A DNA stretch of 64,000 nucleotides, from NCBI RefSeq assembly GCF_900100765.1, contig NZ_FNFO01000002.1, forward strand, positions 186,001 to 250,000, given 5' to 3'. A program made the translations under genes and the position numbers. The notes beneath the pieces were generated by a model. That model saw only the letters and a list, made by a program, of their open reading frames with translations. It did not search any database and was not told where the DNA came from. Shown here in pieces: positions 1 to 64,000 of this stretch (positions are counted from its first letter, which is position 1; the number at the start of each line of letters is the position of its first letter). The DNA is from Catalinimonas alkaloidigena. GTDB lineage: Bacteria > Bacteroidota > Bacteroidia > Cytophagales > Flexibacteraceae.

Positions 1-2
1 TT

Positions 3-1784
3 CTTCTCCTTTTCTGTATGGCGTCTCTCCTGCTTTCCGGCTGTTCCGAACCTTCTGCTTCGTCTGACCAAGCGCAGACGCAAACCGAGCCCTCCATCGA
101 TTCACTGTTTGCGCAGTATTACGAAGAGCGGTTGCACCTGTACCCCCTGGAAGCGACGCAGGCGGGCGATGCGCGCTACAACGACCAACTGCCCAACAGC
201 ATTGCGCAGGCGTTCCGCACGGAAGAACAGCAGTTTTTCACGCGCTACCGGGAGCAGCTTCAGCGGTACGACCGGGCGCAGTTGGACCCCGAGCAGCAGA
301 TCAGCTACGACATCCTGAAATGGGAATGCGACATCGCGCTGGAAAGTCTGCACTATCCGACGCACCTGACGCCCATCAACCAGTTCTACTCCCTGCAACT
401 CACCATCGGCCAATGGGCGGGGGGAACGGGCGCACAACCCTTCGAAACGCCGGAAGATTACGAAAACTGGTTGCGCCGACTGGAGGCGTTTGCCGTGTGG
501 GCCGATACGGCCATCGCTAACATGCGGCAGGGCATTGCGCAGGCGTACGTGTTGCCCCGCGCCCTGACCGAGAAGGTGATTCCGCAAATGGCGGCGCTGG
601 CGCAGGGGCCGGTCGAGCACCATCTGTTCTACACGCCCGTCACGCGTCTGCCCGACCGCTTGTCGGCAGAAGAGCAGCAACGCTTGACGCAGGACTACAA
701 AGATGCCGTGCAGCATATGGTCATCCCGACCTTTCAAAAACTGCACGCCTTTTTCCGGGACGAGTACCTGCCCGCCAGCCGCAACACCGCGGGCATTAGT
801 GCGCTGGAGGGAGGGAAGGCGTACTACGCGCATCAGATCAAGACGTACACGACGACCGACATGACGGCCGACGAGGTATTTGCGTTAGGGCAGCGGGAAG
901 TGGAACGCCTGTCGGCAGAGATGGAAACCGTCAAGCAGCAGGTGGGCTTCGAGGGGGACCTGAAAGCCTTCTTCGACCACGTCCGCACGCGCCAGGAACT
1001 GATGCCGTACCGGGAACCGCAGCAGGTGATCGACCATTTCAACGACATCTACGAGCGGATGCAACCGAACCTGCGGACGTTGTTCGACTTAGTCCCCAAA
1101 ACACCTTTCGAAGTACGGCGGACCGAAGCCTTTCGGGAGCAGTCGGCCAGCGCGGAATACAACCAGGGCTCGCTCGACGGCACCCGCCCCGGCATCTTCT
1201 ACGTGCCGATTCCGGACGTGCAGCACTACAACGTATTTGCGGACGAAGATCTGTTTTTGCATGAAGCCATCCCCGGTCACCATTACCAGATCTCCCTGCA
1301 ACAGGAAAATGACCGGTTGCCCGACTTTCGTAAAACCCTCTGGTACAGCGCCTACGGCGAAGGCTGGGCGCTCTACTGCGAATCGCTCGGCAAGGAACTG
1401 GGCCTTTACGAAGATCCCTATCAGTACTTCGGCATGTTGAGTGCGGAGATGCACCGCGCCATCCGCCTGGTGGTCGATGCCGGAATACACGCCAAAGGCT
1501 GGACGCGCGAGGAGGCCATTCAATACTCACTCGATCACGAAGCCGAACCCGAAGAAAGCATCGTCGCCGAAGTCGAACGCTACATGTCGTGGCCCGGCCA
1601 GGCGCTGTCGTACAAAGTCGGCCAACTCAAAATCCGCGAACTCCGCGCCAGGGCAGAAGAGACGCTCGGCGATCAGTTCGACATCCGCGAATTCCACAAC
1701 CAGGTACTGGAGTCCGGCTGCCTGCCGTTGGCCGTTTTGGAAGCGAAAGTGGACCGCTGGCTCGACAAGAAGAAAGGCGCGTGA
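3..1784 (+). CDS. DUF885 family peptidase-like lipoprotein (5' end outside window)
   Basis: A DUF885-type protein, a family with a zinc-peptidase-like motif and no firmly established substrate. The motif HEAIPGHH lies near residue 415 counted from the ATG at 18, matching the family signature HExxPGH. An early lipobox (LLSG before Cys) predicts a lipoprotein. The ATG at 18 would give a signal peptide with no positive charge, and the frame stays open to the window edge with further Leu/Phe codons, so the true start probably lies upstream of base 1. The body runs to about residue 588, normal for the family. The last codons overlap the start of the SRA-HNH gene (GTGA at 1781-1784), which suggests coupled translation. 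Catalytic activity is inferred from the motif only. Confidence 0.85.
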   Translation, partial: LLLFCMASLLLSGCSEPSASSDQAQTQTEPSIDSLFAQYYEERLHLYPLEATQAGDARYNDQLPNSIAQAFRTEEQQFFTRYREQLQRYDRAQLDPEQQISYDILKWECDIALESLHYPTHLTPINQFYSLQLTIGQWAGGTGAQPFETPEDYENWLRRLEAFAVWADTAIANMRQGIAQAYVLPRALTEKVIPQMAALAQGPVEHHLFYTPVTRLPDRLSAEEQQRLTQDYKDAVQHMVIPTFQKLHAFFRDEYLPASRNTAGISALEGGKAYYAHQIKTYTTTDMTADEVFALGQREVERLSAEMETVKQQVGFEGDLKAFFDHVRTRQELMPYREPQQVIDHFNDIYERMQPNLRTLFDLVPKTPFEVRRTEAFREQSASAEYNQGSLDGTRPGIFYVPIPDVQHYNVFADEDLFLHEAIPGHHYQISLQQENDRLPDFRKTLWYSAYGEGWALYCESLGKELGLYEDPYQYFGMLSAEMHRAIRLVVDAGIHAKGWTREEAIQYSLDHEAEPEESIVAEVERYMSWPGQALSYKVGQLKIRELRARAEETLGDQFDIREFHNQVLESGCLPLAVLEAKVDRWLDKKKGA

Positions 1785-2641
1785 CGAGCGGCCGCCTCTT
1801 TGGTGAAATGCCGGGATACCCCGAAGGGTACGAATTTCAGTCCCGGCTGGAACTGTCGTTGAGTGGCGTTCATGCTCCCCGGCAGGCCGGCATCAGCGGT
1901 AATCAACAGGAAGGCGCCGATTCTGTTGTGATTTCAGGTGGGTACGAAGACGACGAAGACTACGGCGACGAAATCATCTACACGGGGCACGGCGGTCGTG
2001 ACCTGAACACTGGAAAGCAGGGCACCGATCAATTGCTGCATCGCAACAATCTGGCACTGGCGAAGAATTGCCAGACCGGCCTGCCCGTGCGGGTGATTCG
2101 GGGAAAAAGGCCGTCGTCGCGTTTTGCGCCGCAGGAAGGGTACCGGTACGACGGCCTGTTTCGGGTCGAAGCGTACTGGAAAGAGCGGGGGCGAAGTGGC
2201 TTTCTGATCTGGCGCTTTCGGTTGCGAAAGATCGAACCCCCTTCTGTGGCGACGCTACAGGAGCCATCAGCAACGTATGGTTCTCCCCAAAGATTGTCGA
2301 CGGTCGTGCAACGCATCGTGCGTGATACGGCACAGGGACGATCTCTGAAAGCACTCTATCAGTTTCAATGTCAGGTCTGTGGTGTTGCGGTGCCCACCAC
2401 GGCAGGCGGGTACGCGGAAGCCGCGCACATCCGGCCGTTGGGCAGGCCCCATGCGGGTCCCGATGTGCTGGAAAACCTGTTGTGTCTCTGTCCTAACCAC
2501 CATGTGATGCTCGACTTCGGGGGCTTTGGTATTGCGGATGATTTTTCGCTGCTAAGTCTGTCCGGGTCGCTCCTGCTTCATCCCAAACATAGCCTCGGGC
2601 GGGAGTTCCTGCAATATCATCGGGATCACATCTACCAATAA
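1781..2641 (+). CDS. SRA (YDG)-HNH endonuclease, type IV restriction-like
   Basis: Two domains are visible in 286 residues. Residues about 6-150 are an SRA/YDG domain, with the family words FGEMPGYPEG, GGYEDDEDYG, YTGHGG, LPVRVIRG and YRYDGLFRVE. SRA domains bind DNA carrying modified cytosine. Residues about 195-280 are an HNH nuclease with CQVC, EAAHIRPL and LCPNHH, giving metal-binding Cys/His and the catalytic His. SRA-HNH proteins of this order (the TagI/Sco5333 type) are modification-dependent type IV restriction enzymes; that role here is inference. GTG at 1781 is chosen because the downstream ATG at 1808 would remove the conserved FGE start of the SRA domain, an AGAAAGG purine run precedes it, and it overlaps the DUF885 stop. 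No methyltransferase is adjacent. Confidence 0.85.
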   Translation: MTSGRLFGEMPGYPEGYEFQSRLELSLSGVHAPRQAGISGNQQEGADSVVISGGYEDDEDYGDEIIYTGHGGRDLNTGKQGTDQLLHRNNLALAKNCQTGLPVRVIRGKRPSSRFAPQEGYRYDGLFRVEAYWKERGRSGFLIWRFRLRKIEPPSVATLQEPSATYGSPQRLSTVVQRIVRDTAQGRSLKALYQFQCQVCGVAVPTTAGGYAEAAHIRPLGRPHAGPDVLENLLCLCPNHHVMLDFGGFGIADDFSLLSLSGSLLLHPKHSLGREFLQYHRDHIYQ

Positions 2642-2970
2642 TCGATTGGAGAAACTCCTGAACGGACCGAGTTGAGGAGAGGCGCGCATCCGTTTGATTC
2701 TAAGTGCTTTGTAAAACTTGAGCAGGACATCTGCGACATCGCGAGTGGATTCTTGAGAGGCAAACAACGCGGGAAAAGCGTTTTGAATATTACACCAATA
2801 GCATAATAGCGGCAATAAATTCGACTTAATTGCTTTAATTTAACTCGCATAAAGGAGAATTCACCTTTACTACTTTTTCAAGGCGATTGCATATACTACG
2901 GCAAACGTATGTGCGTCGCCAGTCGCATAAATCATTTTTTATTGCATACTTATCTCATTTTCAACACGCT
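2642..2970. other. Intergenic region, AT-rich, no gene seen
   Basis: A 329-base gap between the SRA-HNH stop and the T9SS protein start. It is clearly richer in A/T than its surroundings, as expected for a promoter region. I see no convincing reading frame, RNA gene or strong hairpin, and no exact TAnnTTTG box. Reading upstream of 2971 in frame is open to 2887, but the added residues do not look like a leader and would sit before a complete signal peptide. Confidence 0.5.
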
Positions 2971-4134
2971 ATGGTAAAATCAACTACGCTTTGGAGCGCA
3001 GTCTTACTTGGGGCTTGTCTGGCAACTGCCCACCCCGCAGAAGCGCAGAGTACACGCTCGGTTGCGCCGGCCGGAGGACATGTGGTCATAGGCAACCACG
3101 AAGTGCACAACATCACCGGAGACCTGACAGTTATGGCTTCCTTTAAGCTAGACTCGCTGGTGGTGGGCGATAATATTCTTCTGAGTAAAGAGGGGCGCTA
3201 CGAAATTGGCATCAATTCTGCCAACGGTCGTCTGAAATGGGCGATGGCAAATACGCAACCGGGATGGCAGTGGAGCACGACTAATGTCAAAATAGAGACT
3301 GATACATGGTATCACCTTGCGTTTGTCTATTCGCTTGGCGAGCGTGTGGTCAAAATCTACCTAAATCATGCATTGGTAGAGTCCGCCTACGCGTCCGGTA
3401 CAATTGGTGACTATTACAGCAATCAGCCCATCCGCTACAACGAACTGTGGATTGGTGATCGCCAGGCCGAAATCGCTTCTCCGAATGTGAAGAATTTTGT
3501 GGGACTGATTGACGAGGTGCATCTCTGGAATCGAGGGCTCGATTCAGCATCGGTGTATGATTTCATGGAGTGCCCACCCACAGGAGAAGAAGAAGGGCTG
3601 GTCGGCTACTGGAAATTTGAAGAAAAAACGGGGACTACGGCCCGCGACTGGAGTAGCCATCAACACGATGGAGAACTGGTAGGCAAAGTAACCTGGAGTG
3701 ATGAAGAAGCTCCTTTCGAGTGCCTGCCCTGTCGGGTAACGGAAACCATTACGGTTTACGACACCGTGACGGTGAGCGTCTATGACACGACTCGGGTAAC
3801 GGTGTACGACACGGTTAGCATTGCGGTAACAGACACCTTGTACATGGACATCGAAATTACCGGTGCGGAAGAAGCCCCTGCGCTGCATACGATTAAGGTA
3901 TTCCCGAATCCGGCCAAAGATTACGTGATTGTCGACAATGGAGACATCAGTCGCTTGCAATCGTACCGGATGGTCATCATCAACAGCCTGGGGCAGGAAG
4001 TGTTCCGACGCTCGATTAATACCGTCCAGTTCCGCATCTCCGTTCAGGAACTGGGTGCACAGGGCGTCTACACGATACAACTGTTTGACGATACGATGCG
4101 TCTGGTCGACAGCCGCAAATTGATCTTGCACTGA
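2971..4134 (+). CDS. LamG/concanavalin-like domain protein with T9SS sorting domain
   Basis: A secreted protein of 387 residues. A Sec signal peptide ends at about AEA-QS. Residues about 30-245 form a LamG_3/concanavalin-like jelly roll (words such as GDLTVMASFKLD, WYHLAFVYS, GLIDEVHLWNR, GLVGYWKFEE). A Thr/Val/Tyr/Asp-rich linker follows with repeated YDTVTVS-like units (about residues 256-290). The C-terminal 80 residues are a type A T9SS sorting domain (VFPNPAKDY, IINSLGQEV, GVYTIQLFD). The protein is therefore exported by the Por machinery and released or anchored at the cell surface. The binding target is unknown; LamG modules commonly bind glycans or proteins. The ATG at 2971 is chosen because it directly precedes the signal peptide. 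Confidence 0.82.
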   Translation: MVKSTTLWSAVLLGACLATAHPAEAQSTRSVAPAGGHVVIGNHEVHNITGDLTVMASFKLDSLVVGDNILLSKEGRYEIGINSANGRLKWAMANTQPGWQWSTTNVKIETDTWYHLAFVYSLGERVVKIYLNHALVESAYASGTIGDYYSNQPIRYNELWIGDRQAEIASPNVKNFVGLIDEVHLWNRGLDSASVYDFMECPPTGEEEGLVGYWKFEEKTGTTARDWSSHQHDGELVGKVTWSDEEAPFECLPCRVTETITVYDTVTVSVYDTTRVTVYDTVSIAVTDTLYMDIEITGAEEAPALHTIKVFPNPAKDYVIVDNGDISRLQSYRMVIINSLGQEVFRRSINTVQFRISVQELGAQGVYTIQLFDDTMRLVDSRKLILH

Positions 4135-4161
4135 GGCGTGAAGTAAACACGCATGCAACGC

Positions 4162-4199
4162 AAAAAGGCGCGCTCTCTTTCGACAGCGCGCCTTTTTTT
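4162..4199. terminator. Bidirectional intrinsic terminator
   Basis: A perfect 13-bp inverted repeat (4162-4174 with 4185-4197, core GGCGCGCT) with a 10-base loop has A5 on one side and a T run on the other. It lies between the converging T9SS protein gene and the RND pump gene and can terminate both. Confidence 0.85.
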
Positions 4200-4215
4200 G
4201 AACACAGAGAGAAGG

Positions 4216-7200
4216 TCAAACGGTTTCGGGAACGGCTGGCATGGCCGGCACTTTTTCCTGCGTTCCTTTGCCTCCGAACCGCTTTTTGATCTTGTTGATG
4301 GCTTTTTCGACCGTGTAGTAGACCGCCGGCACCAGCACCAGCGTCAGCAGGAGCGAGCTGGTCAGGCCACCGATGATCACCCACGCCAAGCCGTTTTTCG
4401 ACTCGGCACTCGCCCCCGACGCCAGGGCAATCGGCAGCATGCCGAATACCATCGCCAGGGTCGTCATCAGAATCGGACGCAGACGCTCGCGGCCCGCTTC
4501 GATCAGCGCATCGCGCACCGACATGCCTTCTGCCTTCAGGTGGTTGGCAAAGTCTACGATCAGGATGGCGTTCTTCGCCACCAGACCCATTAGCATGATC
4601 ATTCCGATGATTGAGAAGATGTTGAGGCTTTCCATCGTCAGGGCCAGGGCCAGCAGAGCACCGATCAGGGCCACCGGCAGCGAGAACAGAACGATGAACG
4701 GGTAGATGAACGAGTCGTACAGCGCCACCATGATGAGGTAGACGAAGATGATCGCAATGAGCATCGCGGTACCCAGGCTGCCGAACGCATCCGACTGTTG
4801 TTCCAGCGAACCGGCGTACTGAATCGTGACGCCTTCGGGCAACTGCTTGTCGGCCAAGCCTGCTTTGATGTCGTCACCTACGGTACCGATCGGCCTGCCG
4901 ATTACCTGCGCGTTCACCGTCATGGACGTGAGGCGGTCGCGGCGCTCCAGCTTGCTCGCGCCCAGTTCCTGCCGTACGTCGGCAAACTGTTTCAGGGCAA
5001 TCAGTTGTCCCTGGCTGTTGCGGAACGTGAGGTTACTCACGTCCTCGGCGCTGGTCCGGTTGAAGCGGTCGAGCGCAATGTTGATGTCGTATTCGTACTG
5101 GCCGTCGCGGTACTTGGAATCGTCGTTCCCGTTGAACGCGGTACGCAAGGCACCCCCGACTTCGGCCACCGACAAGCCCAGCGAGGCCATGCGGTCCCGG
5201 TCGATCTGCACCTGCAATTCGGGCTTCGGATCTTCGGTCGAGAACTCAACGTCGCTGGTACCCGCCGTCTTTTTCACCACGTTGAGCACCACATTCGCGG
5301 CTTCCTGCACCTGATCGAGGTCGATGCCTTTCACCACCACCTGGATGGGCGCCTGGTTGGCGTTCCCCGTAATGGAGGTCGGCGCGGCTTTGGCCTTTAC
5401 GCCCGGAATCTGCTGGATCTCCTTTTTCAACACGGCCCCGAACTGCTCGGCGCTGATGTCACGCTCTTTTTTATCGGTCATGATCACCGTCATCTCCGAC
5501 AGGTAGTTCGACGACGAACCGGCCATCTGCGAGCTGGCGTAGCCCACGTTGCTAAACACCATCCGTACTTCCGGGTGGGACAGGATCATTTTCTCGACCC
5601 GCTGGGTGATCTGGTTGTTCTGGTACAGAGTGACCTGCGGGTCCATTTCCAGCGAGATCACCAGTTCGCCGCGGTCGCTCTGCTTGATAAATTCACCACC
5701 GATGAAACCGGCCGGCACCAGCGCCAGCGAACCGATGAAGAGAACCACCGTCGCTACGTATACCACCCAGCGGTGGCTGAGGGTCCAGCGCAGGATGCTT
5801 GTGTAGCCATCCTTGAGGCTTTCGAACAGATCTTCGAACCCGAGCGAAATACGTCCCCAGAGGGTTTTACGGGTGAAGTGATCCAGCTTGCCGAAGCGGG
5901 AGGCCAACATCGGCGTGATGGTAAACGACACGAACAAGCTCATCAGGGTCGAGAATACCACCACCAGCGAGAATTCGCGGACGATGTTCCCGATCAGTCC
6001 GGATACCAGCGACATCGGCAGGAACACCACCACGTCGACCAGGGTAATGGCCAGGGCAGTGAAGCCGATCTCGTTCCGTCCGTCGAGGGCGGCGGTGCGC
6101 TTGTCTTTGCCCATTTCCATGTGGCGGTAGATGTTTTCCAGGACCACAATCGAGTCATCGACCAGAATCCCCACCACCAGTGAGAGGGCCATCAGGGTCA
6201 TCAGGTTCAGCGAGAAGCCGAACACGTACATCAAAATGAAGGTCGAGATCATTGAGGCCGGAATGGCCACCATCACTATCAGCGAGCTCCGCAGGCTGTG
6301 CAGGAAGACCAGCATTACGCCCGCCACGATGATGACGGCCAGCAGCAAGTCGTGCTGTACCGCTTCGGCCGAAGCCAACGTGTAAGTCGAGCCGTCGCTG
6401 GCGATGCTGAATTTAATGCCTTCGTCAGCATACGTTTTTTCCAGTTCTGCCAACTGCGCGCGTACCTGCTCACTCACGTCCACGGCGTTGGCATCGGTTT
6501 GTTTCTGGATGATCATCCCGATGGACGAGCGGCCGTTGATGCGGTTGATCGTGGTTCGTTCGGCGATGCCGTCCTGCACTTCCGCGATATCGTCCAGCGT
6601 AATGCGGCTGCCGTTGGGCTGCGTGGCGATGACGAGGTTGCGCAACTGATCGAGGTTGGTAAACTTGGCGGCTACGCGCAGGCTGTACTGCTGCTCAGAG
6701 CCTTCTACTTTCCCGGTCGGGAAATCCTGGTTGGCATTGATCACGGCTTGCGATACCTGGCTGAGCGACAGGCCGTAAGCTTGCAGGCGATCGGGGTCGA
6801 CATTGACCTGAATCTCCCGCTCGTCGCCACCGACCAGCCGGATTTGCCCGACGCCTTCTACTTTCGCCAGTTGGGGCTGGATGCGGTCTTCTACCAACTT
6901 ATAGAAGTCGGTCGGGCGCATGTTGGCCGTTACGCCCATCTGCAACACCGGAATGTCGTCGGACGAGAACTTGTTGATCGTCGGCGATTCCACGTCGTCC
7001 GGCAGGGTCGACATGATCGAGTTGATCTTCCGCTGCGCATCCTGAATGGCCAGGTCGATGTCGGCCGACTGCAGCAATTGCACCGTGACGATCGACACGC
7101 CTTCCTGCGAAACGGAGGTTAGCTTGTCGAGGTTTTCCAGCGACGAGAGCGCGTCTTCGATCTTCTTGGTGACCGAAGTCTCTACTTCCCCGGCGGCGGC

Positions 7201-7359
7201 CCCCGGATAAACCGTGGCGATCGACATCACCGGCGCGTCGAATTTAGGAAGCAGGTTATACGTCAGCTGTTGGTAGCTGATGAAGCCCAGGATTCCCAAC
7301 ACCGTGAAGATCACGATGATGAGCGCGGGCCGCTTAATGGATAATTCGGTTATAGACAT
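4216..7359 (-). CDS. RND family efflux pump, inner-membrane transporter
   Basis: A full-length (1047 aa) HAE1-type resistance-nodulation-division permease. An N-terminal membrane segment (about residues 10-30) is followed by porter domains, a central membrane block and a second porter half. The proton-relay Asp pair is present in VVGILVDDSIVVLEN (about residues 395-410), and the partner Lys in VAKNAILIVDFAN near residue 940. Such pumps export drugs, bile-like compounds or metabolites using the proton gradient, in a tripartite complex with the adaptor and the TolC-like protein encoded just upstream. It is the last gene of the minus-strand operon, 66 nt after the adaptor gene, and ends at the bidirectional terminator. 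Substrate cannot be told from sequence. Confidence 0.95.
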   Translation of the reverse strand: MSITELSIKRPALIIVIFTVLGILGFISYQQLTYNLLPKFDAPVMSIATVYPGAAAGEVETSVTKKIEDALSSLENLDKLTSVSQEGVSIVTVQLLQSADIDLAIQDAQRKINSIMSTLPDDVESPTINKFSSDDIPVLQMGVTANMRPTDFYKLVEDRIQPQLAKVEGVGQIRLVGGDEREIQVNVDPDRLQAYGLSLSQVSQAVINANQDFPTGKVEGSEQQYSLRVAAKFTNLDQLRNLVIATQPNGSRITLDDIAEVQDGIAERTTINRINGRSSIGMIIQKQTDANAVDVSEQVRAQLAELEKTYADEGIKFSIASDGSTYTLASAEAVQHDLLLAVIIVAGVMLVFLHSLRSSLIVMVAIPASMISTFILMYVFGFSLNLMTLMALSLVVGILVDDSIVVLENIYRHMEMGKDKRTAALDGRNEIGFTALAITLVDVVVFLPMSLVSGLIGNIVREFSLVVVFSTLMSLFVSFTITPMLASRFGKLDHFTRKTLWGRISLGFEDLFESLKDGYTSILRWTLSHRWVVYVATVVLFIGSLALVPAGFIGGEFIKQSDRGELVISLEMDPQVTLYQNNQITQRVEKMILSHPEVRMVFSNVGYASSQMAGSSSNYLSEMTVIMTDKKERDISAEQFGAVLKKEIQQIPGVKAKAAPTSITGNANQAPIQVVVKGIDLDQVQEAANVVLNVVKKTAGTSDVEFSTEDPKPELQVQIDRDRMASLGLSVAEVGGALRTAFNGNDDSKYRDGQYEYDINIALDRFNRTSAEDVSNLTFRNSQGQLIALKQFADVRQELGASKLERRDRLTSMTVNAQVIGRPIGTVGDDIKAGLADKQLPEGVTIQYAGSLEQQSDAFGSLGTAMLIAIIFVYLIMVALYDSFIYPFIVLFSLPVALIGALLALALTMESLNIFSIIGMIMLMGLVAKNAILIVDFANHLKAEGMSVRDALIEAGRERLRPILMTTLAMVFGMLPIALASGASAESKNGLAWVIIGGLTSSLLLTLVLVPAVYYTVEKAINKIKKRFGGKGTQEKVPAMPAVPETV

Positions 7360-7425
7360 AATTTTGTTCGGATGACCGGAGTCCGGAGGTCGGAAAACCG
7401 GAGGATTACATCATCAATTCTTTCC

Positions 7426-8502
7426 TTACTCGGCGCTGGTAACGGCTCCCTGGTTGATCACCTCTACCTGGGCGCTGTCGGTCAGGTTGATCTGGCCGGT
7501 TGTTACCACCTGCTCGCCTTGCTGCAAACCGCTCAGCACTTCCAGGTAGTTACCGTTATCGGTTCCGACGGTGATGTCTTTCAGAGTCACCACGTTGTTG
7601 TTCACCACGTAGACCTGGGCATCTTTGATGCTACCGACCAGCGCATCGCGCGGAATCTGCAGCGACGGAACCTGACTCTGGCGGTTGAACGCCACGTCGA
7701 CGTAGGTACCCGCTTTCAACGGATTTTTGTCCTGATTCTGCAGCGAGATTTCAACCGGGTAGTTGTGCGCTTCGTCGCCACGCGGGCTGATGAAGGTAAT
7801 GGTGCCGTGGAACGTCACACCCGGATAGACCGTCGTGCTGATGCGTACGGAGTCGCCTTCGTTGAGAGCGTAGACGTCGCGTTCCGCCACGTTCAGCTGC
7901 ACTTTCAGCTTCGATACGTCGACGATGGTTGCCAGCGAAGTGCCCAGGTTGGCAAAGGCACCGGCTTCGACCGGCTTCTGCGTGATGTACCCGCTGATGG
8001 GCGCCGTTACCACCGCGTTCGAAAGCTGCTTCCGGGCCTGGGCCAGTTGGTTTTCGGCGTTATCGTACGCCAGTTGGTTCTGGTCGAGCTGTGCTTTGGT
8101 CGCGGCACCGCCTTCGTAAAGGTTCTTGTAGCGCTGCAAGTTCTGCTTGGCGTCGGCCAGTTTCTGCTCGGCGTTGTCGAGCGACAGTTCCTGCAAACGG
8201 TTGTCGATGCGGGCGATGACCTGCCCACGCTTGACGTAATCGCCGAGTTCGACGTTCAGGGACGTGATTTTGCCCTGTACTTCCGATTTGATATCGATCA
8301 CCTGATTGGCCGTAACGGTGCCCACCAGCTTGAGATTTTTCTCGGAAAGGCGGTTGACCACCGGGGCGACGTTCACCGCTACTTTGGTCTGCTCTTCCGT
8401 GACCTGATTATTAGCGTCGATCTTTTCTTTGTTGTTGATCAGCCGGAAGGCGACCAGACCAACTACCACCACAAGGGCTACGATCGTGAGAATGCGTTTC
8501 AT
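7426..8502 (-). CDS. RND efflux periplasmic adaptor (membrane fusion protein)
   Basis: A 358-residue adaptor with an uncleaved or Sec N-terminal hydrophobic segment (MKRILTIVALVVVVGLVAF). The two biotinyl-lipoyl halves (VQGKITSLNVELGDYVKRGQ and APISGYITQKPVEAGAFANL) flank an alpha-helical hairpin rich in Gln, Asn and Ala (about residues 100-165). Beta-barrel and membrane-proximal domains follow. It links the inner-membrane pump to the outer-membrane channel. It lies 30 nt downstream of the TolC-like gene and 66 nt upstream of the pump gene, so co-transcription is very likely. Confidence 0.93.
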   Translation of the reverse strand: MKRILTIVALVVVVGLVAFRLINNKEKIDANNQVTEEQTKVAVNVAPVVNRLSEKNLKLVGTVTANQVIDIKSEVQGKITSLNVELGDYVKRGQVIARIDNRLQELSLDNAEQKLADAKQNLQRYKNLYEGGAATKAQLDQNQLAYDNAENQLAQARKQLSNAVVTAPISGYITQKPVEAGAFANLGTSLATIVDVSKLKVQLNVAERDVYALNEGDSVRISTTVYPGVTFHGTITFISPRGDEAHNYPVEISLQNQDKNPLKAGTYVDVAFNRQSQVPSLQIPRDALVGSIKDAQVYVVNNNVVTLKDITVGTDNGNYLEVLSGLQQGEQVVTTGQINLTDSAQVEVINQGAVTSAE

Positions 8503-8532
8503 ACTATGGGTTTTGAATCGAGTTAGTCGGAT

Positions 8533-9933
8533 TTATTTAGTGGTGAGGTAGGGGAGGATGTTGCCTTTGGCGCGCTCCAGGTCCAGCCGGGCCACGTACA
8601 GGTCGAGGAGCGTCGTGATGTAGGTATTCTGCGCTTCGCGAAGCGAAGTCTCGGCTTCTACGACGTCGGTCGAGGTGCCTACGCCTTCCCGGAATTCCAG
8701 TTGCGTCACTTCGTACACCTGCTTGGCCAAGTCGATGTTCTCCTGTTCTGATTCGATCCGCTGCCGCGTGTTGCGGTACTGCGTTTCGGCGTTGGAAACC
8801 TCCAGGCTGATGTTCTGCTTGGTCAGCGCCAGGTTTTCTTCCAGCTGCTGTACCTTCAGTTTCGACTGCTGAATCTGGGAGCGGCGCGCAAAGCCGTCGA
8901 ACACCGGAATACGGAGGCGCAGGCCGATGGAGGCCGTCGTGTAGTCAAGCCAGTTGTTGTTGGACGTGGGAAAGAGGCCAAAATCGGCACCCTGGGCCAC
9001 ATACCCGTAGTTGGCGAAGCCCGTCAGCGTCGGCGAGTAGCCGACCGCCCGGTTGCGGGTATCGAGCTGTTGCAGCTCCAGGTTGGTTTGCAACAGCCGG
9101 AAGTCGACGCGGTTCTGGTAATAGTTGTCAACAGCTTCGGTCAGCGCCGGTTCGTTCCGCAATTCCAGCGTCGTGTCGCTCAGCGTAATCGGCTCGGAAA
9201 GCTCCATGCCCATCTGAAATTTCAGAAGGTTGTAGGCCTGCGCCAGGTTGAGCTCGGTCTGCTGGATGCGCGACTGCAACGTATTGGCGTTGACGCGCAG
9301 GCGATTCACGTCCACCTGTTTGGCCAGCCCATTTTCGAACTGAAGCTGGGTGGTTTCCAGCGTTTTCTGTGTGCTGGCCAGGTTGGTCCGCAGCAGGTCG
9401 AGCTGCTTCTGCACCACAATTACCTGATAGTAGGCATTGGCGACATCATACGCAGTTTGTTCCTGACTCTGCTGGCTGTTCTGCTGATAATACTGCTCGC
9501 TGGCTTTGGCCGCTTTCAACCCGACCCAGAAGCTGGGATCGAACACCATCTGCGTGACTTCGCCCGACAGGGACGTGTTGTACTGGTAACCCATCGGAAT
9601 ACCGCGCTGTGTATCCCCACCGGAAGTAGAGTCGGCTCCCAGGCCCCCCGAGAAACCGGGAATGACCAGAAGCGGAACTTTCAGTTTATCTTCGAACGAG
9701 CCGTTGATGTTGGCCTGCGGCAGCCCGCGCGAACGCGTTTCGTTGACCTGCTGCTGCGCAATTTCCTGATCGAGCCGGGCTACTTTCAGCCGGTGGTTAT
9801 TCTGCTGTGCGTATTCGATGCACTCCCGAATGGAGTAGGCCGGAGCACCCGATGTTTGCGCCCAAACCGAGGCCGGACCCAATAGCCCCAGGAGGGCAGC
9901 AAGGAAAAGAGGGCGTCTTCGTATAAGTTTCAT
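8533..9933 (-). CDS. TolC family outer-membrane efflux protein
   Basis: A 466-residue OEP/TolC protein with a Sec signal peptide ending near VWAQ. It contains two repeated coiled-coil/strand halves, with words typical of the family such as SIRECIEYAQQNN, LNLAQAYNLLKFQMG and VVEAETSLREAQNTY. It forms the trimeric exit duct for the RND complex encoded downstream. The ATG at 9933 is preferred over a GTG at 9951, because the signal peptide n-region begins MKLIRRR there. A perfect 16-bp palindrome sits just upstream (9952-9967). Confidence 0.93.
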   Translation of the reverse strand: MKLIRRRPLFLAALLGLLGPASVWAQTSGAPAYSIRECIEYAQQNNHRLKVARLDQEIAQQQVNETRSRGLPQANINGSFEDKLKVPLLVIPGFSGGLGADSTSGGDTQRGIPMGYQYNTSLSGEVTQMVFDPSFWVGLKAAKASEQYYQQNSQQSQEQTAYDVANAYYQVIVVQKQLDLLRTNLASTQKTLETTQLQFENGLAKQVDVNRLRVNANTLQSRIQQTELNLAQAYNLLKFQMGMELSEPITLSDTTLELRNEPALTEAVDNYYQNRVDFRLLQTNLELQQLDTRNRAVGYSPTLTGFANYGYVAQGADFGLFPTSNNNWLDYTTASIGLRLRIPVFDGFARRSQIQQSKLKVQQLEENLALTKQNISLEVSNAETQYRNTRQRIESEQENIDLAKQVYEVTQLEFREGVGTSTDVVEAETSLREAQNTYITTLLDLYVARLDLERAKGNILPYLTTK

Positions 9934-9951
9934 GTCACTTAATTGATTCAC

Positions 9952-9967
9952 AACTATTTAAATAGTT
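9952..9967. promoter_or_regulatory. 16-bp palindrome upstream of the TolC-like gene
   Basis: AACTATTTAAATAGTT is a perfect dyad 18 nt before the TolC start codon, inside the operon between the regulator and the channel gene. It shares AAATAGTT with sequence beside the promoter palindrome at 10519-10536. A second regulator-binding site is possible; this is inference. Confidence 0.45.
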
Positions 9968-9998
9968 CATAAGTAATTGAACTGATTGAGCAAAAAAA

Positions 9999-10460
9999 TT
10001 ACCCGAACCGCTGTTTTTCCCAGCGCTGTACCAGCAGCGGGATTTCCCGGTCCATAAATTCCATGAAGTCGATCAGTTCGGCGAGTTTATTGTTGAACTC
10101 GACCGTTTCTACCGGACGAATGGCCAAAATCTCTTTCAGGAGGTGTTTGACTTTCGCCATAGTTTCGTGTTTCTGTTTCATCTGTTCCCGCCATTGTTTC
10201 AGGCGGTTACGGAAGTAGCGCTTGCGGTCGCCGGGCTTGGTGACGTATTCCACCATTTCCATCCGCATCAGCAGGTTCAGCGCCAGGCTGGTAGCCCCTT
10301 TGCTGATTTGCAGCCGCTCCTGGATCTCGTCGAACGTCAGCTCCGTCTGATCGGCCACCAGCAGAAGCGCCATAATGCGTCCGGCAATGGGCTGAAGCTT
10401 CGCTTCTTTTTCGAAGTAGATGCCTACGCGCTCAATAAGTTCTTCTTGTGTCGTGGTCAT
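9999..10460 (-). CDS. GbsR/MarR family transcriptional regulator
   Basis: A 153-residue winged-helix protein. The helix-turn-helix is readable as LTFDEIQERLQISKGATSLALNLLMRM (about residues 34-60), followed by a wing (TKPGDRKRYFR) and a C-terminal helical dimerisation segment. The arrangement resembles GbsR-type MarR proteins. As first gene of the efflux operon it is probably an autoregulator of the pump. The start at 10460 (MTTTQEEL) is preferred over an upstream GTG. An 18-bp palindrome and a near-consensus promoter lie just upstream. The ligand is unknown. Confidence 0.88.
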   Translation of the reverse strand: MTTTQEELIERVGIYFEKEAKLQPIAGRIMALLLVADQTELTFDEIQERLQISKGATSLALNLLMRMEMVEYVTKPGDRKRYFRNRLKQWREQMKQKHETMAKVKHLLKEILAIRPVETVEFNNKLAELIDFMEFMDREIPLLVQRWEKQRFG

Positions 10461-10495
10461 GTTTAGCGTGTGGTGGGTACGTTCTAAGTACACGG

Positions 10496-10525
10496 CAAAG
10501 GTACAATTAGTTTCTGTGGTTCAAA
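10496..10525 (-). promoter_or_regulatory. Putative promoter of the efflux operon
   Basis: On the minus strand TACCTTTG (10503 to 10496) matches the Bacteroidota -7 consensus TAnnTTTG exactly. TTTG (10525 to 10522) lies 18 nt upstream as a -33 element. The start site would fall near 10490, giving a leader of about 30 nt before the regulator ATG. Confidence 0.6.
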
Positions 10526-10536
10526 ATATTTTGAAC
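10519..10536. promoter_or_regulatory. 18-bp palindromic operator over the -33 element
   Basis: GTTCAAAATATTTTGAAC is a perfect dyad in an otherwise GC-rich genome. It covers the TTTG -33 element of the efflux operon promoter. Position and symmetry fit autorepression by the GbsR/MarR protein encoded immediately downstream. Confidence 0.6.
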
Positions 10537-10668
10537 TAAATAGTTGTCTGATTTCTTACATCCGGTAGGAGAAGAGGACAGGCGGTCGGAATCGGCAAGT
10601 CATAACCCCTTCACTACGATTATTTTAGCCTGAGCAGTTGCACACCTCCGAAAGATTATCTTCTTTTG

Positions 10669-10683
10669 TTGAACGGTGTTAAA
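10669..10683. promoter_or_regulatory. TetR operator-like dyad, copy 1
   Basis: TTGAAC-GGT-GTTAAA is an inverted repeat with one mismatch, ending 10 nt before the TetR start codon. It shares the 14-mer AACGGTGTTAAATT with copy 2 in front of the next gene. Confidence 0.6.
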
Positions 10684-10693
10684 TTGTTTGACG

Positions 10694-11281
10694 ATGTCAA
10701 TTAGAGAACGAAGAGAAGAGGAGATTCGGGAGATGCGGGCCAACATCCTGCAACAGGCGCGCGACCTGGCCCGCGAGGAGGGGTGGTCGTCGGTTTCGAT
10801 TCGCAACATCGGCAAACGCATCCGCTACAGCGCCCCGCTCATCTACAGTTATTTCGAGAACAAAGAGGCCATTCTACTCGAAATGCAGCGGCAGGGGTTT
10901 GAGCAGTTGTACGACCAGCTCGGGCGCATCCGGGAGCAGGAGACCGATCCCCGGCAAACGCTGGTGCGGATGTCGCTCGTCCATTTCGATTTTGCGTTCG
11001 ACAATCCCGACCTCTACCAGGCCATGTTCAACCTCGAAGGCGTGGCCTGTCCCAAATGCGAGCGTGCGGACATCGAGTGCCGACAGCGGAAGTTTATGCA
11101 GGAGGCTCTGGAAGCGGTGAATGCCCGCGGTCTGCCATACAAACCACTGCTTTTTAACTGGTGGGCGCTGGTCCACGGCTACATCGCCATGCAGATGTCC
11201 AACCGCTTTCAACAGCCGCAGGACGACATGCGGCATCTGCTGCAAGAGGCCGTCGAACGATGGATCGACGGTTTGCGCTAA
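10694..11281 (+). CDS. TetR/AcrR family transcriptional regulator
   Basis: A 195-residue TetR protein. The N-terminal helix-turn-helix reads about VSIRNIGKRIRYSAPLIYSY followed by FENKEAIL (residues about 34-60), the classic TetR pattern. The C-terminal ligand domain carries a Cys-rich patch (ACPKCERADIEC, about residues 115-128), which is unusual and could sense metal or thiol stress. It is divergent from the efflux operon and followed 51 nt later by a small membrane protein gene. Both genes have the same dyad just before their start codons, indicating autoregulation and control of the neighbour. The start ATG at 10694 begins a typical basic N-terminus. Confidence 0.9.
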   Translation: MSIRERREEEIREMRANILQQARDLAREEGWSSVSIRNIGKRIRYSAPLIYSYFENKEAILLEMQRQGFEQLYDQLGRIREQETDPRQTLVRMSLVHFDFAFDNPDLYQAMFNLEGVACPKCERADIECRQRKFMQEALEAVNARGLPYKPLLFNWWALVHGYIAMQMSNRFQQPQDDMRHLLQEAVERWIDGLR

Positions 11282-11310
11282 CCGCGTGCGGAAATTTTTT
11301 TGCCTTAACT

Positions 11311-11325
11311 TTTAACGGTGTTAAA
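11311..11325. promoter_or_regulatory. TetR operator-like dyad, copy 2
   Basis: TTTAAC-GGT-GTTAAA is a perfect 6-bp inverted repeat with a 3-bp spacer, ending 7 nt before the ATG of the membrane protein gene. It shares a 14-base word with copy 1. Confidence 0.65.
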
Positions 11326-11332
11326 TTATTTT

Positions 11333-11764
11333 ATGATGAAAATGATACTCTCCCTCGATACCCACGTTTCAGCGTCGCGCAAGCTGCTGTGGGCCGCGCC
11401 CCTGGCGGGTGTCGTGGCGGCCGTCCTGAACGGGATGCTCTTTTCGGTCGCCTCGTTTCTAGCCTGGATTCCCGCCGATTTTCTGATGCCGACCACCGGC
11501 GAAGCCTTCGGGCTCGGGCCGGTCATGGTGTCTTCGTTTTTGCCTTCGCTGGGCGCAGGTCTGGTGCTGGCGCTGCTCTCGCGTTTTTCCGAGCGCCCCT
11601 TGTTTGTTTTTTCCGTGCTGGCGGGCGGCGTGCTGGCCGGGTCGTTCATCAGTCCGCTGGGCATCGGTGCCCCCGTGCGGATGATCGCCGTGTTGGAAGT
11701 CATGCATGTGCTGGCCGCCGTCACCATCGTGGGGGGCCTGCGCTATGCCCTCACGCACCGGTGA
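11333..11764 (+). CDS. Small four-helix membrane protein (DUF6069-like)
   Basis: A 143-residue protein with about four hydrophobic segments: near residues 20-45, 60-80, 88-108 and 118-137. It resembles proteins annotated as DUF6069, whose function is unknown; that assignment is by pattern only. It follows the TetR gene by 51 nt and has its own copy of the TetR dyad, so it is the likely regulated target, perhaps with a detoxification or permeability role. Start is ATG 11333 or the adjacent ATG 11336. Confidence 0.75.
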   Translation: MMKMILSLDTHVSASRKLLWAAPLAGVVAAVLNGMLFSVASFLAWIPADFLMPTTGEAFGLGPVMVSSFLPSLGAGLVLALLSRFSERPLFVFSVLAGGVLAGSFISPLGIGAPVRMIAVLEVMHVLAAVTIVGGLRYALTHR

Positions 11765-12095
11765 GCGGTGAGCAGTGAGCAGTACGAAGGGCGAAATCTG
11801 AGTGTGAAGAGTGGGCTGCCGTCCGACGGCTGGAGGTAGGCTAGTCGAGGCCGTCGGTCGGCTGACAAAAGCATGAAGTGTGAGGTGTGAAGGGCGAAGT
11901 ACAAGAAACGCACACCTCTGAATTCATAACTCTGCACTCATCACTCTCAACTCGCAATCTTTTCACTCCACATCACTACGGTGAGGGGAGGCGGTCGGCG
12001 TTGTTCGTGGGACTGGACGACGTGCAGATCGCCTCCTTTTTTGTAAAGTGCGCAGATTTGTTGTACACTTAGGGATTTGATGCATTCGGCCACAC
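11765..12095. other. Intergenic region holding a repeat arm, no gene seen
   Basis: A 331-base gap. Most of it is the left arm of an inverted repeat (11781-11946). A weak promoter-like pair (TTTTTTG near 12037 and TACACTTAG near 12063) precedes the sigma factor gene. No coding sequence is convincing. Confidence 0.5.
11781..11946 (+). repeat. Left arm of long inverted repeat around the ECF sigma gene
   Basis: About 166 bases that match, in reverse complement, 12734-12908 with only scattered differences and one small indel. Shared words include GTACGAAGGGCGAAATCTGA, GAAGGGCGAAGTACAAGAAA and ATAACTCTGCACTCATCACT. The arms also carry GTCCGACGGCTGGAGG units that recur near 23440. Confidence 0.85.
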
Positions 12096-12686
12096 ATGAG
12101 TAACCCTACCGACGAGGCTAAGCTATGGGACCAGTTTCGAAACGGCGACAACACCGCTTATGAAACGATGTACCATCGGTACGTCGAGGAGCTCTATTCG
12201 TACGGACTGCGGTTCGCCGCCCACGACCCGGAACTGGTCCTCGACTGCATCCAGGATCTGTTTGTGTACCTCTGGCAGCGTCGCGATCACCTGGGGCCCA
12301 CCGGTTCCATCAAATATTACTTGTTCAAAGCCCTGCGCCGTCGGCTGGACCGTCGTTTGCACCGACCGCTGTCGTTTGCTTTTTTCGGAGCCTTGCAAGC
12401 CGGTCACGAACTGAAATTATCGCTCTCGCACGAAGCCGAACAGGTCGCGCATGAGTGGGAGGAGGACCACACCCGGCAGTTGATGACGGAGATCGAGCGG
12501 CTGCCTTCCGACCAGAAAGAGGCGGTGATGTTGCGGTATTTCGAAGAACTGACGCCGCAGGAAATCGCGGACGTGCTCGCCGTTAGTCCCCGGACGGTGT
12601 ATCGTCTGCTGGACCGCGCGGTGGAGTCGCTGCGCAACTATTTTTTGCTGGAGCTGATGCTCTTCCTGGGCCTGCAATTGCTGTAA
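12096..12686 (+). CDS. ECF RNA polymerase sigma factor, FecI type
   Basis: A 196-residue extracytoplasmic-function sigma factor. Region 2 (about residues 20-90) includes DCIQDLFVYLWQRRD, and region 4 (about 130-185) includes LPSDQKEAVMLRYFEELTPQEIADVLAVSPRTVYRLL. It has an unusually hydrophobic C-terminus (LLELMLFLGLQLL). The FecR-like anti-sigma and a SusC with signalling domain follow, so it most likely activates the downstream glycan-uptake operon when SusC is occupied. The gene lies between two inverted repeat arms and is 340 nt from fecR rather than overlapping it. Confidence 0.92.
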   Translation: MSNPTDEAKLWDQFRNGDNTAYETMYHRYVEELYSYGLRFAAHDPELVLDCIQDLFVYLWQRRDHLGPTGSIKYYLFKALRRRLDRRLHRPLSFAFFGALQAGHELKLSLSHEAEQVAHEWEEDHTRQLMTEIERLPSDQKEAVMLRYFEELTPQEIADVLAVSPRTVYRLLDRAVESLRNYFLLELMLFLGLQLL

Positions 12687-13026
12687 ACGTTCCGGGGAAA
12701 ATCGTTGGTTGCGAGGGAGGAGTTTAGAGGTAGGAGTGATGAGTGCAGAGTTATGAATTCAGAGGTGTGCAGCGCTGCGTTTCTTGTACTTCGCCCTTCA
12801 CACCTCACACTTCATACCTTTATCAGCCGTCGGACGGCCTCGACTAGCCCACCTCCAGCCGTCGGACAGCAGCCCACACTTCGCACTTCAGATTTCGCCC
12901 TTCGTACTTCTCACCTCCCACTGGGCTCGCTGCGCTTTCGCTAAATTTTTTAGAAAATTTTTGCCGCTACCTGTCACAAATCCAGAAGGCGTGTGTGTAG
13001 AGAGATGACAAGCACACAAGGCGGCC
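12687..13026. other. Intergenic region holding a repeat arm, no gene seen
   Basis: A 340-base gap between sigma and fecR genes. It is dominated by the right inverted-repeat arm (12734-12908), then an AT-rich stretch (12935-12965) that may contain the fecR promoter. No gene is supported. Confidence 0.5.
12734..12908 (-). repeat. Right arm of long inverted repeat around the ECF sigma gene
   Basis: Reverse-complement partner of 11781-11946, about 175 bases. It carries an extra AGCGCT near 12781 relative to the left arm. Neither arm contains a transposase or obvious terminal target duplication that I could identify. Confidence 0.85.
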
Positions 13027-14025
13027 ATGGATTACCAGCATTACACTTTCAAAGAACTGATCGAAGACGAGCGTTTCCGCGCCTGGGTATTTGCTCCCGA
13101 CGAAACGTCGTCGCGCTTTTGGGAGTCGTGGTTGCGGGAGTACCCCGACAAGCAGCGGGAAGTAGAAGCGGCCCGCGCTTTTCTGCAGATGCGCGCGCAA
13201 AACCGGGCTACGCTCTCCAAAGCCCAGATCGACCAGACATTGGCGAACATCAACCGCGCGCGTTTCGAGACACCCGTGGTGCCGATGCGTCCTGCGGGTC
13301 GGTTTGCCGCCGTGCGGTGGGTGGCCGCGGCGGCCGTGGTGCTGCTGATGTCCGTCTTCGCCTACGTCTACTTCTTCAACCAATACGCCACCTTCTCGAC
13401 CGGCAACGGCGAGCAACTGGCCCTGTCCCTGCCCGACGGGTCGCAGGTGATTTTGAATGCCAATTCTGAGTTGCGCTATCCGCACCGCTGGGAAGGGCAA
13501 CGCGATGTCTACCTGGAAGGGGAGGCCTACTTCGCGGTGCAGAAACTGCACGCCGACACGGGGATGGTCAAGCTGGTGGTGCATACCGCCGACCTGGACG
13601 TGGAGGTGCTGGGCACGCGCTTCAACGTGGCGACTCGCCAGCAGCAGACGCAGGTGATGCTGGAAGAAGGGAAGGTGCGCATCGCCGCCGACGGGCAGCA
13701 GGTGTACATGCAACCCGGCGAGCTGGTGGAATACACCGGGCCGGCGCAACTGGTGAAGCGCGAGGCAAATCCGCGCCTCTACACCGCCTGGAAAGATCAG
13801 GAGCTGATTCTGGAGAACCGTACCATGCAGGAGGTCGCCACCATTCTGGAAGAGACCTATGGGCTGAGTATCCACATTCCCGATACCTCGGTAGCCAACC
13901 TGCGGCTTTACGGCAGTGTGAACATGGACAACGCCGACGCCATTCTTCAGGCCCTGGCCCTTTCGTACCAACTGGACATTGTGCGCGATCAGGACGAGGT
14001 CTCGATTCGCAAAAAAACAGAGTAA
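13027..14025 (+). CDS. FecR family anti-sigma / signal transduction protein
   Basis: A 332-residue FecR protein. A cytosolic N-terminal part is followed by one membrane helix (about residues 97-118, AAAVVLLMSVFAYVYFF). The FecR domain lies at about residues 130-230 (GEQLALSLPDGSQVILNANS, YLEGEAYFAV, VLGTRFNV). A C-terminal DUF4974/secretin-like domain follows (about residues 255-330, MQEVATILEETYGLSI). It holds the ECF sigma factor inactive and relays a signal from the N-terminal domain of the SusC transporter. SusC starts 172 nt downstream. The ATG is followed by a standard FecR N-terminus. Confidence 0.93.
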   Translation: MDYQHYTFKELIEDERFRAWVFAPDETSSRFWESWLREYPDKQREVEAARAFLQMRAQNRATLSKAQIDQTLANINRARFETPVVPMRPAGRFAAVRWVAAAAVVLLMSVFAYVYFFNQYATFSTGNGEQLALSLPDGSQVILNANSELRYPHRWEGQRDVYLEGEAYFAVQKLHADTGMVKLVVHTADLDVEVLGTRFNVATRQQQTQVMLEEGKVRIAADGQQVYMQPGELVEYTGPAQLVKREANPRLYTAWKDQELILENRTMQEVATILEETYGLSIHIPDTSVANLRLYGSVNMDNADAILQALALSYQLDIVRDQDEVSIRKKTE

Positions 14026-14197
14026 GCAGAAGCGCAGCACTTGAACGAGCGGCGGTAAAGGCCCCGTCTCCCTGGAGCGTACCGGGCTTTATTCCGGGTG
14101 CCTGAGAACGCCTACCCCGGAGCGCTGCATGCGCCGCCGGCCACTATAGCAACCTATTCCTATCAGTATAAAAACCTACAACTCAAACACCCACACC

Positions 14198-17100
14198 ATG
14201 CACACATCTACCCGTCGCTGCCTGGGCACGGTCGGCTTCCTGCTCGCGTTGTACCTGGAGCCCGTAGGCGCTTCCGCACAGAGCGTGGTTTCGATGCAAC
14301 GACTTACCCAGCGAGAGCCGGCCGCCCGCCAGGAGGCCGCCTCCCCACAGCAAGCCAAACGCTCCCTCGCCGATGTGCTCACGGAACTCAAATCGGATTA
14401 CGGGGTGTACTTTATGCTCTCCGACGATTTCTCGGGCCAACGTGTTACCCTGCATCGTCCCTACCAGGGAAGCCTGGATGAGCAACTGAGCAAGATTCAG
14501 CAACAGACCGGCCTGCAGGTGCGCCAGCTCGACGAGCGCAATTTCCTGCTGTTCCGGCCGCTGGAGAACGACGCCCGTCCGACCAAAATGCCCCAGCCGC
14601 TGGTCGTACCGGCACCTTCGCCGGCGCTGGTCACCCTGCAACGCATTCCGCAGGTTTTGCTGGATCAGCGGATCGTCGGGCAAATTACTGACGCCAGTGG
14701 CGAAGGCATTCCCGGGGTGAACATCCTGGAAAAAGGCACCAGCAACGGCACCATTACCGACGTGGAAGGGCGCTACACCCTTTCGGTGAGCGACAACGCG
14801 ACGCTTGTCATTTCGGCCGTCGGCTACCTCGCGCAGGAGGTGGAAGTGGGCAACCAGACCACCATCGACGTAACGCTGGAAGAAGACATCAAGTCGCTGA
14901 ACGAGGTGGTTGTGATTGGCTACGGGGCGCAGAAGCGCGAATCCGTCACCGGCTCCATCGCCAGCATTCAAAGCAAAGACATCGACCGGGTACACGCCTC
15001 GACGGTCAGTGCCACCCTGGCCGGGAAAATTCCGGGCGTTTCGTTTCGGCAGGCGGAAGGTCGGCCGGGATCGGGAGCGCTGGTGCAGGTCCGCAACATG
15101 GGCGATCCGCTGTTTGTAATCGACGGCATCCAGAAAGACGCCGGGCAGTTCAACAACCTGTCGCCGAACGACATCGAAAGCATCACGGTCCTGAAAGACG
15201 CCTCAGCGTCGGTCTACGGGTCGCGGGCCGCCAACGGGGTTGTGATCGTCACGACCAAAAAAGGCAAAACCGGCGAGAAGCCGACCATCAACATCGACAG
15301 TTACTACGGCTGGCAGAACTGGACGCGCTTTCCGCGTGGGGTCGATGCCTACTCCTGGATGGTGGGCAAGGCCGACGCCGAAGTGAACCAGACGGGCAAC
15401 ACGGTGATTACGGCCGAAGAGCTGCAAAAGTGGCAGCAGGGCACCGAGCTCGGCTACCGCAGTTTCGACTGGTACGACTTCATCGTCGGGAAAAATGCGC
15501 CACAGTATTCGCTGAACGCGAACGTGTCGGGCGGCTCGGAAAAGACCAACTATTACCTGTCGGTCACGCACCTGAACCAGGACGCCGTGCTGAAAGGCTA
15601 CAACTTCAACCGGACCAACATTCAGTCGAACATCGACACCCGCATTGCCGAGCGCCTGAAAGTCGGGGTGCAGATCAACGGACGGATCGAGTCGCGTAAA
15701 AACCCCGGCGTGCCCGGCGGCGACGACTACTGGGCGCCGCGCTTTGCCCTGTTCCGCAACCGCCCGACCGAGCGGCCCTACGCCAACGACAATCCCCTCT
15801 ATCCGAACGACATCGGGCACAACGCCGAAAACTGGGCCATCCTGAACTACGACATCTCCGGGTACAATTACAATGACTGGCGCGTGTTGCAGACCAACTT
15901 CAACGCCGAGTACGAACTGCCGATCAAGGGGCTGACCGCCCGCGGCATGTACTCCTACTACCTGGCCGATAACCTGGCGAACATCCACGAATACACCTAC
16001 GACGTCTACACCTACGATCCCAACACCGACACCTACAACATTACGGGCGGCAGCAGCAACCCGTACCGGCTCCGCGAAAGCCGGAAGGTGCTCGAAAGCG
16101 TGGGGCAGTTGCAACTGAACTACAACAACTCGTTCGGCAAGCACACCGTAGGCGGAACCTTTGTATACGAACGCATCCAGCGGCGCGACCTCTACACGCG
16201 GCAGCACGCCGTGCCGTCGACCAACGTACTGCCTGTGCTTCAGTTCTCCGAAATGGACGCTCAGGACTTTGTGGACAGCGACTACCAGGAAGCCCGGATC
16301 GGTTACGTCGGACGGGTGACCTACAATTTCGCCGACAAGTATTTCCTGGAGCTGGCCGGTCGGCGCGATGCCTCCTGGAAGTTTGCACCCGGTCGCCGCT
16401 GGGGCTTCTTTCCCTCTGTTTCGGCGGGTTGGCGGATCAGCGAAGAAGAGTTTTTCCAGAACATGCTGGGCGGCAGCACCGTGCTGAACGACCTGAAACT
16501 GCGGGCCTCGTACGGAAAGCTGGGTGACGACAACATCAACATGGGCATCGACGTGAACGATCCGCGTTACCTGGATCCGTTCGCCTACATCTCGGGGTAT
16601 ACCTACCCGGTTTCGACCACTCGGCCGGTGATTCTGGACGGTATTACCGTGCTGGCCGCCCGCGACCGGGGGGTGCCGATTACGAACCTCTCCTGGTTTA
16701 CGAGCAACCTGACCGACATCGGGCTGGACTTCACGCTGCTGAACGGACGCCTGTCGGGCGCAGTAGACGGCTTCTACCGGAAACGGACCGGCCTGCGTGG
16801 CAGCAAGTACGACATCCTGCTGCCGTCGGAACTGGGCTACTCGCTGCCGGAAGAAAACGTGAGCAGCGACGCACAAATGGGCGGAGACGGCAACCTGGCG
16901 TACCAAGGGCAGATTCGTGGAGTTGAGTTTACGGTCGGGGGCAACCTGGGCTACTCGCGCAGCCGCTTTCTGCAATCGTACAAGCCGCAGTTCGGCAACT
17001 CCTGGGACCACTACCGCTACTCGATCGAAGATCGCTGGAACGACATTCTGTGGGGCTACGAGGTGATCGGGCAGTTCCAGTCGCAGGAGGAAGTCAACAG

Positions 17101-17767
17101 TTATCCCATCAACGTCGACGGACAGGGCAACCGCACGCTGCTGCCGGGCGACTTCATTTACCGTGACGTAAACGACGACGGGGTCATCAACAGTTATGAC
17201 CAACGTCCCATCGGCTACCGCCGGGGCGGCACGCCCATCATCAGCTACGGGGCCAACTTCTCGTTCCGCTGGAAAGGCTTCGACCTGACGGCCGACTTCT
17301 CGGGTGGTTCCATGTACACTTACAACCAGAACTGGGAGATGCGCTGGCCCTACCAGAACACCGGCAACCTGCTGGCCAACATGTACGACGACCGCTGGCA
17401 CCGGGCCGATCCGCTTGACCCGAACAGTGCGTGGATTCCCGGCAAAAACCCGCCGCTTCGCTTCAACGACGGTAACCACAGCAACTACCGCCGCGACGAA
17501 CTGAACGGCAACGGCACTTCGACCGACTGGTGGGCCGTGAACGTACGCTACCTGCGCCTGCGCACCCTGGAGCTGGGCTATTCGCTGCCGCGCCTGCTGA
17601 CCGAAAAGGTGAAAGTGAACCGCGCGCGGGTTTACATTAACACCTACAACCTGCTGTCGGTCGACAATGTGAAGCAGTTCGGCATTGATCCGGAAATCGA
17701 GAACGACAACGGCCTGCAATACCCGCAGAACCGTCTGGTGAACCTGGGCGTCAACCTTTCTTTCTAA
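14198..17767 (+). CDS. SusC/RagA TonB-linked outer-membrane transporter with STN signalling domain
   Basis: A 1189-residue SusC protein. After the signal peptide, residues about 50-125 form a secretin/TonB N-terminal (STN) domain (RSLADVLTELKSDYGVYFML, QQTGLQVRQLDERNFLLF). This domain is found in transporters that signal to FecR/FecI pairs. A carboxypeptidase-D regulatory-like domain follows at about residues 165-235 (VGQITDASGEGIPGVNI), then TonB box/plug (NEVVVIGYGAQKRES, PLFVIDGIQ, VLKDASASVYGSRAANGVVI) and a beta-barrel ending in a typical aromatic terminus (VNLSF). It imports oligosaccharides captured by the SusD partner encoded 20 nt downstream. The upstream sigma and FecR genes complete a transport-coupled regulatory loop. 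Confidence 0.96.
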   Translation: MHTSTRRCLGTVGFLLALYLEPVGASAQSVVSMQRLTQREPAARQEAASPQQAKRSLADVLTELKSDYGVYFMLSDDFSGQRVTLHRPYQGSLDEQLSKIQQQTGLQVRQLDERNFLLFRPLENDARPTKMPQPLVVPAPSPALVTLQRIPQVLLDQRIVGQITDASGEGIPGVNILEKGTSNGTITDVEGRYTLSVSDNATLVISAVGYLAQEVEVGNQTTIDVTLEEDIKSLNEVVVIGYGAQKRESVTGSIASIQSKDIDRVHASTVSATLAGKIPGVSFRQAEGRPGSGALVQVRNMGDPLFVIDGIQKDAGQFNNLSPNDIESITVLKDASASVYGSRAANGVVIVTTKKGKTGEKPTINIDSYYGWQNWTRFPRGVDAYSWMVGKADAEVNQTGNTVITAEELQKWQQGTELGYRSFDWYDFIVGKNAPQYSLNANVSGGSEKTNYYLSVTHLNQDAVLKGYNFNRTNIQSNIDTRIAERLKVGVQINGRIESRKNPGVPGGDDYWAPRFALFRNRPTERPYANDNPLYPNDIGHNAENWAILNYDISGYNYNDWRVLQTNFNAEYELPIKGLTARGMYSYYLADNLANIHEYTYDVYTYDPNTDTYNITGGSSNPYRLRESRKVLESVGQLQLNYNNSFGKHTVGGTFVYERIQRRDLYTRQHAVPSTNVLPVLQFSEMDAQDFVDSDYQEARIGYVGRVTYNFADKYFLELAGRRDASWKFAPGRRWGFFPSVSAGWRISEEEFFQNMLGGSTVLNDLKLRASYGKLGDDNINMGIDVNDPRYLDPFAYISGYTYPVSTTRPVILDGITVLAARDRGVPITNLSWFTSNLTDIGLDFTLLNGRLSGAVDGFYRKRTGLRGSKYDILLPSELGYSLPEENVSSDAQMGGDGNLAYQGQIRGVEFTVGGNLGYSRSRFLQSYKPQFGNSWDHYRYSIEDRWNDILWGYEVIGQFQSQEEVNSYPINVDGQGNRTLLPGDFIYRDVNDDGVINSYDQRPIGYRRGGTPIISYGANFSFRWKGFDLTADFSGGSMYTYNQNWEMRWPYQNTGNLLANMYDDRWHRADPLDPNSAWIPGKNPPLRFNDGNHSNYRRDELNGNGTSTDWWAVNVRYLRLRTLELGYSLPRLLTEKVKVNRARVYINTYNLLSVDNVKQFGIDPEIENDNGLQYPQNRLVNLGVNLSF

Positions 17768-17787
17768 TTACCGAAGCGAAATCCACC

Positions 17788-19644
17788 ATGAAACGATATA
17801 CCCTGACCTTACTCGCGTTCCTGGCCGTCACCACGGCCTGCAACGACGAAGACTTCCTGAACCGGGAGCCGACCAACATCCTGCTGAACGACCAGATTTT
17901 CGAGGACGAGCGCCTGGTGGTATCGGTCCTGGCCGACCTCTACGACCGCTACCCCGACCTGCAGAGCGTCAGCTCCTGGTGGGAGTTTGTGAACTACGAC
18001 GACGCCTTCGGCTCGTTTGTGGCCGACTACTGGCGCGACCAGCACCTCGACTTCGACTACAACTGGTGGAACTACTGGGACTACGCCTACATTCGCGAGA
18101 TCAACCTGTTCATCGAACGGTGCGATGCTTCGACTGGCCTCAGCGACGAAGCCAAAGAGCGGTTTCTGGGCGAAGGACGTTTCTTGCGGGCGGCCATCTA
18201 CTTCGAACTGACGAAGCGCATGGGCGGCGTGCCGCTCATCACCGAGTCGATGGTGTACGACTTCAGTGGCGACCCCAGCTACCTGCAATTTCCCCGGGCG
18301 AAAGAGCACGAGGTGTACGACTTTGTGATCAGTGAACTGGAAGCCGTCAAGGACGTGCTGCCCGACGACCCGAGCATCAAATCCCGCGCTACCCGGGGGC
18401 TGGCGCTGGCGCTCGAAGCCCGCGCCGCCCTCTACGCCGGTTCCATCGCCAAGTACGGACAGACCACCCCGCAAGTCGCGCTGCCGGGCGAAGAAGTGGG
18501 CATTCCGGCCTCCCGCGCACAGGAGTACTACGAGATCGCCCTCCGTTCGGCCGAAGCGGTCAGCGGCTACTCGCTCTACCAGAAGGACGCGAACCTCTCG
18601 CAGAACTTCACCAACCTGTTTCTGGACAAGAGCAACCCGGAGGTGATTTTTGTAGAAGACTACAAGCTGAAAAGCGGCAAAACGCACGACTTTACGGTGC
18701 TGAACCAGCCGCTGTCCCTGTCGGAAGAAGGCGCTAACCTGGGCGGCCGGTTCAATCCTTCGCTGAATCTGGTGCAGTCGTTCGAGTTACTCGACAACAC
18801 GTACGCACCCTTCGCCACGACCGACGCCGGGGGCAATCCGATCTACTACGACAACCAGGAGGACATTTTCCAGGGACGCGACGCCCGCCTGGCAGGAACC
18901 GTGATCTATCCGGGCGGCACCTTCCGGGGCGAGAAAGTCGACATCTGGGCCGGGTTGCTGCTGAGCAACGGCACCAAAGTAACGGCCGACGCACCGGGTG
19001 CCCTCCGGGATGTGGAAGGAACGCAGGTGAAGGTGGTTGGCGACGACGGACCGATCAACAACTACGAGGGCACTGCCCAGACCGGCTTCCTGATCCGCAA
19101 GTTTCTGGACCCCACGCCCGGCGCGGGGCAGATCGGGACGCAGAGCGCGGTCTGGTGGATCAGGTTCCGCTACGCAGAGGTCCTTCTCAACGCCGCCGAA
19201 GCCGCCTTTGAATTGGGGCAGGCAGACAAAGCGGTCGGGTACCTGAATCAGGTACGTGCCCGCGCCGGCCTCACCACGCCGCTGACAGCCGCCGACATGA
19301 CGTTCGACCGCATCGTGCACGAGCGGCAGGTCGAGCTGGCCTTCGAAGATCACCGCCTGTGGGATTTGCGGCGCTGGCGACTGGCCCACAAAGTATGGGA
19401 CGGCTCGACCCAGCTACCCGACGACATCGGCAAAGCCGACGAGCCCAGTGCGATGGTGTACGGCCTGTGGCCTTACAAAGTCTACAACCCCGGCGGCTCG
19501 AACGATGGCAAGTGGGTGTACGAAGTGGTGAAACCCGATCCGGTGCGCAGCGCCCACCGGTTCCGCCTCGGGAACTACTACTCGAGCATCGACAACAACA
19601 TCATCAACAACAACCCGAAAATTGTCCGGAACCCCAATCAGTAG
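17788..19644 (+). CDS. SusD/RagB family nutrient-binding outer-membrane lipoprotein
   Basis: A 618-residue SusD-like lipoprotein with lipobox VTTAC at residues 14-18 (MKRYTLTLLAFLAVTTAC). It shows the usual N-terminal words (NDEDFLNREPTN), TPR-like helices, and the C-terminal SusD motif (RYAEVLLNAAEAAFELGQ, VHERQVELAFEDHRLWDLRRW). It forms the lid over SusC and binds the glycan at the cell surface. It immediately follows susC and precedes a DUF3823 lipoprotein, the usual surface-binding trio. Confidence 0.96.
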   Translation: MKRYTLTLLAFLAVTTACNDEDFLNREPTNILLNDQIFEDERLVVSVLADLYDRYPDLQSVSSWWEFVNYDDAFGSFVADYWRDQHLDFDYNWWNYWDYAYIREINLFIERCDASTGLSDEAKERFLGEGRFLRAAIYFELTKRMGGVPLITESMVYDFSGDPSYLQFPRAKEHEVYDFVISELEAVKDVLPDDPSIKSRATRGLALALEARAALYAGSIAKYGQTTPQVALPGEEVGIPASRAQEYYEIALRSAEAVSGYSLYQKDANLSQNFTNLFLDKSNPEVIFVEDYKLKSGKTHDFTVLNQPLSLSEEGANLGGRFNPSLNLVQSFELLDNTYAPFATTDAGGNPIYYDNQEDIFQGRDARLAGTVIYPGGTFRGEKVDIWAGLLLSNGTKVTADAPGALRDVEGTQVKVVGDDGPINNYEGTAQTGFLIRKFLDPTPGAGQIGTQSAVWWIRFRYAEVLLNAAEAAFELGQADKAVGYLNQVRARAGLTTPLTAADMTFDRIVHERQVELAFEDHRLWDLRRWRLAHKVWDGSTQLPDDIGKADEPSAMVYGLWPYKVYNPGGSNDGKWVYEVVKPDPVRSAHRFRLGNYYSSIDNNIINNNPKIVRNPNQ

Positions 19645-19671
19645 GTCCATCACCCTTCAACGCTACACACC

Positions 19672-20364
19672 ATGACTCATAAATACATCGCCGCGGCCGG
19701 CGTAGCCCTCAGTTTTCTGCTGGGGTCCTGCGCGTACGACAACTACGAAGCGCCCGACGCCGCCCTCACCGGCCGAATCGTCTACCAGGGCGATCCCATC
19801 GCGGTCGAGTTCAACCAGGTGCAGTTCGATCTGTACGAACCCGGCTGGCAGAAAAACACGCCGATTACCGTGACGGTCGACCAAGACGGCTCGTTCTCGG
19901 CGCTGTTGTTCAACGCGCCTTACAAGCTGGTGTTCCGGCCGGGGCAAGGGCCGTTCATGACCCTGGCTGACACCACGCAGGTCAGCGTCAGCGGCAACAC
20001 CACCTTCGATCTGGAGGTGATGCCCTACTACATGGTCCGTAACGCCCAGTTTTCGGCCCCGTCCAGCACCACCGTTTCGGCGTCGTGCAGTCTGGAGAAA
20101 ATCGTGACTGATGCCAATGCGAAAGACGTGGAGCGCGTCACGCTCTATGTTTCGAAGACGTACTTCGTCGGTGGCGGCAACCACATTGCGGCCGTGGACC
20201 TGGGCGGTGGCGACATCACCGATCCGGGCAACATCAGCCTCAGTGCCGAGGTGCCGGGGATGGTGCCGGTCCAGAACTACGTATTTGCGCGCATCGGCCT
20301 CAAGCTCGTCAACGTCGAAGACATGATCTTTTCACCCATCCAGAAAGTGCAGTTGGGCGAATAA
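19672..20364 (+). CDS. DUF3823-type surface lipoprotein (SusE-like position)
   Basis: A 230-residue lipoprotein with lipobox LLGSC. It has the two-part DUF3823 pattern: an N-terminal beta-sandwich (LTGRIVYQGDPIAVEF, NTPITVTVDQDGSFSALLF) and a C-terminal second domain (PGNISLSAEVPGMVP). Proteins of this family follow susD in many Bacteroidota loci and are thought to help bind glycan at the surface. It lies 27 nt after susD. A stem-loop follows the gene (20416-20447), which may set the surface genes apart from the enzyme genes. Confidence 0.85.
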   Translation: MTHKYIAAAGVALSFLLGSCAYDNYEAPDAALTGRIVYQGDPIAVEFNQVQFDLYEPGWQKNTPITVTVDQDGSFSALLFNAPYKLVFRPGQGPFMTLADTTQVSVSGNTTFDLEVMPYYMVRNAQFSAPSSTTVSASCSLEKIVTDANAKDVERVTLYVSKTYFVGGGNHIAAVDLGGGDITDPGNISLSAEVPGMVPVQNYVFARIGLKLVNVEDMIFSPIQKVQLGE

Positions 20365-20415
20365 AGCCAGTAGTGCTAGTAGTTGTTTTCTTCATTTTTG
20401 GTAGGTTGTTTGAAC

Positions 20416-20447
20416 GAAGCGCCTCATGCCTTTCCATGGGGCGCTTC
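20416..20447 (+). terminator. Stem-loop, possible terminator or processing site after the SusCD trio
   Basis: GAAGCGCC (20416-20423) pairs with GGCGCTTC (20440-20447), extended by CATG/CATG, around a short loop. No strong T run follows, so it could be an mRNA-stabilising or attenuating hairpin rather than a full terminator. Confidence 0.5.
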
Positions 20448-20476
20448 TACTCCTGTACAACCTGACCCGTTTTTGT

Positions 20477-21523
20477 ATGATGCACCCGTACCGTCTTCTG
20501 ATTTTGCTGGCCTGGGCAGCCTTCGGCGGACTTTCAACCACGCAGGCCCAACCCGCCCGTCCGGCCCTTCGGCAGGCACCCGCTCCGCTGTTTCGCGACC
20601 CGATTTACGACGGCGCGGCCGATCCGGTGCTGATCTGGAACCGCGAAGAACAAGCGTGGTGGATGCTCTACACCGCCCGCCGCGCCAACCAGGACGGCCC
20701 CGGCGTTTCCTACTGTTTCGGGACCGATATCGGCATTGCGTCGTCGGCTGATGAGGGACAAACCTGGACGTACCGGGGCAGCCTCGACCTGGAGTTCGAG
20801 CGGGGGCGCAATACCTTCTGGGCGCCCGACGTCGTCTACCACAACGGCACCTACCACCTGTTTGTCGCCTACCTGCCGGGCGTGCGCAGCGAATGGGGCG
20901 GCGTGGCGCACATCGTCCAGTACACCAGCCCGAACCTCTGGGACTGGACGTACAAAGGACCCCTGCACCTGTCGTCCGACAACGTGATCGACGCCACCCT
21001 GATGCAAATGCCCGACCAGCAATGGCACATCTGGTACAAAGACCAGGGCAACGGCAGCATTACCATGACCGCCACCAGCCCGGACCTGGAACACTGGCAG
21101 GTGGCTGACGGACCGGCCATCGGCGGCGGATCGCACGAGGGACCGAAGGCATTTCGCTTTCAGGGATGGTATTGGATGCTGACCGACGAATGGAAAGGCA
21201 TGCGCGTGTACCGCTCGAAAGACGCGAAAACGTGGGAGAAACAGGGACTGATTCTGGATGGGCCCAGCGACCGACCGGAAGATACGCCCAGCGGCGCGCA
21301 CGGCGACGTAGTGGTGCTGGGCGACCGGGCCTACGTGTTCTACTTCACCCATCCCGGCCGAAAAACTCATTTCGAAGGCGAACGAAACGCCGACAACGTC
21401 TATCCTTATACCAAACGCCGGTCGAGCATCCAGGTGGCACCCCTGACCCTCGAAAACGGCACGCTGGTAAGCGACCGCAGCCGCCCTTTCGATTTCTGGC
21501 TGTCTGATCCCACACGTCCATGA
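20477..21523 (+). CDS. Five-bladed beta-propeller glycoside hydrolase (GH43/GH32-like)
   Basis: A 348-residue secreted protein with a signal peptide ending near TQAQ. The propeller pattern includes the three acidic positions of clan GH-F/GH-J type enzymes. These are Asp near residue 49 (DGAADPVLIW), Asp near 172 (NVIDATLMQ) and Glu near 221 (SHEGPKAFRF). It probably removes arabinose or related side groups, but the exact family (GH43 versus a neighbouring propeller family) cannot be fixed by eye. It is the first enzyme of the PUL block, 112 nt after the DUF3823 gene. Two adjacent ATGs (20477, 20480) fit the signal peptide. Confidence 0.8.
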   Translation: MMHPYRLLILLAWAAFGGLSTTQAQPARPALRQAPAPLFRDPIYDGAADPVLIWNREEQAWWMLYTARRANQDGPGVSYCFGTDIGIASSADEGQTWTYRGSLDLEFERGRNTFWAPDVVYHNGTYHLFVAYLPGVRSEWGGVAHIVQYTSPNLWDWTYKGPLHLSSDNVIDATLMQMPDQQWHIWYKDQGNGSITMTATSPDLEHWQVADGPAIGGGSHEGPKAFRFQGWYWMLTDEWKGMRVYRSKDAKTWEKQGLILDGPSDRPEDTPSGAHGDVVVLGDRAYVFYFTHPGRKTHFEGERNADNVYPYTKRRSSIQVAPLTLENGTLVSDRSRPFDFWLSDPTRP

Positions 21524-21576
21524 AACTTCCCATTAAGCTTCGAGAAGCGAACTAACCTAACATGCAACCTTTTCCT

Positions 21577-23421
21577 ATGCGTACCTATCTTTCCTTGTTA
21601 CTCCTTCTTTTGCCGCTCGTGACCGTGCGTGCCCAGACTACCTGGCAACCGGCGGGCGACAAGATCAAAACCGAATGGGCCGGGCAGGTCGATCCGGCGC
21701 AGCCGCTGCCCGATTACCCCCGGCCGCAACTGACGCGCGACACCTGGCAGAACCTGAACGGCCTGTGGGACTACGCCATCCAGGCGAAAGAGGCCCCCCA
21801 GCCGACCGCCTACCAGGGGAAAATTCTGGTACCCTTCGCGGTGGAATCGGCGCTGTCGGGCGTCGGCAAAACGGTCGGAAAGGACCAGGCGCTGTGGTAC
21901 CACACCATGGTCAGTGTGCCCGCCAAACTCCGTCGAAACAAAGTGCTCCTACACTTCGGGGCGGTCGATTGGGAAACGGAAGTGTGGGTGAACGGTCAGT
22001 CGGCCGGGACGCACCGGGGCGGTTACGATCCCTTTTCGTTCGACATCACGGCGCTTTTGAAAAAGGGCAGTGCACAGGAAATCACCGTGCGCGTGTGGGA
22101 CCCGACCGACGAAGGTCCGCAGCCCCGCGGCAAGCAGGTGAAGAACCCCGAAGGCATCTGGTACACGCCCGTGACGGGCATCTGGCAGACCGTCTGGCTG
22201 GAGGCCGTACCGCCGACCTACGTTCAGCATCTGAAAACAGTACCCAACGTGCAGAACGGGAGCGTGGCCGTAGCTGCAACATTGCAGGGCGCACAGAAGG
22301 GCGATCAGCTCCGCGTGCGGGTAACAGAAGGTAAGACCAGGTTAGCAGAACAAACCGGCGACGCGTCCGGAGAAATCGCAGTTACCATTCCCGATCCGCA
22401 ACTGTGGTCGCCCGAAAATCCCCGTTTGTACGACCTAGAAGTGGCTGTGCTTCGCAACGGAAAGGTGCTGGATCAGGTGAAGAGCTACACCGCAATGCGC
22501 AGCATCGAGATGAAGCCCGACGCGGACGGCATCCAGCGGATGATGCTGAACGGCAAGTTTGTGTTCCAGTTTGGCCCGCTCGACCAGGGCTGGTGGCCCG
22601 ACGGCCTCTACACCGCTCCGACCGATGCGGCCCTGAAATTCGACATCGAAAAGACCAAAGAGATGGGCTTTAACATGATCCGCAAGCACGTGAAAGTGGA
22701 GCCCGCCCGCTGGTATTACTACTGCGATCAGATGGGCATGCTGGTGTGGCAGGACATGCCGAGCGGCGACCTGGGCGCGCGCTGGGGCAACCATCCTGGC
22801 ATCGAGGGCGAAGGCCACGACATGGACCGTTCGGCCGAGTCGGAACACATCTACCGCACCGAATGGGAGGCGATCATGGACGCCCTGCAACCCTTTCCGA
22901 GCATCGTCGTGTGGGTGCCCTTCAACGAAGCGTGGGGGCAATTCAAAACTCAGGAAATTACGGAGTGGACGATGAAGAAAGATCCGTCGCGACTGGTCAA
23001 CAGCGCCAGCGGCGGCAACTTCCATCCCGTCGGGCACATCATCGACCTGCACCATTATCCGTCGCCTGCCATGCCGCGCCACGACCTGTTCGGCAACGAT
23101 CAGATTCTGGTGCTGGGCGAATACGGCGGGCTGGGCCTACCACTGGAAGGACACACCTGGCAGCAGAAAGACAACTGGGGCTACCGTAGCTTCCCGAACG
23201 CCGACGAGCTGTTTACGCAGTATTCGTCCTTCGTCGACGAGCTGCAGAACCTGATCAAACGGGGGCTCTCGGCTGCCGTCTACACCCAAACGACCGACGT
23301 GGAAGTGGAGGTGAATGGCCTGATGACCTACGACCGGAAGGTGATCAAAGTACCGGAAGCCAAACTGAAACAGGTCCACGAAAAGCTCTACGATACTTCG
23401 CTGGTGCAACTGCGACCGTAA
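21577..23421 (+). CDS. Glycoside hydrolase family 2
   Basis: About 614 residues with a signal peptide (MRTYLSLLLLLLPLV...RAQ). The sugar-binding domain comes first (QNLNGLWDYAI, VNGQSAGTHRGGYDPFSFDI), then the immunoglobulin-like domain, then the TIM barrel. The acid/base Glu is in VPFNEAWGQ near residue 451 and the probable nucleophile Glu is in VLGEYGGLG near residue 515. GH2 enzymes act as beta-galactosidases, beta-glucuronidases, beta-mannosidases or arabinosidases; which one here is open. An in-frame ATG at 21562 is an alternative start. It is 53 nt downstream of the propeller hydrolase. Confidence 0.92.
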   Translation: MRTYLSLLLLLLPLVTVRAQTTWQPAGDKIKTEWAGQVDPAQPLPDYPRPQLTRDTWQNLNGLWDYAIQAKEAPQPTAYQGKILVPFAVESALSGVGKTVGKDQALWYHTMVSVPAKLRRNKVLLHFGAVDWETEVWVNGQSAGTHRGGYDPFSFDITALLKKGSAQEITVRVWDPTDEGPQPRGKQVKNPEGIWYTPVTGIWQTVWLEAVPPTYVQHLKTVPNVQNGSVAVAATLQGAQKGDQLRVRVTEGKTRLAEQTGDASGEIAVTIPDPQLWSPENPRLYDLEVAVLRNGKVLDQVKSYTAMRSIEMKPDADGIQRMMLNGKFVFQFGPLDQGWWPDGLYTAPTDAALKFDIEKTKEMGFNMIRKHVKVEPARWYYYCDQMGMLVWQDMPSGDLGARWGNHPGIEGEGHDMDRSAESEHIYRTEWEAIMDALQPFPSIVVWVPFNEAWGQFKTQEITEWTMKKDPSRLVNSASGGNFHPVGHIIDLHHYPSPAMPRHDLFGNDQILVLGEYGGLGLPLEGHTWQQKDNWGYRSFPNADELFTQYSSFVDELQNLIKRGLSAAVYTQTTDVEVEVNGLMTYDRKVIKVPEAKLKQVHEKLYDTSLVQLRP

Positions 23422-23580
23422 CACGCTTGATGCCAGAACGGCCTCCAGTCGTCGGACGGTTGGAAGGCGATCTGTAACTCCGTCCGACGGCTAGTGCCTC
23501 TGCGCAAGCGCGAAGCAGTCGTCGGAAGGCTGCGCAACCTTTCAAGTTCCAGCCCTCCGACGCCAACCTGCCATCTGGGG
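23422..23580. repeat. Dispersed GTCGGACGG-type repeat cluster
   Basis: Between the GH2 and DUF4965 genes lie several direct and inverted copies of CCGTCGGACGG-like words (GGCCTCCAGTCGTCGGACGG near 23441, CTCCGTCCGACGGCTAG near 23477, CAGTCGTCGGAAGG near 23516). The same words occur in both arms around the ECF sigma gene, so this is a family of dispersed intergenic repeats. Confidence 0.6.
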
Positions 23581-23612
23581 TTGCCTAATGTTTGTACTTA
23601 CACTTACGAATC

Positions 23613-26069
23613 TTGAAAAAAATTTTCTTCCTTCTCCTGTGCGCCTGCGCCACGTTTTCGGTCGGGGCGCAACCCCTGCGGCCCCCCGCGTACCCGCTCA
23701 TCACCCACGATCCGTACTTCAGCCTCTGGTCGTTTACCGATGGCATCAACACGTCCTCCACGAAGCACTGGACCGGGCAGGACCAAGCAATGCTGGGTTT
23801 TCTGCGGGTCGACGGACAGACATACCAGTTTCTGGGCACCGGCCCGACGCAGGTAGAAGTCGTGCTGCCCACGGCCGCGACCGAAGCCTACGACGTGCCA
23901 TATACGTACGAACAACCCTCCGCCGGGTGGGAACAACCGAAGTTCAAAACAAAGGGCTGGCAGACCGGGCCTGCGCCGTTTGGCGATGGGGCGGGCAGCA
24001 ACACGATGAAGCCGCGTTCGCAGTACGATCAGGAGATCTGGTACCGCCGGGAGTTCACCTTACAGGACACCGATTTTGAAAACCTGCAACTGTACATCAG
24101 CCACGACGATCAGGTCGAGGTGTTCCTCAACGGCGTGAAGGCGTTCGAGAATCCGGATTTTGTCCTGAATTATGCCCAGCGTCCGCTGACGGAGGCCGCC
24201 AAGAAAACGCTGAAGAAAGGCAAGAACCTCTTGGCCGTGCACTGCACCAACGCGCGGGGAGGTGCCTACATTGACGCCGGACTGATCGACGAACACCAGC
24301 TGGCCCAAGTCACCGCTGCGACCCAGCAATCGGTACGGGTCAGTGCGACCCAGACCGTTTACCAACTGTCGGCCGGGAAAGCCGACGTGACCGTAACGTT
24401 CACCTCGCCGCTCCTGCTGGACCAACTGGAGGTGGCGGCCCGTCCGGCGTCGTACGTGACGTTCGACGTGCAAGCCAACGACGGGGCGGCCCACGCCGTG
24501 CAGTTGCTGTTCGGCTTTTCGGGTACGTTGAGCACCAACCAGCCCTATCAGGAAGTCGCGTTTCAGCAGGAAAACCACAATGGCCTGTTGGTACAATCGG
24601 TCGGCACAACGAGTCAGAACGTGTTGGAAACGAAGGGCGACGACGTGCGCATCGACTGGGGCTATGCCTACCTGGCCGCTCCGCAGAAAAAGCATGTAAC
24701 GGCGACCACCCATTCGTTGACGGACATGATGGTTTTTGCCAACGGCAAGGCGATGCCTGCGCCCAAAACGGCAGCGGTACCCGCGACCGAAAGCTTTGTG
24801 GGCGTCACGATGGACCTGGGGCAGGTGCGGCAGAAAACCACGGAGCACGTGTTGATGGCGTACGACGACCTGTATTCCGTGCATTACTTTGGCAAGAACC
24901 TGCGTCCGTGGTGGCGGCGCGATGGGAAAGCCACGGCCACCTCGATGATTGCCGCCGCCGAAAACGACTACGCCCGGCTGATGAAGGAGTGCACGGCGTT
25001 TGATCGGCAACTCTACCAGGAAGCCCAGGCGGCAGGAGGGAAGGAATACGCGGACCTTTGTGCCCTGGCATACCGGCAGGCAGTGGCCGCGCACAAGATC
25101 GTGGCCAATACCGACGGTAGCCTGTTCTTCTTCTCCAAAGAAAACTTCTCGAACGGTTCCATCGGCACAGTGGACGTGACCTACCCGTCGGCCCCGCTGT
25201 TCATCCGTTATAATCCGGAATTGATGAAAGGGATGCTGCGCTTTATCTTCGACTACTCCGAGACGGGGCGCTGGACCAAACCGTTCGCCGCGCACGACGT
25301 GGGCACGTATCCACAGGCAACCGGACAGACCTACGGCGAAGACATGCCGGTGGAAGAGACGGGGAACATGCTGATCCTGACCGCCGCCATCGCCGCAAAA
25401 GAAAAGGATGCGGCGTTTGCCGAAGAACACTGGGAGACGCTGACAACCTGGGCCGGCTTCCTCGAAAAAGAAGGGTTCGATCCGGCCAACCAGTTGAGCA
25501 CCGACGATTTCGCCGGTCACCTCGCACGCAACGCTAACCTGTCCATCAAGGCCATCATGGGCCTGGCCTCCTACGGGAAACTGGCCGGGATGCTCGGCAA
25601 AGCGGACGTGGAAACCAAATACACCACCCTGGCGAAACAGATGGCACAAAAGTGGGTGCAGATGGCCAAAGACAAGGACCATTACGTGTTGGCGTTCGGC
25701 TCGCCCGGCACCTGGAGCCAGAAGTACAACCTGGTGTGGGACAAACTGATGGGCCTCGACATTTTCCCGCCGGAAGTGCATCAGACCGAGCTCGCCTACT
25801 ACCAAACGAAACAGGAGCCGTATGGCCTGCCGCTTGATAGCCGCAAGACCTACACGAAGTCGGACTGGATTCTCTGGACCGCTACCTTGGCCGATTCTCC
25901 GGAAGAGTTCAAGGCACTGGTGCACCCGGTCTGGAAGTTCGCCAATGAAACGCCTGACCGCATTCCGCTGAGCGACTGGCACGAAACGACCAACGCCCGA
26001 TCGGTCGGTTTCCGGGCCCGTTCGGTAGTCGGGGGGTATTTTATTAAGTTGCTGGAAAAGAGGCTTTAA
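23613..26069 (+). CDS. DUF4965/DUF1793-type 'glutaminase-like' PUL protein
   Basis: About 818 residues, secreted. An N-terminal DUF4964-like segment (YPLITHDPYFSLWSF) leads into a DUF5127-like beta region and then an (alpha/alpha)-barrel-like DUF4965 and DUF1793 half. Words seen there are ADLCALAYRQAVAAHKI, FSKENFSNGSIGTVDVTYPS, YGEDMPVEETGNMLILTAA and STDDFAGHLARNANLSIKA. A galactose-binding-like stretch (SHDDQVEVFLNGVKAFEN) sits near residue 160. The family is commonly labelled glutaminase after fungal GtaA, but the fold and location between GH2 and GH39 suggest a glycan-active enzyme. No ATG fits the frame; a TTG at 23613 gives MKKIFFLLLC, a good signal peptide, and another TTG lies at 23592. 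Confidence 0.85.
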   Translation: MKKIFFLLLCACATFSVGAQPLRPPAYPLITHDPYFSLWSFTDGINTSSTKHWTGQDQAMLGFLRVDGQTYQFLGTGPTQVEVVLPTAATEAYDVPYTYEQPSAGWEQPKFKTKGWQTGPAPFGDGAGSNTMKPRSQYDQEIWYRREFTLQDTDFENLQLYISHDDQVEVFLNGVKAFENPDFVLNYAQRPLTEAAKKTLKKGKNLLAVHCTNARGGAYIDAGLIDEHQLAQVTAATQQSVRVSATQTVYQLSAGKADVTVTFTSPLLLDQLEVAARPASYVTFDVQANDGAAHAVQLLFGFSGTLSTNQPYQEVAFQQENHNGLLVQSVGTTSQNVLETKGDDVRIDWGYAYLAAPQKKHVTATTHSLTDMMVFANGKAMPAPKTAAVPATESFVGVTMDLGQVRQKTTEHVLMAYDDLYSVHYFGKNLRPWWRRDGKATATSMIAAAENDYARLMKECTAFDRQLYQEAQAAGGKEYADLCALAYRQAVAAHKIVANTDGSLFFFSKENFSNGSIGTVDVTYPSAPLFIRYNPELMKGMLRFIFDYSETGRWTKPFAAHDVGTYPQATGQTYGEDMPVEETGNMLILTAAIAAKEKDAAFAEEHWETLTTWAGFLEKEGFDPANQLSTDDFAGHLARNANLSIKAIMGLASYGKLAGMLGKADVETKYTTLAKQMAQKWVQMAKDKDHYVLAFGSPGTWSQKYNLVWDKLMGLDIFPPEVHQTELAYYQTKQEPYGLPLDSRKTYTKSDWILWTATLADSPEEFKALVHPVWKFANETPDRIPLSDWHETTNARSVGFRARSVVGGYFIKLLEKRL

Positions 26070-26123
26070 CCTTCTCTCCACCATCACTCATGCCATCCAC
26101 TATCCGCTTTGACCTTCTATCTC

Positions 26124-26275
26124 TAGCTTACCGCAAGCTTGTAGCTTGTGGTCAAAATGTTGTAAGTCTACGCGGCCCGGCCTTTCAGCTTACGCACGTT
26201 GGAAAACCGGGCCGCGCAGGCGTGCAAAAAAGTATACCACAATCCTGCGCGGCCCGGCTATCAAGCTTGCGGCAG
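26124..26275. repeat. Palindromic insertion-like repeat element before GH39
   Basis: About 150 bases bounded by a perfect 11-bp inverted repeat, CCGCAAGCTTG (26131-26141) and CAAGCTTGCGG (26262-26272). Inside is a 14-bp inverted repeat CCGGGCCGCGCAGG (26207-26220) with its complement at 26244-26257, plus a third copy of CGCGGCCCGG at 26171. The AAGCTTGTAGCTT word recurs in the hairpin element at 28596-28660. It looks like a small non-autonomous or REP-like element. Confidence 0.7.
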
Positions 26276-27967
26276 AAAGTAATTTGTTGTTTTTGGTTAG
26301 TTCTCTTGCCTGTAGCATTGTACGCCCAACCTGCCGATACGGTACGGATTCAGGTTGATCTGACAAAAGAAGTGGGACCGATGCGGCCAGTGTGGGCGTG
26401 GTTCGGCTACGACGAGCCCAACTACACCTACATGAAAGACGGGCGGAAGTTGCTGTCGGAAATCGCGGCACTGAGTCCGGTGACCGTCCAGGTGCGGGCG
26501 CACAACCTCCTGACGACCGGCGATGGCGAAGCCGCCCTGAAGTGGGGCTCGACCAATGCCTATACGGAAGACAAGCGCGGCCGTCCCGTCTACGACTGGA
26601 CGCTGGTCGACAGCATTTTCGATACGTACCTGGAGCGGGGGATGCGGCCGTTTGCGCAAATCGGGTTTATGCCGGAGGCGCTCTCGACAAAGCCTCAGCC
26701 GTACCGCCACCATTTTACACCCGATCAGAAATACGGTACGATCTTTACCGGCTGGGCCTATCCGCCGAAAAGCTACAAGAAATGGGCGAAGCTGGTCCAT
26801 GCGTGGGTGCAGCACTGCATGGAACGCTACGGCGAGGAGGAAGTGCTGCAATGGTACTGGGAGCTCTGGAACGAGCCCAACATCGACTACTGGATGGGCA
26901 CGACGGAAGAGTACATCAAGCTGTACGACTATACCGCTGATGCCGTGAAACGCGCCCTGCCGAACGCGCGCATCGGAGGACCGGAAGTGACCGGGCCGGG
27001 CTGGGACAAATCGGCCGATTTCCTGCGCACGTTTCTGGAACATTGCGCCCGGGGCAAAAACTATGCGACCGGGGAAACCGGCGCGCCGCTCGACTTCATC
27101 ACCTTCCATGCCAAGGGAGCGCCCAAGATTGTGGAAGACGCCAGCGGCAAAGGCTACGTGCAGATGAACCTGGGGCAGCAGCTTCGCGACATCGACAAAG
27201 GGTTCGAGATTGTGGCTTCCTTTCCCGAATGGAAAGACCTGCCCATCATCATCGGCGAGTCGGACCCGGAAGGATGCGCGGCCTGTTCGGTCGAGTTCAA
27301 TCCGCAGAACGCCTACCGCAACGGGACGATGTATTCGAGCTACACGGCGGCCGCGTTCGCTCGGAAATACGCGCTGGCCGATCATTACGGCGTGAACTTC
27401 GAAGGGGCGGTGACCTGGGCGTTCGAGTTCGAAAATCAGCCCTGGTTTGCCGGCTTCCGCGACCTGGCGACCAACGGCGTCGACAAGCCGGTCCTGAACG
27501 TCTTCCGCATGTACGGCCTCATGGCGGGGCAGCGTGTGCAGGTCGGCGGTGACCTGGCCTACGACGCGATGGCCGTGCGCGACTCCAGCATCCGTGAGGC
27601 GGACGACATCAACGCCTTGGCCGCGAAAGACGAGCGGACCGCCACGGTCATGGTCTGGAATTACCACGACGACAACCTGCCCGCGCCCGACGCCCCGGTC
27701 ACCGTGGAAATAACGGGCCTACCCGGAGGGAACCTCCTGATGGAACACTACCGCATCGATCAGGAACACAGCAATGCCTACACGCTCTGGCAGGCGATGG
27801 GCTCGCCGCAAAACCCCGCCCCCGAACAGATCACGGAACTGGAAGCCGCCGGACAGTTAACGTTGTTGACATCACCGGAATGGGTCAAGGCGAAAGACGG
27901 AAAAGTCTCAGTCAAGATGCAGTTGCCTCGGCAAGGTGTGTCCCTGTTGCGCTTTTCGTGGAAGTGA
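26267..27967 (+). CDS. Glycoside hydrolase family 39-like (beta-xylosidase type)
   Basis: A clan GH-A TIM-barrel enzyme of about 566 residues. The acid/base Glu is in ELWNEPNIDYW near residue 203 and the likely nucleophile Glu in IIIGESDPEG near residue 331. GH39 members act on beta-xylosides, alpha-L-iduronides or arabinosides. The upstream frame is open back to an ATG at 26090, but that stretch reads through the repeat element and gives no leader. A TTG at 26267 gives MRQKVICCFWLVLLPVALYA-QP, a clean signal peptide, and is preferred. That codon lies inside the right terminal repeat of the element, so the present start may have been created by the insertion. Confidence 0.82.
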   Translation: MRQKVICCFWLVLLPVALYAQPADTVRIQVDLTKEVGPMRPVWAWFGYDEPNYTYMKDGRKLLSEIAALSPVTVQVRAHNLLTTGDGEAALKWGSTNAYTEDKRGRPVYDWTLVDSIFDTYLERGMRPFAQIGFMPEALSTKPQPYRHHFTPDQKYGTIFTGWAYPPKSYKKWAKLVHAWVQHCMERYGEEEVLQWYWELWNEPNIDYWMGTTEEYIKLYDYTADAVKRALPNARIGGPEVTGPGWDKSADFLRTFLEHCARGKNYATGETGAPLDFITFHAKGAPKIVEDASGKGYVQMNLGQQLRDIDKGFEIVASFPEWKDLPIIIGESDPEGCAACSVEFNPQNAYRNGTMYSSYTAAAFARKYALADHYGVNFEGAVTWAFEFENQPWFAGFRDLATNGVDKPVLNVFRMYGLMAGQRVQVGGDLAYDAMAVRDSSIREADDINALAAKDERTATVMVWNYHDDNLPAPDAPVTVEITGLPGGNLLMEHYRIDQEHSNAYTLWQAMGSPQNPAPEQITELEAAGQLTLLTSPEWVKAKDGKVSVKMQLPRQGVSLLRFSWK

Positions 27968-28041
27968 AAACGGGAAGTTTGGAATTCGGAGACTATAAAA
28001 GACGTGTGGTTTGGATAGCGGTTGGCTATATGCAACAAAAA

Positions 28042-28446
28042 ATGAGAAATACTTGGATTGCCATCGGGATTTTATCAATAGGAGGATGTGTGAATGGAAG
28101 ACCAAAAATTGAATGTACTGACTTGAATAATTTTTCATCCGATACCTCTATCTATGTAGAGGCAAAAGGATACAAAGGGTTCATCTTTCCAGCTTCTTAT
28201 AAACCGCCGTTTCAAGTTTCTCAAAACAGATTTACTCCAGATCAAGCTCATATAAGAAGAGCCGAAGGAATTCTTGCTTCATCGGATAAGAAGTACAGAG
28301 TTAGTTACAGAAGGCAGTACATAGGGAGTGTCAATACACAATTAGATTCGATAATCATTGTAAGATTGATGAAGTACGGCTTCAAAGAAGAGTGCTTTGA
28401 TAAATTTATGGAGATTAGGTTTGATGGTAAATATGGAAAAAATTAG
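28042..28446 (+). CDS. Small low-GC lipoprotein of unknown function
   Basis: A 134-residue protein with lipoprotein signal (MRNTWIAIGILSIGGC, lipobox SIGGC). I do not recognise the mature part. It has few Gly/Ala, many Lys/Tyr/Ser and two late Cys (YGFKEECFDKF). Base use is strikingly A/T-rich compared with the flanking hydrolase genes, so recent acquisition is likely. It interrupts the otherwise enzyme-only block between GH39 and GH127. An in-frame ATG at 28030 is an alternative start. It is followed by a hairpin-rich repeat cluster. Confidence 0.6.
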   Translation: MRNTWIAIGILSIGGCVNGRPKIECTDLNNFSSDTSIYVEAKGYKGFIFPASYKPPFQVSQNRFTPDQAHIRRAEGILASSDKKYRVSYRRQYIGSVNTQLDSIIIVRLMKYGFKEECFDKFMEIRFDGKYGKN

Positions 28447-28751
28447 CTATTCAAAATGATTAATTTGAGGGAAAGAAAAGTAGAAGATATTTGAGCTTCA
28501 ACTTTTGATACTGATCACCTGTGGCGTTGAATTTTTACCGCTCACTGCGCTTAATTTAGCCATTCTAGCTTCAGATTATATCTGAAGCTGATAGACACAG
28601 GGAAGCTTGTAGCTTCCTGAATAAAATAAAATTACGCAGGAAGCTACAAGCTTCCCTGTGTACATGATTTCAGGCCTAGCCTGAAACCAGTGGTAATACA
28701 ATAATCATCTGTCTTTATCAACCAACCAATTGACATCCGATATCCCAACCC
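28447..28751. other. Intergenic region with a three-hairpin repeat cluster
   Basis: A 305-base gap with no gene. Its centre holds three nested or adjacent perfect inverted repeats (28567-28686). The rest is A/T-rich and may carry a promoter for the GH127-GH43 pair, though I see no exact TAnnTTTG box. Confidence 0.55.
28567..28686. repeat. Three-hairpin palindromic repeat cluster
   Basis: Three perfect inverted repeats stand in a row. The first is AGCTTCAGAT/ATCTGAAGCT (28567-28589). The second has 24-bp arms, 28596-28619 and 28637-28660, with core GGAAGCTTGTAGCTTCC and a 17-nt A/T loop. The third is TTTCAGGC/GCCTGAAA (28668-28686). The long hairpin could terminate transcription, but the arrangement is more like a mobile palindromic element. 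Confidence 0.8.
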
Positions 28752-30797
28752 ATGAACTATAAAGCCCTCCTCTCGGGAGCCGCCGCTTTCTCCCTCACTG
28801 CTTTCACGCTCAATCTACCCGCTCCGGCCGAAACGGAGGCGTATGTGCCGCCGGTCTACGGGGAAGTGCCGCTGGGAAGCATCCGGCCGGAGGGATGGCT
28901 GCGCGACCAACTGGTGATCATGCGGAACGGGACGACGGGCCACCTCGATGAAGTGTACGGGAAGGTGAAGGACGACAACGGCTGGCTGGGCGGCAAAGGC
29001 GACGGCTGGGAAGAGACGCCCTACTGGCTGGACGGCGCGGTGCCGCTGGCGTATCTGCTGGACGACAAGGAGTTGCAGCAAAAGGTGAAAAAATACATCG
29101 ACTGGACGATCGACCACCAACGGCCTTCCGGTTACTTCGGGCCGATCACCCCGGCGGAGCGGGAGCGGGGGGCGGAAATCACCGTGGCGAACTGTGACGC
29201 GGGAGAGGACTGGTGGCCCAAGATGGTGATGCTGAAGGTGATTCAGCAATACTATACCGCCACAGAGGACAAGCGCGTGATCCCGTTTATGCAGCACTAT
29301 TTCGACTACCAGTTGCAGTCGCTGAAGGCGTGTCCGATCGGGAAGTGGACAGAGTGGGCGCAGTCGCGTGGAGCCGACAACGTGATGATGGCGCAGTGGC
29401 TCTACGGCCTCACGAAAGAGCCGAAGCTGCTCGAACTGGCCGCACTGATTGAGTCGCAGTCGTTTGCATGGAGCGAGTGGCTGGGCAGTCGCGACTGGGT
29501 GATTGCAGCGGCGGCCAACCAGACCGACGAAAACTGGATGCACCGCCACGCCGTGAACGTAGGCATGGCGCTGAAATCTCCGGCGGTGAATTACCAGCGG
29601 ACCGGCGACCAGAAGTTTTTAAAAGACATCGAGACGGGATTTCAGGACCTGATGACGTTGCACGGCCTGCCGATGGGCGTCTTTTCCGGCGACGAAGATT
29701 TGCACGGCAACGAGCCGACGCAGGGCACCGAACTGTGTGCCATCGTAGAGTCGATGTTTTCGCTAGAGCAGATCATCGGCATCACGGGCGACGTGCACTA
29801 CATGGACGCGCTGGAGCGGATGACCTTCAACGCCCTGCCGCCCCAAACCACTGACGATTACAACGCGAAGCAATACTTTCAGGTGGCGAATCAGGTGCAG
29901 ATCAGCCGGGGCGTCTTCGACTTTTCGCTGCCCTTCAACCGGGAAATGAACAACGTGCTGGGGATGCGCAGCGGCTACACGTGCTGCCTCGCCAACATGC
30001 ACCAGGGCTGGACCAAGTACGCGCAGCACCTCTGGTACACCACGGCCGACGGCGGACTGGCCGCATTGGAATACGGTCCGAACGAACTGACCCTTAAGAT
30101 GGGTACGTCACAGACGCCGGTGACCATCAAAGAAACCACGAATTATCCGTTCGAAGACCAGATTCAGTTTGAGGTAGTAACCAAAAAGGCCGTACAGTTT
30201 CCGTTGCAGTTGCGCATTCCGGGGTGGTGTGACGAGGCCGTCATTTCGATCAACGGGCAAGAGGCGCGTCGGGAACCGGGTGGCCAGGTGATCACCCTCG
30301 ACCGGACCTGGAAGAAAGGAGATCGCGTCACGCTGCAACTGCCTATGCCGGTTCGTACGTCGAACTGGGCGAAAAATTCCCGAGCGGTAGAGCGGGGTCC
30401 GCTGGTCTACGCCCTGAAACTTCAGGAGCGCTGGGAAAAAGGGCACGACGAAAAAGAAGGTGACTACTTCAGCGTCTTCCCCGAAGGGGACTGGAACTAC
30501 GGCTTACTCCGAAAGGTCGTGGAACAGCCGCAGGCAAATCTGGACGTGACGGTGAAGCCCATGCCCCAATCATTCGTCTGGAACCTGGCCCATGCGCCTG
30601 TCGAGATCACGGCTCCGGCGAAGAAAATTCCGGGCTGGCAGGCCGTCAATGGCGTTGCGCACCAACCCGTCACCGAGCGGGAAGGCATCTACAAAGGCAA
30701 AGTAGCCGCTGAAACAGAAGACATTACGCTGGTGCCCTACGGCTGCACGAAAGTCCGGATCGTGGCGTTTCCGGTCGTCCCCAACGAATCACGATGA
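28752..30797 (+). CDS. GH127 family beta-L-arabinofuranosidase (DUF1680)
   Basis: A 681-residue secreted (alpha/alpha)6-barrel enzyme. The zinc/nucleophile set of GH127 is visible: Glu327-x-Cys329 in QGTELCAIVE and the Cys pair 411-412 in GYTCCLANMHQGW, equivalent to Glu338, Cys340, Cys417 and Cys418 of Bifidobacterium HypBA1. It should release beta-L-arabinofuranose from arabinosides by a Cys-nucleophile mechanism; a related GH146/GH142-like specificity is not excluded. The stop codon overlaps the ATG of the following GH43 gene (ATGA at 30794-30797), so the two are translationally coupled and probably act in sequence. Confidence 0.9.
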   Translation: MNYKALLSGAAAFSLTAFTLNLPAPAETEAYVPPVYGEVPLGSIRPEGWLRDQLVIMRNGTTGHLDEVYGKVKDDNGWLGGKGDGWEETPYWLDGAVPLAYLLDDKELQQKVKKYIDWTIDHQRPSGYFGPITPAERERGAEITVANCDAGEDWWPKMVMLKVIQQYYTATEDKRVIPFMQHYFDYQLQSLKACPIGKWTEWAQSRGADNVMMAQWLYGLTKEPKLLELAALIESQSFAWSEWLGSRDWVIAAAANQTDENWMHRHAVNVGMALKSPAVNYQRTGDQKFLKDIETGFQDLMTLHGLPMGVFSGDEDLHGNEPTQGTELCAIVESMFSLEQIIGITGDVHYMDALERMTFNALPPQTTDDYNAKQYFQVANQVQISRGVFDFSLPFNREMNNVLGMRSGYTCCLANMHQGWTKYAQHLWYTTADGGLAALEYGPNELTLKMGTSQTPVTIKETTNYPFEDQIQFEVVTKKAVQFPLQLRIPGWCDEAVISINGQEARREPGGQVITLDRTWKKGDRVTLQLPMPVRTSNWAKNSRAVERGPLVYALKLQERWEKGHDEKEGDYFSVFPEGDWNYGLLRKVVEQPQANLDVTVKPMPQSFVWNLAHAPVEITAPAKKIPGWQAVNGVAHQPVTEREGIYKGKVAAETEDITLVPYGCTKVRIVAFPVVPNESR

Positions 30798-31873
30798 AAA
30801 AACTTCTTCTCTGTCTTGGGCTTGCCGCCACGGCGGCTGGCTGTCAGGAACCGGCCACGACCGATCAACCCGATGTGGATACGACGGCAACCGCTACGTT
30901 TACCAATCCGCTGTTGCCGTCCGGGGCCGATCCGTGGAGCATTTACCACGAGGGCTATTATTATTATACCCATACGACGGGCCGGAACGTGACCCTCTGG
31001 AAGACAAGTTCGCTGACTGCGCTCGAAAAGGCCCCCTCCAAAGTGGTCTGGACTCCGCCCGAGGGAGAAGCCTACTCGAAAGAGGTGTGGGCACCGGAAA
31101 TCCATTTTCTCAACGGAGCGTGGTACATCTACGTCGCGGCCGACGACGGACACAACCGGAATCACCGCATGTGGGTCCTGGAAAACCCGTCGGCCGATCC
31201 GCTGGAGGGAGAATTTCGCCTCAAAGGGCAGTTGAAAACGCCTGACGACCGCTGGGCCATCGACGGCTCGGTGTTCGAGCACCGGGGGCAGATGTACTTC
31301 GTCTGGTCCGGGTGGGAAGGCGACGAAAATGGCGAACAGGATTTGTACCTCGCGAAGCTCGCTAACCCCTGGACGGTGGAAGGGGAGCGGGTGCGCATCT
31401 CCCGCCCCACGTACGACTGGGAAACCCACGGCACCATTCCGAATCCGGGACCGGACGACAAGCCCGAAGTTCTGGTGAACGAAGGCCCGCAACCGCTGCT
31501 GCACGGCGACAGGGTGTTCGTGATTTTCTCAGCGAGCGGGTGCTGGACCGAATACTACGCCCTGGGCATGCTTTCGGCCAACGCGGATGCCGACCTGATG
31601 GACCCCGCTTCCTGGCACAAGCACGAGGAGCCGGTGTTTCGGGCCGAAAATCAAAACGGCACGTATGCAGCCGGTCACAACTCCTTCTTTACGTCACCTG
31701 ATGGCACCGAAAACTGGATTCTCTACCACGCCAATCCGGAGGCAGGGCAGGGGTGTGGTGGGCATCGGTCGCCCCGGATGCAGCCCTTTACCTGGACTGC
31801 CGACGGACTGCCCGATTTCGGCACCCCCGTATCTTTGGACGAAAAACTGCCCATCCCTTCGGGAGAAGAATAA
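30794..31873 (+). CDS. Glycoside hydrolase family 43 lipoprotein
   Basis: A 359-residue lipoprotein (lipobox TAAGC, residues 13-17) with a five-bladed propeller. The general base Asp is near residue 46 (SGADPWSIY), the pKa-modulating Asp near 157 (WAIDGSVFE) and the acid Glu near 230 (VNEGPQPLL), the GH43 triad. Typical activities are alpha-L-arabinofuranosidase or beta-xylosidase. Its four-base overlap with the GH127 gene implies coordinated synthesis. The lipid anchor suggests an outer-membrane or periplasmic-face position. Confidence 0.9.
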   Translation: MKKLLLCLGLAATAAGCQEPATTDQPDVDTTATATFTNPLLPSGADPWSIYHEGYYYYTHTTGRNVTLWKTSSLTALEKAPSKVVWTPPEGEAYSKEVWAPEIHFLNGAWYIYVAADDGHNRNHRMWVLENPSADPLEGEFRLKGQLKTPDDRWAIDGSVFEHRGQMYFVWSGWEGDENGEQDLYLAKLANPWTVEGERVRISRPTYDWETHGTIPNPGPDDKPEVLVNEGPQPLLHGDRVFVIFSASGCWTEYYALGMLSANADADLMDPASWHKHEEPVFRAENQNGTYAAGHNSFFTSPDGTENWILYHANPEAGQGCGGHRSPRMQPFTWTADGLPDFGTPVSLDEKLPIPSGEE

Positions 31874-31899
31874 CCTCTTCCTTGTCATAAGAACCTCTA

Positions 31900-31987
31900 T
31901 TTTGTCATTTCGACCTACGGGAGAAATCTAGTAACATCAAAGCCAGAAGATCTCTCCTAACGTCGAGCCGGGTCGCCGGGCGATGAC
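31900..31987 (+). repeat. Dispersed TTTTGTCATTTCGA repeat, copy 1
   Basis: Begins TTTTGTCATTTCGACC, includes GAGAAATCT and AGATCTCTC, and ends GGGTCGCCGGGCGATGAC. A diverged copy with the same order of words lies at 41470-41573. The ends are roughly inverted (GTCATTTCG against CGGGCGATGAC), as in repeats common in Bacteroidota intergenic regions. Confidence 0.75.
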
Positions 31988-32072
31988 CGAATAAAGCGGA
32001 TGACAATTGAAGAGAAACAAGGAAAAAAGAACCCAACTTATCAATCAAGACCTTTAACTATCCCCAATTTAT

Positions 32073-33197
32073 ATGAGACTTACTTCGTACCTATTGAGCG
32101 CTACTCTGCTGACCGCCGCCTGTACGTCGACGACGACCGACTCCGACGCCGATTCCACGGCGGCCGATACTTCGGCGATGGCAACAAAGGCAGCTGCGCC
32201 GGGGGAACGCTGGACCGCCGAGCGGGCCAACCAGTGGTACCAGGAAAAGGGCTGGCAGGTCGGCTGTGACTTCATTCCCAGCACGGCCATCAACCAGCTG
32301 GAAATGTGGCAGGCCGAGACGTTCGATCCGGAAACCATCGACCGGGAGCTGGGCTACGCCGAATCCATCGGGTTCAACTCCGTGCGCGTCTACCTGCACC
32401 ACCTCGCCTGGGAAATCGACAAGGCCGGCTTCAAAGACCGCATGACGCAGTACCTCGACCTTGCCGACCAACACGGCATCTCCACCATGTTCTGCATTCT
32501 GGACGACGTGTGGAGCCCCACGTATGCCGCGGGCAAGCAACCCGACCCCAAGCCCGGCACGCACAATTCCGGCTGGATTCAGGACCCCGGTCAGTTGATT
32601 CACGACGATTCGGCGGCGACCACGGCCCTGCTCGAAACCTACGTGAAAGACATCCTGACCACCTTCAAAGACGACGACCGCGTGTTGCTTTGGGATCTGT
32701 ACAACGAGCCGGGCAACTCGGGCTGGGCAAACCGGAGCATGCCGCTGTTGGAAAAAATGTTTCAGTGGGGACGTGAGGTGAACCCGTCGCAGCCGCTGTC
32801 GGCCGGGGTCTGGAACCTGGACCTGAAAGACCTGAACGAGTACCAGAAGGCCCATTCCGACGTGATCACCTATCACAACTACGGCGACAAGGCCGACCAC
32901 GAAAAATGGATTGCCGACCTCAAGCCGCTGGGCCGCCCGATGCTCTGCACCGAATACATGGCCCGCACGCGCAACAGCACGTTTGCCGACATCCTGCCCA
33001 TGCTGAAAGAAGAAAACATCAGTGCCTACAACTGGGGACTGGTCAACGGCAAAACCAACACGATCTACGCCTGGAACACCCCCATCGCCGACGGCTCGGA
33101 GCCGGACGTCTGGTTCCACGACATTTTCCGGAAAGACGGCACGCCCTATAGTCAGGAAGAAGCCGCACTGATCAAGCAAGTGACAAGCCAACCCTAA
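32073..33197 (+). CDS. Clan GH-A glycoside hydrolase lipoprotein (GH5-like)
   Basis: A 374-residue lipoprotein with lipobox LTAAC (residues 13-17) and a Thr/Ser/Asp-rich tether. The TIM barrel shows GFNSVRVYLHHLAWEID, the acid/base Glu near residue 212 in LYNEPGNSG and the nucleophile Glu near 294 in CTEYMART. Homologues are often labelled cellulase-like or 1,4-beta-xylanase; I cannot place it in a numbered family by eye. It closes the PUL enzyme set and is followed by a strong terminator. Confidence 0.82.
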   Translation: MRLTSYLLSATLLTAACTSTTTDSDADSTAADTSAMATKAAAPGERWTAERANQWYQEKGWQVGCDFIPSTAINQLEMWQAETFDPETIDRELGYAESIGFNSVRVYLHHLAWEIDKAGFKDRMTQYLDLADQHGISTMFCILDDVWSPTYAAGKQPDPKPGTHNSGWIQDPGQLIHDDSAATTALLETYVKDILTTFKDDDRVLLWDLYNEPGNSGWANRSMPLLEKMFQWGREVNPSQPLSAGVWNLDLKDLNEYQKAHSDVITYHNYGDKADHEKWIADLKPLGRPMLCTEYMARTRNSTFADILPMLKEENISAYNWGLVNGKTNTIYAWNTPIADGSEPDVWFHDIFRKDGTPYSQEEAALIKQVTSQP

Positions 33198-33717
33198 CAG
33201 AGCTGATTTGCGTGGGAGCCGGTCTGCAAAGACCGGCTTTTTTATGGGAAGCTAGAGAAAGAAGCTAACGTGCTGACAATTAGTGTGGTTGTGTGAAAAT
33301 AAAGTGCGGGAGCGCTTGCGTCGTGCCCCCGAAAGCGCTACCTTGGTTCTGGTAATTTTTGTCGGAAAACTAGACTTAATTGGAGTCTCACGCTTTCCCT
33401 GTTACAAATGCCTTTTCTTTTTGTGTTCTCTTCGTTTACGCCGCAGGTACGCAGCGTGCGCAAACAGAAGACTTGCATGAATCTGCAACCCGGCCCTGGG
33501 TGCGAATGCTCAGGTTAGTACCCTTGGAGGCGCACCGCCCTGCGGTTACCTCTAGCGACGCGCTTTTTCTCACCCGCTCTCTTCCGATTACGCAAAGGGT
33601 TGGGTAAGCATCGCGCTACAAAATCGTCGTGCCTGCACGATGCCTGAGTAGTACGCTCGGCGTGCGCCAGTGCCCTTATATCTTTTTTTGCTTCTCTCAA
33701 AACTCTTCTTTCCTCCT
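33198..33717. other. Intergenic region after the PUL, no gene seen
   Basis: A 520-base gap. It begins with an intrinsic terminator (33217-33243). A short inverted pair AGCGCTT/AAGCGCT lies near 33312-33340, followed by TACCTTGG near 33351. A short frame from 33380 lacks any recognisable features and is not called. The segment just before 33718 has a TATATCTTTTTTTG stretch that may be the promoter of the next gene. Confidence 0.5.
33217..33243 (+). terminator. Intrinsic terminator at the end of the PUL
   Basis: AGCCGGTC (33217-33224) pairs with GACCGGCT (33231-33238) around a six-base loop and is followed by T6. It closes the PUL 20 nt after the last hydrolase stop codon. Confidence 0.9.
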
Positions 33718-35841
33718 ATGAAAAAGCTTTTCTCCTTCGCCCTCTTCCTGGTGATGAACGCCGCCATGTGCGGGTCGCTCCTTGCCCAGCCCTCCCTCGT
33801 GTGGGAACGAATCTATGCGGAACAATTTGTCCTCATCGGCCTTAAAACTGCCTCTATCGAAGACATCGCCGTCGATGGAGACGGTAATACGTATGCTGTG
33901 GGATACATCCCCCACCAAATCGAACCTGGCAAGCCGAGTTTTGGGGCTGGTAATGTGGATATGCTCATCATCAAACTGGCGCCCGACGGAACCGAATTGT
34001 GGAAACGCTACTATAACGGTTCCGTTCAGTACAGCATTGATGAAGCGTACGCTCTGGTCCTGGACGAGCAACATGGCTACCTCTACGTTACCGGTGTCAG
34101 TGACCAAACGCCCGACTACTACGATGACCACACGGGCAGTGGCGGAAACCTGACGACCCTCAAATACACGACCGGTGGTACGCTGGTGTGGGAACAACAT
34201 TACGTCGGACCTGGCTACCAGGATATAGGCACCCATATCGACCTGGACGGCATGGGCAATGTGTACGTTGCCGGGAGCAGTCGGACCGACAGCCTGGACG
34301 AGTATGGGGAGCGTAACGACCTTGTCATCCTCAAGTACGCGCCCAATGGGACCGAGCTATGGACGCAATCCTATAACGGCATGCCTGATGTATATAGCCA
34401 GATGCCTAGCGACCGTCCGGAGGGGCTTGCCGTTGATGAGGCCGGTAACGTGCATGTGACGGGCATTTTAGACTACAGATCTGTTTCGGATTCGGCCGTC
34501 ACCTTGAAGTACGATACGTACGGGAACAAACGCTGGGAATACCAGGGCGGGGGAGACGACATCGCCCTGGACATGACGGGTAACATCTGGATCGCAGGCT
34601 TTGGAGTGACCAAGCTGGCGTCTGATGGAACAGAACGCTGGAGCAACCCTGGGCCCGTAACTGCCTTCGTACTCGGTGAAAACGGACAAAGCTATAAGTC
34701 GTATGCCACAAGAACCACGATCGAACTGATTAAGTACGATACCGACGGCAATACGGTATGGACAGAAACGTATGCGCCAGAGATTGAGACGGATGAGTTT
34801 GGCAATTTCAGCATCGCGGTGTACGACGTAACACTCGATGAAGACGGGAATGTCTACATCCTGGGGAGTAAGTCGGACCCCACGACCCAGAACGATCTCC
34901 TGATTCTTTCCTTCGAGGCGGACGGCACCTTCCGCTGGGAGAAAACCTACCTGAGTACATTTGAACGAGACGATGAAGAGACAGAAGGCTCTGACGAGCG
35001 AGGTCATGACATTATAGTGGATCATGATGGAAATATTTTCATCACCGGCAAGAGCGAAGAAGGTGACGGTGACATCTATAACGCCCTGGTGCTGAAGTAC
35101 AGCCAGGACGGGACGCCCCCACCCGCCGCGCAGTCGTTCTGGCTGGAGGCCGAATGTGCCCAGGTGGGCAGTGCCTGGACCATTCAGTCGGGGAGCACCC
35201 AGGCCTCCAACGGCGCTTTTGTGGTCAGACGAGGGGGGTATGGCTATCAACCCAACGGGGGCACCCCTTCGTACGTGAGTTTTCCTTACACAGTCGTCAC
35301 GGCCGATACGTTCTACTTTTATGCCCGCGTGCGAGGCCTGACGAGCAACAGCAACTCCTTCTGGGTGAGCAATGGTAATGAGTGGACCCTGTGGAATGGG
35401 CTACCCTACGGCGAGACCTACGAGTGGAGCATGCTTCCGCTATCGGGAGCCGAACTGATGCCTGGCAATTATACCTTGTTCTTTGCGTTCCGGGAGCCCA
35501 ACACCCAACTGGACAAAGTGTACATCACGACCGAACCGGGCCTACCGACGGGCTTTGGTGAAGCGGCCGGCAGGTGTGCGCCCGACGGCGCGCGCGCCCC
35601 CCTACCCGCTGCCGCGCTACTGGAGGTGGCGCCGCTTCAGGTTTATCCCAATCCGGTGCGGGAGCAACTGACGGTCGAATCGGCGGGTCCGACGCACGTG
35701 CGGCTCTACAACGTACTGGGGGTGGAGGTGCTCTCTCGTCGGGTTGAAGGACGGGTGCAGCTTTCGGTGGCGCACTTGCCGGCCGGGATCTACATGCTGC
35801 ACGTCGAGGGCCAGCCTGCCCAACGCCTCCTGAAGCAGTAA
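33718..35841 (+). CDS. SBBP-like beta-propeller protein with T9SS sorting domain
   Basis: A 707-residue secreted protein. A signal peptide (MKKLFSFALFLVMNAAMCGS...LLAQ) is followed by seven or so repeats of the SBBP type across residues about 35-480 (IAVDGDGNTYAVGY, LDGMGNVYVAGSS, LDEDGNVYILGSK, VDHDGNIFITGKS). A beta-sandwich module (about 490-610, WLEAECAQVGSAW) resembles carbohydrate-binding CBM6/35-like folds. A C-terminal type A T9SS domain follows (VYPNPVREQLTVES, LYNVLGVEVLSRRV, LPAGIYMLHVEG). Surface display via T9SS is expected; ligand unknown. A stem-loop follows the stop. Confidence 0.85.
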   Translation: MKKLFSFALFLVMNAAMCGSLLAQPSLVWERIYAEQFVLIGLKTASIEDIAVDGDGNTYAVGYIPHQIEPGKPSFGAGNVDMLIIKLAPDGTELWKRYYNGSVQYSIDEAYALVLDEQHGYLYVTGVSDQTPDYYDDHTGSGGNLTTLKYTTGGTLVWEQHYVGPGYQDIGTHIDLDGMGNVYVAGSSRTDSLDEYGERNDLVILKYAPNGTELWTQSYNGMPDVYSQMPSDRPEGLAVDEAGNVHVTGILDYRSVSDSAVTLKYDTYGNKRWEYQGGGDDIALDMTGNIWIAGFGVTKLASDGTERWSNPGPVTAFVLGENGQSYKSYATRTTIELIKYDTDGNTVWTETYAPEIETDEFGNFSIAVYDVTLDEDGNVYILGSKSDPTTQNDLLILSFEADGTFRWEKTYLSTFERDDEETEGSDERGHDIIVDHDGNIFITGKSEEGDGDIYNALVLKYSQDGTPPPAAQSFWLEAECAQVGSAWTIQSGSTQASNGAFVVRRGGYGYQPNGGTPSYVSFPYTVVTADTFYFYARVRGLTSNSNSFWVSNGNEWTLWNGLPYGETYEWSMLPLSGAELMPGNYTLFFAFREPNTQLDKVYITTEPGLPTGFGEAAGRCAPDGARAPLPAAALLEVAPLQVYPNPVREQLTVESAGPTHVRLYNVLGVEVLSRRVEGRVQLSVAHLPAGIYMLHVEGQPAQRLLKQ

Positions 35842-35849
35842 GTTCTGGG

Positions 35850-35885
35850 CCCCGGCTCCCCGGTCACCTGACGGGAGAGCCGGGG
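35850..35885 (+). terminator. GC-rich stem-loop, possible terminator
   Basis: CCCCGGCTC (35850-35858) pairs perfectly with GAGCCGGGG (35877-35885), 8 nt after the T9SS protein stop. The following T run is weak (TTGATGAT). Confidence 0.6.
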
Positions 35886-36039
35886 TTGATGATAGCACGC
35901 TAACTGGGTAGTGAAGAACAAACTTATGTGCAACGGATTCCGTTAAAAACGTCGTCATCTCGCCGTGGCTGGTCCGGCCATCTATCAGTAACACCAAAAG
36001 AAGGGTCTGACCCGGGCCTCAGACCGCACCTCACCTCCT

Positions 36040-36933
36040 ATGCGCATGCGTTTCTGGCTTTTGTGGCTTGTGCCTTTCTGTTATTCGGCCTGCACGCAGG
36101 AGCGGCAGGAGACTCCTGAAGAGACGGCCGCCCGTTTGGAAAGCCAAATGGAAGACTTTTTTCACAACTCGCTTTCGGAAGAAGAACTGGCCGAGATGGA
36201 CACCCACGAACTGGACTCGCTCACGATGGAGGCGACCACCAAAGGAGGTTTGCTCGACCGTGTGACGCTGGAGGATTCGTTGCGAACGCTCTACGAAGCG
36301 TTGCAACTGGAGAAGCTGAAGCTGGACTACAAAGTATTCCGCTACGGAGCCATAGGCTTCTGGGGATTGCAACAGGAAGGACGTTTGAGCGATCGGCCGT
36401 TGCTGTCGATCATCGACTTTACCAAATCCAGTTGCGAGAAACGGTTCTACACCCTCGATCTGGAAACGAAAAAGGTACTCTTCTACACGTACGTCAGCCA
36501 CGGCCGCAACACCGGAGGCGACAAAGCCGAGAAATTCGGGAATGCGGTCAATTCCAATTTGAGTAGTCTGGGCTTTTATGTGACCGGCGAGACCTACACG
36601 GGCAGCAAAGGCTATTCGATGCGGCTGGACGGCACGGAAAAGGGCATCAACGACAACCTGCGGCGGCGGGGCGTGGTCGTCCACAACGCCGATTACGTCA
36701 GCGAAGACTGGATCAAGAAGTACGGTCGTCTGGGTCGGAGCCAGGGCTGTCCGGCGCTGCCCAAGGGCATCTACCGGGAGGTGATCGAAGCGATCAAAGA
36801 CCGCACCGCCATTTTCGCGTATTTCAAGGACGATACCTATCTGGCGGCATCCCGCTACCTGAAACTCGATGAGTTGATGGCTCGGTTCGACGAGGCGAAG
36901 GAAGGGGAAGAGTACCTGGACGCAGATGAATAG
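36040..36933 (+). CDS. L,D-transpeptidase-like lipoprotein (YkuD-type catalytic domain)
   Basis: A 297-residue lipoprotein; lipobox YSAC places the lipidated Cys at 18. An acidic helical stretch (residues 25-95) precedes the catalytic domain. The active-site pair is His215 (GVVVHNADYV) and Cys237 (LGRSQGCPALP), the HxxxS/T-x-GC pattern of murein L,D-transpeptidase catalytic domains. Family members make or trim 3-3 peptidoglycan crosslinks, or attach proteins to the wall; which applies here is unknown. It stands alone, with a small dyad upstream (36004-36025). Confidence 0.85.
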   Translation: MRMRFWLLWLVPFCYSACTQERQETPEETAARLESQMEDFFHNSLSEEELAEMDTHELDSLTMEATTKGGLLDRVTLEDSLRTLYEALQLEKLKLDYKVFRYGAIGFWGLQQEGRLSDRPLLSIIDFTKSSCEKRFYTLDLETKKVLFYTYVSHGRNTGGDKAEKFGNAVNSNLSSLGFYVTGETYTGSKGYSMRLDGTEKGINDNLRRRGVVVHNADYVSEDWIKKYGRLGRSQGCPALPKGIYREVIEAIKDRTAIFAYFKDDTYLAASRYLKLDELMARFDEAKEGEEYLDADE

Positions 36934-37019
36934 GATATAGGGAAACCGTATGATGACTGACTACAGACACTGTATCTGGCACAGTACAATTTTTAAGGAA
37001 CACCAGACTCAATGCATTT

Positions 37020-38345
37020 CTAATGGGAGTGAGTGAGTATGCGTTGAATCCATGCAATAAATTCAGTGGGGTCAACGATACTCCATGAATGAGGGTGTCT
37101 CGATCCGTCAAGTCGATAACCTTTTCCAAAAGAGTTGATGAACTCGGCTTCTTGATTGCCAAGGCTGTTGAGCAAGCGGATCATAGCGGATTGGTCTAGT
37201 GCATTCATCCCGTACAAATCCGTATTTCGGTTATCTAGCCACCAAGTCACGTCGACATCGTTATAAATTCTGACAGGAAGGTCAGCGAGGTAGGCAGCGT
37301 TCCCGCCATCTTTTTGAGCGTGTGAAAAAGTAGAAAAGTAAATGTAGTTCTCCTTATTTGTTTCGGGGGGTCCTCCAATGTACTTATTAAACTCGTTCAA
37401 CGCGTACGTGGGTTCAGCTTTGTTGGGGCTTCGTTCCAACGCCACTTCAAAGGTATGGTACATACGCGCTAAGTCAGTAGGTCCGTCAACACTAAAGGCA
37501 GCTAGGGGGATAACGGTGGTTTTGCTTCGGTCCTGAACGGACAATTCAGTGTAGCGTAAACTGAAAAGTCCACCCATAGAAAATCCACCGATGATCCATT
37601 TGTCTTTTGGTACGCTATAATTCCGAATAGCGTCTTCGAACGCTAAATTTATAAAACGTAGCACCTCGTCGTTTAGCGTCAATCGCTGGTTGAGCGATAG
37701 TGAGATCACAGCGAGATGGTGATCAAATGCGTTTTGACAAAGCTCTTTTGTGCTGCTCAGCGTGTATTCAACTCTATCCCCGGTGCCCGGAAGTAAAACA
37801 ATCACTCCCTCCACGGTCCCTTCCGGGATAAGTGAATAATAAAATAACTCGTTCTGGTTGCGATCGTTGGTGTATAAAGCTGTGCTATCGGTTGACGAAA
37901 CCACATTTCTTTTGAGAGCCCGTAAGTACTTCTCTTCCAAGTCTAAAATTTCACCATCATAAAAGTTGCCTTCGAGTTTTTTTGTGCTGTCCGGAAACAG
38001 CACCCTGCCTTTGCCATTTAACACGCCATTGACAAAATTCCCTTCCCATCGGAACCCGTTAGGCGAAGAGAATTTTCCTGCACCGTTCGGACTGCCGTTC
38101 GCCACATTGCCTTGGTAGGTAGCAACTTCTTTGTTGCTTATAAAATAAGTTAGCGTGCCGATTCCATGGGCCATTTTGTTTTTACATGCTCCGTCCCAGC
38201 GTATGGTTAGGCTATCCAACGGAAAAAAGTTTTGTGCAACAACAAGACATCCCGTCTTCGTGTCTGGTATGTAAGGTTCGGTGTTGGATTGCCCGAATGA
38301 AGTGAGGCTGAGAGACAAGGAAAGGAGGGGGAGTAACTTTCTCAT
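37020..38345 (-). CDS. Secreted MORN-repeat / alpha/beta-hydrolase fusion protein
   Basis: A 441-residue protein with signal peptide (MRKLLPLLSLSLSLTSFGQ). Residues about 50-140 contain MORN-like repeats (MAHGIGTLTYF, YQGNVANGSPNGAGKF, WEGNFVNGVLNGKGRVLF, LEGNFYDGE). Residues about 180-440 form an alpha/beta hydrolase: VIVLLPGTGDRVEY for the oxyanion region, the nucleophile elbow GGFSMGG and a late His in GSRHPHSW. The combination is unusual. Its base composition is lower in GC than the neighbours, suggesting transfer. It lies 38 nt downstream of the DUF2723 gene on the same strand. Substrate unknown. Confidence 0.78.
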   Translation of the reverse strand: MRKLLPLLSLSLSLTSFGQSNTEPYIPDTKTGCLVVAQNFFPLDSLTIRWDGACKNKMAHGIGTLTYFISNKEVATYQGNVANGSPNGAGKFSSPNGFRWEGNFVNGVLNGKGRVLFPDSTKKLEGNFYDGEILDLEEKYLRALKRNVVSSTDSTALYTNDRNQNELFYYSLIPEGTVEGVIVLLPGTGDRVEYTLSSTKELCQNAFDHHLAVISLSLNQRLTLNDEVLRFINLAFEDAIRNYSVPKDKWIIGGFSMGGLFSLRYTELSVQDRSKTTVIPLAAFSVDGPTDLARMYHTFEVALERSPNKAEPTYALNEFNKYIGGPPETNKENYIYFSTFSHAQKDGGNAAYLADLPVRIYNDVDVTWWLDNRNTDLYGMNALDQSAMIRLLNSLGNQEAEFINSFGKGYRLDGSRHPHSWSIVDPTEFIAWIQRILTHSH

Positions 38346-38383
38346 TCTTGGTTAAACGTTCTGAATCACCAATGTCGCATAGA

Positions 38384-41383
38384 TTAGCGCCGCGCCAGCG
38401 ACGCGTACCGCTCCAGCAGTTGCCGGTAGCGTTCGGCCTGGGTGGCGTCGCCGTGCTGCTGGTAGGCCAGCGCCAGTTGCTGGAGGATGTAAAGCGGCAA
38501 TTGCGGATTGATCGCATCGGTGTCCGGATGGCGCTCCTGATACGCCAGTTCTTCCTCGGCCCGGCGGCTCATGGTGGTGGCGATGTGGGTGGCCCGCTCC
38601 CCTTCACCAACGTTCAAGAGTGGGGCGACCAATTGCACCGAATAAAAATCGTAGGGAAGGGCCGCGTCGGGCATCACCTCCAGGCAGCGCACCATGGCCT
38701 CGCGCGCTTGTTCCGTTTTTCCTTCCTGCAGAAGCTGGGTCGCCAGCCGCTGGAAATTTCCCCGCTGAATCAGGGCATTGCGCCGGTATTCGCTGTCGTA
38801 GTTGCGGGTGGCGTCGTCCAGGTTTCGCCAGAAAAAATGGTGCATCATCCGGTCGTACATGATGTCAGCGGCGACGTGACCTTCGCTGGACGCACCCGGT
38901 ACGGGGTCCAGGGCGATGCGCGGTGAGGCCGTGCCGGGCACCAGCCGGTACGCCCCGCCTTCCAGTTGCAGATAATCCCACAGGTTCAGGTAATTCTCGC
39001 GCGCCATGCTGGCCGAAAAGTAAATCGGGCGTTGCCAGTGGTTGGTGGCGATCATGTCGAGCACCAGCAGATCGGCTTTGGTCAGGTGGTTCTGCGTGAG
39101 TTGAATCTCCAGTTGGGGGGCAATGTCGGCCGAAGCGGGCAACGTACCGGAGCTGACGACTTCGTCGCGATTTACCGCCAGCCGGAGGGTCTTGGTAGGC
39201 AGCACGTTCGCCGTGCCTCCGCCCTGCAACCCGACCTGAATGGCGGGGTGTTCTTCTTTCACCAGCTTGAGGTACTGTTCCAGATCGACGCCGTTTTTCG
39301 CCTGCGGATGGGCGACGTAGGGAAGGTAATCGTTTGTGCCCCGCTGGAACTGGTCGGGCGTAAAGGAAATCGGGAGCGGGGCCGATTGGTACGCCCGCTC
39401 TTTCATCTGGTTCGCGTACCAATCGACGTCGAGCAGACTCAGGTGACAGACGCGCACGTCGGTCCGGAAGCCTTCCACCGACTGCACGTACCACAGCGGA
39501 TAGGTGTCGTTGTCGCCACCCGTAAACAGGATGGCATGGGGCGCGCAGGAGTTTAATAGGTTCCGCGCCGAATCGACCGAGTAGTACCGTCCGGCGCGGT
39601 TGTGATCGTCCCAGTTCTCGGCCAGCAGTACCAGTGGCACTAGCAGCCCTACCGCTCCGGCGACGCCCGCCCGTAGGGTAGCGCGGGGCAGCCAGCGTTG
39701 GATCAGCTGCGCCAGCGCGATCACCCCCAGCCCGATCCAGATCGCGAAGGCGTAGAACGACCCGGCAAAGGCGTAGTCGCGCTCGCGCGGTTCCACTGGC
39801 GGTTGGTTCAGGTAGACGATCACCGCCACGCCCGTAAAGAAAAACAGGAGGGTGACCACCCAGGCATCGTGGGCACGGCGGCGGAAGTGAAACCACAGGC
39901 CCAGCAATCCCAGCAACAGCGGTAGCGCGAAATACTGATTCCGGGCGCGGTCGTGTGCCAGTGTCTCCGGCAAATCCAGCCCCCATTCCCACGGCCACAG
40001 TGACGCCGCGTGCTGTTCGCCGCCTGCCCGCCCGGCAAAATTCCAGAGGAAATAGCGCCCATACATGTGCCCCAGCTGGTACCGGAAGAAAAATTGCAGG
40101 TTATCGCCCGTCCGGAAGCGGCGTTGCGACAGGTCCTGTCCCGTCGGAATTCCGAAAAACTGGCGATAGGCACTGGCGTGTCGACTTTCGGTGCTGGCCA
40201 GCCGGGGGAACCAGCGCATATGGCTCGGGTCCCAGACCAGCTCGGTGCGGTAATCCTGAATCTCGTACCTTTCTTTTCTCTTCGCGTAGACGGGCGCACC
40301 ACGTTCCTGCCGCAGGAGAGGTGCATTGAAATCGGGGCCTTTCAGCAGCGGCCGTTCACCGTATTGCTCGCGCTTTAGGTAGGAGATGAAGGGCAGCAGA
40401 TCGTCGGGGGCGCTCATGTTGATGGGCGGATGGTAATGGGCGCGGATGAGCGTGATGCCGTAGGAGCCGTATCCAATCAGGATAAACACCACGGCCAGCA
40501 GTGTGGTATGCACCCAAATCTTCCGGTGCCGCTGCGCCCACACAAGTCCCCACACCAACCCGACCAGCACAACGAGCGCGACCACCAGCACGCCCGAGTA
40601 GAACGGCAGCCGCAAGGAATTGACAAAAAAGAGTTCGACCTGCGCGGCCAGGCTGGGCAGGCCGGTCATGATGCCCGACAACACTGCGACGAGGATCAGG
40701 CAGGCCGCACCCAACGTCAGCAGCACACCCATGCGGGTCGGAGTGAATTTTTTGAAGTAGTAGACGAACGCCAGGGCCGGAATGGCCAGCAGGTTCAGCA
40801 GGTGTACGCCAAGCGAAAGTCCGATGGCGTAGGCGATCAGCAGGAGCCAGCGGTCCGCACCGGGCTGGTCGGCCTTCGTTTCCCAGCGCAGCATCGCCCA
40901 GAACACAAAGGCCGTAAAGCACGACGACAGCGCGTACACTTCCGCCTCCACCGCCGAAAACCAGAACGAATCCGTAAAGGCGAACGCCAGGCTCCCCACC
41001 ACCCCGCTGCCGATCAGCAGCAGGTCTTTCGCGCGTCCTTCCGGCTGCGTCGCCAACAGCTTCCGCGCCAGCAGCACAATCGATTCGTATAAGAAAAAGA
41101 CGGTCAGTCCGCTCGCCATTGCCGACAAGACGTTGACCCAGAACGCCACCCGCGTCACGTCACCCAGGGCCAGCAGTGAAAACATCCGTCCTAACAGCAG
41201 GAAAAAAGGCGCTCCCGGCGGATGCGGCACCTGCAACTTGTACGCACAGGCGATAAACTCCCCGCAGTCCCAGAACGAGGCCGTCGGTTCCAGGGAGAGC
41301 AGGTACACCCCTGTGGACAGCAGCAGCACGCCCCAGCCGGAAAGAGCAACGAGGTGGCGTGTCACGAAAGTGGAAAGGTTCAT
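38384..41383 (-). CDS. DUF2723 membrane glycosyltransferase (TMEM260-like)
   Basis: A 999-residue membrane protein. The N-terminal half (to about residue 600) has a dozen or so hydrophobic helices and the DUF2723 signature SLEPTASFWDCGEFIACAYK near residues 25-50, with acidic residues typical of GT-C enzymes. Later segments include TGGDNDTYPLWYVQ and a C-terminal TPR-like helical tail. DUF2723 proteins are homologues of the animal protein O-mannosyltransferase TMEM260 and are nearly universal in Bacteroidota; protein O-glycosylation is therefore a reasonable role but is inferred. The ATG at 41383 (MNLSTFVTRH) fits the first helix better than the upstream in-frame start. Confidence 0.9.
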   Translation of the reverse strand: MNLSTFVTRHLVALSGWGVLLLSTGVYLLSLEPTASFWDCGEFIACAYKLQVPHPPGAPFFLLLGRMFSLLALGDVTRVAFWVNVLSAMASGLTVFFLYESIVLLARKLLATQPEGRAKDLLLIGSGVVGSLAFAFTDSFWFSAVEAEVYALSSCFTAFVFWAMLRWETKADQPGADRWLLLIAYAIGLSLGVHLLNLLAIPALAFVYYFKKFTPTRMGVLLTLGAACLILVAVLSGIMTGLPSLAAQVELFFVNSLRLPFYSGVLVVALVVLVGLVWGLVWAQRHRKIWVHTTLLAVVFILIGYGSYGITLIRAHYHPPINMSAPDDLLPFISYLKREQYGERPLLKGPDFNAPLLRQERGAPVYAKRKERYEIQDYRTELVWDPSHMRWFPRLASTESRHASAYRQFFGIPTGQDLSQRRFRTGDNLQFFFRYQLGHMYGRYFLWNFAGRAGGEQHAASLWPWEWGLDLPETLAHDRARNQYFALPLLLGLLGLWFHFRRRAHDAWVVTLLFFFTGVAVIVYLNQPPVEPRERDYAFAGSFYAFAIWIGLGVIALAQLIQRWLPRATLRAGVAGAVGLLVPLVLLAENWDDHNRAGRYYSVDSARNLLNSCAPHAILFTGGDNDTYPLWYVQSVEGFRTDVRVCHLSLLDVDWYANQMKERAYQSAPLPISFTPDQFQRGTNDYLPYVAHPQAKNGVDLEQYLKLVKEEHPAIQVGLQGGGTANVLPTKTLRLAVNRDEVVSSGTLPASADIAPQLEIQLTQNHLTKADLLVLDMIATNHWQRPIYFSASMARENYLNLWDYLQLEGGAYRLVPGTASPRIALDPVPGASSEGHVAADIMYDRMMHHFFWRNLDDATRNYDSEYRRNALIQRGNFQRLATQLLQEGKTEQAREAMVRCLEVMPDAALPYDFYSVQLVAPLLNVGEGERATHIATTMSRRAEEELAYQERHPDTDAINPQLPLYILQQLALAYQQHGDATQAERYRQLLERYASLARR

Positions 41384-41469
41384 ATCAGAGGTTGAAAGTT
41401 GCAGGTCGAAGGTGGCAGGCCACAGCCGATTCGAAGGGCAGAGGCGAGTCACGGGTTATAAGCACACCA

Positions 41470-41573
41470 TTTTGTCATTTCGAACAGCGTGAGAACTCCT
41501 CCGAGTTTTGGAACGAGATCTCTGACGATGGTCAAGTCGGGTCGCCGGGGCCCCCTTGGCAACGGGCGATGAC
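41470..41573 (+). repeat. Dispersed TTTTGTCATTTCGA repeat, copy 2
   Basis: Shares TTTTGTCATTTCGA, GAGATCTCT, GGGTCGCCGGG and GGGCGATGAC in the same order with 31900-31987. It lies between the DUF2723 and DUF3098 genes. Shortly after it (41600-41625) is a degenerate CACTCATT/ATTCATTC tract related to the tandem repeat at 47759. Confidence 0.75.
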
Positions 41574-41625
41574 AGAAGAGGGTCGCTTATTATTCATTCA
41601 GTGATTCTATCATCCACTCAATCAC

Positions 41626-41835
41626 TCATTTCTTTTTCACCATAATCGCGAAGAACTCCACCACGAAGCCCGCCAAGACCAAGAGTGGTCCCAGCGTCAG
41701 GCCCAGGAAGCCAAAGCCATAGGGTTCCGGGTCGAGCGTCATTACGACGTAGCCGATGATCAGCAGCGCCAGCCCCAGGAAGAGGAGTTGGTAATTGCGG
41801 CGCCCGAATACGAACGAAGTGGGATCTTTTTTCAC
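41626..41835 (-). CDS. DUF3098 small membrane protein
   Basis: A 69-residue protein with two hydrophobic helices (about residues 17-35 and 45-64) and the DUF3098 opening FVFGRRNYQLLFLGL. The family is restricted largely to Bacteroidota and its function is unknown. The start is GTG at 41835. A TAGCTTTG box on the minus strand (41848 to 41841) would place the transcript start within a few bases of that GTG, so the mRNA may be nearly leaderless. Confidence 0.82.
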   Translation of the reverse strand: MKKDPTSFVFGRRNYQLLFLGLALLIIGYVVMTLDPEPYGFGFLGLTLGPLLVLAGFVVEFFAIMVKKK

Positions 41836-41905
41836 ACCAGCAAAGCTAGGAGGAGCAGTTGCGTGCGTGGGTGAACGAAACGTTAACGTCCGTTAATGAA
41901 ATGTT

Positions 41906-41945
41906 AAAAACAACGCCGCCGCAGAGAGACTCCGCGGCGGCGTTG
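41906..41945 (-). terminator. Intrinsic terminator after the ThuA fusion gene
   Basis: A perfect 12-bp stem CAACGCCGCCGC (41911-41922) with GCGGCGGCGTTG (41934-41945), followed on the minus strand by T5. Confidence 0.88.
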
Positions 41946-41982
41946 CGATTTTGGTTACTAAGTAGGTTTTGTGTCTGGCGGT

Positions 41983-44900
41983 TTACCGCATGGCCGTCGT
42001 ATTGCCGGTGCCCACCTTGAACTCGACGGTGGAGACGGCGTAGAGGCCTTGCCCGGCCGGGCCGACAAACGAGAAGTAGAGGTCGTGCTTGCCACTCTGG
42101 CCGGAAAGCGGCAGGTTGACTTGTTGCATGCCCATCTGCTCGGTGGTGCTGACCGTCGCTTTGACAATGGCCGGACTGTCGGGCTTGTCGAGGTGCAGTT
42201 CCAGGTCGCCACCTTTGGTCTGTTCGGCCGGTGCGGACACGCCCACCGTAATGCCGTTCACGTCGGTCAGGTCGATGTCTTTAAAGACCATGTAGCCACC
42301 GCCCATCCCGACCACGATCTGGCCGATGCCCGGCACGTCGTAGAGGAACAGGTTATCGGGCCCGTCGGCGCTGGCCGCTTTCAGTTTGGGATTGCGCAAG
42401 ATCAGCTGGTTGCTGCCGGTCAGCGGGGTAATCTGGTTAGCACCCTTGTCCGTGTAGGTAGCGCTGATCACGTAATCGCCGGTGGCGGCGTTGCCGCGCT
42501 TCTGATGATCGTTCAGCACCAGCGTGCCCTTGGCCGGTTTCGACGGAGCCATCGCGTTGTCCTGCTGGTCGAGCGAGAAGATGTAGCGCACGATCTGCGA
42601 AGCATCGCTGACGCTCAGTTGCGGGTGGGCCGGCATGGCCTGTTCGCCCCAGACGCCCGAGCCACCTTTGATGATTTTGTTGGCCAGCAACGTGATGGCC
42701 TGTTCGCTATCGTCGTATTTCTTGGCTACCTCCAGGTAAGCCGGACCGACCGATTTCTGGTCGTTGCTGTGGCAGGCGCGGCAGTCGCTGCCTTCCAGCA
42801 GGCGTTTCCCGACCGCAAACTGACTCTGCGCCATCATGGCCTCGTGGCCCAGCGCTTCTTCTTCCTGCTCGCCTTCGGCCACAGGCTGGTAGCCGTCCGG
42901 GAGATAATTGACCGTGACGTATACGTCTTCGGGGTTGATTTTTCCGTCGGCCAGGGTGCCGTCTTCTTTGTCAGCCACCTGCACGTCGTACGCCAGCGAA
43001 CGGTTGTCCCAGTAGAACGTCTGGTTGCCGTTGGGGACGGTGATGGTGACCTCCGGCCGGGCGTTGCCCACCATGATCTCCTTTTCCATCGTGGCAGTAG
43101 CGCCCTGCGCATCGGTTACCTGCAACATGGCTTTGTAGACCCCCGGCTTGTCGAACGTGTGGCTCGGATTCGGCTCGGTCGAAGCGACGTTCGAACTGCC
43201 AAAATACCATTCGTACGTCAGGTCGTCTTGGTCGTAGTCTTTCGTGCCTTCGGAGTTAAACTGCACAGTCAGCGGCGCAGCTCCTACGGTTTTGTCGGCG
43301 CTCATGGCCAGCACCGGCGTACGGTTGCCGGCGTTGTAACGGATGTGCGACAGGCCGGAGTTGTCGTTGGCGGCAAACCAGCGCGGGTTGCCGTATTCCA
43401 GTACGTAGAGCGTGCCATTTTTGTCGAACTTCATGTCGACCGGGTTGTTGAATTTGGTCGAACCCATGAACGGCTCCAGCTTTTCCAGGTTGCCCTCGTC
43501 ATCCATCGTGACGATCAACACCCAGCCCCGAATCCAGTCGTACCCAAACAGTTTGCCATCGAAATAGGCCGGGAACGTGCCCTCCGTGTGTTGGTACAGA
43601 TCCGAGTAAAATACCGGACCCGCCATGGCGTTGCGGCCGCCTTTCCCGACGATCGGAAACTCGGGCGATTCGGCGTAAGGGTAGTAGAGGAAAGCAGGCG
43701 AGACAGGCGGCAGTTCTTTGCGACCGGTGTTGTTGGGCGAATCGTTGATGGGTTTCTTCGGATCGTAAGGCTCACCCGATTCGCCCGTCTGGTAGTCGTA
43801 ATGGTTATACGGGCGGTTGTTGCCCACAAACATCGGCCAGCCGAAGAAGCCGGGTTTCCGGGCCTGGTTGAGTTCGTCGTACCCCCGCGGTCCGCGACCG
43901 GTGCTGTCGGTCGAGGCGTCGGGGCCTACGTCCCCCCAGTAGAGGTAACCGTTTTTCTGGTCGACCGAGATTTTGTACGGATTGCGGTGCCCCATCGTGT
44001 AGATTTCGGGGCGGGCGTCTTTCGCATCTTTCGGAAATAGGTTGCCGTCGGGAATGGTGTAGCTGCCGTCGGCCTCCGGGTGGATGCGAATCACTTTTCC
44101 GCGCAGGTCCATCGTGTTGGCCGACGAGCGGCGTGCATCCCAGGCTTCGCGACCGGGCGTGCCGTTCATCGGACCGTACCCGTTCGAGTTGTACTTCATG
44201 GATTTGCTGTCGAACGGGTTGGTGTTGTCGCCCGTGGACAGGTACAGATTGCCCTGCGCATCGAAGGCGATGGAACCGCCGGTGTGGCAGCACTCGTCGC
44301 GCTGCGTTTTCACTTCCAGCATCTCGACCTTCGAATTCATGTCCAGGTTGTCGCCTTCGAGGGTGTAGCGCGCCAGTACGTTACGCGCCGCGCCGCCTTC
44401 GGGTGCGTAGTACAGGTAGACGTAATGGTCCTGCGCGTAATTCGGCGAAAGGGCAATGCCCAGAAGGCCTTCTTCGGCGTCGCGGTTGTCGCGGTACTTG
44501 CCGTTAAAAACCGGAATGTGGGCGATGACGCTGATCTTCTTGGTGTCGGGATGGTACATCTTGATGTCGCCGCGCCGTTCGATGATGACGATCCGGTCGT
44601 CGGGCAGAATTTCCATCGCGATGGGTTCGTTCAGGCCTTGCGCCAGCATCTCGCGCTCGAAGCGGTTCTCGGCCGGTACGCGTTCGCTTTTCACCTGTTC
44701 GTAATTCAGGGCCGGGGCCTGTTCGCCTCCCATGGCCCAGTGCAGTCCGCCCCAGAAATGCTCTTTGTAGAGCGGCTCCGCGTAGGTCTCGTCCGTGTGG
44801 CCGAAGTTGGTATAGAAGGCGCGTCCGCCGTCGTATTCGTGGTACCACGCCATCGGGTGGTCGTCGCCGTTGGTGCCGCCGTTGTACGAACTTTCGTCCA

Positions 44901-45483
44901 TCTTCAACAGGGGCTTGATGTCGGGGTTGATGTTTTTGAAGTTGTAGAACTCGTCGGCGTGTTCCCAGCGATCCGGGAAATTGCCCATGCCTTCGAAGTT
45001 TTTATCGACCACGTCGACCATGCCGTCCTGCACGTTCGGGTTGTTGGGGTGGCCGTTGAAATAAGCGCCGACCAGCTTGCCGTACCAGGGCCAGTCGTAT
45101 TCCGTATCGGTGGCCGAGTGGACTCCCACAAAACCGCCGCCTGCCTGGATGTAGCGCTCGAAATCGGCCTGCTGCTCTGCGTTGAGCACATCGCCGGTGG
45201 TGTTCATAAACACGACCGCCGCGTAGTTCTTGAGGTTTTCTTCCGTGAAATTAGCTGCGTTGGTCGTCGTGTCGACGCCGAAGTCATGCTCTTGCCCCAG
45301 TGCCTGCACCAGCGCAATGCCCTGGGGAATGGAAGCGTGGTAGAAACCGGCGGTTTTCGAAAATACCAGCACTTGGTTGGGGCGCTCAGCGGCAGGTTCG
45401 TTGTCGCAGGCAGCCGTTCCCAGCAAAACGCTGGCCGCTACCAAAAAGTGTCGCAGCGGTTTCAGGCGTGAAATGATGGTCAT
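41983..45483 (-). CDS. ThuA / PQQ-type sugar dehydrogenase / PKD / cytochrome c / CBM-like fusion lipoprotein
   Basis: A 1166-residue lipoprotein (lipobox GTAAC, Cys26) with five modules. ThuA-like domain, about 30-255 (VLVFSKTAGFYHASI, GGGFVGVHSATDTEYDWPWY). GSDH six-bladed propeller, about 270-690 (GLNEPIAMEILPDDRIVIIE, CCHTGGSIAFDAQGNLYLST, MGHRNPYKISVD). PKD domain, about 705-790 (VQFNSEGTKDYDQDDLTYEW). Class I cytochrome c with CRACH at 901-905 and a candidate distal Met in EQAMPAHP. C-terminal beta-sandwich resembling CBM6, about 1000-1155. It is likely an envelope sugar oxidase that passes electrons to its own haem. Two LacI-like boxes lie upstream and a terminator follows. Confidence 0.88.
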   Translation of the reverse strand: MTIISRLKPLRHFLVAASVLLGTAACDNEPAAERPNQVLVFSKTAGFYHASIPQGIALVQALGQEHDFGVDTTTNAANFTEENLKNYAAVVFMNTTGDVLNAEQQADFERYIQAGGGFVGVHSATDTEYDWPWYGKLVGAYFNGHPNNPNVQDGMVDVVDKNFEGMGNFPDRWEHADEFYNFKNINPDIKPLLKMDESSYNGGTNGDDHPMAWYHEYDGGRAFYTNFGHTDETYAEPLYKEHFWGGLHWAMGGEQAPALNYEQVKSERVPAENRFEREMLAQGLNEPIAMEILPDDRIVIIERRGDIKMYHPDTKKISVIAHIPVFNGKYRDNRDAEEGLLGIALSPNYAQDHYVYLYYAPEGGAARNVLARYTLEGDNLDMNSKVEMLEVKTQRDECCHTGGSIAFDAQGNLYLSTGDNTNPFDSKSMKYNSNGYGPMNGTPGREAWDARRSSANTMDLRGKVIRIHPEADGSYTIPDGNLFPKDAKDARPEIYTMGHRNPYKISVDQKNGYLYWGDVGPDASTDSTGRGPRGYDELNQARKPGFFGWPMFVGNNRPYNHYDYQTGESGEPYDPKKPINDSPNNTGRKELPPVSPAFLYYPYAESPEFPIVGKGGRNAMAGPVFYSDLYQHTEGTFPAYFDGKLFGYDWIRGWVLIVTMDDEGNLEKLEPFMGSTKFNNPVDMKFDKNGTLYVLEYGNPRWFAANDNSGLSHIRYNAGNRTPVLAMSADKTVGAAPLTVQFNSEGTKDYDQDDLTYEWYFGSSNVASTEPNPSHTFDKPGVYKAMLQVTDAQGATATMEKEIMVGNARPEVTITVPNGNQTFYWDNRSLAYDVQVADKEDGTLADGKINPEDVYVTVNYLPDGYQPVAEGEQEEEALGHEAMMAQSQFAVGKRLLEGSDCRACHSNDQKSVGPAYLEVAKKYDDSEQAITLLANKIIKGGSGVWGEQAMPAHPQLSVSDASQIVRYIFSLDQQDNAMAPSKPAKGTLVLNDHQKRGNAATGDYVISATYTDKGANQITPLTGSNQLILRNPKLKAASADGPDNLFLYDVPGIGQIVVGMGGGYMVFKDIDLTDVNGITVGVSAPAEQTKGGDLELHLDKPDSPAIVKATVSTTEQMGMQQVNLPLSGQSGKHDLYFSFVGPAGQGLYAVSTVEFKVGTGNTTAMR

Positions 45484-45887
45484 GATGCTAAAAAGATAGA
45501 TGCGTGTGGTGAAATCAGAATCGAATGAGTAGGCAAATTAAGGATTTCCCCATGAATTATTGTGTTAGTCCAACACAAAGGTTTCAAACGTTTGCCCCAT
45601 CTGTGCAAACGCTTGAAACGCCCCATAAATTTTTTGCATGCCGATACAGTGCCGTGGGGAGGGGGCAGCGTTTAGAGGGATAGTACAATTCAGGCACGAG
45701 GAGGAGCGACCCTGGAGCGAAGCGAAAACGCGCTGAAAAACAGGTAGGTTACGGCACGAAAATTGCAGCTTTGGCGTTGTGTAAGCACGAGAATGGCGCA
45801 GAAAACGGACTTGGTCCGGTCCTGTTCTCCAACAGAAATGTGCGAAACATTTGTGGTTTACTTTTAAAAGCAATCTTCTTTCAAACT
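45484..45887. other. Divergent intergenic region with operator-like dyads
   Basis: A 404-base gap between the divergent ThuA fusion and DUF4136 genes. It holds the dyad TGTGTT-AGTCC-AACACA (45561-45577) and two CAAACG(T/C)TTG boxes (45585-45615). No gene is supported; a frame from 45771 reads into the DUF4136 gene but the signal peptide begins at 45888. Confidence 0.55.
45581..45619. promoter_or_regulatory. Tandem LacI-like operator boxes
   Basis: CAAACGTTTG (45585-45594, perfect palindrome) and CAAACGCTTG (45606-45615) stand 21 bp apart, two helical turns. Together they also form an outer 15-bp inverted repeat with one mismatch. The central CG dyad is typical of LacI-family operators. They lie about 100 nt upstream of the ThuA fusion start. 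Confidence 0.5.
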
Positions 45888-46466
45888 ATGCGTTATCTTA
45901 AAAATTTAGTATGGTTGTTGCCCGTAGCGCTGTTGCTCGCTTCGTGCGGCACGCGCTACATGGCCAGTGCGGACTGGGACCGCAGCGTCAACCTGCGTGA
46001 CTTTTCCACTTACAGAATCGTGGAGAAGGTCGAAGGGGAAAAAGTGCCGCCGCTCGACCCGATACTAAACAGCCCGTTCAATCAGGCACGTATCGAGACG
46101 GCCGTAAAGGCGCAATTGAACAGCCGGGGATTCCACGAGGACGAAACCCCCGACGTACTGGTGAAGTTTTTCACGTACGTGAAAGACCGTCAGGAGACAC
46201 GTTCGTACGGAAACACCAGCCCGTTTATGTGGTGGTACGGCGGCAATGCCAACACGTACAGCCGCAATTACGAAGAAAGTACGCTGATTGTGGAGCTGTA
46301 CGACGCCCGCACCAACAAGCTGGTGTGGCAGGGTTGGGCCATTGGTGAAGCCAATCGCTCCGGCAAAAATCAGGATGCAAAAACCGGCGAACAGGTAAGT
46401 CGTATTTTCCAGAACTTTCCTGTCGAACGGCAGGGGAACGCCACCGATCCGATGGCGTACCATTAA
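45888..46466 (+). CDS. DUF4136 lipoprotein
   Basis: A 192-residue lipoprotein (MRYLKNLVWLLPVALLLASC). The DUF4136 domain is visible as DWDRSVNLRDFSTYRIVE, IETAVKAQLNSRGFHE and ESTLIVELYDARTNKLVWQGWA. The family is widespread in the outer membranes of Bacteroidota and Proteobacteria with no known function. A terminator follows 47 nt after the stop. The ATG at 45888 is chosen since the signal peptide begins there. Confidence 0.88.
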   Translation: MRYLKNLVWLLPVALLLASCGTRYMASADWDRSVNLRDFSTYRIVEKVEGEKVPPLDPILNSPFNQARIETAVKAQLNSRGFHEDETPDVLVKFFTYVKDRQETRSYGNTSPFMWWYGGNANTYSRNYEESTLIVELYDARTNKLVWQGWAIGEANRSGKNQDAKTGEQVSRIFQNFPVERQGNATDPMAYH

Positions 46467-46512
46467 AGAGAATGATCGTGGTTAGACACATTGATCATTG
46501 TAGTGACGCAGG

Positions 46513-46546
46513 GGCCTGGGTGAGCAATCATCCAGGCCTTTTGTTT
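46513..46546 (+). terminator. Intrinsic terminator after DUF4136 gene
   Basis: GGCCTGG (46513-46519) pairs with CCAGGCC (46532-46538), followed by TTTTGTTTT. Confidence 0.85.
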
Positions 46547-46560
46547 TGTAGGGCGGGCAT

Positions 46561-46593
46561 AAAAAAAGCCCGTTGCCACGGCAACAGGCTTTT
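46561..46593 (-). terminator. Intrinsic terminator after GlsB/YeaQ-like gene
   Basis: AAAAGCC-C-GTTGCC pairs with GGCAAC-A-GGCTTTT (one internal mismatch). On the minus strand the stem is followed by T7. It faces the DUF4136 terminator. Confidence 0.85.
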
Positions 46594-46625
46594 CCATCTA
46601 TCTTTACTAGCTTAAAGATCTTTGC

Positions 46626-46877
46626 TTAGGTACGCTTCAGGGCGCGGTAGATAAACAGCAGAACCAGGGCACCACCAATGGCCAGCAAAATGCTACCGAT
46701 GTTGAAACCCGTCACGTCGCCAAGGCCAAGCGCCCGGCCGATAAAGCCGCCGATCAGCGCACCGACAATACCGATGATGATGGTAATGATGATGCCGCCC
46801 GGATCGTTACCCGGCATGATCCACTTGGCCAGTGCGCCAGCGACCAGCCCCAGAAGTATCCAAACTAAAATACCCAT
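46626..46877 (-). CDS. GlsB/YeaQ/YmgE family small membrane protein
   Basis: An 83-residue transglycosylase-associated-protein family member. Three hydrophobic segments carry the Gly-rich family pattern (LVAGALAKWIMPGNDPGG, IIGIVGALIGGFIGRALG). Members are stress-induced inner-membrane proteins of unclear biochemical function. It has its own terminator (46561-46593) and probably its own promoter. Confidence 0.92.
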   Translation of the reverse strand: MGILVWILLGLVAGALAKWIMPGNDPGGIIITIIIGIVGALIGGFIGRALGLGDVTGFNIGSILLAIGGALVLLFIYRALKRT

Positions 46878-47036
46878 TTTATTAGTGTTTAAGGTTAGAC
46901 CAATAGAAAGTGCAATTGTGTATTGCAGCTACTCTACATCCTATTACGGAAGCCTCTGAAAAAAAGTTGTTGCGTGTCCCGACATTCAAATGAATATTTT
47001 TTTAAAAACCTTTGGAATGGGCTTGCAAAGCGTTTT

Positions 47037-47768
47037 ATGAGAAAGTCAATCTTTGCCACGTTACTCGTGCTGTTCTTTTGGGGGGCCGTCCGGGCACAGC
47101 AGGATCTGGTGCCTAACCCTGGTTTCGAGGAAGTAACGGCCTGTCCGCGAGCCATCAGCCAGCTGGAGTTAGCCACTCCCTGGCGAGGCATCGGTCCCAA
47201 CCAGGCCGACGCCGACTTGTTTCATTTCTGCGGGAAGAAAGGCCTGCGAGTGCCGCGTAATTTTGCTGGCGAAGCGTGGCCCCGCACCGGCGAAGCCTAC
47301 GCGGGCATTTTCGTGGGGTATCCGCAGCGCCCCGAGTACCGGGAATTTATCCAGGTCCGGCTGACCGCACCGTTGGCGGCGGGGCGCACGTACGTAGCCG
47401 TGATGCACGTCAGTCGCGCCGATTACCGTTCTCTGGCCGTAGCGGGGTTGGGCATGCTGTTCACGCACGACACCGTGCGGGTCGGCATGGGGAACTGGAT
47501 GGACTTCCGACCGCAGGTCAGCAGCCCACCCGATGAGCTTCTGGACGAAGCCGAAGGGTGGGTGAAAGTGATGGGGCAGTTTGTAGCCGAAGGGGGAGAG
47601 CAAACGCTGACGATCGGACTGTTTACGCCGAATGGACCATTAAAAAGCCAGTCTGTACCGGCGCCGCGCCGCGCCCCCCGCCGCGTACGCAAGGCCCTGC
47701 CGCTCGCTTACTATTACATTGACGACGTGTCGGTCTATCCCGAACAGCGTATCCTCCTGAGTGAATGA
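47037..47768 (+). CDS. Secreted protein with NPGFEE-type N-terminal domain, function unknown
   Basis: A 243-residue secreted protein with signal peptide (MRKSIFATLLVLFFWGAVRAQ). The mature start DLVPNPGFEEVTACP and the end AYYYIDDVSVYPE match a beta-sandwich module, galactose-binding-like, seen at the N-terminus of many Bacteroidota surface proteins, often before an OmpA domain. Here no OmpA domain follows. A basic Pro/Arg stretch (PAPRRAPRRVRKALP) interrupts the last strands and is atypical. The stop codon lies inside a 10-copy 8-bp tandem repeat. The ATG at 47037 is used because the leader begins there. Confidence 0.72.
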   Translation: MRKSIFATLLVLFFWGAVRAQQDLVPNPGFEEVTACPRAISQLELATPWRGIGPNQADADLFHFCGKKGLRVPRNFAGEAWPRTGEAYAGIFVGYPQRPEYREFIQVRLTAPLAAGRTYVAVMHVSRADYRSLAVAGLGMLFTHDTVRVGMGNWMDFRPQVSSPPDELLDEAEGWVKVMGQFVAEGGEQTLTIGLFTPNGPLKSQSVPAPRRAPRRVRKALPLAYYYIDDVSVYPEQRILLSE

Positions 47769-47838
47769 GTGAATGAGTGAATGAGTGAATGAGTGAATGA
47801 GTGAATGAGTGAATGAGTGAATGAGTGAATGAGTGAAT
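47759..47838 (+). repeat. Tandem repeat, ten copies of GAGTGAAT
   Basis: Eighty bases made of ten perfect 8-bp units with no interruption. The first units encode the last residues and TGA stop of the preceding gene. It is followed by a second direct repeat, TAACGCTTCACTCGT at 47882-47896 and 47902-47916 (20-bp period). Confidence 0.95.
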
Positions 47839-47919
47839 GGAAGACGTCGCTACCCTTAGGATACGGGGCCTCGTCTCTTTTTAACGCTTCACTCGTCTTT
47901 ATAACGCTTCACTCGTTTT

Positions 47920-48582
47920 TTACCGGTGCCGGGTTACGCCGACCTTCGCACAAAGGGAAGCGAGCGGGCACGTCGAGCATCTGGGGAGGGAACCGGTGCA
48001 GACGTGTTTGCCGAACGGCACGAGTAAGCGGTTGATCTCCACGGCATACTCGACCGGAAGTTGTTGTTCCAGCGCCAGAAGGGTCTTTTCGGGCGTAGTG
48101 GTCTTAACGTAACCCCAGCGGTTGGTCACGCGGTGGACGTGGATATCGACTCCGATGCGCGGCTGGTGGGCGGCGATGCCCAGCGCCAGGTTGGCGCATT
48201 TCGGCCCTACGCCTTTGAAGTCGGTCAGCACCGCAAAGTCGGGAGGCAGGTGGCCGTCCATGTCTTCGACAATGCGCCGGGCAATGGTGTGGATCTGGTA
48301 CGATTTGGCTTCGTGGTACGTGCTTTCTACGATCAGTGCGTCGATGTCGGCGGGAGTAAGTTGCAACATCGCTTCGGGTGTGCGGGCCCGGGCAAACAGC
48401 CGTTGCGCCACCGGCGTGGTGACTTCGTCGAACGTGCGGATCGAGATGATGCACGCCACCAGTTGCTCGAACAGAGAAGTAAAGCCTTGGTCGTACAGGT
48501 CGAACAGGGCCGCCTTGGGCAGGTCCGCTACCACCGGGCGCAAGCGCCGCACCGCCTCGTGAATGTCGAATGGTTCCGTCAT
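47920..48582 (-). CDS. nth: Endonuclease III-like base excision DNA glycosylase
   Basis: A 220-residue helix-hairpin-helix DNA glycosylase/AP lyase. The HhH is FKGVGPKCANLAL with catalytic Lys128, and the catalytic Asp146 is in GVDIHVHRVTNRWG. The four cysteines 195, 202, 205 and 211 give the C-x6-C-x2-C-x5-C [4Fe-4S] motif of Nth. It removes oxidised pyrimidines and nicks the abasic site. The ATG at 48582 is preferred; the long in-frame upstream extension is the antisense of the next gene. The stop is just after a short direct repeat. Confidence 0.93.
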   Translation of the reverse strand: MTEPFDIHEAVRRLRPVVADLPKAALFDLYDQGFTSLFEQLVACIISIRTFDEVTTPVAQRLFARARTPEAMLQLTPADIDALIVESTYHEAKSYQIHTIARRIVEDMDGHLPPDFAVLTDFKGVGPKCANLALGIAAHQPRIGVDIHVHRVTNRWGYVKTTTPEKTLLALEQQLPVEYAVEINRLLVPFGKHVCTGSLPRCSTCPLASLCAKVGVTRHR

Positions 48583-48623
48583 GATACCCCTCCCTATACG
48601 CGGAACAAACCGATTCTGTTGGC

Positions 48624-48631
48624 TACCTTCG
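48624..48631 (+). promoter_or_regulatory. TACCTTCG -7-like box before the 80-aa protein gene
   Basis: Seven of eight bases match TAnnTTTG, 14 nt before the ATG at 48646. The same octamer stands at 48925-48932 before the next small gene, which supports real promoter use. Confidence 0.4.
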
Positions 48632-48645
48632 CGGGCAAAAAGCGC

Positions 48646-48888
48646 ATGCGTATCGTCGAACAAATTGCCCATCCGCAGTGTCAGATCACCGTCTACGCCT
48701 GGAACGGCAAGTATTTGCTGAAGTTTGAACAGCCGATGCTGGAGCAGACCTACAAGGTGAGCGAAATGGACCTGACCGGCCCGGACGAGGTAAAATCGCT
48801 GTTGAACGAGGCGTTTATTGCCCGTGTCCTGCGGCGGTTCGACGAGATGCGGGCGGACTGGCAGCAAAATTTGTCCGACGTTTCGTAA
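48646..48888 (+). CDS. Small conserved-looking protein, function unknown
   Basis: An 80-residue soluble protein (MRIVEQIAHPQCQITVYAWN...). I recognise no functional domain. The predicted fold is a short beta meander (CQITVYAWNGKYLLKFE) followed by helices. The ATG at 48646 follows a TACCTTCG promoter-like box. The frame continues open upstream only as the antisense of nth. It is divergent from nth and followed closely by another small gene. Confidence 0.68.
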   Translation: MRIVEQIAHPQCQITVYAWNGKYLLKFEQPMLEQTYKVSEMDLTGPDEVKSLLNEAFIARVLRRFDEMRADWQQNLSDVS

Positions 48889-48924
48889 AACAAGACGCTT
48901 GCCCCTTGTGCGGTTATTTTCTAC

Positions 48925-48932
48925 CTTCGACC
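48925..48932 (+). promoter_or_regulatory. TACCTTCG -7-like box before the 85-aa protein gene
   Basis: Identical to the box at 48624-48631 and 4 nt from the ATG at 48936, so the transcript would be almost leaderless if this box is used. Confidence 0.35.
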
Positions 48933-48935
48933 TTC

Positions 48936-49193
48936 ATGAAGCCCCAGGAATTTGATTACCTCGATGTCGCCGATCAGGCGGAATTGTTATACAACCACGG
49001 CACCTACCTGGCCAGCCTGCCCCAAGAAGGCGACGACCAGGGGAAACACCTTTACGGACTAGAGACTTTTTTTGCCGAGGTGCACTATGACCTGACGGCC
49101 GGCGGCATCACGCGGATCGAAAGCTTCCACTCGTACCAGCGCGTTCTGCCTTACCTCGATCAGCTTGACCTCGACCAGTTGCTGCGTTCGTAA
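48936..49193 (+). CDS. Small acidic protein, function unknown
   Basis: An 85-residue acidic protein (MKPQEFDYLDVADQAELLYN...). No signal peptide, membrane segment or known motif is visible. It reads as a mixed alpha/beta domain with a central YGLETFFAEVHYDL strand region. It starts 47 nt after the preceding small gene. A hairpin/T-run region used by the opposite-strand GH3 gene lies downstream. Confidence 0.68.
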   Translation: MKPQEFDYLDVADQAELLYNHGTYLASLPQEGDDQGKHLYGLETFFAEVHYDLTAGGITRIESFHSYQRVLPYLDQLDLDQLLRS

Positions 49194-49221
49194 AAGTGGC
49201 TTCTCCACGGCGCGCAGGCTT

Positions 49222-49265
49222 AAAAAAAGCCTCACCCATCGATCCCCTAACGGCTGATGGATGAG
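49222..49265 (-). terminator. Intrinsic terminator downstream of GH3
   Basis: On the minus strand CTCATCCATC (49265 to 49256) pairs with GATGGGTGAG (49240 to 49231), with one G-T type mismatch, and is followed by T7. It lies about 155 nt beyond the GH3 stop codon. A weaker hairpin occurs at about 49352-49385. Confidence 0.6.
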
Positions 49266-49419
49266 GAGTGCACGAACCTTATTTTCTGGGTTAATACTTG
49301 ACGACCTTCCGGGTGACGACGCGCGAAGCGGTCGCGGTGCTAAAAAGCAAATCCCCTTCACCGGACCATTGTGCCAGTGAAAGGGAGAGGCGTAGGTTAG
49401 AACGCGAAGGCGTGTGGAT

Positions 49420-51609
49420 CTAGAGCTTGAACGTATACTGCACCTTGGCGTCGCGCGAGTGGCTGCCGAGGGTCAGGGTGTACGTGCCTTTGACGAGTTC
49501 CCAGCAGTGTTTTTTCGTGTTCCACTTCTGCAGCTCGGCCACCGGAATGGAGAGCGTCACCTGCCTAGCCTGCCCGGCCTCCACCGTGACGCGCCGAAAG
49601 GCCTTCAACTCCTGAAGCGGCATCCGTTCGCCCGTCGGATACGACACGTACGCCTGCACCACCTCGTCGCCTTCGGAAGCGCCAGTATTGCGGACCGTGA
49701 CGGTTACGGCCAGCGTGTCGGTCGGTTTATAGGATTTCCGAAGCGCCGCGGCCTTTTCGTACGCGAACGTCGTGTAACTCAGTCCGTACCCGAACGGATA
49801 CTGTACTTCCCCGTCGAAGTAGCGGTACGTGCGTCCTTCCATCGCGTAGCTTTCGTAGGCGGGCAGCGCATCCAGCGTTTTGTAGAAGGTCACGGGCAGC
49901 CGACCGGCCGGCGATACCTTGCCGAAGAGGACATCAGCAAGCGCCCTGCCGCCTTGTTCGCCCGGATACCAGGCCAGCACGATGGCGTCGGCATACGGTT
50001 CAAGGGCGGCGATGTTGACCGCGCTTCCGGCCGTCACCACCGCCACGATCGGTTTGTCGTGCCGCTGGCGCATGGCTTTCAGGTAGGCGAGGTGGGCCGC
50101 CGGAATGTCGAGGTCGGTCCGGTCTCCGCCGTGCGGGGCCAGAAAGGCATCGCCTTCTTCGCCTTCCAGCACGGGTGTCAGGCCCAATACCACAATGGTC
50201 AGGTCGCTGAGACTCGCCGCCCACAGGCCGCCGAAGCGCGAGGTGTCGGTATAGTCGGAACCCTGGTCGTACTGTACAACCGCCGCCGGTCCGGCCGCCT
50301 CGGTGATGCCCTCCGCGAAGGTGATCAGTTGGGACGACATGCCGTGGTAATTGCCCAACAAAGCATCGGCCGAGGTCGCGTTCGTTCCGGCCACCATGAT
50401 GGACGGGTACCGATCGGCGCTGATGGGCAGCAAGTTCTGGTCGTTCTTGAGCAGCACCATGCTTTCCTGTGCAACCCGGCGGGCCAGTTGCAGGTGTGCT
50501 TCGGTATGGATGTCGTCCGCGCCCAGCGTGCCGTACGGCGTGGCCTCCGGAGCGTCGAAAAAGCCCAGTTTCAGTTGGGTGCGTAGTGTGGGCCGCAGGG
50601 CCGCTTCTATGTCCTGTTCGGTCAGCAACCCTTGCTGAAGCGCTTGCATCACGTCCGATTGCAACAGGTTGGAGCAGTCCAGGTTGACGCCGGTTTTGAT
50701 CGCCGCCGCGGCCACTTCTTCCGGTGAGTTCATCACCTGATGCCGCTGGTAAATGTCCTGCAAGGCCCCGCAGTCGGTCACGACGTGCCCGGCGAAATGC
50801 CATTCGTCACGCAAGATGCGCTGGAGCAGCGTCGTGCTGGTGCAGCACGGCTCATCGTTCACCCGGTTGTACGCGCACATGACCGATTCCACCCCCGCGT
50901 CCACCAGCTTCCGAAACGCGTAGAGGTAAGTCTCGCGCAGATCTTTTTCGTCGACCTCGGCGTTGAAGCGGTGGCGGTCGGCTTCAGGACCGCTGTGCAC
51001 CGCGTAATGCTTGGCGCAGGCGGCCGCTTTCAGGTAATGAGGATCGTTCCCCTGGAGGCCCTGCACAAACGCGACGCCCATCCGGGCCGTGAGAAACGGA
51101 TCTTCTCCGTAGGTTTCCTGCCCCCGGCCCCAGCGCGGATCACGAAACAGATTCACGTTGGGCGACCAGAACGTAAGCCCGAGGTACTGCAAGCGCCGGT
51201 TGGCTCGGGTAGCTAAGTTGTACTTGGCCCGCGCTTCGGTCGAAATCACGGTCGACACCTCCCGCATCAGGCTGTCGTCGAAGGTTGCGGCCAGGCCGAT
51301 CGCCTGAGGAAAGACCGTCGCCTCGCCCGCCCGGGCCACACCGTGCAGCCCCTCGTTCCACCAGTTGTAGGCCGGAAGGCCCAGCCGGGGAACGGCCGGA
51401 GCATCAAAGCCCAGGAGAGAAATTTTCTCTTCCAGCGTCAGGGTGTGCAACAAATCGTCCAGCCGTTCTTCCGGTGGAAGGGTGTGGTTGCGGAACGCAG
51501 CGGGCGATTGGGCCTGGCTGGTCGTGACGACGAGCCCGAGCCACAGCAGGGCCGTGGCCATCCTCCGAATGCCGGTGCGAAGGGGCATTCGTGTACTCAA
51601 GTTTACCAT
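49420..51609 (-). CDS. Glycoside hydrolase family 3 (beta-xylosidase/beta-glucosidase type)
   Basis: A 729-residue secreted GH3 enzyme. An N-terminal TIM barrel carries YNWWNEGLHGVARAG, AKHYAVHSGPEADRH and the nucleophile Asp near residue 279 in VVTDCGALQDIY. The alpha/beta sandwich (VVVLGLTPVLEGEEGD) and a fibronectin-III-like C-terminal domain (GDEVVQAYVSYP) follow. The NWWNEGLHG signature is frequent in GH3 beta-xylosidases and alpha-arabinosidases, so it may finish products of the PUL although it lies 16 kb away. The start at 51609 may be replaced by ATG 51588. After the stop the frame stays open for 42 further codons. Confidence 0.92.
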   Translation of the reverse strand: MVNLSTRMPLRTGIRRMATALLWLGLVVTTSQAQSPAAFRNHTLPPEERLDDLLHTLTLEEKISLLGFDAPAVPRLGLPAYNWWNEGLHGVARAGEATVFPQAIGLAATFDDSLMREVSTVISTEARAKYNLATRANRRLQYLGLTFWSPNVNLFRDPRWGRGQETYGEDPFLTARMGVAFVQGLQGNDPHYLKAAACAKHYAVHSGPEADRHRFNAEVDEKDLRETYLYAFRKLVDAGVESVMCAYNRVNDEPCCTSTTLLQRILRDEWHFAGHVVTDCGALQDIYQRHQVMNSPEEVAAAAIKTGVNLDCSNLLQSDVMQALQQGLLTEQDIEAALRPTLRTQLKLGFFDAPEATPYGTLGADDIHTEAHLQLARRVAQESMVLLKNDQNLLPISADRYPSIMVAGTNATSADALLGNYHGMSSQLITFAEGITEAAGPAAVVQYDQGSDYTDTSRFGGLWAASLSDLTIVVLGLTPVLEGEEGDAFLAPHGGDRTDLDIPAAHLAYLKAMRQRHDKPIVAVVTAGSAVNIAALEPYADAIVLAWYPGEQGGRALADVLFGKVSPAGRLPVTFYKTLDALPAYESYAMEGRTYRYFDGEVQYPFGYGLSYTTFAYEKAAALRKSYKPTDTLAVTVTVRNTGASEGDEVVQAYVSYPTGERMPLQELKAFRRVTVEAGQARQVTLSIPVAELQKWNTKKHCWELVKGTYTLTLGSHSRDAKVQYTFKL

Positions 51610-51717
51610 TCGGTTTTAATAAAGGAGTTGCGTGGCGGCAATTGCACAAGAAAACAAGAAGGCCGTTTGCAGAAGTTGACTGCCGACGGGGAGGGCACGC
51701 GAAGCGCGCGACTTCCT

Positions 51718-52482
51718 TTACGTTGAGACGAACCGCGTGGCCGGAATCGCGTCCTGCAGGCAATCCACCAGGAAGTTGGTACGCCCCCCGTTGACGATGA
51801 TGACCTCGATGTGGTGGGCCTTGCAGATGCGCGCCGCCGCCAGTTTCGAGGTCATGCCGCCGGTGCCCAGGCCGTGCTTTTTCTCTTCGATGAAGGGCAG
51901 GACCTCTTCGAAGTTAGAGACGCGGGCGATGTGTTGCGCATCGTCGTAGAGGTGAGGATTTTTGTCGTAGAGCCCGTCGATGTCCGACGCCAGCACCAGC
52001 TTGTCGGCCTGAATCAGGCTGGCGACCAGCGCCGACAGTTTGTCGTTGTCCCCCACGATCAATTCTTCCACCGCCACGGTGTCGTTCTCGTTGATGATGG
52101 GCACGTAGCCGTGGGCGATCAGTTGGTGGATCGTGTTGACCGTATTCTGCTTCGATTCCTCGTTTTCGAAATCGCGGTAGGTCATCAGACACTGCGCGAT
52201 GCGGATGTCGAAATCACCAAACACTTCGCTGTACATCTGCATCAGCTTCGGCTGCCCGATGGCCGACATGGCCTGCTTGGAGGCGACTTCGTTTTCCCAG
52301 CCGGCGATGTTGATGAACTGCCGGGCAGTAGCGATGGCCCCGGACGAGACAATAACGAGGTGGTAGTCGTCGCGGAGGGCGACGATCTGCCGGGCGACGT
52401 CTTCCAGTTTACCGCGCGAAATACGGTTGGTTCCGGCGGTCAGCGTCGAGGAACCCAATTTTAAGACAATGATCGGCTTCAT
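51718..52482 (-). CDS. proB: Glutamate 5-kinase, PUA-less
   Basis: Phosphorylates glutamate in the first step of proline synthesis. The 254 residues contain the amino-acid-kinase motifs: VLKLGSSTLT, VSSGAIATARQ, PIINENDTVAVEEL, VGDNDKLSALVA and GTGGMTSKLAAARI. It ends after the kinase domain and lacks the C-terminal PUA domain of the longer (about 370 aa) Escherichia coli-type enzyme. The ATG at 52482 lies one base after the proA stop codon, so translation is coupled. An in-frame upstream extension is the antisense of proA and is not used. Confidence 0.93.
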   Translation of the reverse strand: MKPIIVLKLGSSTLTAGTNRISRGKLEDVARQIVALRDDYHLVIVSSGAIATARQFINIAGWENEVASKQAMSAIGQPKLMQMYSEVFGDFDIRIAQCLMTYRDFENEESKQNTVNTIHQLIAHGYVPIINENDTVAVEELIVGDNDKLSALVASLIQADKLVLASDIDGLYDKNPHLYDDAQHIARVSNFEEVLPFIEEKKHGLGTGGMTSKLAAARICKAHHIEVIIVNGGRTNFLVDCLQDAIPATRFVST

Positions 52483-52483
52483 C

Positions 52484-53716
52484 TCAGGCGCGCGTCTGTC
52501 CATTCCCCGAAATAAACCACTTGTTGGTGACGAGTTGCGCCAGGCCGATGGGGCCGCGAAAGTGCAGTTTCTGCGTGCTGATGGCGATTTCGGCGCCAAA
52601 GCCAAACTCCCCACCGTCGGTGAACCGCGACGAGGCGTTGTGATAAACGGCGGCGCAATCGACCTCCTCCTGATACAAGGCCGCAACGTCGGCATCGGCC
52701 GTCACGATCACGGCCGAGTGTCCGCCCGAATGGTCGTTGACGAGCTGAATCGCCTCCTCGACCGAAGCGACTTCGCCCAGAAGAATTTTAGGCGCCAGGA
52801 ACTCCTCGGCGTAGAGGTCGGGACTGTCGATGGGAACCAGTTGCGGAAAATCGGCACGCAGCGACTCGTCTCCGTAAATCGTCGTCATCCCAATGTCCTG
52901 CAAGCGTTGGATCAGTTGCCGGAGTTTCGCTTCCCGCTGAGGCAGGTGTTTGTTCAGCAGCACTTTGTCGATGGCGTTGCAGACGCTGAGGCGCTGTTTT
53001 CCGTTCAGGATCAGGTCGATCGCCATCGCGAAGTCGGCGTCGTCGTGCACGTAGACGAAGTTGTTGCCCCGGCCGCTCACCAGCAGCGGAATGCTTGTGT
53101 TGTTACGAATGTAGTTGATGAGTCCTTCGCCGCCGCGGGGAATGATCAGATCCACCCGGTGCGTATTATCAGCGATCAGGCGCTGCGTTTGCTCCCGGTT
53201 GAAGTCCAGGTACTGCACGTACGACGGATCGGCCCCGTTTTTCGTCAGGGCTTCGTGCCAGAGTTGCACGAGGTAGAGGTTCGACTGTTTCGCCTCTTTT
53301 CCGCCTTTCAGCAAAATTTTGTTCCCGGCTTTGAACGCACTGATGGCCGCCTCGATGGTCACGTCCGGGCGCGATTCATAGATGATCAGGATCGTGCCGA
53401 AAGGCACCACGCGGTTTTCTACCACCATGCCGTTCGGGTGCGGGTAGCGGCTGAGCACGCGGCCCTGCGGGTCGTCCAGGCGGATGACGTTCTCCACGGC
53501 CGCCACCATCCCGGCGACTTTTTTCTCGTTGACTTTCAGGCGGTCGACCAGGGTCGGGTCCAGGTCACCGGCCCGTTCCAGGTCGAGTTGGTTCTGTTGA
53601 ATGATGTCGTCCTGATGTTCGGCGATCAAACGGGCCAGATCGCGCAGGATCTGGTTCTTATCGAGTTTCTGACGCGTCAGCGTGGCTTCGCCTGCGTGTA
53701 AGTTCGTCGTGCTCAT
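52484..53716 (-). CDS. proA: Gamma-glutamyl phosphate reductase
   Basis: Reduces gamma-glutamyl phosphate to glutamate semialdehyde with NADPH. The 410-residue aldehyde-dehydrogenase-fold protein shows IIYESRPDVTIEAA, LLKGGKEAKQSN, DLIIPRGGEGLI, the catalytic Cys in RLSVCNAIDKVL, and EFGFGAEIAISTQKLH near the end. It is transcribed ahead of proB, the reverse of the classic proBA order. Confidence 0.95.
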   Translation of the reverse strand: MSTTNLHAGEATLTRQKLDKNQILRDLARLIAEHQDDIIQQNQLDLERAGDLDPTLVDRLKVNEKKVAGMVAAVENVIRLDDPQGRVLSRYPHPNGMVVENRVVPFGTILIIYESRPDVTIEAAISAFKAGNKILLKGGKEAKQSNLYLVQLWHEALTKNGADPSYVQYLDFNREQTQRLIADNTHRVDLIIPRGGEGLINYIRNNTSIPLLVSGRGNNFVYVHDDADFAMAIDLILNGKQRLSVCNAIDKVLLNKHLPQREAKLRQLIQRLQDIGMTTIYGDESLRADFPQLVPIDSPDLYAEEFLAPKILLGEVASVEEAIQLVNDHSGGHSAVIVTADADVAALYQEEVDCAAVYHNASSRFTDGGEFGFGAEIAISTQKLHFRGPIGLAQLVTNKWFISGNGQTRA

Positions 53717-54033
53717 GAGTACTCTGTCGGTAATGGCCTTCTGGGCTCGTGTCCTTTCCGCTCCGTAGATTCTTTGGTTCGTCGGGCCTGCCAGCGCGCA
53801 AAACGTCGGCCAAGGAGTCGCAAAGGTGGCAAATTTTCCTGTGAAGGTAGCCCATCTGCTGCATTATCTCCACCCGTATACCAAAAGAGAAGCCCCGCAA
53901 GAGACCGCCTTCTTGCTACATCGGATCGTGTAGTGACTACCGTCTTCCGGCAAAAAAGAGACGTACCACTTTTACTTGGGTAATGTCCCGGTAAAAGTGG
54001 TACGTCTGCACACCGTAGCGTTTGCGGGGTGCG
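53717..54033. other. Intergenic region, holds a long hairpin terminator
   Basis: A 317-base gap upstream of proA and downstream of the MDR oxidoreductase gene. The only strong structure is the 17-bp hairpin at 53959-54007. I find no exact promoter box for proA and no gene. Confidence 0.5.
53952..54007 (-). terminator. Long perfect hairpin terminator after the MDR oxidoreductase gene
   Basis: A perfect 17-bp inverted repeat (53959-53975 with 53991-54007, core ACGTACCACTTTTAC) has a 15-nt loop. On the minus strand it is followed by TTTTTTG. The stem is longer than most terminators. Confidence 0.85.
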
Positions 54034-54975
54034 TTAAAGGGTGACGACCACTTTTCCGACTGTCCGGCCCGATTCGATCTGCGCGTGTGCATCGGCCATC
54101 CGATCAAACCCGAATGTTTGGGAAACGTGGGCCTTGAGCACGCTTTTTTCCAACAGATCGGCCAGTTGTTGCATCTCGGCTCCGTCCGATTTAACCAGAA
54201 TGTTGTAGGCCTGTTTGCCTTCCGCTTTGGCTTGTGCGGCCACGGCTTCGTTGGCTCCGCCGACAATGCTGATGACCGTGCCGCCGGGTTTAAGCACCTT
54301 CAGCGAGCGCACCGTGTTGTCTCCGCCGAGCGGGTCTAGCACGAAATCGACGTCCGAAACGAGTTCGTCAAACTGCTGGCTGCGGTAGTCGATGTGCTCG
54401 TCGGTGCCGAGGCTCAGCACAAACTCCCGGTTTTTGGCCGACGACGTGCCGATGACGTGTGCGCCCAGGTGCTTAGCAATTTGTACGGCAAAGTGACCAA
54501 CACCGCCCGACGCCGCGTGGATCAGGACTTTCTGTCCCGTCTGCACGTGTGCGTTGTCGACCAGTGCCTGCCAGGCCGTCAGGGCAGCCAGCGTAGCGGC
54601 GGCGGCTTCTTCGTACGAAAGGTTCTGGGGTTTGCGGGCCAGATGAGCGGCGGGTGCGGCGACGTACTCGGCATAGGCCTGGCCGTGGCCGGGGAAGTTC
54701 ACCATCCCGAATACCTCATCGCCTACCTGCAAGTCGGTGACGTCTGCGCCGACTTCGGTAATCACGCCGGCGATGTCCCAGCCGATGATAAGCGGATCGA
54801 GGGTTTTGAGCCGTCCGTATACGCCGGTGCCGGTGCGCGTCTTGATGTCGACCGGGTTGAGGCTCAGCGCTTTTACCTGCACCAGTACTTCTTGGGGCTG
54901 GAGCGTGGGTTGGGGAATATCCGTGAGGCGGAGCTGTTCGGTGCCGCCGGGTTGTTGCAAAATAAGGGCTTTCAT
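54034..54975 (-). CDS. Zinc-independent MDR oxidoreductase (quinone oxidoreductase-like)
   Basis: A 313-residue medium-chain dehydrogenase/reductase. The GroES-like N-terminus (PQEVLVQVKALSLNPVDIKT) lacks the Cys/His ligands of zinc alcohol dehydrogenases. The NADP-binding motif is HAASGGVGHFAVQIAKHLGA (about residues 145-165). Such enzymes reduce quinones, enones or related electrophiles. It is divergent from an AraC regulator with 88 nt between the start codons, and the intervening repeats suggest direct control. The ATG at 54975 begins MKALILQQPG, the normal family start. Confidence 0.9.
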   Translation of the reverse strand: MKALILQQPGGTEQLRLTDIPQPTLQPQEVLVQVKALSLNPVDIKTRTGTGVYGRLKTLDPLIIGWDIAGVITEVGADVTDLQVGDEVFGMVNFPGHGQAYAEYVAAPAAHLARKPQNLSYEEAAAATLAALTAWQALVDNAHVQTGQKVLIHAASGGVGHFAVQIAKHLGAHVIGTSSAKNREFVLSLGTDEHIDYRSQQFDELVSDVDFVLDPLGGDNTVRSLKVLKPGGTVISIVGGANEAVAAQAKAEGKQAYNILVKSDGAEMQQLADLLEKSVLKAHVSQTFGFDRMADAHAQIESGRTVGKVVVTL

Positions 54976-54990
54976 GCGTTTGGGTTTTAT

Positions 54991-55020
54991 GATAAGGCAA
55001 AAGTATACCGGATAAGGCAA
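54991..55020. promoter_or_regulatory. Direct repeats GATAAGGCAA, probable AraC operator
   Basis: GATAAGGCAA occurs at 54991-55000 and again at 55011-55020, exactly 20 bp apart, in the 88-bp divergent region. Paired direct sites two helical turns apart are the usual AraC-family arrangement. The first copy overlaps the -7 box of the oxidoreductase gene. Confidence 0.65.
54998..55005 (-). promoter_or_regulatory. Putative -7 box of the MDR oxidoreductase gene
   Basis: Minus-strand TACTTTTG (55005 to 54998) matches TAnnTTTG exactly, 22 nt before the ATG. No clear TTTG -33 element is present, as might be expected for an activator-dependent promoter. Confidence 0.5.
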
Positions 55021-55032
55021 GAATTTCAGGTA

Positions 55033-55040
55033 TATTTTTG
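55033..55040 (+). promoter_or_regulatory. Putative -7 box of the AraC gene
   Basis: TATTTTTG matches TAnnTTTG exactly, 23 nt before the AraC ATG at 55064. Confidence 0.5.
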
Positions 55041-55063
55041 CGTTGTTTCGGTACATTTACACC

Positions 55064-55912
55064 ATGAAGCGCCAGAATCTGCACGAGGCTTATGCCGTCT
55101 CTTTCGAAACCTGGGAGGCGAGCCCGGACCTCGGCCACAAGCACAGCTTTTTTGAGTTGGTCTACATCCTGTCGGGCACGGGGCGGCAGTGCATCAACCA
55201 GCACCAGTTCGACTACCAGCCGGGGCACCTGTTTCTGTTGACCCCGCAGGACTGCCACGCCTTCGAGATCGAGACGCCCACCACCTTTTTCTTCCTGCGT
55301 TTTAACGACATCTACCTCAAGTCCGGGGCGTTTCAGGCCGATCAGATCGAACGGCTGGAGTTTATCTTGCAGAACGCCAGCCATCAGCCGGGTTGCATTC
55401 TGCGGCACCGGTCGGACAAAAGCCTGGTGCAGCCGATGGTAGAAGCCATTTACCGGGAGTCGATCCAGCGCGATCTGTACAACCAGGAGCTGGAACAGCA
55501 GCTGATCAATACGCTGATTGTGGTCGTGGCGCGTAACATCGCCAAGTACCTGCCCGAAACGGTGGACGACGCGTCGGACGAGAAGATTCTCGCCATCCTG
55601 CAATACATCCAGCAGCACATCTACGCGCCGGACCAACTGCGCGCAAAGGTGATTAGCGAACGATTCGGCCTTTCCGAAACGTACCTGGGGCGGTACTTCA
55701 AGAAGCATACGCAGGAGACGCTACAGCAGTACATTGCCCACTACCGCACGCGGATGATCGAGCACCGCCTCCGCCACAGCGACCTGCGCATCCACGAAAT
55801 CGCGCTCGATTTTGGCTTTACGGACGAAAGCCACCTCAACAAGTTCTTCAAAAAACAGAAGGGTCACAGCCCGGTGGCGTATCGCAAGCAATTGCGGGAA
55901 GCGGCTGCCTAG
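55064..55912 (+). CDS. AraC family transcriptional regulator
   Basis: A 282-residue AraC protein. The N-terminal cupin-like sensing domain (about residues 20-100, HSFFELVYILSGTGRQCI and PGHLFLLTPQDCHAFEI) leads to a C-terminal double helix-turn-helix (about 185-280, VISERFGLSETYLGRYFKKH and EIALDFGFTDESHLNKFFKK). It is divergent from the MDR oxidoreductase gene and probably regulates it through the GATAAGGCAA repeats. Ligand unknown. Confidence 0.93.
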   Translation: MKRQNLHEAYAVSFETWEASPDLGHKHSFFELVYILSGTGRQCINQHQFDYQPGHLFLLTPQDCHAFEIETPTTFFFLRFNDIYLKSGAFQADQIERLEFILQNASHQPGCILRHRSDKSLVQPMVEAIYRESIQRDLYNQELEQQLINTLIVVVARNIAKYLPETVDDASDEKILAILQYIQQHIYAPDQLRAKVISERFGLSETYLGRYFKKHTQETLQQYIAHYRTRMIEHRLRHSDLRIHEIALDFGFTDESHLNKFFKKQKGHSPVAYRKQLREAAA

Positions 55913-55961
55913 CGCCGGGTTCAGGCAATCAACGCCTTGTTTTGTAAGGGGCGGGGTCTGC

Positions 55962-57335
55962 TCATGCGCCTTCGTGAATGATCTGATACGCGCCACGGGC
56001 GTGGTCTTCCAGAAACAACTTGTAATCCTGCGTGACGCGCTTGGCCGCGGCTTCGGCAAACTCCACAGTGTCGGCACAAAACACCTGCGGCGTAAGCGAC
56101 GAGAGGATTTTCGCTTCGGCGTTGCCCTCCATCATGCCGGTGTCTTCGTCGGAGCGGGCGTGCGAGATGGACAGCGTTTTGCCGCAGATGTCGGCGTACT
56201 CTCTGAAGTCGTCGTGATCGAGCTTTTCGATGTCGATCTCGTCTTTGAAGGGGCTGCGTTCCTGCACGACGTAGCTCTGCTTGTCAAACTCGACACACCC
56301 GTAGTAAGCATCCCCGCCGGCCAGTTGGACGGTATGTGCACTGACAATGCGCGAGGCCTGCTCATCTTTGTCTTCGGCATGGGGCGGCACCAGCCCGTAC
56401 AACGCCGACCGACGCGCCTGTTTCAGCTCCAGCATAATGTCGTCGCCGTTGTCTTCCGTTTCACCGTCGATCAGCACCAGGTACCGGTCCAGGCCCAGGC
56501 TGGCGGTGCCGCTGTCTTTTTTCAGCGCCACGTCTTTCACCTGAAAATGTCCGCCCCGCGCGCCGTTGCCAATGTTGTTTTCCTTCTTGTATTTGTTGAT
56601 GATGCGCTGAAACTTCTGGACGTGCTTCGACCAGGGCACGATCTCTTCCGAGGGCAGAAATTCGCCTTTGTCGAGGTCCACCCATTTGCTCAGGAACTTG
56701 GTGCGGTCGGAAATCGACTTTTTCAGCAGCTTGCGGATCATCGGCGGGCTGTTGTCGATCCGGTACTGATGCCACTTTTCCCGGTCGTCCTGCGCAAACG
56801 ACTGAAGCCCCGCCAGGTACCCGTTTACGAACGCACGGACAATTTTGCGGGCTTTCTTCTTGGAAAATCCGTTGCCCCGCGCCGCCAGGAAAAAGCCGGT
56901 GGCCCCGCGTTTCACATCCCATGAGAAAGGCGCGACAAACGCCTCGTCGAAATCGTTGACGCCGAAAATCGGTGCTCCGTTTTCGTTCGGCATCACGCCG
57001 AAATTTTCAGGATGCACATCGCCGATGGTGAACACGTAGGGCAGGTGGGCGTCCATGCCGGCGTAGTCGCGGTAGTAGAGCAGCGCCGTGCCCCGGAAGA
57101 AGATGAACGGCGACGTAGCGAGTTTGTCGAACTTAGCCTGCGCGCCTTCCGGCCGGTTATGAATGCGGAACTGGTGGTCTTCGCGCAACGTCTGGCGGAT
57201 GTGCAGGCGTCGCTCCCAGGTAGGCAACAGCGAAGGTGAGAAATGGACTGCGTTCTGCGCGCAACTGTGGGCATACTGCCGGAACTGATCCCATCGCTCC
57301 GGATTGAAACTGTGGGTTGGCTTGATGATGAGCAT
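55962..57335 (-). CDS. DUF2252 family protein (kinase-like fold)
   Basis: A 457-residue DUF2252 protein. The family words are present: FFRGTALLYYRDYAG, TIGDVHPENFGVMP and GVNDFDEAFVAPFSWDVKR. These resemble the catalytic and metal-binding loops of aminoglycoside-phosphotransferase-like kinases (HxxN and D motifs). No enzymatic activity is established for the family. The ATG at 57335 is immediately preceded by the T run of a strong hairpin, so the message either reads through that terminator or starts within a few bases of the ATG. Confidence 0.87.
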   Translation of the reverse strand: MLIIKPTHSFNPERWDQFRQYAHSCAQNAVHFSPSLLPTWERRLHIRQTLREDHQFRIHNRPEGAQAKFDKLATSPFIFFRGTALLYYRDYAGMDAHLPYVFTIGDVHPENFGVMPNENGAPIFGVNDFDEAFVAPFSWDVKRGATGFFLAARGNGFSKKKARKIVRAFVNGYLAGLQSFAQDDREKWHQYRIDNSPPMIRKLLKKSISDRTKFLSKWVDLDKGEFLPSEEIVPWSKHVQKFQRIINKYKKENNIGNGARGGHFQVKDVALKKDSGTASLGLDRYLVLIDGETEDNGDDIMLELKQARRSALYGLVPPHAEDKDEQASRIVSAHTVQLAGGDAYYGCVEFDKQSYVVQERSPFKDEIDIEKLDHDDFREYADICGKTLSISHARSDEDTGMMEGNAEAKILSSLTPQVFCADTVEFAEAAAKRVTQDYKLFLEDHARGAYQIIHEGA

Positions 57336-57369
57336 AAAAAAAGGTTTCGTCTCTGCTGAAACGAAACCT
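57336..57369 (-). terminator. Intrinsic terminator or attenuator touching the DUF2252 start
   Basis: On the minus strand AGGTTTCGT (57369 to 57361) pairs with ACGAAACCT (57350 to 57342), followed by T7 that runs directly into the DUF2252 ATG. It may end the upstream glycosyltransferase transcript or attenuate DUF2252. Confidence 0.8.
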
Positions 57370-57462
57370 GCGTCAGAATGATACAAGACTTGATAGCCGG
57401 CGTCAGTAGACGGTGGAAGAACGGAAGCCTCTTGAAGCGCTGAATGCTCTACCCGCGCCGCT

Positions 57463-58278
57463 TTACCGAAGCGCCAGTTGCTCTTTGTAGTCGATCTTCA
57501 TCCGAGGGTAGTACTTGGGGTGCAGGTAACGGAAAATTTCCTGACAGCTGGCGCACCGTTTCGGGTATTCGGTCAGCACTTCCTGCAAACGATTTTCTGC
57601 CTGCAGGCGGCGGTGCTCGGTAATGGGCAGGGCGTCGTCGGTGACGTACTGCACGGCGTCGGCAAAGACCTCTTTCATAAACTCAGTCTTCCCGATGTAG
57701 ACCCCCGAATTGATGTAGAGCGGTTGCGAGCCACTTTCGGCGGCATTCTGGTCGGCCCATTCCTGCACGTCGGGCATGCACTCGTAGCCGGCCGGGTAAG
57801 CGGTTTCGGAAAACAGCAGGTCGCAGTTCTCTTTTTTCAGAAGATCAATGGCCAGCCGCGGGTCTTTTTGCAGAATGGCGTCGTCGCTGTCGCAATACAA
57901 AACGTAAGGCGTTTTGCACTTGCCGCTTTGCAGATACTCGTGAATTACCTGGATTTTCTGCCCGTGGTGCCACCCTTGCGGTGCTTTGGGAGGCGTCAGG
58001 ACCACGAAATCGTGAATGCCCACGTAGTGCAGGCTCTGTTCCATGATGGGCGGCTTGGGATAATTGTGTACCAGCACAATAGTCAGATCATCCGAAGGGC
58101 CGAGTTGGTTACGCAAGTGGCGACTGAACAGCGGAATGACGACCGACGCCGGCAACTTGGTGTAGTCCCTACGGTGAATGACAATCTGATCGAAGTTGCG
58201 TTTTTTGTACAGAATTTTCAATGCCCTAAACGCGATCAGAACCGGGGGGATTTGCTTTAGATTTTCTTTGAGGCTCAT
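57463..58278 (-). CDS. PLOD-like glycosyltransferase
   Basis: A 271-residue GT-A-type protein. The metal-binding DxD-like motif is YVLYCDSDDAIL (about residues 127-138), and TAYPAGYECMPD with LYINSGVYIGKTEFM match the sugar-transferase domain of procollagen lysyl hydroxylase-type (PLOD/GT25-like) enzymes. Donor and acceptor are unknown. It has no signal peptide and should act in the cytosol. A possible -7 box (TATTTTTG) lies at 58339 to 58332 on the minus strand. It is 93 nt upstream of the hairpin that precedes DUF2252. Confidence 0.8.
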   Translation of the reverse strand: MSLKENLKQIPPVLIAFRALKILYKKRNFDQIVIHRRDYTKLPASVVIPLFSRHLRNQLGPSDDLTIVLVHNYPKPPIMEQSLHYVGIHDFVVLTPPKAPQGWHHGQKIQVIHEYLQSGKCKTPYVLYCDSDDAILQKDPRLAIDLLKKENCDLLFSETAYPAGYECMPDVQEWADQNAAESGSQPLYINSGVYIGKTEFMKEVFADAVQYVTDDALPITEHRRLQAENRLQEVLTEYPKRCASCQEIFRYLHPKYYPRMKIDYKEQLALR

Positions 58279-58331
58279 GAGCGAATAAAAATTTTCCTTA
58301 GCGTTTGGATAAAAGGGAGGGGGAATGGCTA

Positions 58332-58339
58332 CAAAAATA
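58332..58339 (-). promoter_or_regulatory. Putative -7 box of the glycosyltransferase gene
   Basis: Minus-strand TATTTTTG matches TAnnTTTG, in an A/T-rich leader about 55 nt upstream of the ATG at 58278. A -33 element is not clear. Confidence 0.4.
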
Positions 58340-58377
58340 ATAAAATAGAAATGTTAAAATTATAATTTGAATTATTT

Positions 58378-60006
58378 TTATTTGATGGATTGTTCAAGTG
58401 TGGGAAAGAACTGAGGCGGGCGGCGGTGTTTGCTGGCTTGTTCGTAGGCGTATGCCAGGCGAATAAGCGTGGGTTCGCTCCAGGCCGTGCTGAAGAAGGA
58501 GATGCCCACCGGCAGCCCGTGGATGAAACCAGCCGGTACGGTAAGGTTCGGGTAGCCCGACACGGCTGCCGCCGACGAACTCCCTCCCCCAAAGTGGTCG
58601 CCGTTTACCAGATCGGTTACCCAGGCCGGTCCGCCGGTGGGCGCGACAATGGCGTCGAGCTGGTGCTTCTGCAAGGTAGCGTCGATGCCCTCGTCCCGCG
58701 TCAGGCGCAGGTTCCGGGCCAGGGCGTTCTGGTAGGTGGTGTCCGAAAGTTCTCCTTTTTTCTGGGCTTCCAGAAAGGTCTCCTGCCCGAACCAGGGCAA
58801 CTCTTCCGAGGCATGTTCCTTGTTGTAGGCAATCAGGTCTTCCAAGGTTTTAACCGGTACGTCTGGCCCGACCGTTTTCAGGTAGGCGTTCAGGTCATGC
58901 TTGAATTCGTACAGCAGCACGTCGTATTCCGTACGGCCCCACTGCCCCCGGGTTTCCAGCGAAACGGGATCGACCAGAACGGCACCCTGTTGGCGCAATA
59001 CTTCCAGCGCATCTTCCATCAGCTCGTCCACTTCGGCATCGAACCCGAAGAACTGCCGCGCCACGCCGATGCGCGCACCATTCAGCCCCTTGGCGTCCAA
59101 AAACTTGGTGTAGTCGGTCTGGCTTTTGCCGTTGCTGGCGGCGGTCGCCTCGTCGGCGGCATCCACGCCGGTCATTGCGCTCAGCATCAAGGCCGCGTCG
59201 GCGACGGTGCGGGTCATGGGGCCGGCCGTATCCTGGCTGTGTGCAATCGGAATAATGCCGGAACGGGAAACCAGTCCCAGGGTGGGTTTCAGGCCCACCA
59301 CGCCGTTGGTCGTCGACGGGCAAACAATGGAGCCGTCGGTTTCCGTGCCGATGGCCGCCGCACAGAGGTTGGCCGACACCGCCACGCCCGAGCCGGAGCT
59401 GGACCCACACGGATTCCGGTCCAGAATGTAGGGGTTGTGCGTTTGCCCGCCCCGGCCGCTCCAGCCGCTCGACGAGTTATCGGACCGGAAATTGGCCCAC
59501 TCGCTGAGGTTGGTCTTTCCCAGAATGATGGCGCCTGCCTCGCGCAGGCGTTGCACCAGAAACGCGTCTTTTTGCGCCACGTGGTTGGCCAGCGCCAGCG
59601 ATCCGGCAGTGGTTTTCATCTGATCGCCGGTGTCGATGTTGTCTTTCAGCAGAACCGGGATGCCGTGCAGCGGGCCGCGTTCCCCTTTGTCTTTCCGCTC
59701 CTGGTCCAGTGCCTCGGCAATTTGCAGCGCCTCCGGGTTTACCTCCAGCACGGCGTTCAGCTTCGGGTTGAGTTCTTCGATGCGGTCCAGGTAAAGTTGC
59801 GTCAGCGCCCGGGCCGTATAGCGCCCTTCGCGCATGGCTTCCTGAAGCTGCAGCAGCGTCATCTCTTCCAGAGCAAACGCCTCGGAAGCGGTGGTTGCTG
59901 ACGTGGGTGAGGAAGAGCAAGAGCACGCCCCCAGGGGCAACAGTGGCGCCAAGGCCAGGAACGATCCCCCGAGCGAGCTCAGGTGGAGAAAATCACGACG
60001 ATTCAT
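58378..60006 (-). CDS. Amidase signature family lipoprotein (Tat-type leader)
   Basis: A 542-residue amidase. The catalytic triad is visible as Lys121 (VLLKDNIDTG), cis-Ser near 202 (NPCGSSSGSGVAV) and nucleophile Ser226 (GTETDGSIVCPS). The N-terminus MNRRDFLHLSSLGGSF has a twin-arginine motif, and LGAC gives a lipobox at Cys28, so it is probably a Tat-exported lipoprotein. Its length and GatA-like core with an N-terminal helical extension match envelope amidases that act on small amides or peptides rather than the tRNA-dependent GatCAB subunit. Confidence 0.9.
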   Translation of the reverse strand: MNRRDFLHLSSLGGSFLALAPLLPLGACSCSSSPTSATTASEAFALEEMTLLQLQEAMREGRYTARALTQLYLDRIEELNPKLNAVLEVNPEALQIAEALDQERKDKGERGPLHGIPVLLKDNIDTGDQMKTTAGSLALANHVAQKDAFLVQRLREAGAIILGKTNLSEWANFRSDNSSSGWSGRGGQTHNPYILDRNPCGSSSGSGVAVSANLCAAAIGTETDGSIVCPSTTNGVVGLKPTLGLVSRSGIIPIAHSQDTAGPMTRTVADAALMLSAMTGVDAADEATAASNGKSQTDYTKFLDAKGLNGARIGVARQFFGFDAEVDELMEDALEVLRQQGAVLVDPVSLETRGQWGRTEYDVLLYEFKHDLNAYLKTVGPDVPVKTLEDLIAYNKEHASEELPWFGQETFLEAQKKGELSDTTYQNALARNLRLTRDEGIDATLQKHQLDAIVAPTGGPAWVTDLVNGDHFGGGSSSAAAVSGYPNLTVPAGFIHGLPVGISFFSTAWSEPTLIRLAYAYEQASKHRRPPQFFPTLEQSIK

Positions 60007-60047
60007 TCAGAGTGTGATCAACGGTAAAACGATAGGAAACAGTAGCC

Positions 60048-60977
60048 TCAGTTGCGCTCTACGCGGTAGGCGATGAGTTGCCCCGCCACCATCACGGGCA
60101 GGTAAACCATATCGCGGTCGGGGGCGAGCTCCAGGTCGGCGGTGCCTTGGGTGAGCGTCATCAGTTCGATCGGCCCCCGGTCTTGGGTGTAGTACATCAC
60201 TTTGCCGGCCCCCCAATCGGTCAGAAAATAGCCGTCTGGGCCGTCGGGCTCGAGGGCATCCAGTCCGCCGACCGGTTCCAGGTCGCGCAGGGGTTTGATG
60301 GAAGCATCGTCGAGTGAAATGACCTGCAGGTAGCGTTCGCTGCCCGGATTGGCCTTGGTGCTGTCGGCGGCGGCAATCAACAGCGCGCCATCGACCACAT
60401 GCACGCCGTTCGGCTCGGGGATGTCGACCCAGGAATCGAATGTGCCTTCGTGCAGGCGATAGACGTGACCGGCCCGCGAATCCGAAACGTAGACGTTGCC
60501 GTCGTCGTCGAGGGTAACGTCGTTCAGAAAAATGCCGCCCGCGGCGGGATACCGTTGCTCGACTTTGTTACCGGCAACGTCTACCACCACCAGTTCGTCG
60601 ACGTCGGCCACGTACAACTTGCCGTCGCGCAGGGCCAGCCCTTTGGGGCCTTTCAGGCCGGTAATCCACATCTGGTTTACCAGTTCGCCGTCGGGCGAGA
60701 CCTTCGACAGGTAGCCTACTCCGTTGGCTACGGACGAGTCGCCGTTGATGCTGGAAACGTAAAGCATGTCGGTCGTCTCGTCATACACCACCGACTCGGG
60801 GCGCTTCAGGCCTTCGGTTAGTTTCCAGACTTCGACGAGGCGCACGGGGGCGTCGGGTGTAGCGACGGTGGTCGAGTCTTCAGCCATGGCTGCCTCGTCG
60901 GTCGAGGACGGTTGTTCTCCGCAGGACCAGAGCAGACAACCCGTTATAAAAAAAGAAGAGAGAGTAAGCGTACGCAT
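60048..60977 (-). CDS. SMP-30/gluconolactonase-like beta-propeller lipoprotein
   Basis: A 309-residue lipoprotein (MRTLTLSSFFITGCLLWSC). Six-bladed propeller words are spread through the chain (KRPESVVYDETTDMLYVSS, GLKGPKGLALRDGKLYVADV, GGIFLNDVTLDDDGNVYVSD, DIPEPNGVHVVDGALLIAA). The acidic and Asn positions (PESVVYD, LNDVTLD, PNGVHV) match the metal site of SMP-30/gluconolactonase-type proteins, which cleave lactones. The true substrate is unknown. The long in-frame upstream region lacks a leader and overlaps the next gene, so ATG 60977 is used. Confidence 0.82.
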   Translation of the reverse strand: MRTLTLSSFFITGCLLWSCGEQPSSTDEAAMAEDSTTVATPDAPVRLVEVWKLTEGLKRPESVVYDETTDMLYVSSINGDSSVANGVGYLSKVSPDGELVNQMWITGLKGPKGLALRDGKLYVADVDELVVVDVAGNKVEQRYPAAGGIFLNDVTLDDDGNVYVSDSRAGHVYRLHEGTFDSWVDIPEPNGVHVVDGALLIAAADSTKANPGSERYLQVISLDDASIKPLRDLEPVGGLDALEPDGPDGYFLTDWGAGKVMYYTQDRGPIELMTLTQGTADLELAPDRDMVYLPVMVAGQLIAYRVERN

Positions 60978-61014
60978 AAGAGAGTGAGAGGTTTGAGGCG
61001 TCAAATTAAGGCAT

Positions 61015-61665
61015 TCAGATCGAAACAGCCAGATGGTCAGGGCGTTTGCTGTCGAAGGAGGCCAGCCAGGTAGGGTAGGCACAAGACAGGGGTGTGGCGA
61101 GGTGTTGCGGAAAAGGGGAGGCTCCGAAGAGGTGACCGGCCACGTGAAACAGCCGTGATGGCAGGAGCAGCGGTGTCCCGAACGCTTCAAATCCGAGGGT
61201 CCAGGCCGTTTCGTGTCCGACAGCCAGTGCGGTGAGTTCCAACTGCACACCTTCGTCCTGTGAAGCTTCCGGATCGACTTCCGTTACCCGTTTGTGGGTA
61301 ACAGAAAACTGCCGTAGTTGCCGGGTTTTGGTCACGTTGAGCCAGGGCAGGTCCGTCGTGGGCAGGTGGTCGAGCCACTGTTGCGTGGGTGCGTCTTGCT
61401 GGCTCCACTTTACCCAGTGGTTCAGCACGCCCGTGACGCCGGACGCGAGTTGCACCGGTTCGTCGCCGCCACGTTGGGCTTTTACCTCGAACAGCGCGTT
61501 TTTTCCTGCCGTCCGGCGTTTGATGCCGACGGCGGCGCTGGGCATCATCAGGTAACCATCGGTGCGGGTTGCCGGGGCCGAGGGCGACCCGTGCGCGAAC
61601 CAGCGGTAAACGTCGGCGGGCACGGCACCGGCAAAAAACCAGCGGACTTCGGTGCTAAAATGCAT
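61015..61665 (-). CDS. Hypothetical protein, function unknown
   Basis: A 216-residue soluble protein starting MHFSTEVRWFFAGAVPADVYRWF. I do not recognise a named family. Alternating charged residues on strands (EVRWFF, KNALFEVKAQ, TELDPEA-like turns, VQLELTALAVGHE) recall the CYTH/triphosphate-tunnel pattern, but the canonical ExExK motif is not intact, so this remains a guess. It lies 9 nt after the small Gly/Ala protein gene on the same strand and 37 nt before the SMP-30-like gene. Confidence 0.65.
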   Translation of the reverse strand: MHFSTEVRWFFAGAVPADVYRWFAHGSPSAPATRTDGYLMMPSAAVGIKRRTAGKNALFEVKAQRGGDEPVQLASGVTGVLNHWVKWSQQDAPTQQWLDHLPTTDLPWLNVTKTRQLRQFSVTHKRVTEVDPEASQDEGVQLELTALAVGHETAWTLGFEAFGTPLLLPSRLFHVAGHLFGASPFPQHLATPLSCAYPTWLASFDSKRPDHLAVSI

Positions 61666-61674
61666 GGCCCTAAA

Positions 61675-61929
61675 CTACGATTCTTCGGGGGAAGCGGGGC
61701 GCTCCAGGTGGCGCACCCGCAGCGTGTCGACCTCCAGGGTGCCGATTTTCAGGCGGTGAACGGTGCCCTGGCCAAGCGCCAGGCGGCCAATCGCCACGGC
61801 TCCGATGGCTAGCGCGCCAAAGGCGATCGCGCCACCCGCCAGCGCCCCGAGGGCAAAACTTCCGGCGGCCAGTGCGCCGATGGCACGGCGAGGCGTTTTC
61901 TGAATCAACTTAGTGTTGGACTTGGACAT
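61675..61929 (-). CDS. Small Gly/Ala-patterned protein, function unknown
   Basis: An 84-residue protein. After a basic start (MSKSNTKLIQKTPRRAIG) come regular five- to six-residue repeats of the form GALAxGAxAIG up to about residue 54 (FALGALAGGAIAFGALAIGA). A polar tail follows (LKIGTLEVDTLRVRHLE). The pattern fits either a Gly-zipper membrane hairpin or the first turns of a beta-helix. It overlaps the end of the DUF3500 gene by 20 nt, so translation is coupled. Confidence 0.7.
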   Translation of the reverse strand: MSKSNTKLIQKTPRRAIGALAAGSFALGALAGGAIAFGALAIGAVAIGRLALGQGTVHRLKIGTLEVDTLRVRHLERPASPEES

Positions 61930-62989
61930 GGGAGTGAGGATGCGTTTCGTAGTGACGGCGAAGCAGGTCTTCGCCAAAGTCGTTTTGCAAATCGCGCCAG
62001 ACGGTGTGGATGTGGTTGGCGTCGTTCTGGGTGTTGTCGAACTCAAACAGGACCGTCGGACCGTGAATCCGGTAATACGTCCCGGTGCCCGACCGGTCGC
62101 CTCCGGCCCAGGCGAAGTAGAGGCTATCGAGGCCGGCCGCCTTAATCTTTTCCAGCTCGGTGTGCGCAAAGTCGTGTTGCAGGTTGTGTGCCGCTTCTTC
62201 CACAATCATCCAGAGAACCAGCCGCTGTGCTTCGGTCAGGTCGGTAGCCCGGATGCCCTCGAATTTTTCCAGTTCGGCGCGGCGCTGGTTTCCCGAAACG
62301 ATTTCGTACGGCGACTCCGCCGCGATAACGGCCCGCCGGCGCTGGTCAGCGTTCAGCATGCCGAGTAGTTGCAGGCCTAGATCCTCTTCGTCGGCCAGAA
62401 TGCGGAAGCCGGCGTAGGGGCCGCTGCGCACTTCGCCCGGATTGGAGCCGTAGAACGCCGGAGTGATGGCCAGCGCGCCGTTGGCCGAACTGAAGTTGAG
62501 CGACAGGTGATGCCCCTCCACGCGCCAGCCCCAGGGTTCGTCCGGCTGTGCCGGATCGCCAAAAAGCGTGAAGTAATACTTCTCCGGATCGCGTCGCACG
62601 GGGTTCTGTTCCATTTCGGCCAGCACCGTTTCCAGGTGCATAATGCTGGTGGCTTTCAGGTACCCCTGCGAGCTGAGAGCACTGCGCATCAGCGCAAAGG
62701 CTCGCCGACGCTGGTCGAGCGTCATGTTTTTTAACATCAAACCCTCGCGGTCGTGCGGCACGTAGTACCAGTTCTGCCGCTCTTCGTCTTCCATGGTGCG
62801 GCACATCGTTTGTCGTTGCGCCTCGTCGACACTCTCTAACAGCGCCAGCGCTGCCTCGCGCATGCTTTGCAGGGCGTCGGTCGGGGGTGTGGTGTCGTCC
62901 GTGGGCGCCGGGCGACGGGAAGGCAACTGGGAGGCTACAAGGGCTACGACACTGGCCAAAACAGCCAAAAAGAGCAGACGGACTTTCAT
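61910..62989 (-). CDS. DUF3500 family secreted protein
   Basis: A 359-residue protein with a signal peptide or membrane anchor (MKVRLLFLAVLASVVALVAS). The DUF3500 words are visible: EDEERQNWYYVPHDREGL, YYFTLFGDPAQPDEPWGWRVEGHHLSLNF, FYGSNPGEVRSGPYAGFRI, and late His-rich strands (IHTVWRDLQNDFG, THPHSHVQVQ). Function is not established; the His pattern may bind a metal. It starts the small minus-strand cluster DUF3500, Gly/Ala protein, hypothetical. Confidence 0.87.
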   Translation of the reverse strand: MKVRLLFLAVLASVVALVASQLPSRRPAPTDDTTPPTDALQSMREAALALLESVDEAQRQTMCRTMEDEERQNWYYVPHDREGLMLKNMTLDQRRRAFALMRSALSSQGYLKATSIMHLETVLAEMEQNPVRRDPEKYYFTLFGDPAQPDEPWGWRVEGHHLSLNFSSANGALAITPAFYGSNPGEVRSGPYAGFRILADEEDLGLQLLGMLNADQRRRAVIAAESPYEIVSGNQRRAELEKFEGIRATDLTEAQRLVLWMIVEEAAHNLQHDFAHTELEKIKAAGLDSLYFAWAGGDRSGTGTYYRIHGPTVLFEFDNTQNDANHIHTVWRDLQNDFGEDLLRRHYETHPHSHVQVQH

Positions 62990-63162
62990 GGTGGGGGAGG
63001 GCAGGATTCCAAAAAAAGTTAGCGATATTGAAAGCAGGCAAACGACCCCGGACGGGCCCCGACTGCAGTACGTTTAAAGATCGAGAATTATTTCGGAAAT
63101 CTTCTTACGGGCAGGCAACCCTCCGGAAATTTGCGACGTGTGGACGCTGAAACCATTGCTAC

Positions 63163-63732
63163 GTGTCATCTCCGCGGGAAGAAAACGTACTGCCGCTGAT
63201 TCAGGGTTGTATCGACCAGGATCGGAATAGCCAGCGCATGCTGTACCAACACTTTTACAGCTATGCGATGAGCATCTGTATGCGCTATGCACCGAACCGG
63301 GAAGATGCGCTGGAGATTCTGAACGACGGCTTTATGAAGATCTTCACGAAAATCGACAAGCGGTACGATACCAGCCGGTCGTTTGCCGGATGGCTGCGTC
63401 GTATCATGATCAATACCGCCCTGGACTACTACCGGAAGCAGGCTCGGCAGCCCCACGAAGAAGAGTTGCAGCAGGCCGCGGCCGTCTCGCTCGACGGCGA
63501 TCAGCTGGCGCAATTGCAGTACGAAGAGTTGGTCGACATGGTCCAGAAACTCACACCCGCCTACCGGACGGTGTTCAACTTGTACGCCATCGATGGCTTT
63601 AATCACGAAGAAATAGCGGCGATGCTGCACATCTCGGTCGGGACGTCAAAATCGAACCTGGCGAAGGCCCGCGTCAAATTGCAGCATATGTTGGAGAAGC
63701 ATTACAACCATGAAAGAATCAGGTCCACCTGA
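63163..63732 (+). CDS. ECF RNA polymerase sigma factor
   Basis: A 189-residue ECF sigma factor. Region 2 (about residues 25-95) shows MRYAPNREDALEILNDGFMK, and region 4 (about 125-180) shows LTPAYRTVFNLYAIDGFNHEEIAAML with SVGTSKSNLAKARVKL. This is the type often paired with a membrane anti-sigma factor and OmpA/porin-type proteins in Bacteroidota. The start is GTG at 63163; no earlier ATG fits and the next would cut into region 2. Its 3' end overlaps the next gene by 23 nt. Confidence 0.92.
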   Translation: MSSPREENVLPLIQGCIDQDRNSQRMLYQHFYSYAMSICMRYAPNREDALEILNDGFMKIFTKIDKRYDTSRSFAGWLRRIMINTALDYYRKQARQPHEEELQQAAAVSLDGDQLAQLQYEELVDMVQKLTPAYRTVFNLYAIDGFNHEEIAAMLHISVGTSKSNLAKARVKLQHMLEKHYNHERIRST

Positions 63733-64000
63733 GTCGAAGCATCCGATCGACCAGTTTTTCAGGAAGGCGCTTGAGCATCATCCGTTTGAACCGGATGCTG
63801 CTGCCTGGAAAGCGATGGAGCGACGCCTGGACCGTCCCCGCCGCCGGGGATGGTACTGGACCGGTGCGGGGTTGCTGTTGCTGTTGGGGGGAATCGGGCT
63901 GTGGTGGGCGTTGCGTACGGACCCGACTGCGCCTGGCCGAACTACCGTCGGAACCGAAGTGACGGCCGGGGCAGATACGGAAACGGGCGACGCCGCAAGT
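63710..64000 (+). CDS. Probable membrane anti-sigma factor (3' end outside window)
   Basis: Begins ATG at 63710 inside the sigma gene and stays open to the window end (97 codons). The N-terminal segment KHPIDQFFRKALEHHPFEPD followed by AAWKAMERRLDR matches the short cytosolic domain of Bacteroidota anti-sigma proteins. One membrane helix follows (WYWTGAGLLLLLGGIGLWWA, about residues 50-69), then a Thr/Gly-rich periplasmic start. The overlap with the ECF sigma gene supports a sigma/anti-sigma pair. The rest of the protein is not visible. Confidence 0.8.
   Translation, partial: MKESGPPESKHPIDQFFRKALEHHPFEPDAAAWKAMERRLDRPRRRGWYWTGAGLLLLLGGIGLWWALRTDPTAPGRTTVGTEVTAGADTETGDAAS

Follow-up and report, generated by a model that had tools for sequence, protein, structure and literature searches.

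In the window that we analyzed, a stretch of 64,000 nucleotides from Catalinimonas alkaloidigena (contig NZ_FNFO01000002.1, here C2), a single ECF sigma factor gene lies between two long mirrored stretches of DNA, upstream of the fecR, susC and susD genes of a PUL. This arrangement raises the question of whether the arms are part of a switch that turns the sigma gene around, the ends of a mobile element, regulatory sequences, an error of assembly or repeated intergenic DNA.

A strict local alignment of the left arm with the reverse complement of the right arm contained 162 identical columns out of 181, with 10 mismatches and 9 gap columns (8+1), and the identity across the 172 ungapped columns was 94%. 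The alignment score was 275, against a maximum of 27 among 200 mononucleotide shuffles. These results bear out the initial annotation in its description of two long, near-identical mirrored arms that enclose exactly one gene, a FecI-type sigma gene located upstream of fecR-susC-susD. The outer coordinates given there (11781-12908) have to be moved slightly outward, the ends in the strict alignment being 11775 and 12914 (Table 1). A looser alignment widens the similarity to 11763-11980 and 12703-12928, and a repeat finder also picked up pieces of both arms. The arms are separated by 787 bases, and the entire segment including the arms is placed at C2:197775-198914. The genome is a draft in 38 contigs and inverted repeats can cause misassembly, which makes it conceivable that the inverted copy is a misjoin. 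However, 10 substitutions and two indels separate the two arms, and their outer flanks continue into the DUF6069 gene on one side and fecR on the other, so we regard an assembly artefact as highly improbable.

Table 1. Features of the sigma gene locus, and a separate occurrence of its hairpin words, in positions of the window.
Feature	Position	Strand	Basis and remarks
Left arm of the inverted repeat	11775..11946	+	172 nt; strict local alignment with the reverse complement of the right arm
GTCCGACGGC...GGCCGTCGGTCGGC hairpin block, left arm	11815..11864	+	Sequence; predicted stem; related words elsewhere in the genome
Hairpin followed by a T-run, between left arm and sigma gene	11977..12045	+	RNA fold -37.4 kcal/mol, z -4.5
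Probable sigma promoter block (TTTG, 20 nt, TACACTTA)	12034..12076	+	Paralog comparison, motif scan; inside the flippable segment
ECF (FecI-type) sigma factor gene, 196 aa	12096..12686	+	Pfam Sigma70_r4_2, Sigma70_r2, Sigma70_ECF
Right arm of the inverted repeat	12734..12914	-	181 nt; in the sigma-fecR spacer
Same GTCCGACGGC...GGCCGTCGGTCGGC hairpin block, right arm	12824..12872	-	Sequence; predicted stem
Conserved block upstream of fecR (AT-rich element, then CTGTCACAAA)	12936..12983	+	Common to the paralog spacer; outside the arms
fecR (anti-sigma factor)	13027..14025	+	Pfam PF04773, PF16344
susC-like TonB-dependent receptor gene of the PUL	14198..17767	+	Pfam PF07715, PF13715; 62% identical relatives in G014 and G033
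Separate occurrence of hairpin words	23442..23492		18-base (one mismatch) and 13-base matches to the left arm

The genes around the arms are those of an ordinary Bacteroidota ECF sigma/FecR/SusCD regulatory unit. The sigma protein matched PF08281 (57.3 bits), PF04542 (27.5 bits) and PF07638 (37.3 bits), all above the cut-off, and fecR, susC and, 3' of susC, susD (PF07980) follow downstream on the same strand. Several glycoside hydrolase genes are also present on this side, and a tetR gene and a DUF6069 gene are located to the left of the arms. Among 80 sigma loci of relatives, FecR was present 3' of the sigma gene and on the same strand in 59, at a median gap of 114 bases (range 0-1277); in the other 21 it was not found 3' of the sigma gene, in some cases because of contig ends. 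The right end of the window contains a second ECF sigma gene (63163-63732).

The nearest paralogous sigma gene, judged by DNA, is located on contig C9 (locus L213) and has its own FecR in the same order; the protein identity to this pair is 57% for sigma and 58% for FecR. The paralogous sigma-fecR spacer of 130 bases lacks the arm, with a match of only 10 bases, against a spacer of 340 bases in the window, a difference due mostly to the right arm. We also compared related PULs in two other genomes (G014 and G033), whose SusC and SusD are 62-63% identical to those of the window and in which sigma and fecR occupy the same places in the same orientation. No inverted repeats were listed in the 18-kb stretches containing these PULs. 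Their spacers, of roughly 240-290 bases and AT-rich by eye, aligned to the arm with scores of 16-22, within the range of chance (shuffles reached 27). The sigma and FecR proteins of these PULs are only 30-39% identical to those of the window, and between G014 and G033 the identities are 36% for sigma and 40% for FecR. The co-located sigma ranks second of 17 hits in G014 and seventh of 24 in G033, and the correspondence of the sigma genes would rest on position and order rather than on established orthology. When the three related PULs are taken together (L266, L267 and window positions 12096-19644), SusC/SusD are 62-70% identical and sigma/FecR only 30-40%, so the regulator pair appears either to diverge much faster than SusC/SusD or to be replaced.

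On these alignments, the arms are shown to be missing from the nearest paralogous pair and from the two related PULs, and a block conserved upstream of fecR is shown to lie outside the segment that could flip. Because the paralog and the two related PULs have no arms, the repeat would have been added around a resident sigma gene, which is then not cargo. This bears on the other proposal of the initial annotation, a cargo-carrying non-autonomous mobile element with the arms as its ends and the sigma gene as its cargo, and the arms do resemble long terminal inverted repeats round one gene. Instead of the several copies expected of a transposon or MITE, however, there are two arms only, with no third copy of the full arm in the genome at E up to 0.001, and the whole between-arm segment is present in single copy: three further matches (67-72%) cover only parts of it, the best of them extending over a paralogous sigma gene. 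Moreover, sigma, enclosed by the arms, has diverged from the paralogous pair to the same extent as FecR, which is encoded outside them, and no target-site duplication was seen by eye at the outer arm ends (11767-11774 and 12915-12922). The copy number, the equal divergence and the arm-less related PULs led us to reject a cargo transposon, which we consider very unlikely.

Read by eye from its outer end inward, the left arm is composed of a purine-rich degenerate 7-base array, the hairpin block, a second purine-rich array and a pyrimidine-rich array (CACCTCTGAATTCATAACTCTGCACTC), and the right arm mirrors this order of modules. A whole-genome search with the left arm and its flank, as had been suggested along with the initial annotation, produced six matches at E up to 0.001, namely both arms plus four fragments that are 37-58 bases long. 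At this threshold the complete composite arm was recovered only here, twice, with no third copy elsewhere in the genome. The four pieces sit in other spacers made of similar words, and because they recur there the arms can be described as made of intergenic words of this genome. Related words had also been noted at 23422-23580. This similarity is real but small, as it consists of only two pieces of the hairpin words, 18 and 13 bases long, with scores of 31 and 26; none of 500 shuffles reached 31.

Next to the arms themselves, we screened spacers for arrays. These spacers were derived from greedy longest-ORF picks that include wrong-strand ORFs in places (for example over fecR), so their limits are approximate in the array, autocorrelation and repeat-sharing counts, and strand labels were not used there. 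Arrays with a 7-base period were present in 11 of 1011 sampled spacers and in none of 1011 Markov-resampled ones, five of the 11 coming from regions fetched because of hits. For other periods, the numbers of spacers were nine (period 14), five (period 8, with one among the resampled), four (period 4), three (period 15) and two each (periods 9 and 12), with none for 5, 6, 10, 11 and 13. Both sigma spacers are below the threshold for 7-base arrays and have stretches of 26-41 bases in common with spacers above it. Pooled over all spacers, the lag-7 autocorrelation contained no clear signal, and in the relatives' loci, coding DNA included, 7-base arrays were present in 4 of 80, not above other periods (1 to 5 of 80). 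The over-represented 9-base spacer words, in a count that includes the arm spacers, belong mostly to another dispersed family of the TGTCATCTCGA type. Other repeats are also present: an 8-base tandem array (TGAGTGAA) at window positions 47758-47846 and at C13:47726-47833, with an identical stretch of 71 bases on both contigs, and a dispersed intergenic repeat (TTTGTCATTTCGACC...GAGAAATCT) at window positions 31899-31928 and 41469-41498, with several close copies at C7:189787-198633.

Of the 66 sigma loci listed for the genome itself, 30 were inspected, and one of these, the locus in question, has an inverted repeat of at least 30 bases. Among the 80 relatives' sigma loci, four (L016, L023, L041 and L045) have an inverted repeat somewhere in the stretch, and that of L023, from a Cytophagales metagenome genome, is an inverted 7-base array of a different word in the sigma-fecR spacer. 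The L023 repeat (1491-1778) is made of GGAGACC/GGTCTCC words, with arms at 1491-1559 and 1702-1778. The arm sequence itself was matched in 2 of 59 relatives, one being the genome itself and the other G006, where the match is a heptamer array of 58 bases, and in 1 of 291 genomes of the order, again the own genome, in a search at E up to 1e-6 in which part of the first-pass candidates were scored.

The hairpins in the arms might suggest that these were kept for regulation, with hairpin-rich spacers serving as terminators or insulators that make the sigma gene a separate transcription unit. The inverted 7-base array in the L023 spacer and the fold of the right-arm region 12700-12849, which outperforms shuffled sequences (z -1.98, with 5 of 200 shuffles reaching its level), are in line with this idea. 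The other three of the four stretches folded were no better than shuffles (z 0.18, -0.31 and 0.18); the 150-nt folds around the hairpin blocks, taken as wholes, gave z 0.18. The rarity of such arms among the genome's own sigma loci also argues against a regulatory role, as does a separate, strong terminator-like hairpin that already precedes the sigma gene. The latter was picked by eye and its fold was compared with 300 mononucleotide shuffles; it was absent from a terminator scan restricted to loops of 3-8. Together with the T-run that follows it, this predicted hairpin is probably the terminator of the upstream tetR-DUF6069 genes. We judge a regulatory function of the arms to be improbable. 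A structured RNA was rejected as well: there was no Rfam match up to E 0.1, and only one of the four folded stretches was clearly better than shuffles.

Could the segment invert? The two arms share two exact runs of 37 nt, and with runs of this length a RecA-type exchange is plausible, given the minimum lengths for such exchange. The statement that the arms could permit homologous recombination thus holds as a capacity, and a RecA-type flip of the segment between them is possible. The distribution of the mismatches is of interest in this respect. Of the 172 ungapped columns, the outer 98 contain all 10 mismatches, which leaves the inner 74 free of them; with random placement, a clean run of this length has a P of 0.03. 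The 8-base indel is situated within this inner part. The clustering may be a trace of conversion between the arms, or merely the result of two modules of different age. On the other side, no PF00589 (tyrosine recombinase) or PF00239 (resolvase) match was found within 100 kb on the contig; the nearest are at C2:316779 (about 118 kb away) and C2:373690 (about 175 kb), respectively. A linked recombinase is common, although not obligatory, at site-specific invertons. In the parts of PMC5903667 available to us, the repeats of invertible sites are typically 10-20 nt in length, far shorter than the arms described here, and in those of PMC5903667 and PMC12632263 they are flipped by site-specific recombinases.

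The paralog comparison shows which parts of the locus are old and where the fecR block sits, and hence what an inversion could do. None of 1000 shuffles aligned as well as the block upstream of fecR does with the paralog spacer. For the sigma gene, a T-run and the nine bases GTACACTTA are present in the paralog too, at a near-equal distance from the sigma start, and 81 of 1000 shuffles were as good. The match to the promoter motif has two mismatches and is weak alone; there are two such hits between the left arm and the start, against a background of about 1.5 hits per kb of strand in the window. It is likely, though not firmly shown, that the sigma promoter lies inside the flippable segment. 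In this one-paralog comparison, the block that bears on fecR is thus outside (0/1000) and the block that bears on sigma inside (81/1000, weak). The flippable segment holds the hairpin with its T-run, the probable sigma promoter block and the sigma gene, all of which would turn together. Both genes would probably retain their own promoters after an inversion. Since sigma factors act in trans, the simplest expectation is then little change in expression. Read-through effects of an inversion are possible.

For these reasons, the proposal of the initial annotation that inversion switches PUL expression finds no support: the fecR block stays outside, the probable sigma promoter would flip with its gene and the product acts in trans. 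As an explanation of the locus, an invertible cassette would mean that the sigma gene is flipped by RecA-dependent recombination of the two arms, with the result that PUL expression varies between cells. Arms of 172 and 181 bases with 94% identity and two exact 37-base runs around a spacer of 787 bases are what such a cassette would use, the mismatch-free inner half may mean past exchange, and, in the text of PMC12632263 available to us, Bacteroidales DNA inversions act on surface genes and SusCD orthologs. However, the arms still differ by their 10 substitutions and two indels, the recombinase matches are distant, neither gene would be likely to lose its promoter, and sigma and fecR are oriented relative to each other as in the 59 relatives' loci mentioned above; we consider this explanation unlikely. 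Still less credence can be given to the stronger form, in which the arms recombine at a useful rate and a fraction of cells has the sigma gene pointing away from fecR, resulting in heterogeneous PUL induction. If it were true, the flipped sigma gene would lose read-through into fecR, read-through from tetR-DUF6069 would run antisense to sigma, and the sigma:anti-sigma ratio would change; the switch would be one of homologous recombination acting on a sigma gene and not on a promoter.

To see how unusual the repeat is, each 20-kb tile was searched with blastn against its own reverse complement (E up to 1e-8, at least 50 bases) over 1.6 Mb and a further 0.8 Mb, together 2.4 Mb of the 7.1-Mb genome. 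This sample is non-random, as C13, C7 and three short pieces were chosen for hits and C2 as the contig of the window. The scan listed 20 rows (11 + 9): 11 palindromes that overlap themselves and 9 spaced pairs. At 241 bits, the sigma pair scores by far the highest in the 2.4 Mb, the next spaced pair, with a 7.5-kb spacer, reaching 104 bits; one weaker spaced pair, on C4, is longer than the sigma pair (250 columns at 65.6%, 57 bits). A second, weaker heptamer-rich pair surrounds a single ORF on C13 (170372-170447 and 171496-171572; 77 columns, 84%). The ORF inside the arms at C13:170256-171740 encodes 299 aa and is hydrolase-like by eye, and a third copy of the words is located at C13:173866-174163. 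At C1:201949-202835, inverted arms of 73 bases (78%) surround an ORF of 144 aa, and their words differ by eye from those of the sigma repeat.

We also counted repeats shared between spacers. Neighbouring spacer pairs shared a repeat in 22 of 2967 cases and other pairs in 207 of 507,588, an 18-fold excess stemming largely from regions fetched for hits; the 22 cases, 15 direct and 7 inverted, form 11 clusters. On contigs not chosen in this way, the figures are 2 of 1911 and 52 of 207,070. The pooled excess would place the sigma pair among the products of a local process. Since sharing between neighbours is weak in these unchosen contigs, the copying mechanism proposed below is one that we infer rather than demonstrate, and since the sigma repeat stands far above the rest of the sample, few examples support the view that it is one case of a general local process.

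Taken together, we think that the locus is probably an inverted copy of an intergenic repeat mosaic around an ordinary resident sigma gene and contains no dedicated switch. At the outset, an ordinary ECF sigma gene would have been resident upstream of fecR and susCD. About 175 bases of repeat mosaic, consisting of degenerate 7-base arrays and the hairpin block, would then have been added to both sigma spacers in inverted orientation. One arm may have been copied from the other and inverted, either through gene conversion between the two facing repeats or through a template switch in the course of replication or repair. RecA-type exchange may flip the segment now and then, in keeping with the 74 mismatch-free inner aligned bases with their 8-base indel, and such an occasional inversion would have little effect if each gene keeps its promoter and sigma acts in trans. 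The mismatch clustering can be read as leaving room for active exchange between the arms, which is a point against the reading of a copy. If the copy reading is right, a look-alike of a phase switch, with one regulator between long mirrored arms, can arise from the copying of intergenic repeat DNA; if, instead, the inversion is real, the locus would represent a switch in which general recombination acts on a sigma factor.

Compared with known systems, the locus has the gene order of FecI-FecR type ECF sigma/anti-sigma control of SusCD loci (sigma, fecR, susC and susD on one strand), and differs in its sigma-fecR spacer of 340 bases, against 130 in the paralog and a median of 114 in relatives. 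As in Bacteroidales invertons, inverted repeats surround a segment beside a carbohydrate-use locus. In contrast to these, as described in the accessible parts of the sources, the arms here are about 175 nt long, the nearest tyrosine recombinase and resolvase matches are more than 100 kb away on the contig, and the probable promoter would travel with its gene. PMC12632263, PMC5903667, PMC13114119 and PMC10994844 treat invertible promoters, larger segments and within-gene inversions, as far as their available text goes, and in the papers that our searches for invertible or inverted-repeat-flanked ECF sigma genes turned up, titles and partial abstracts name no sigma switch based on general recombination.

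The short hairpin words scattered in spacers are likewise a property of REP-like palindromes and MITEs, whereas the arm described here is present in two copies only and no target-site duplication was seen by eye. The genome contains four Y1_Tnp (PF01797) matches, and the hairpin word is absent from all four of these loci (about 3.2 kb each). A multi-copy MITE/REP family was therefore rejected, there being no third full arm and no hairpin word at the Y1_Tnp loci. The available part of PMC4679880 describes TAACTGA heptamer repeats, which are intergenic and occur in Beggiatoaceae, Cyanobacteria and five Bacteroidetes; they repeat a single word in direct orientation and, in the genome at the centre of that work, mostly sit a short way before start codons. 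Insofar as they are described there, these repeats resemble the arms in their intergenic position and in a 7-base period, which in the two sigma spacers themselves is below the threshold used here. The arms differ from them in being built of degenerate words, first purine- and then pyrimidine-rich, with a hairpin block, and in forming an inverted pair round a gene.
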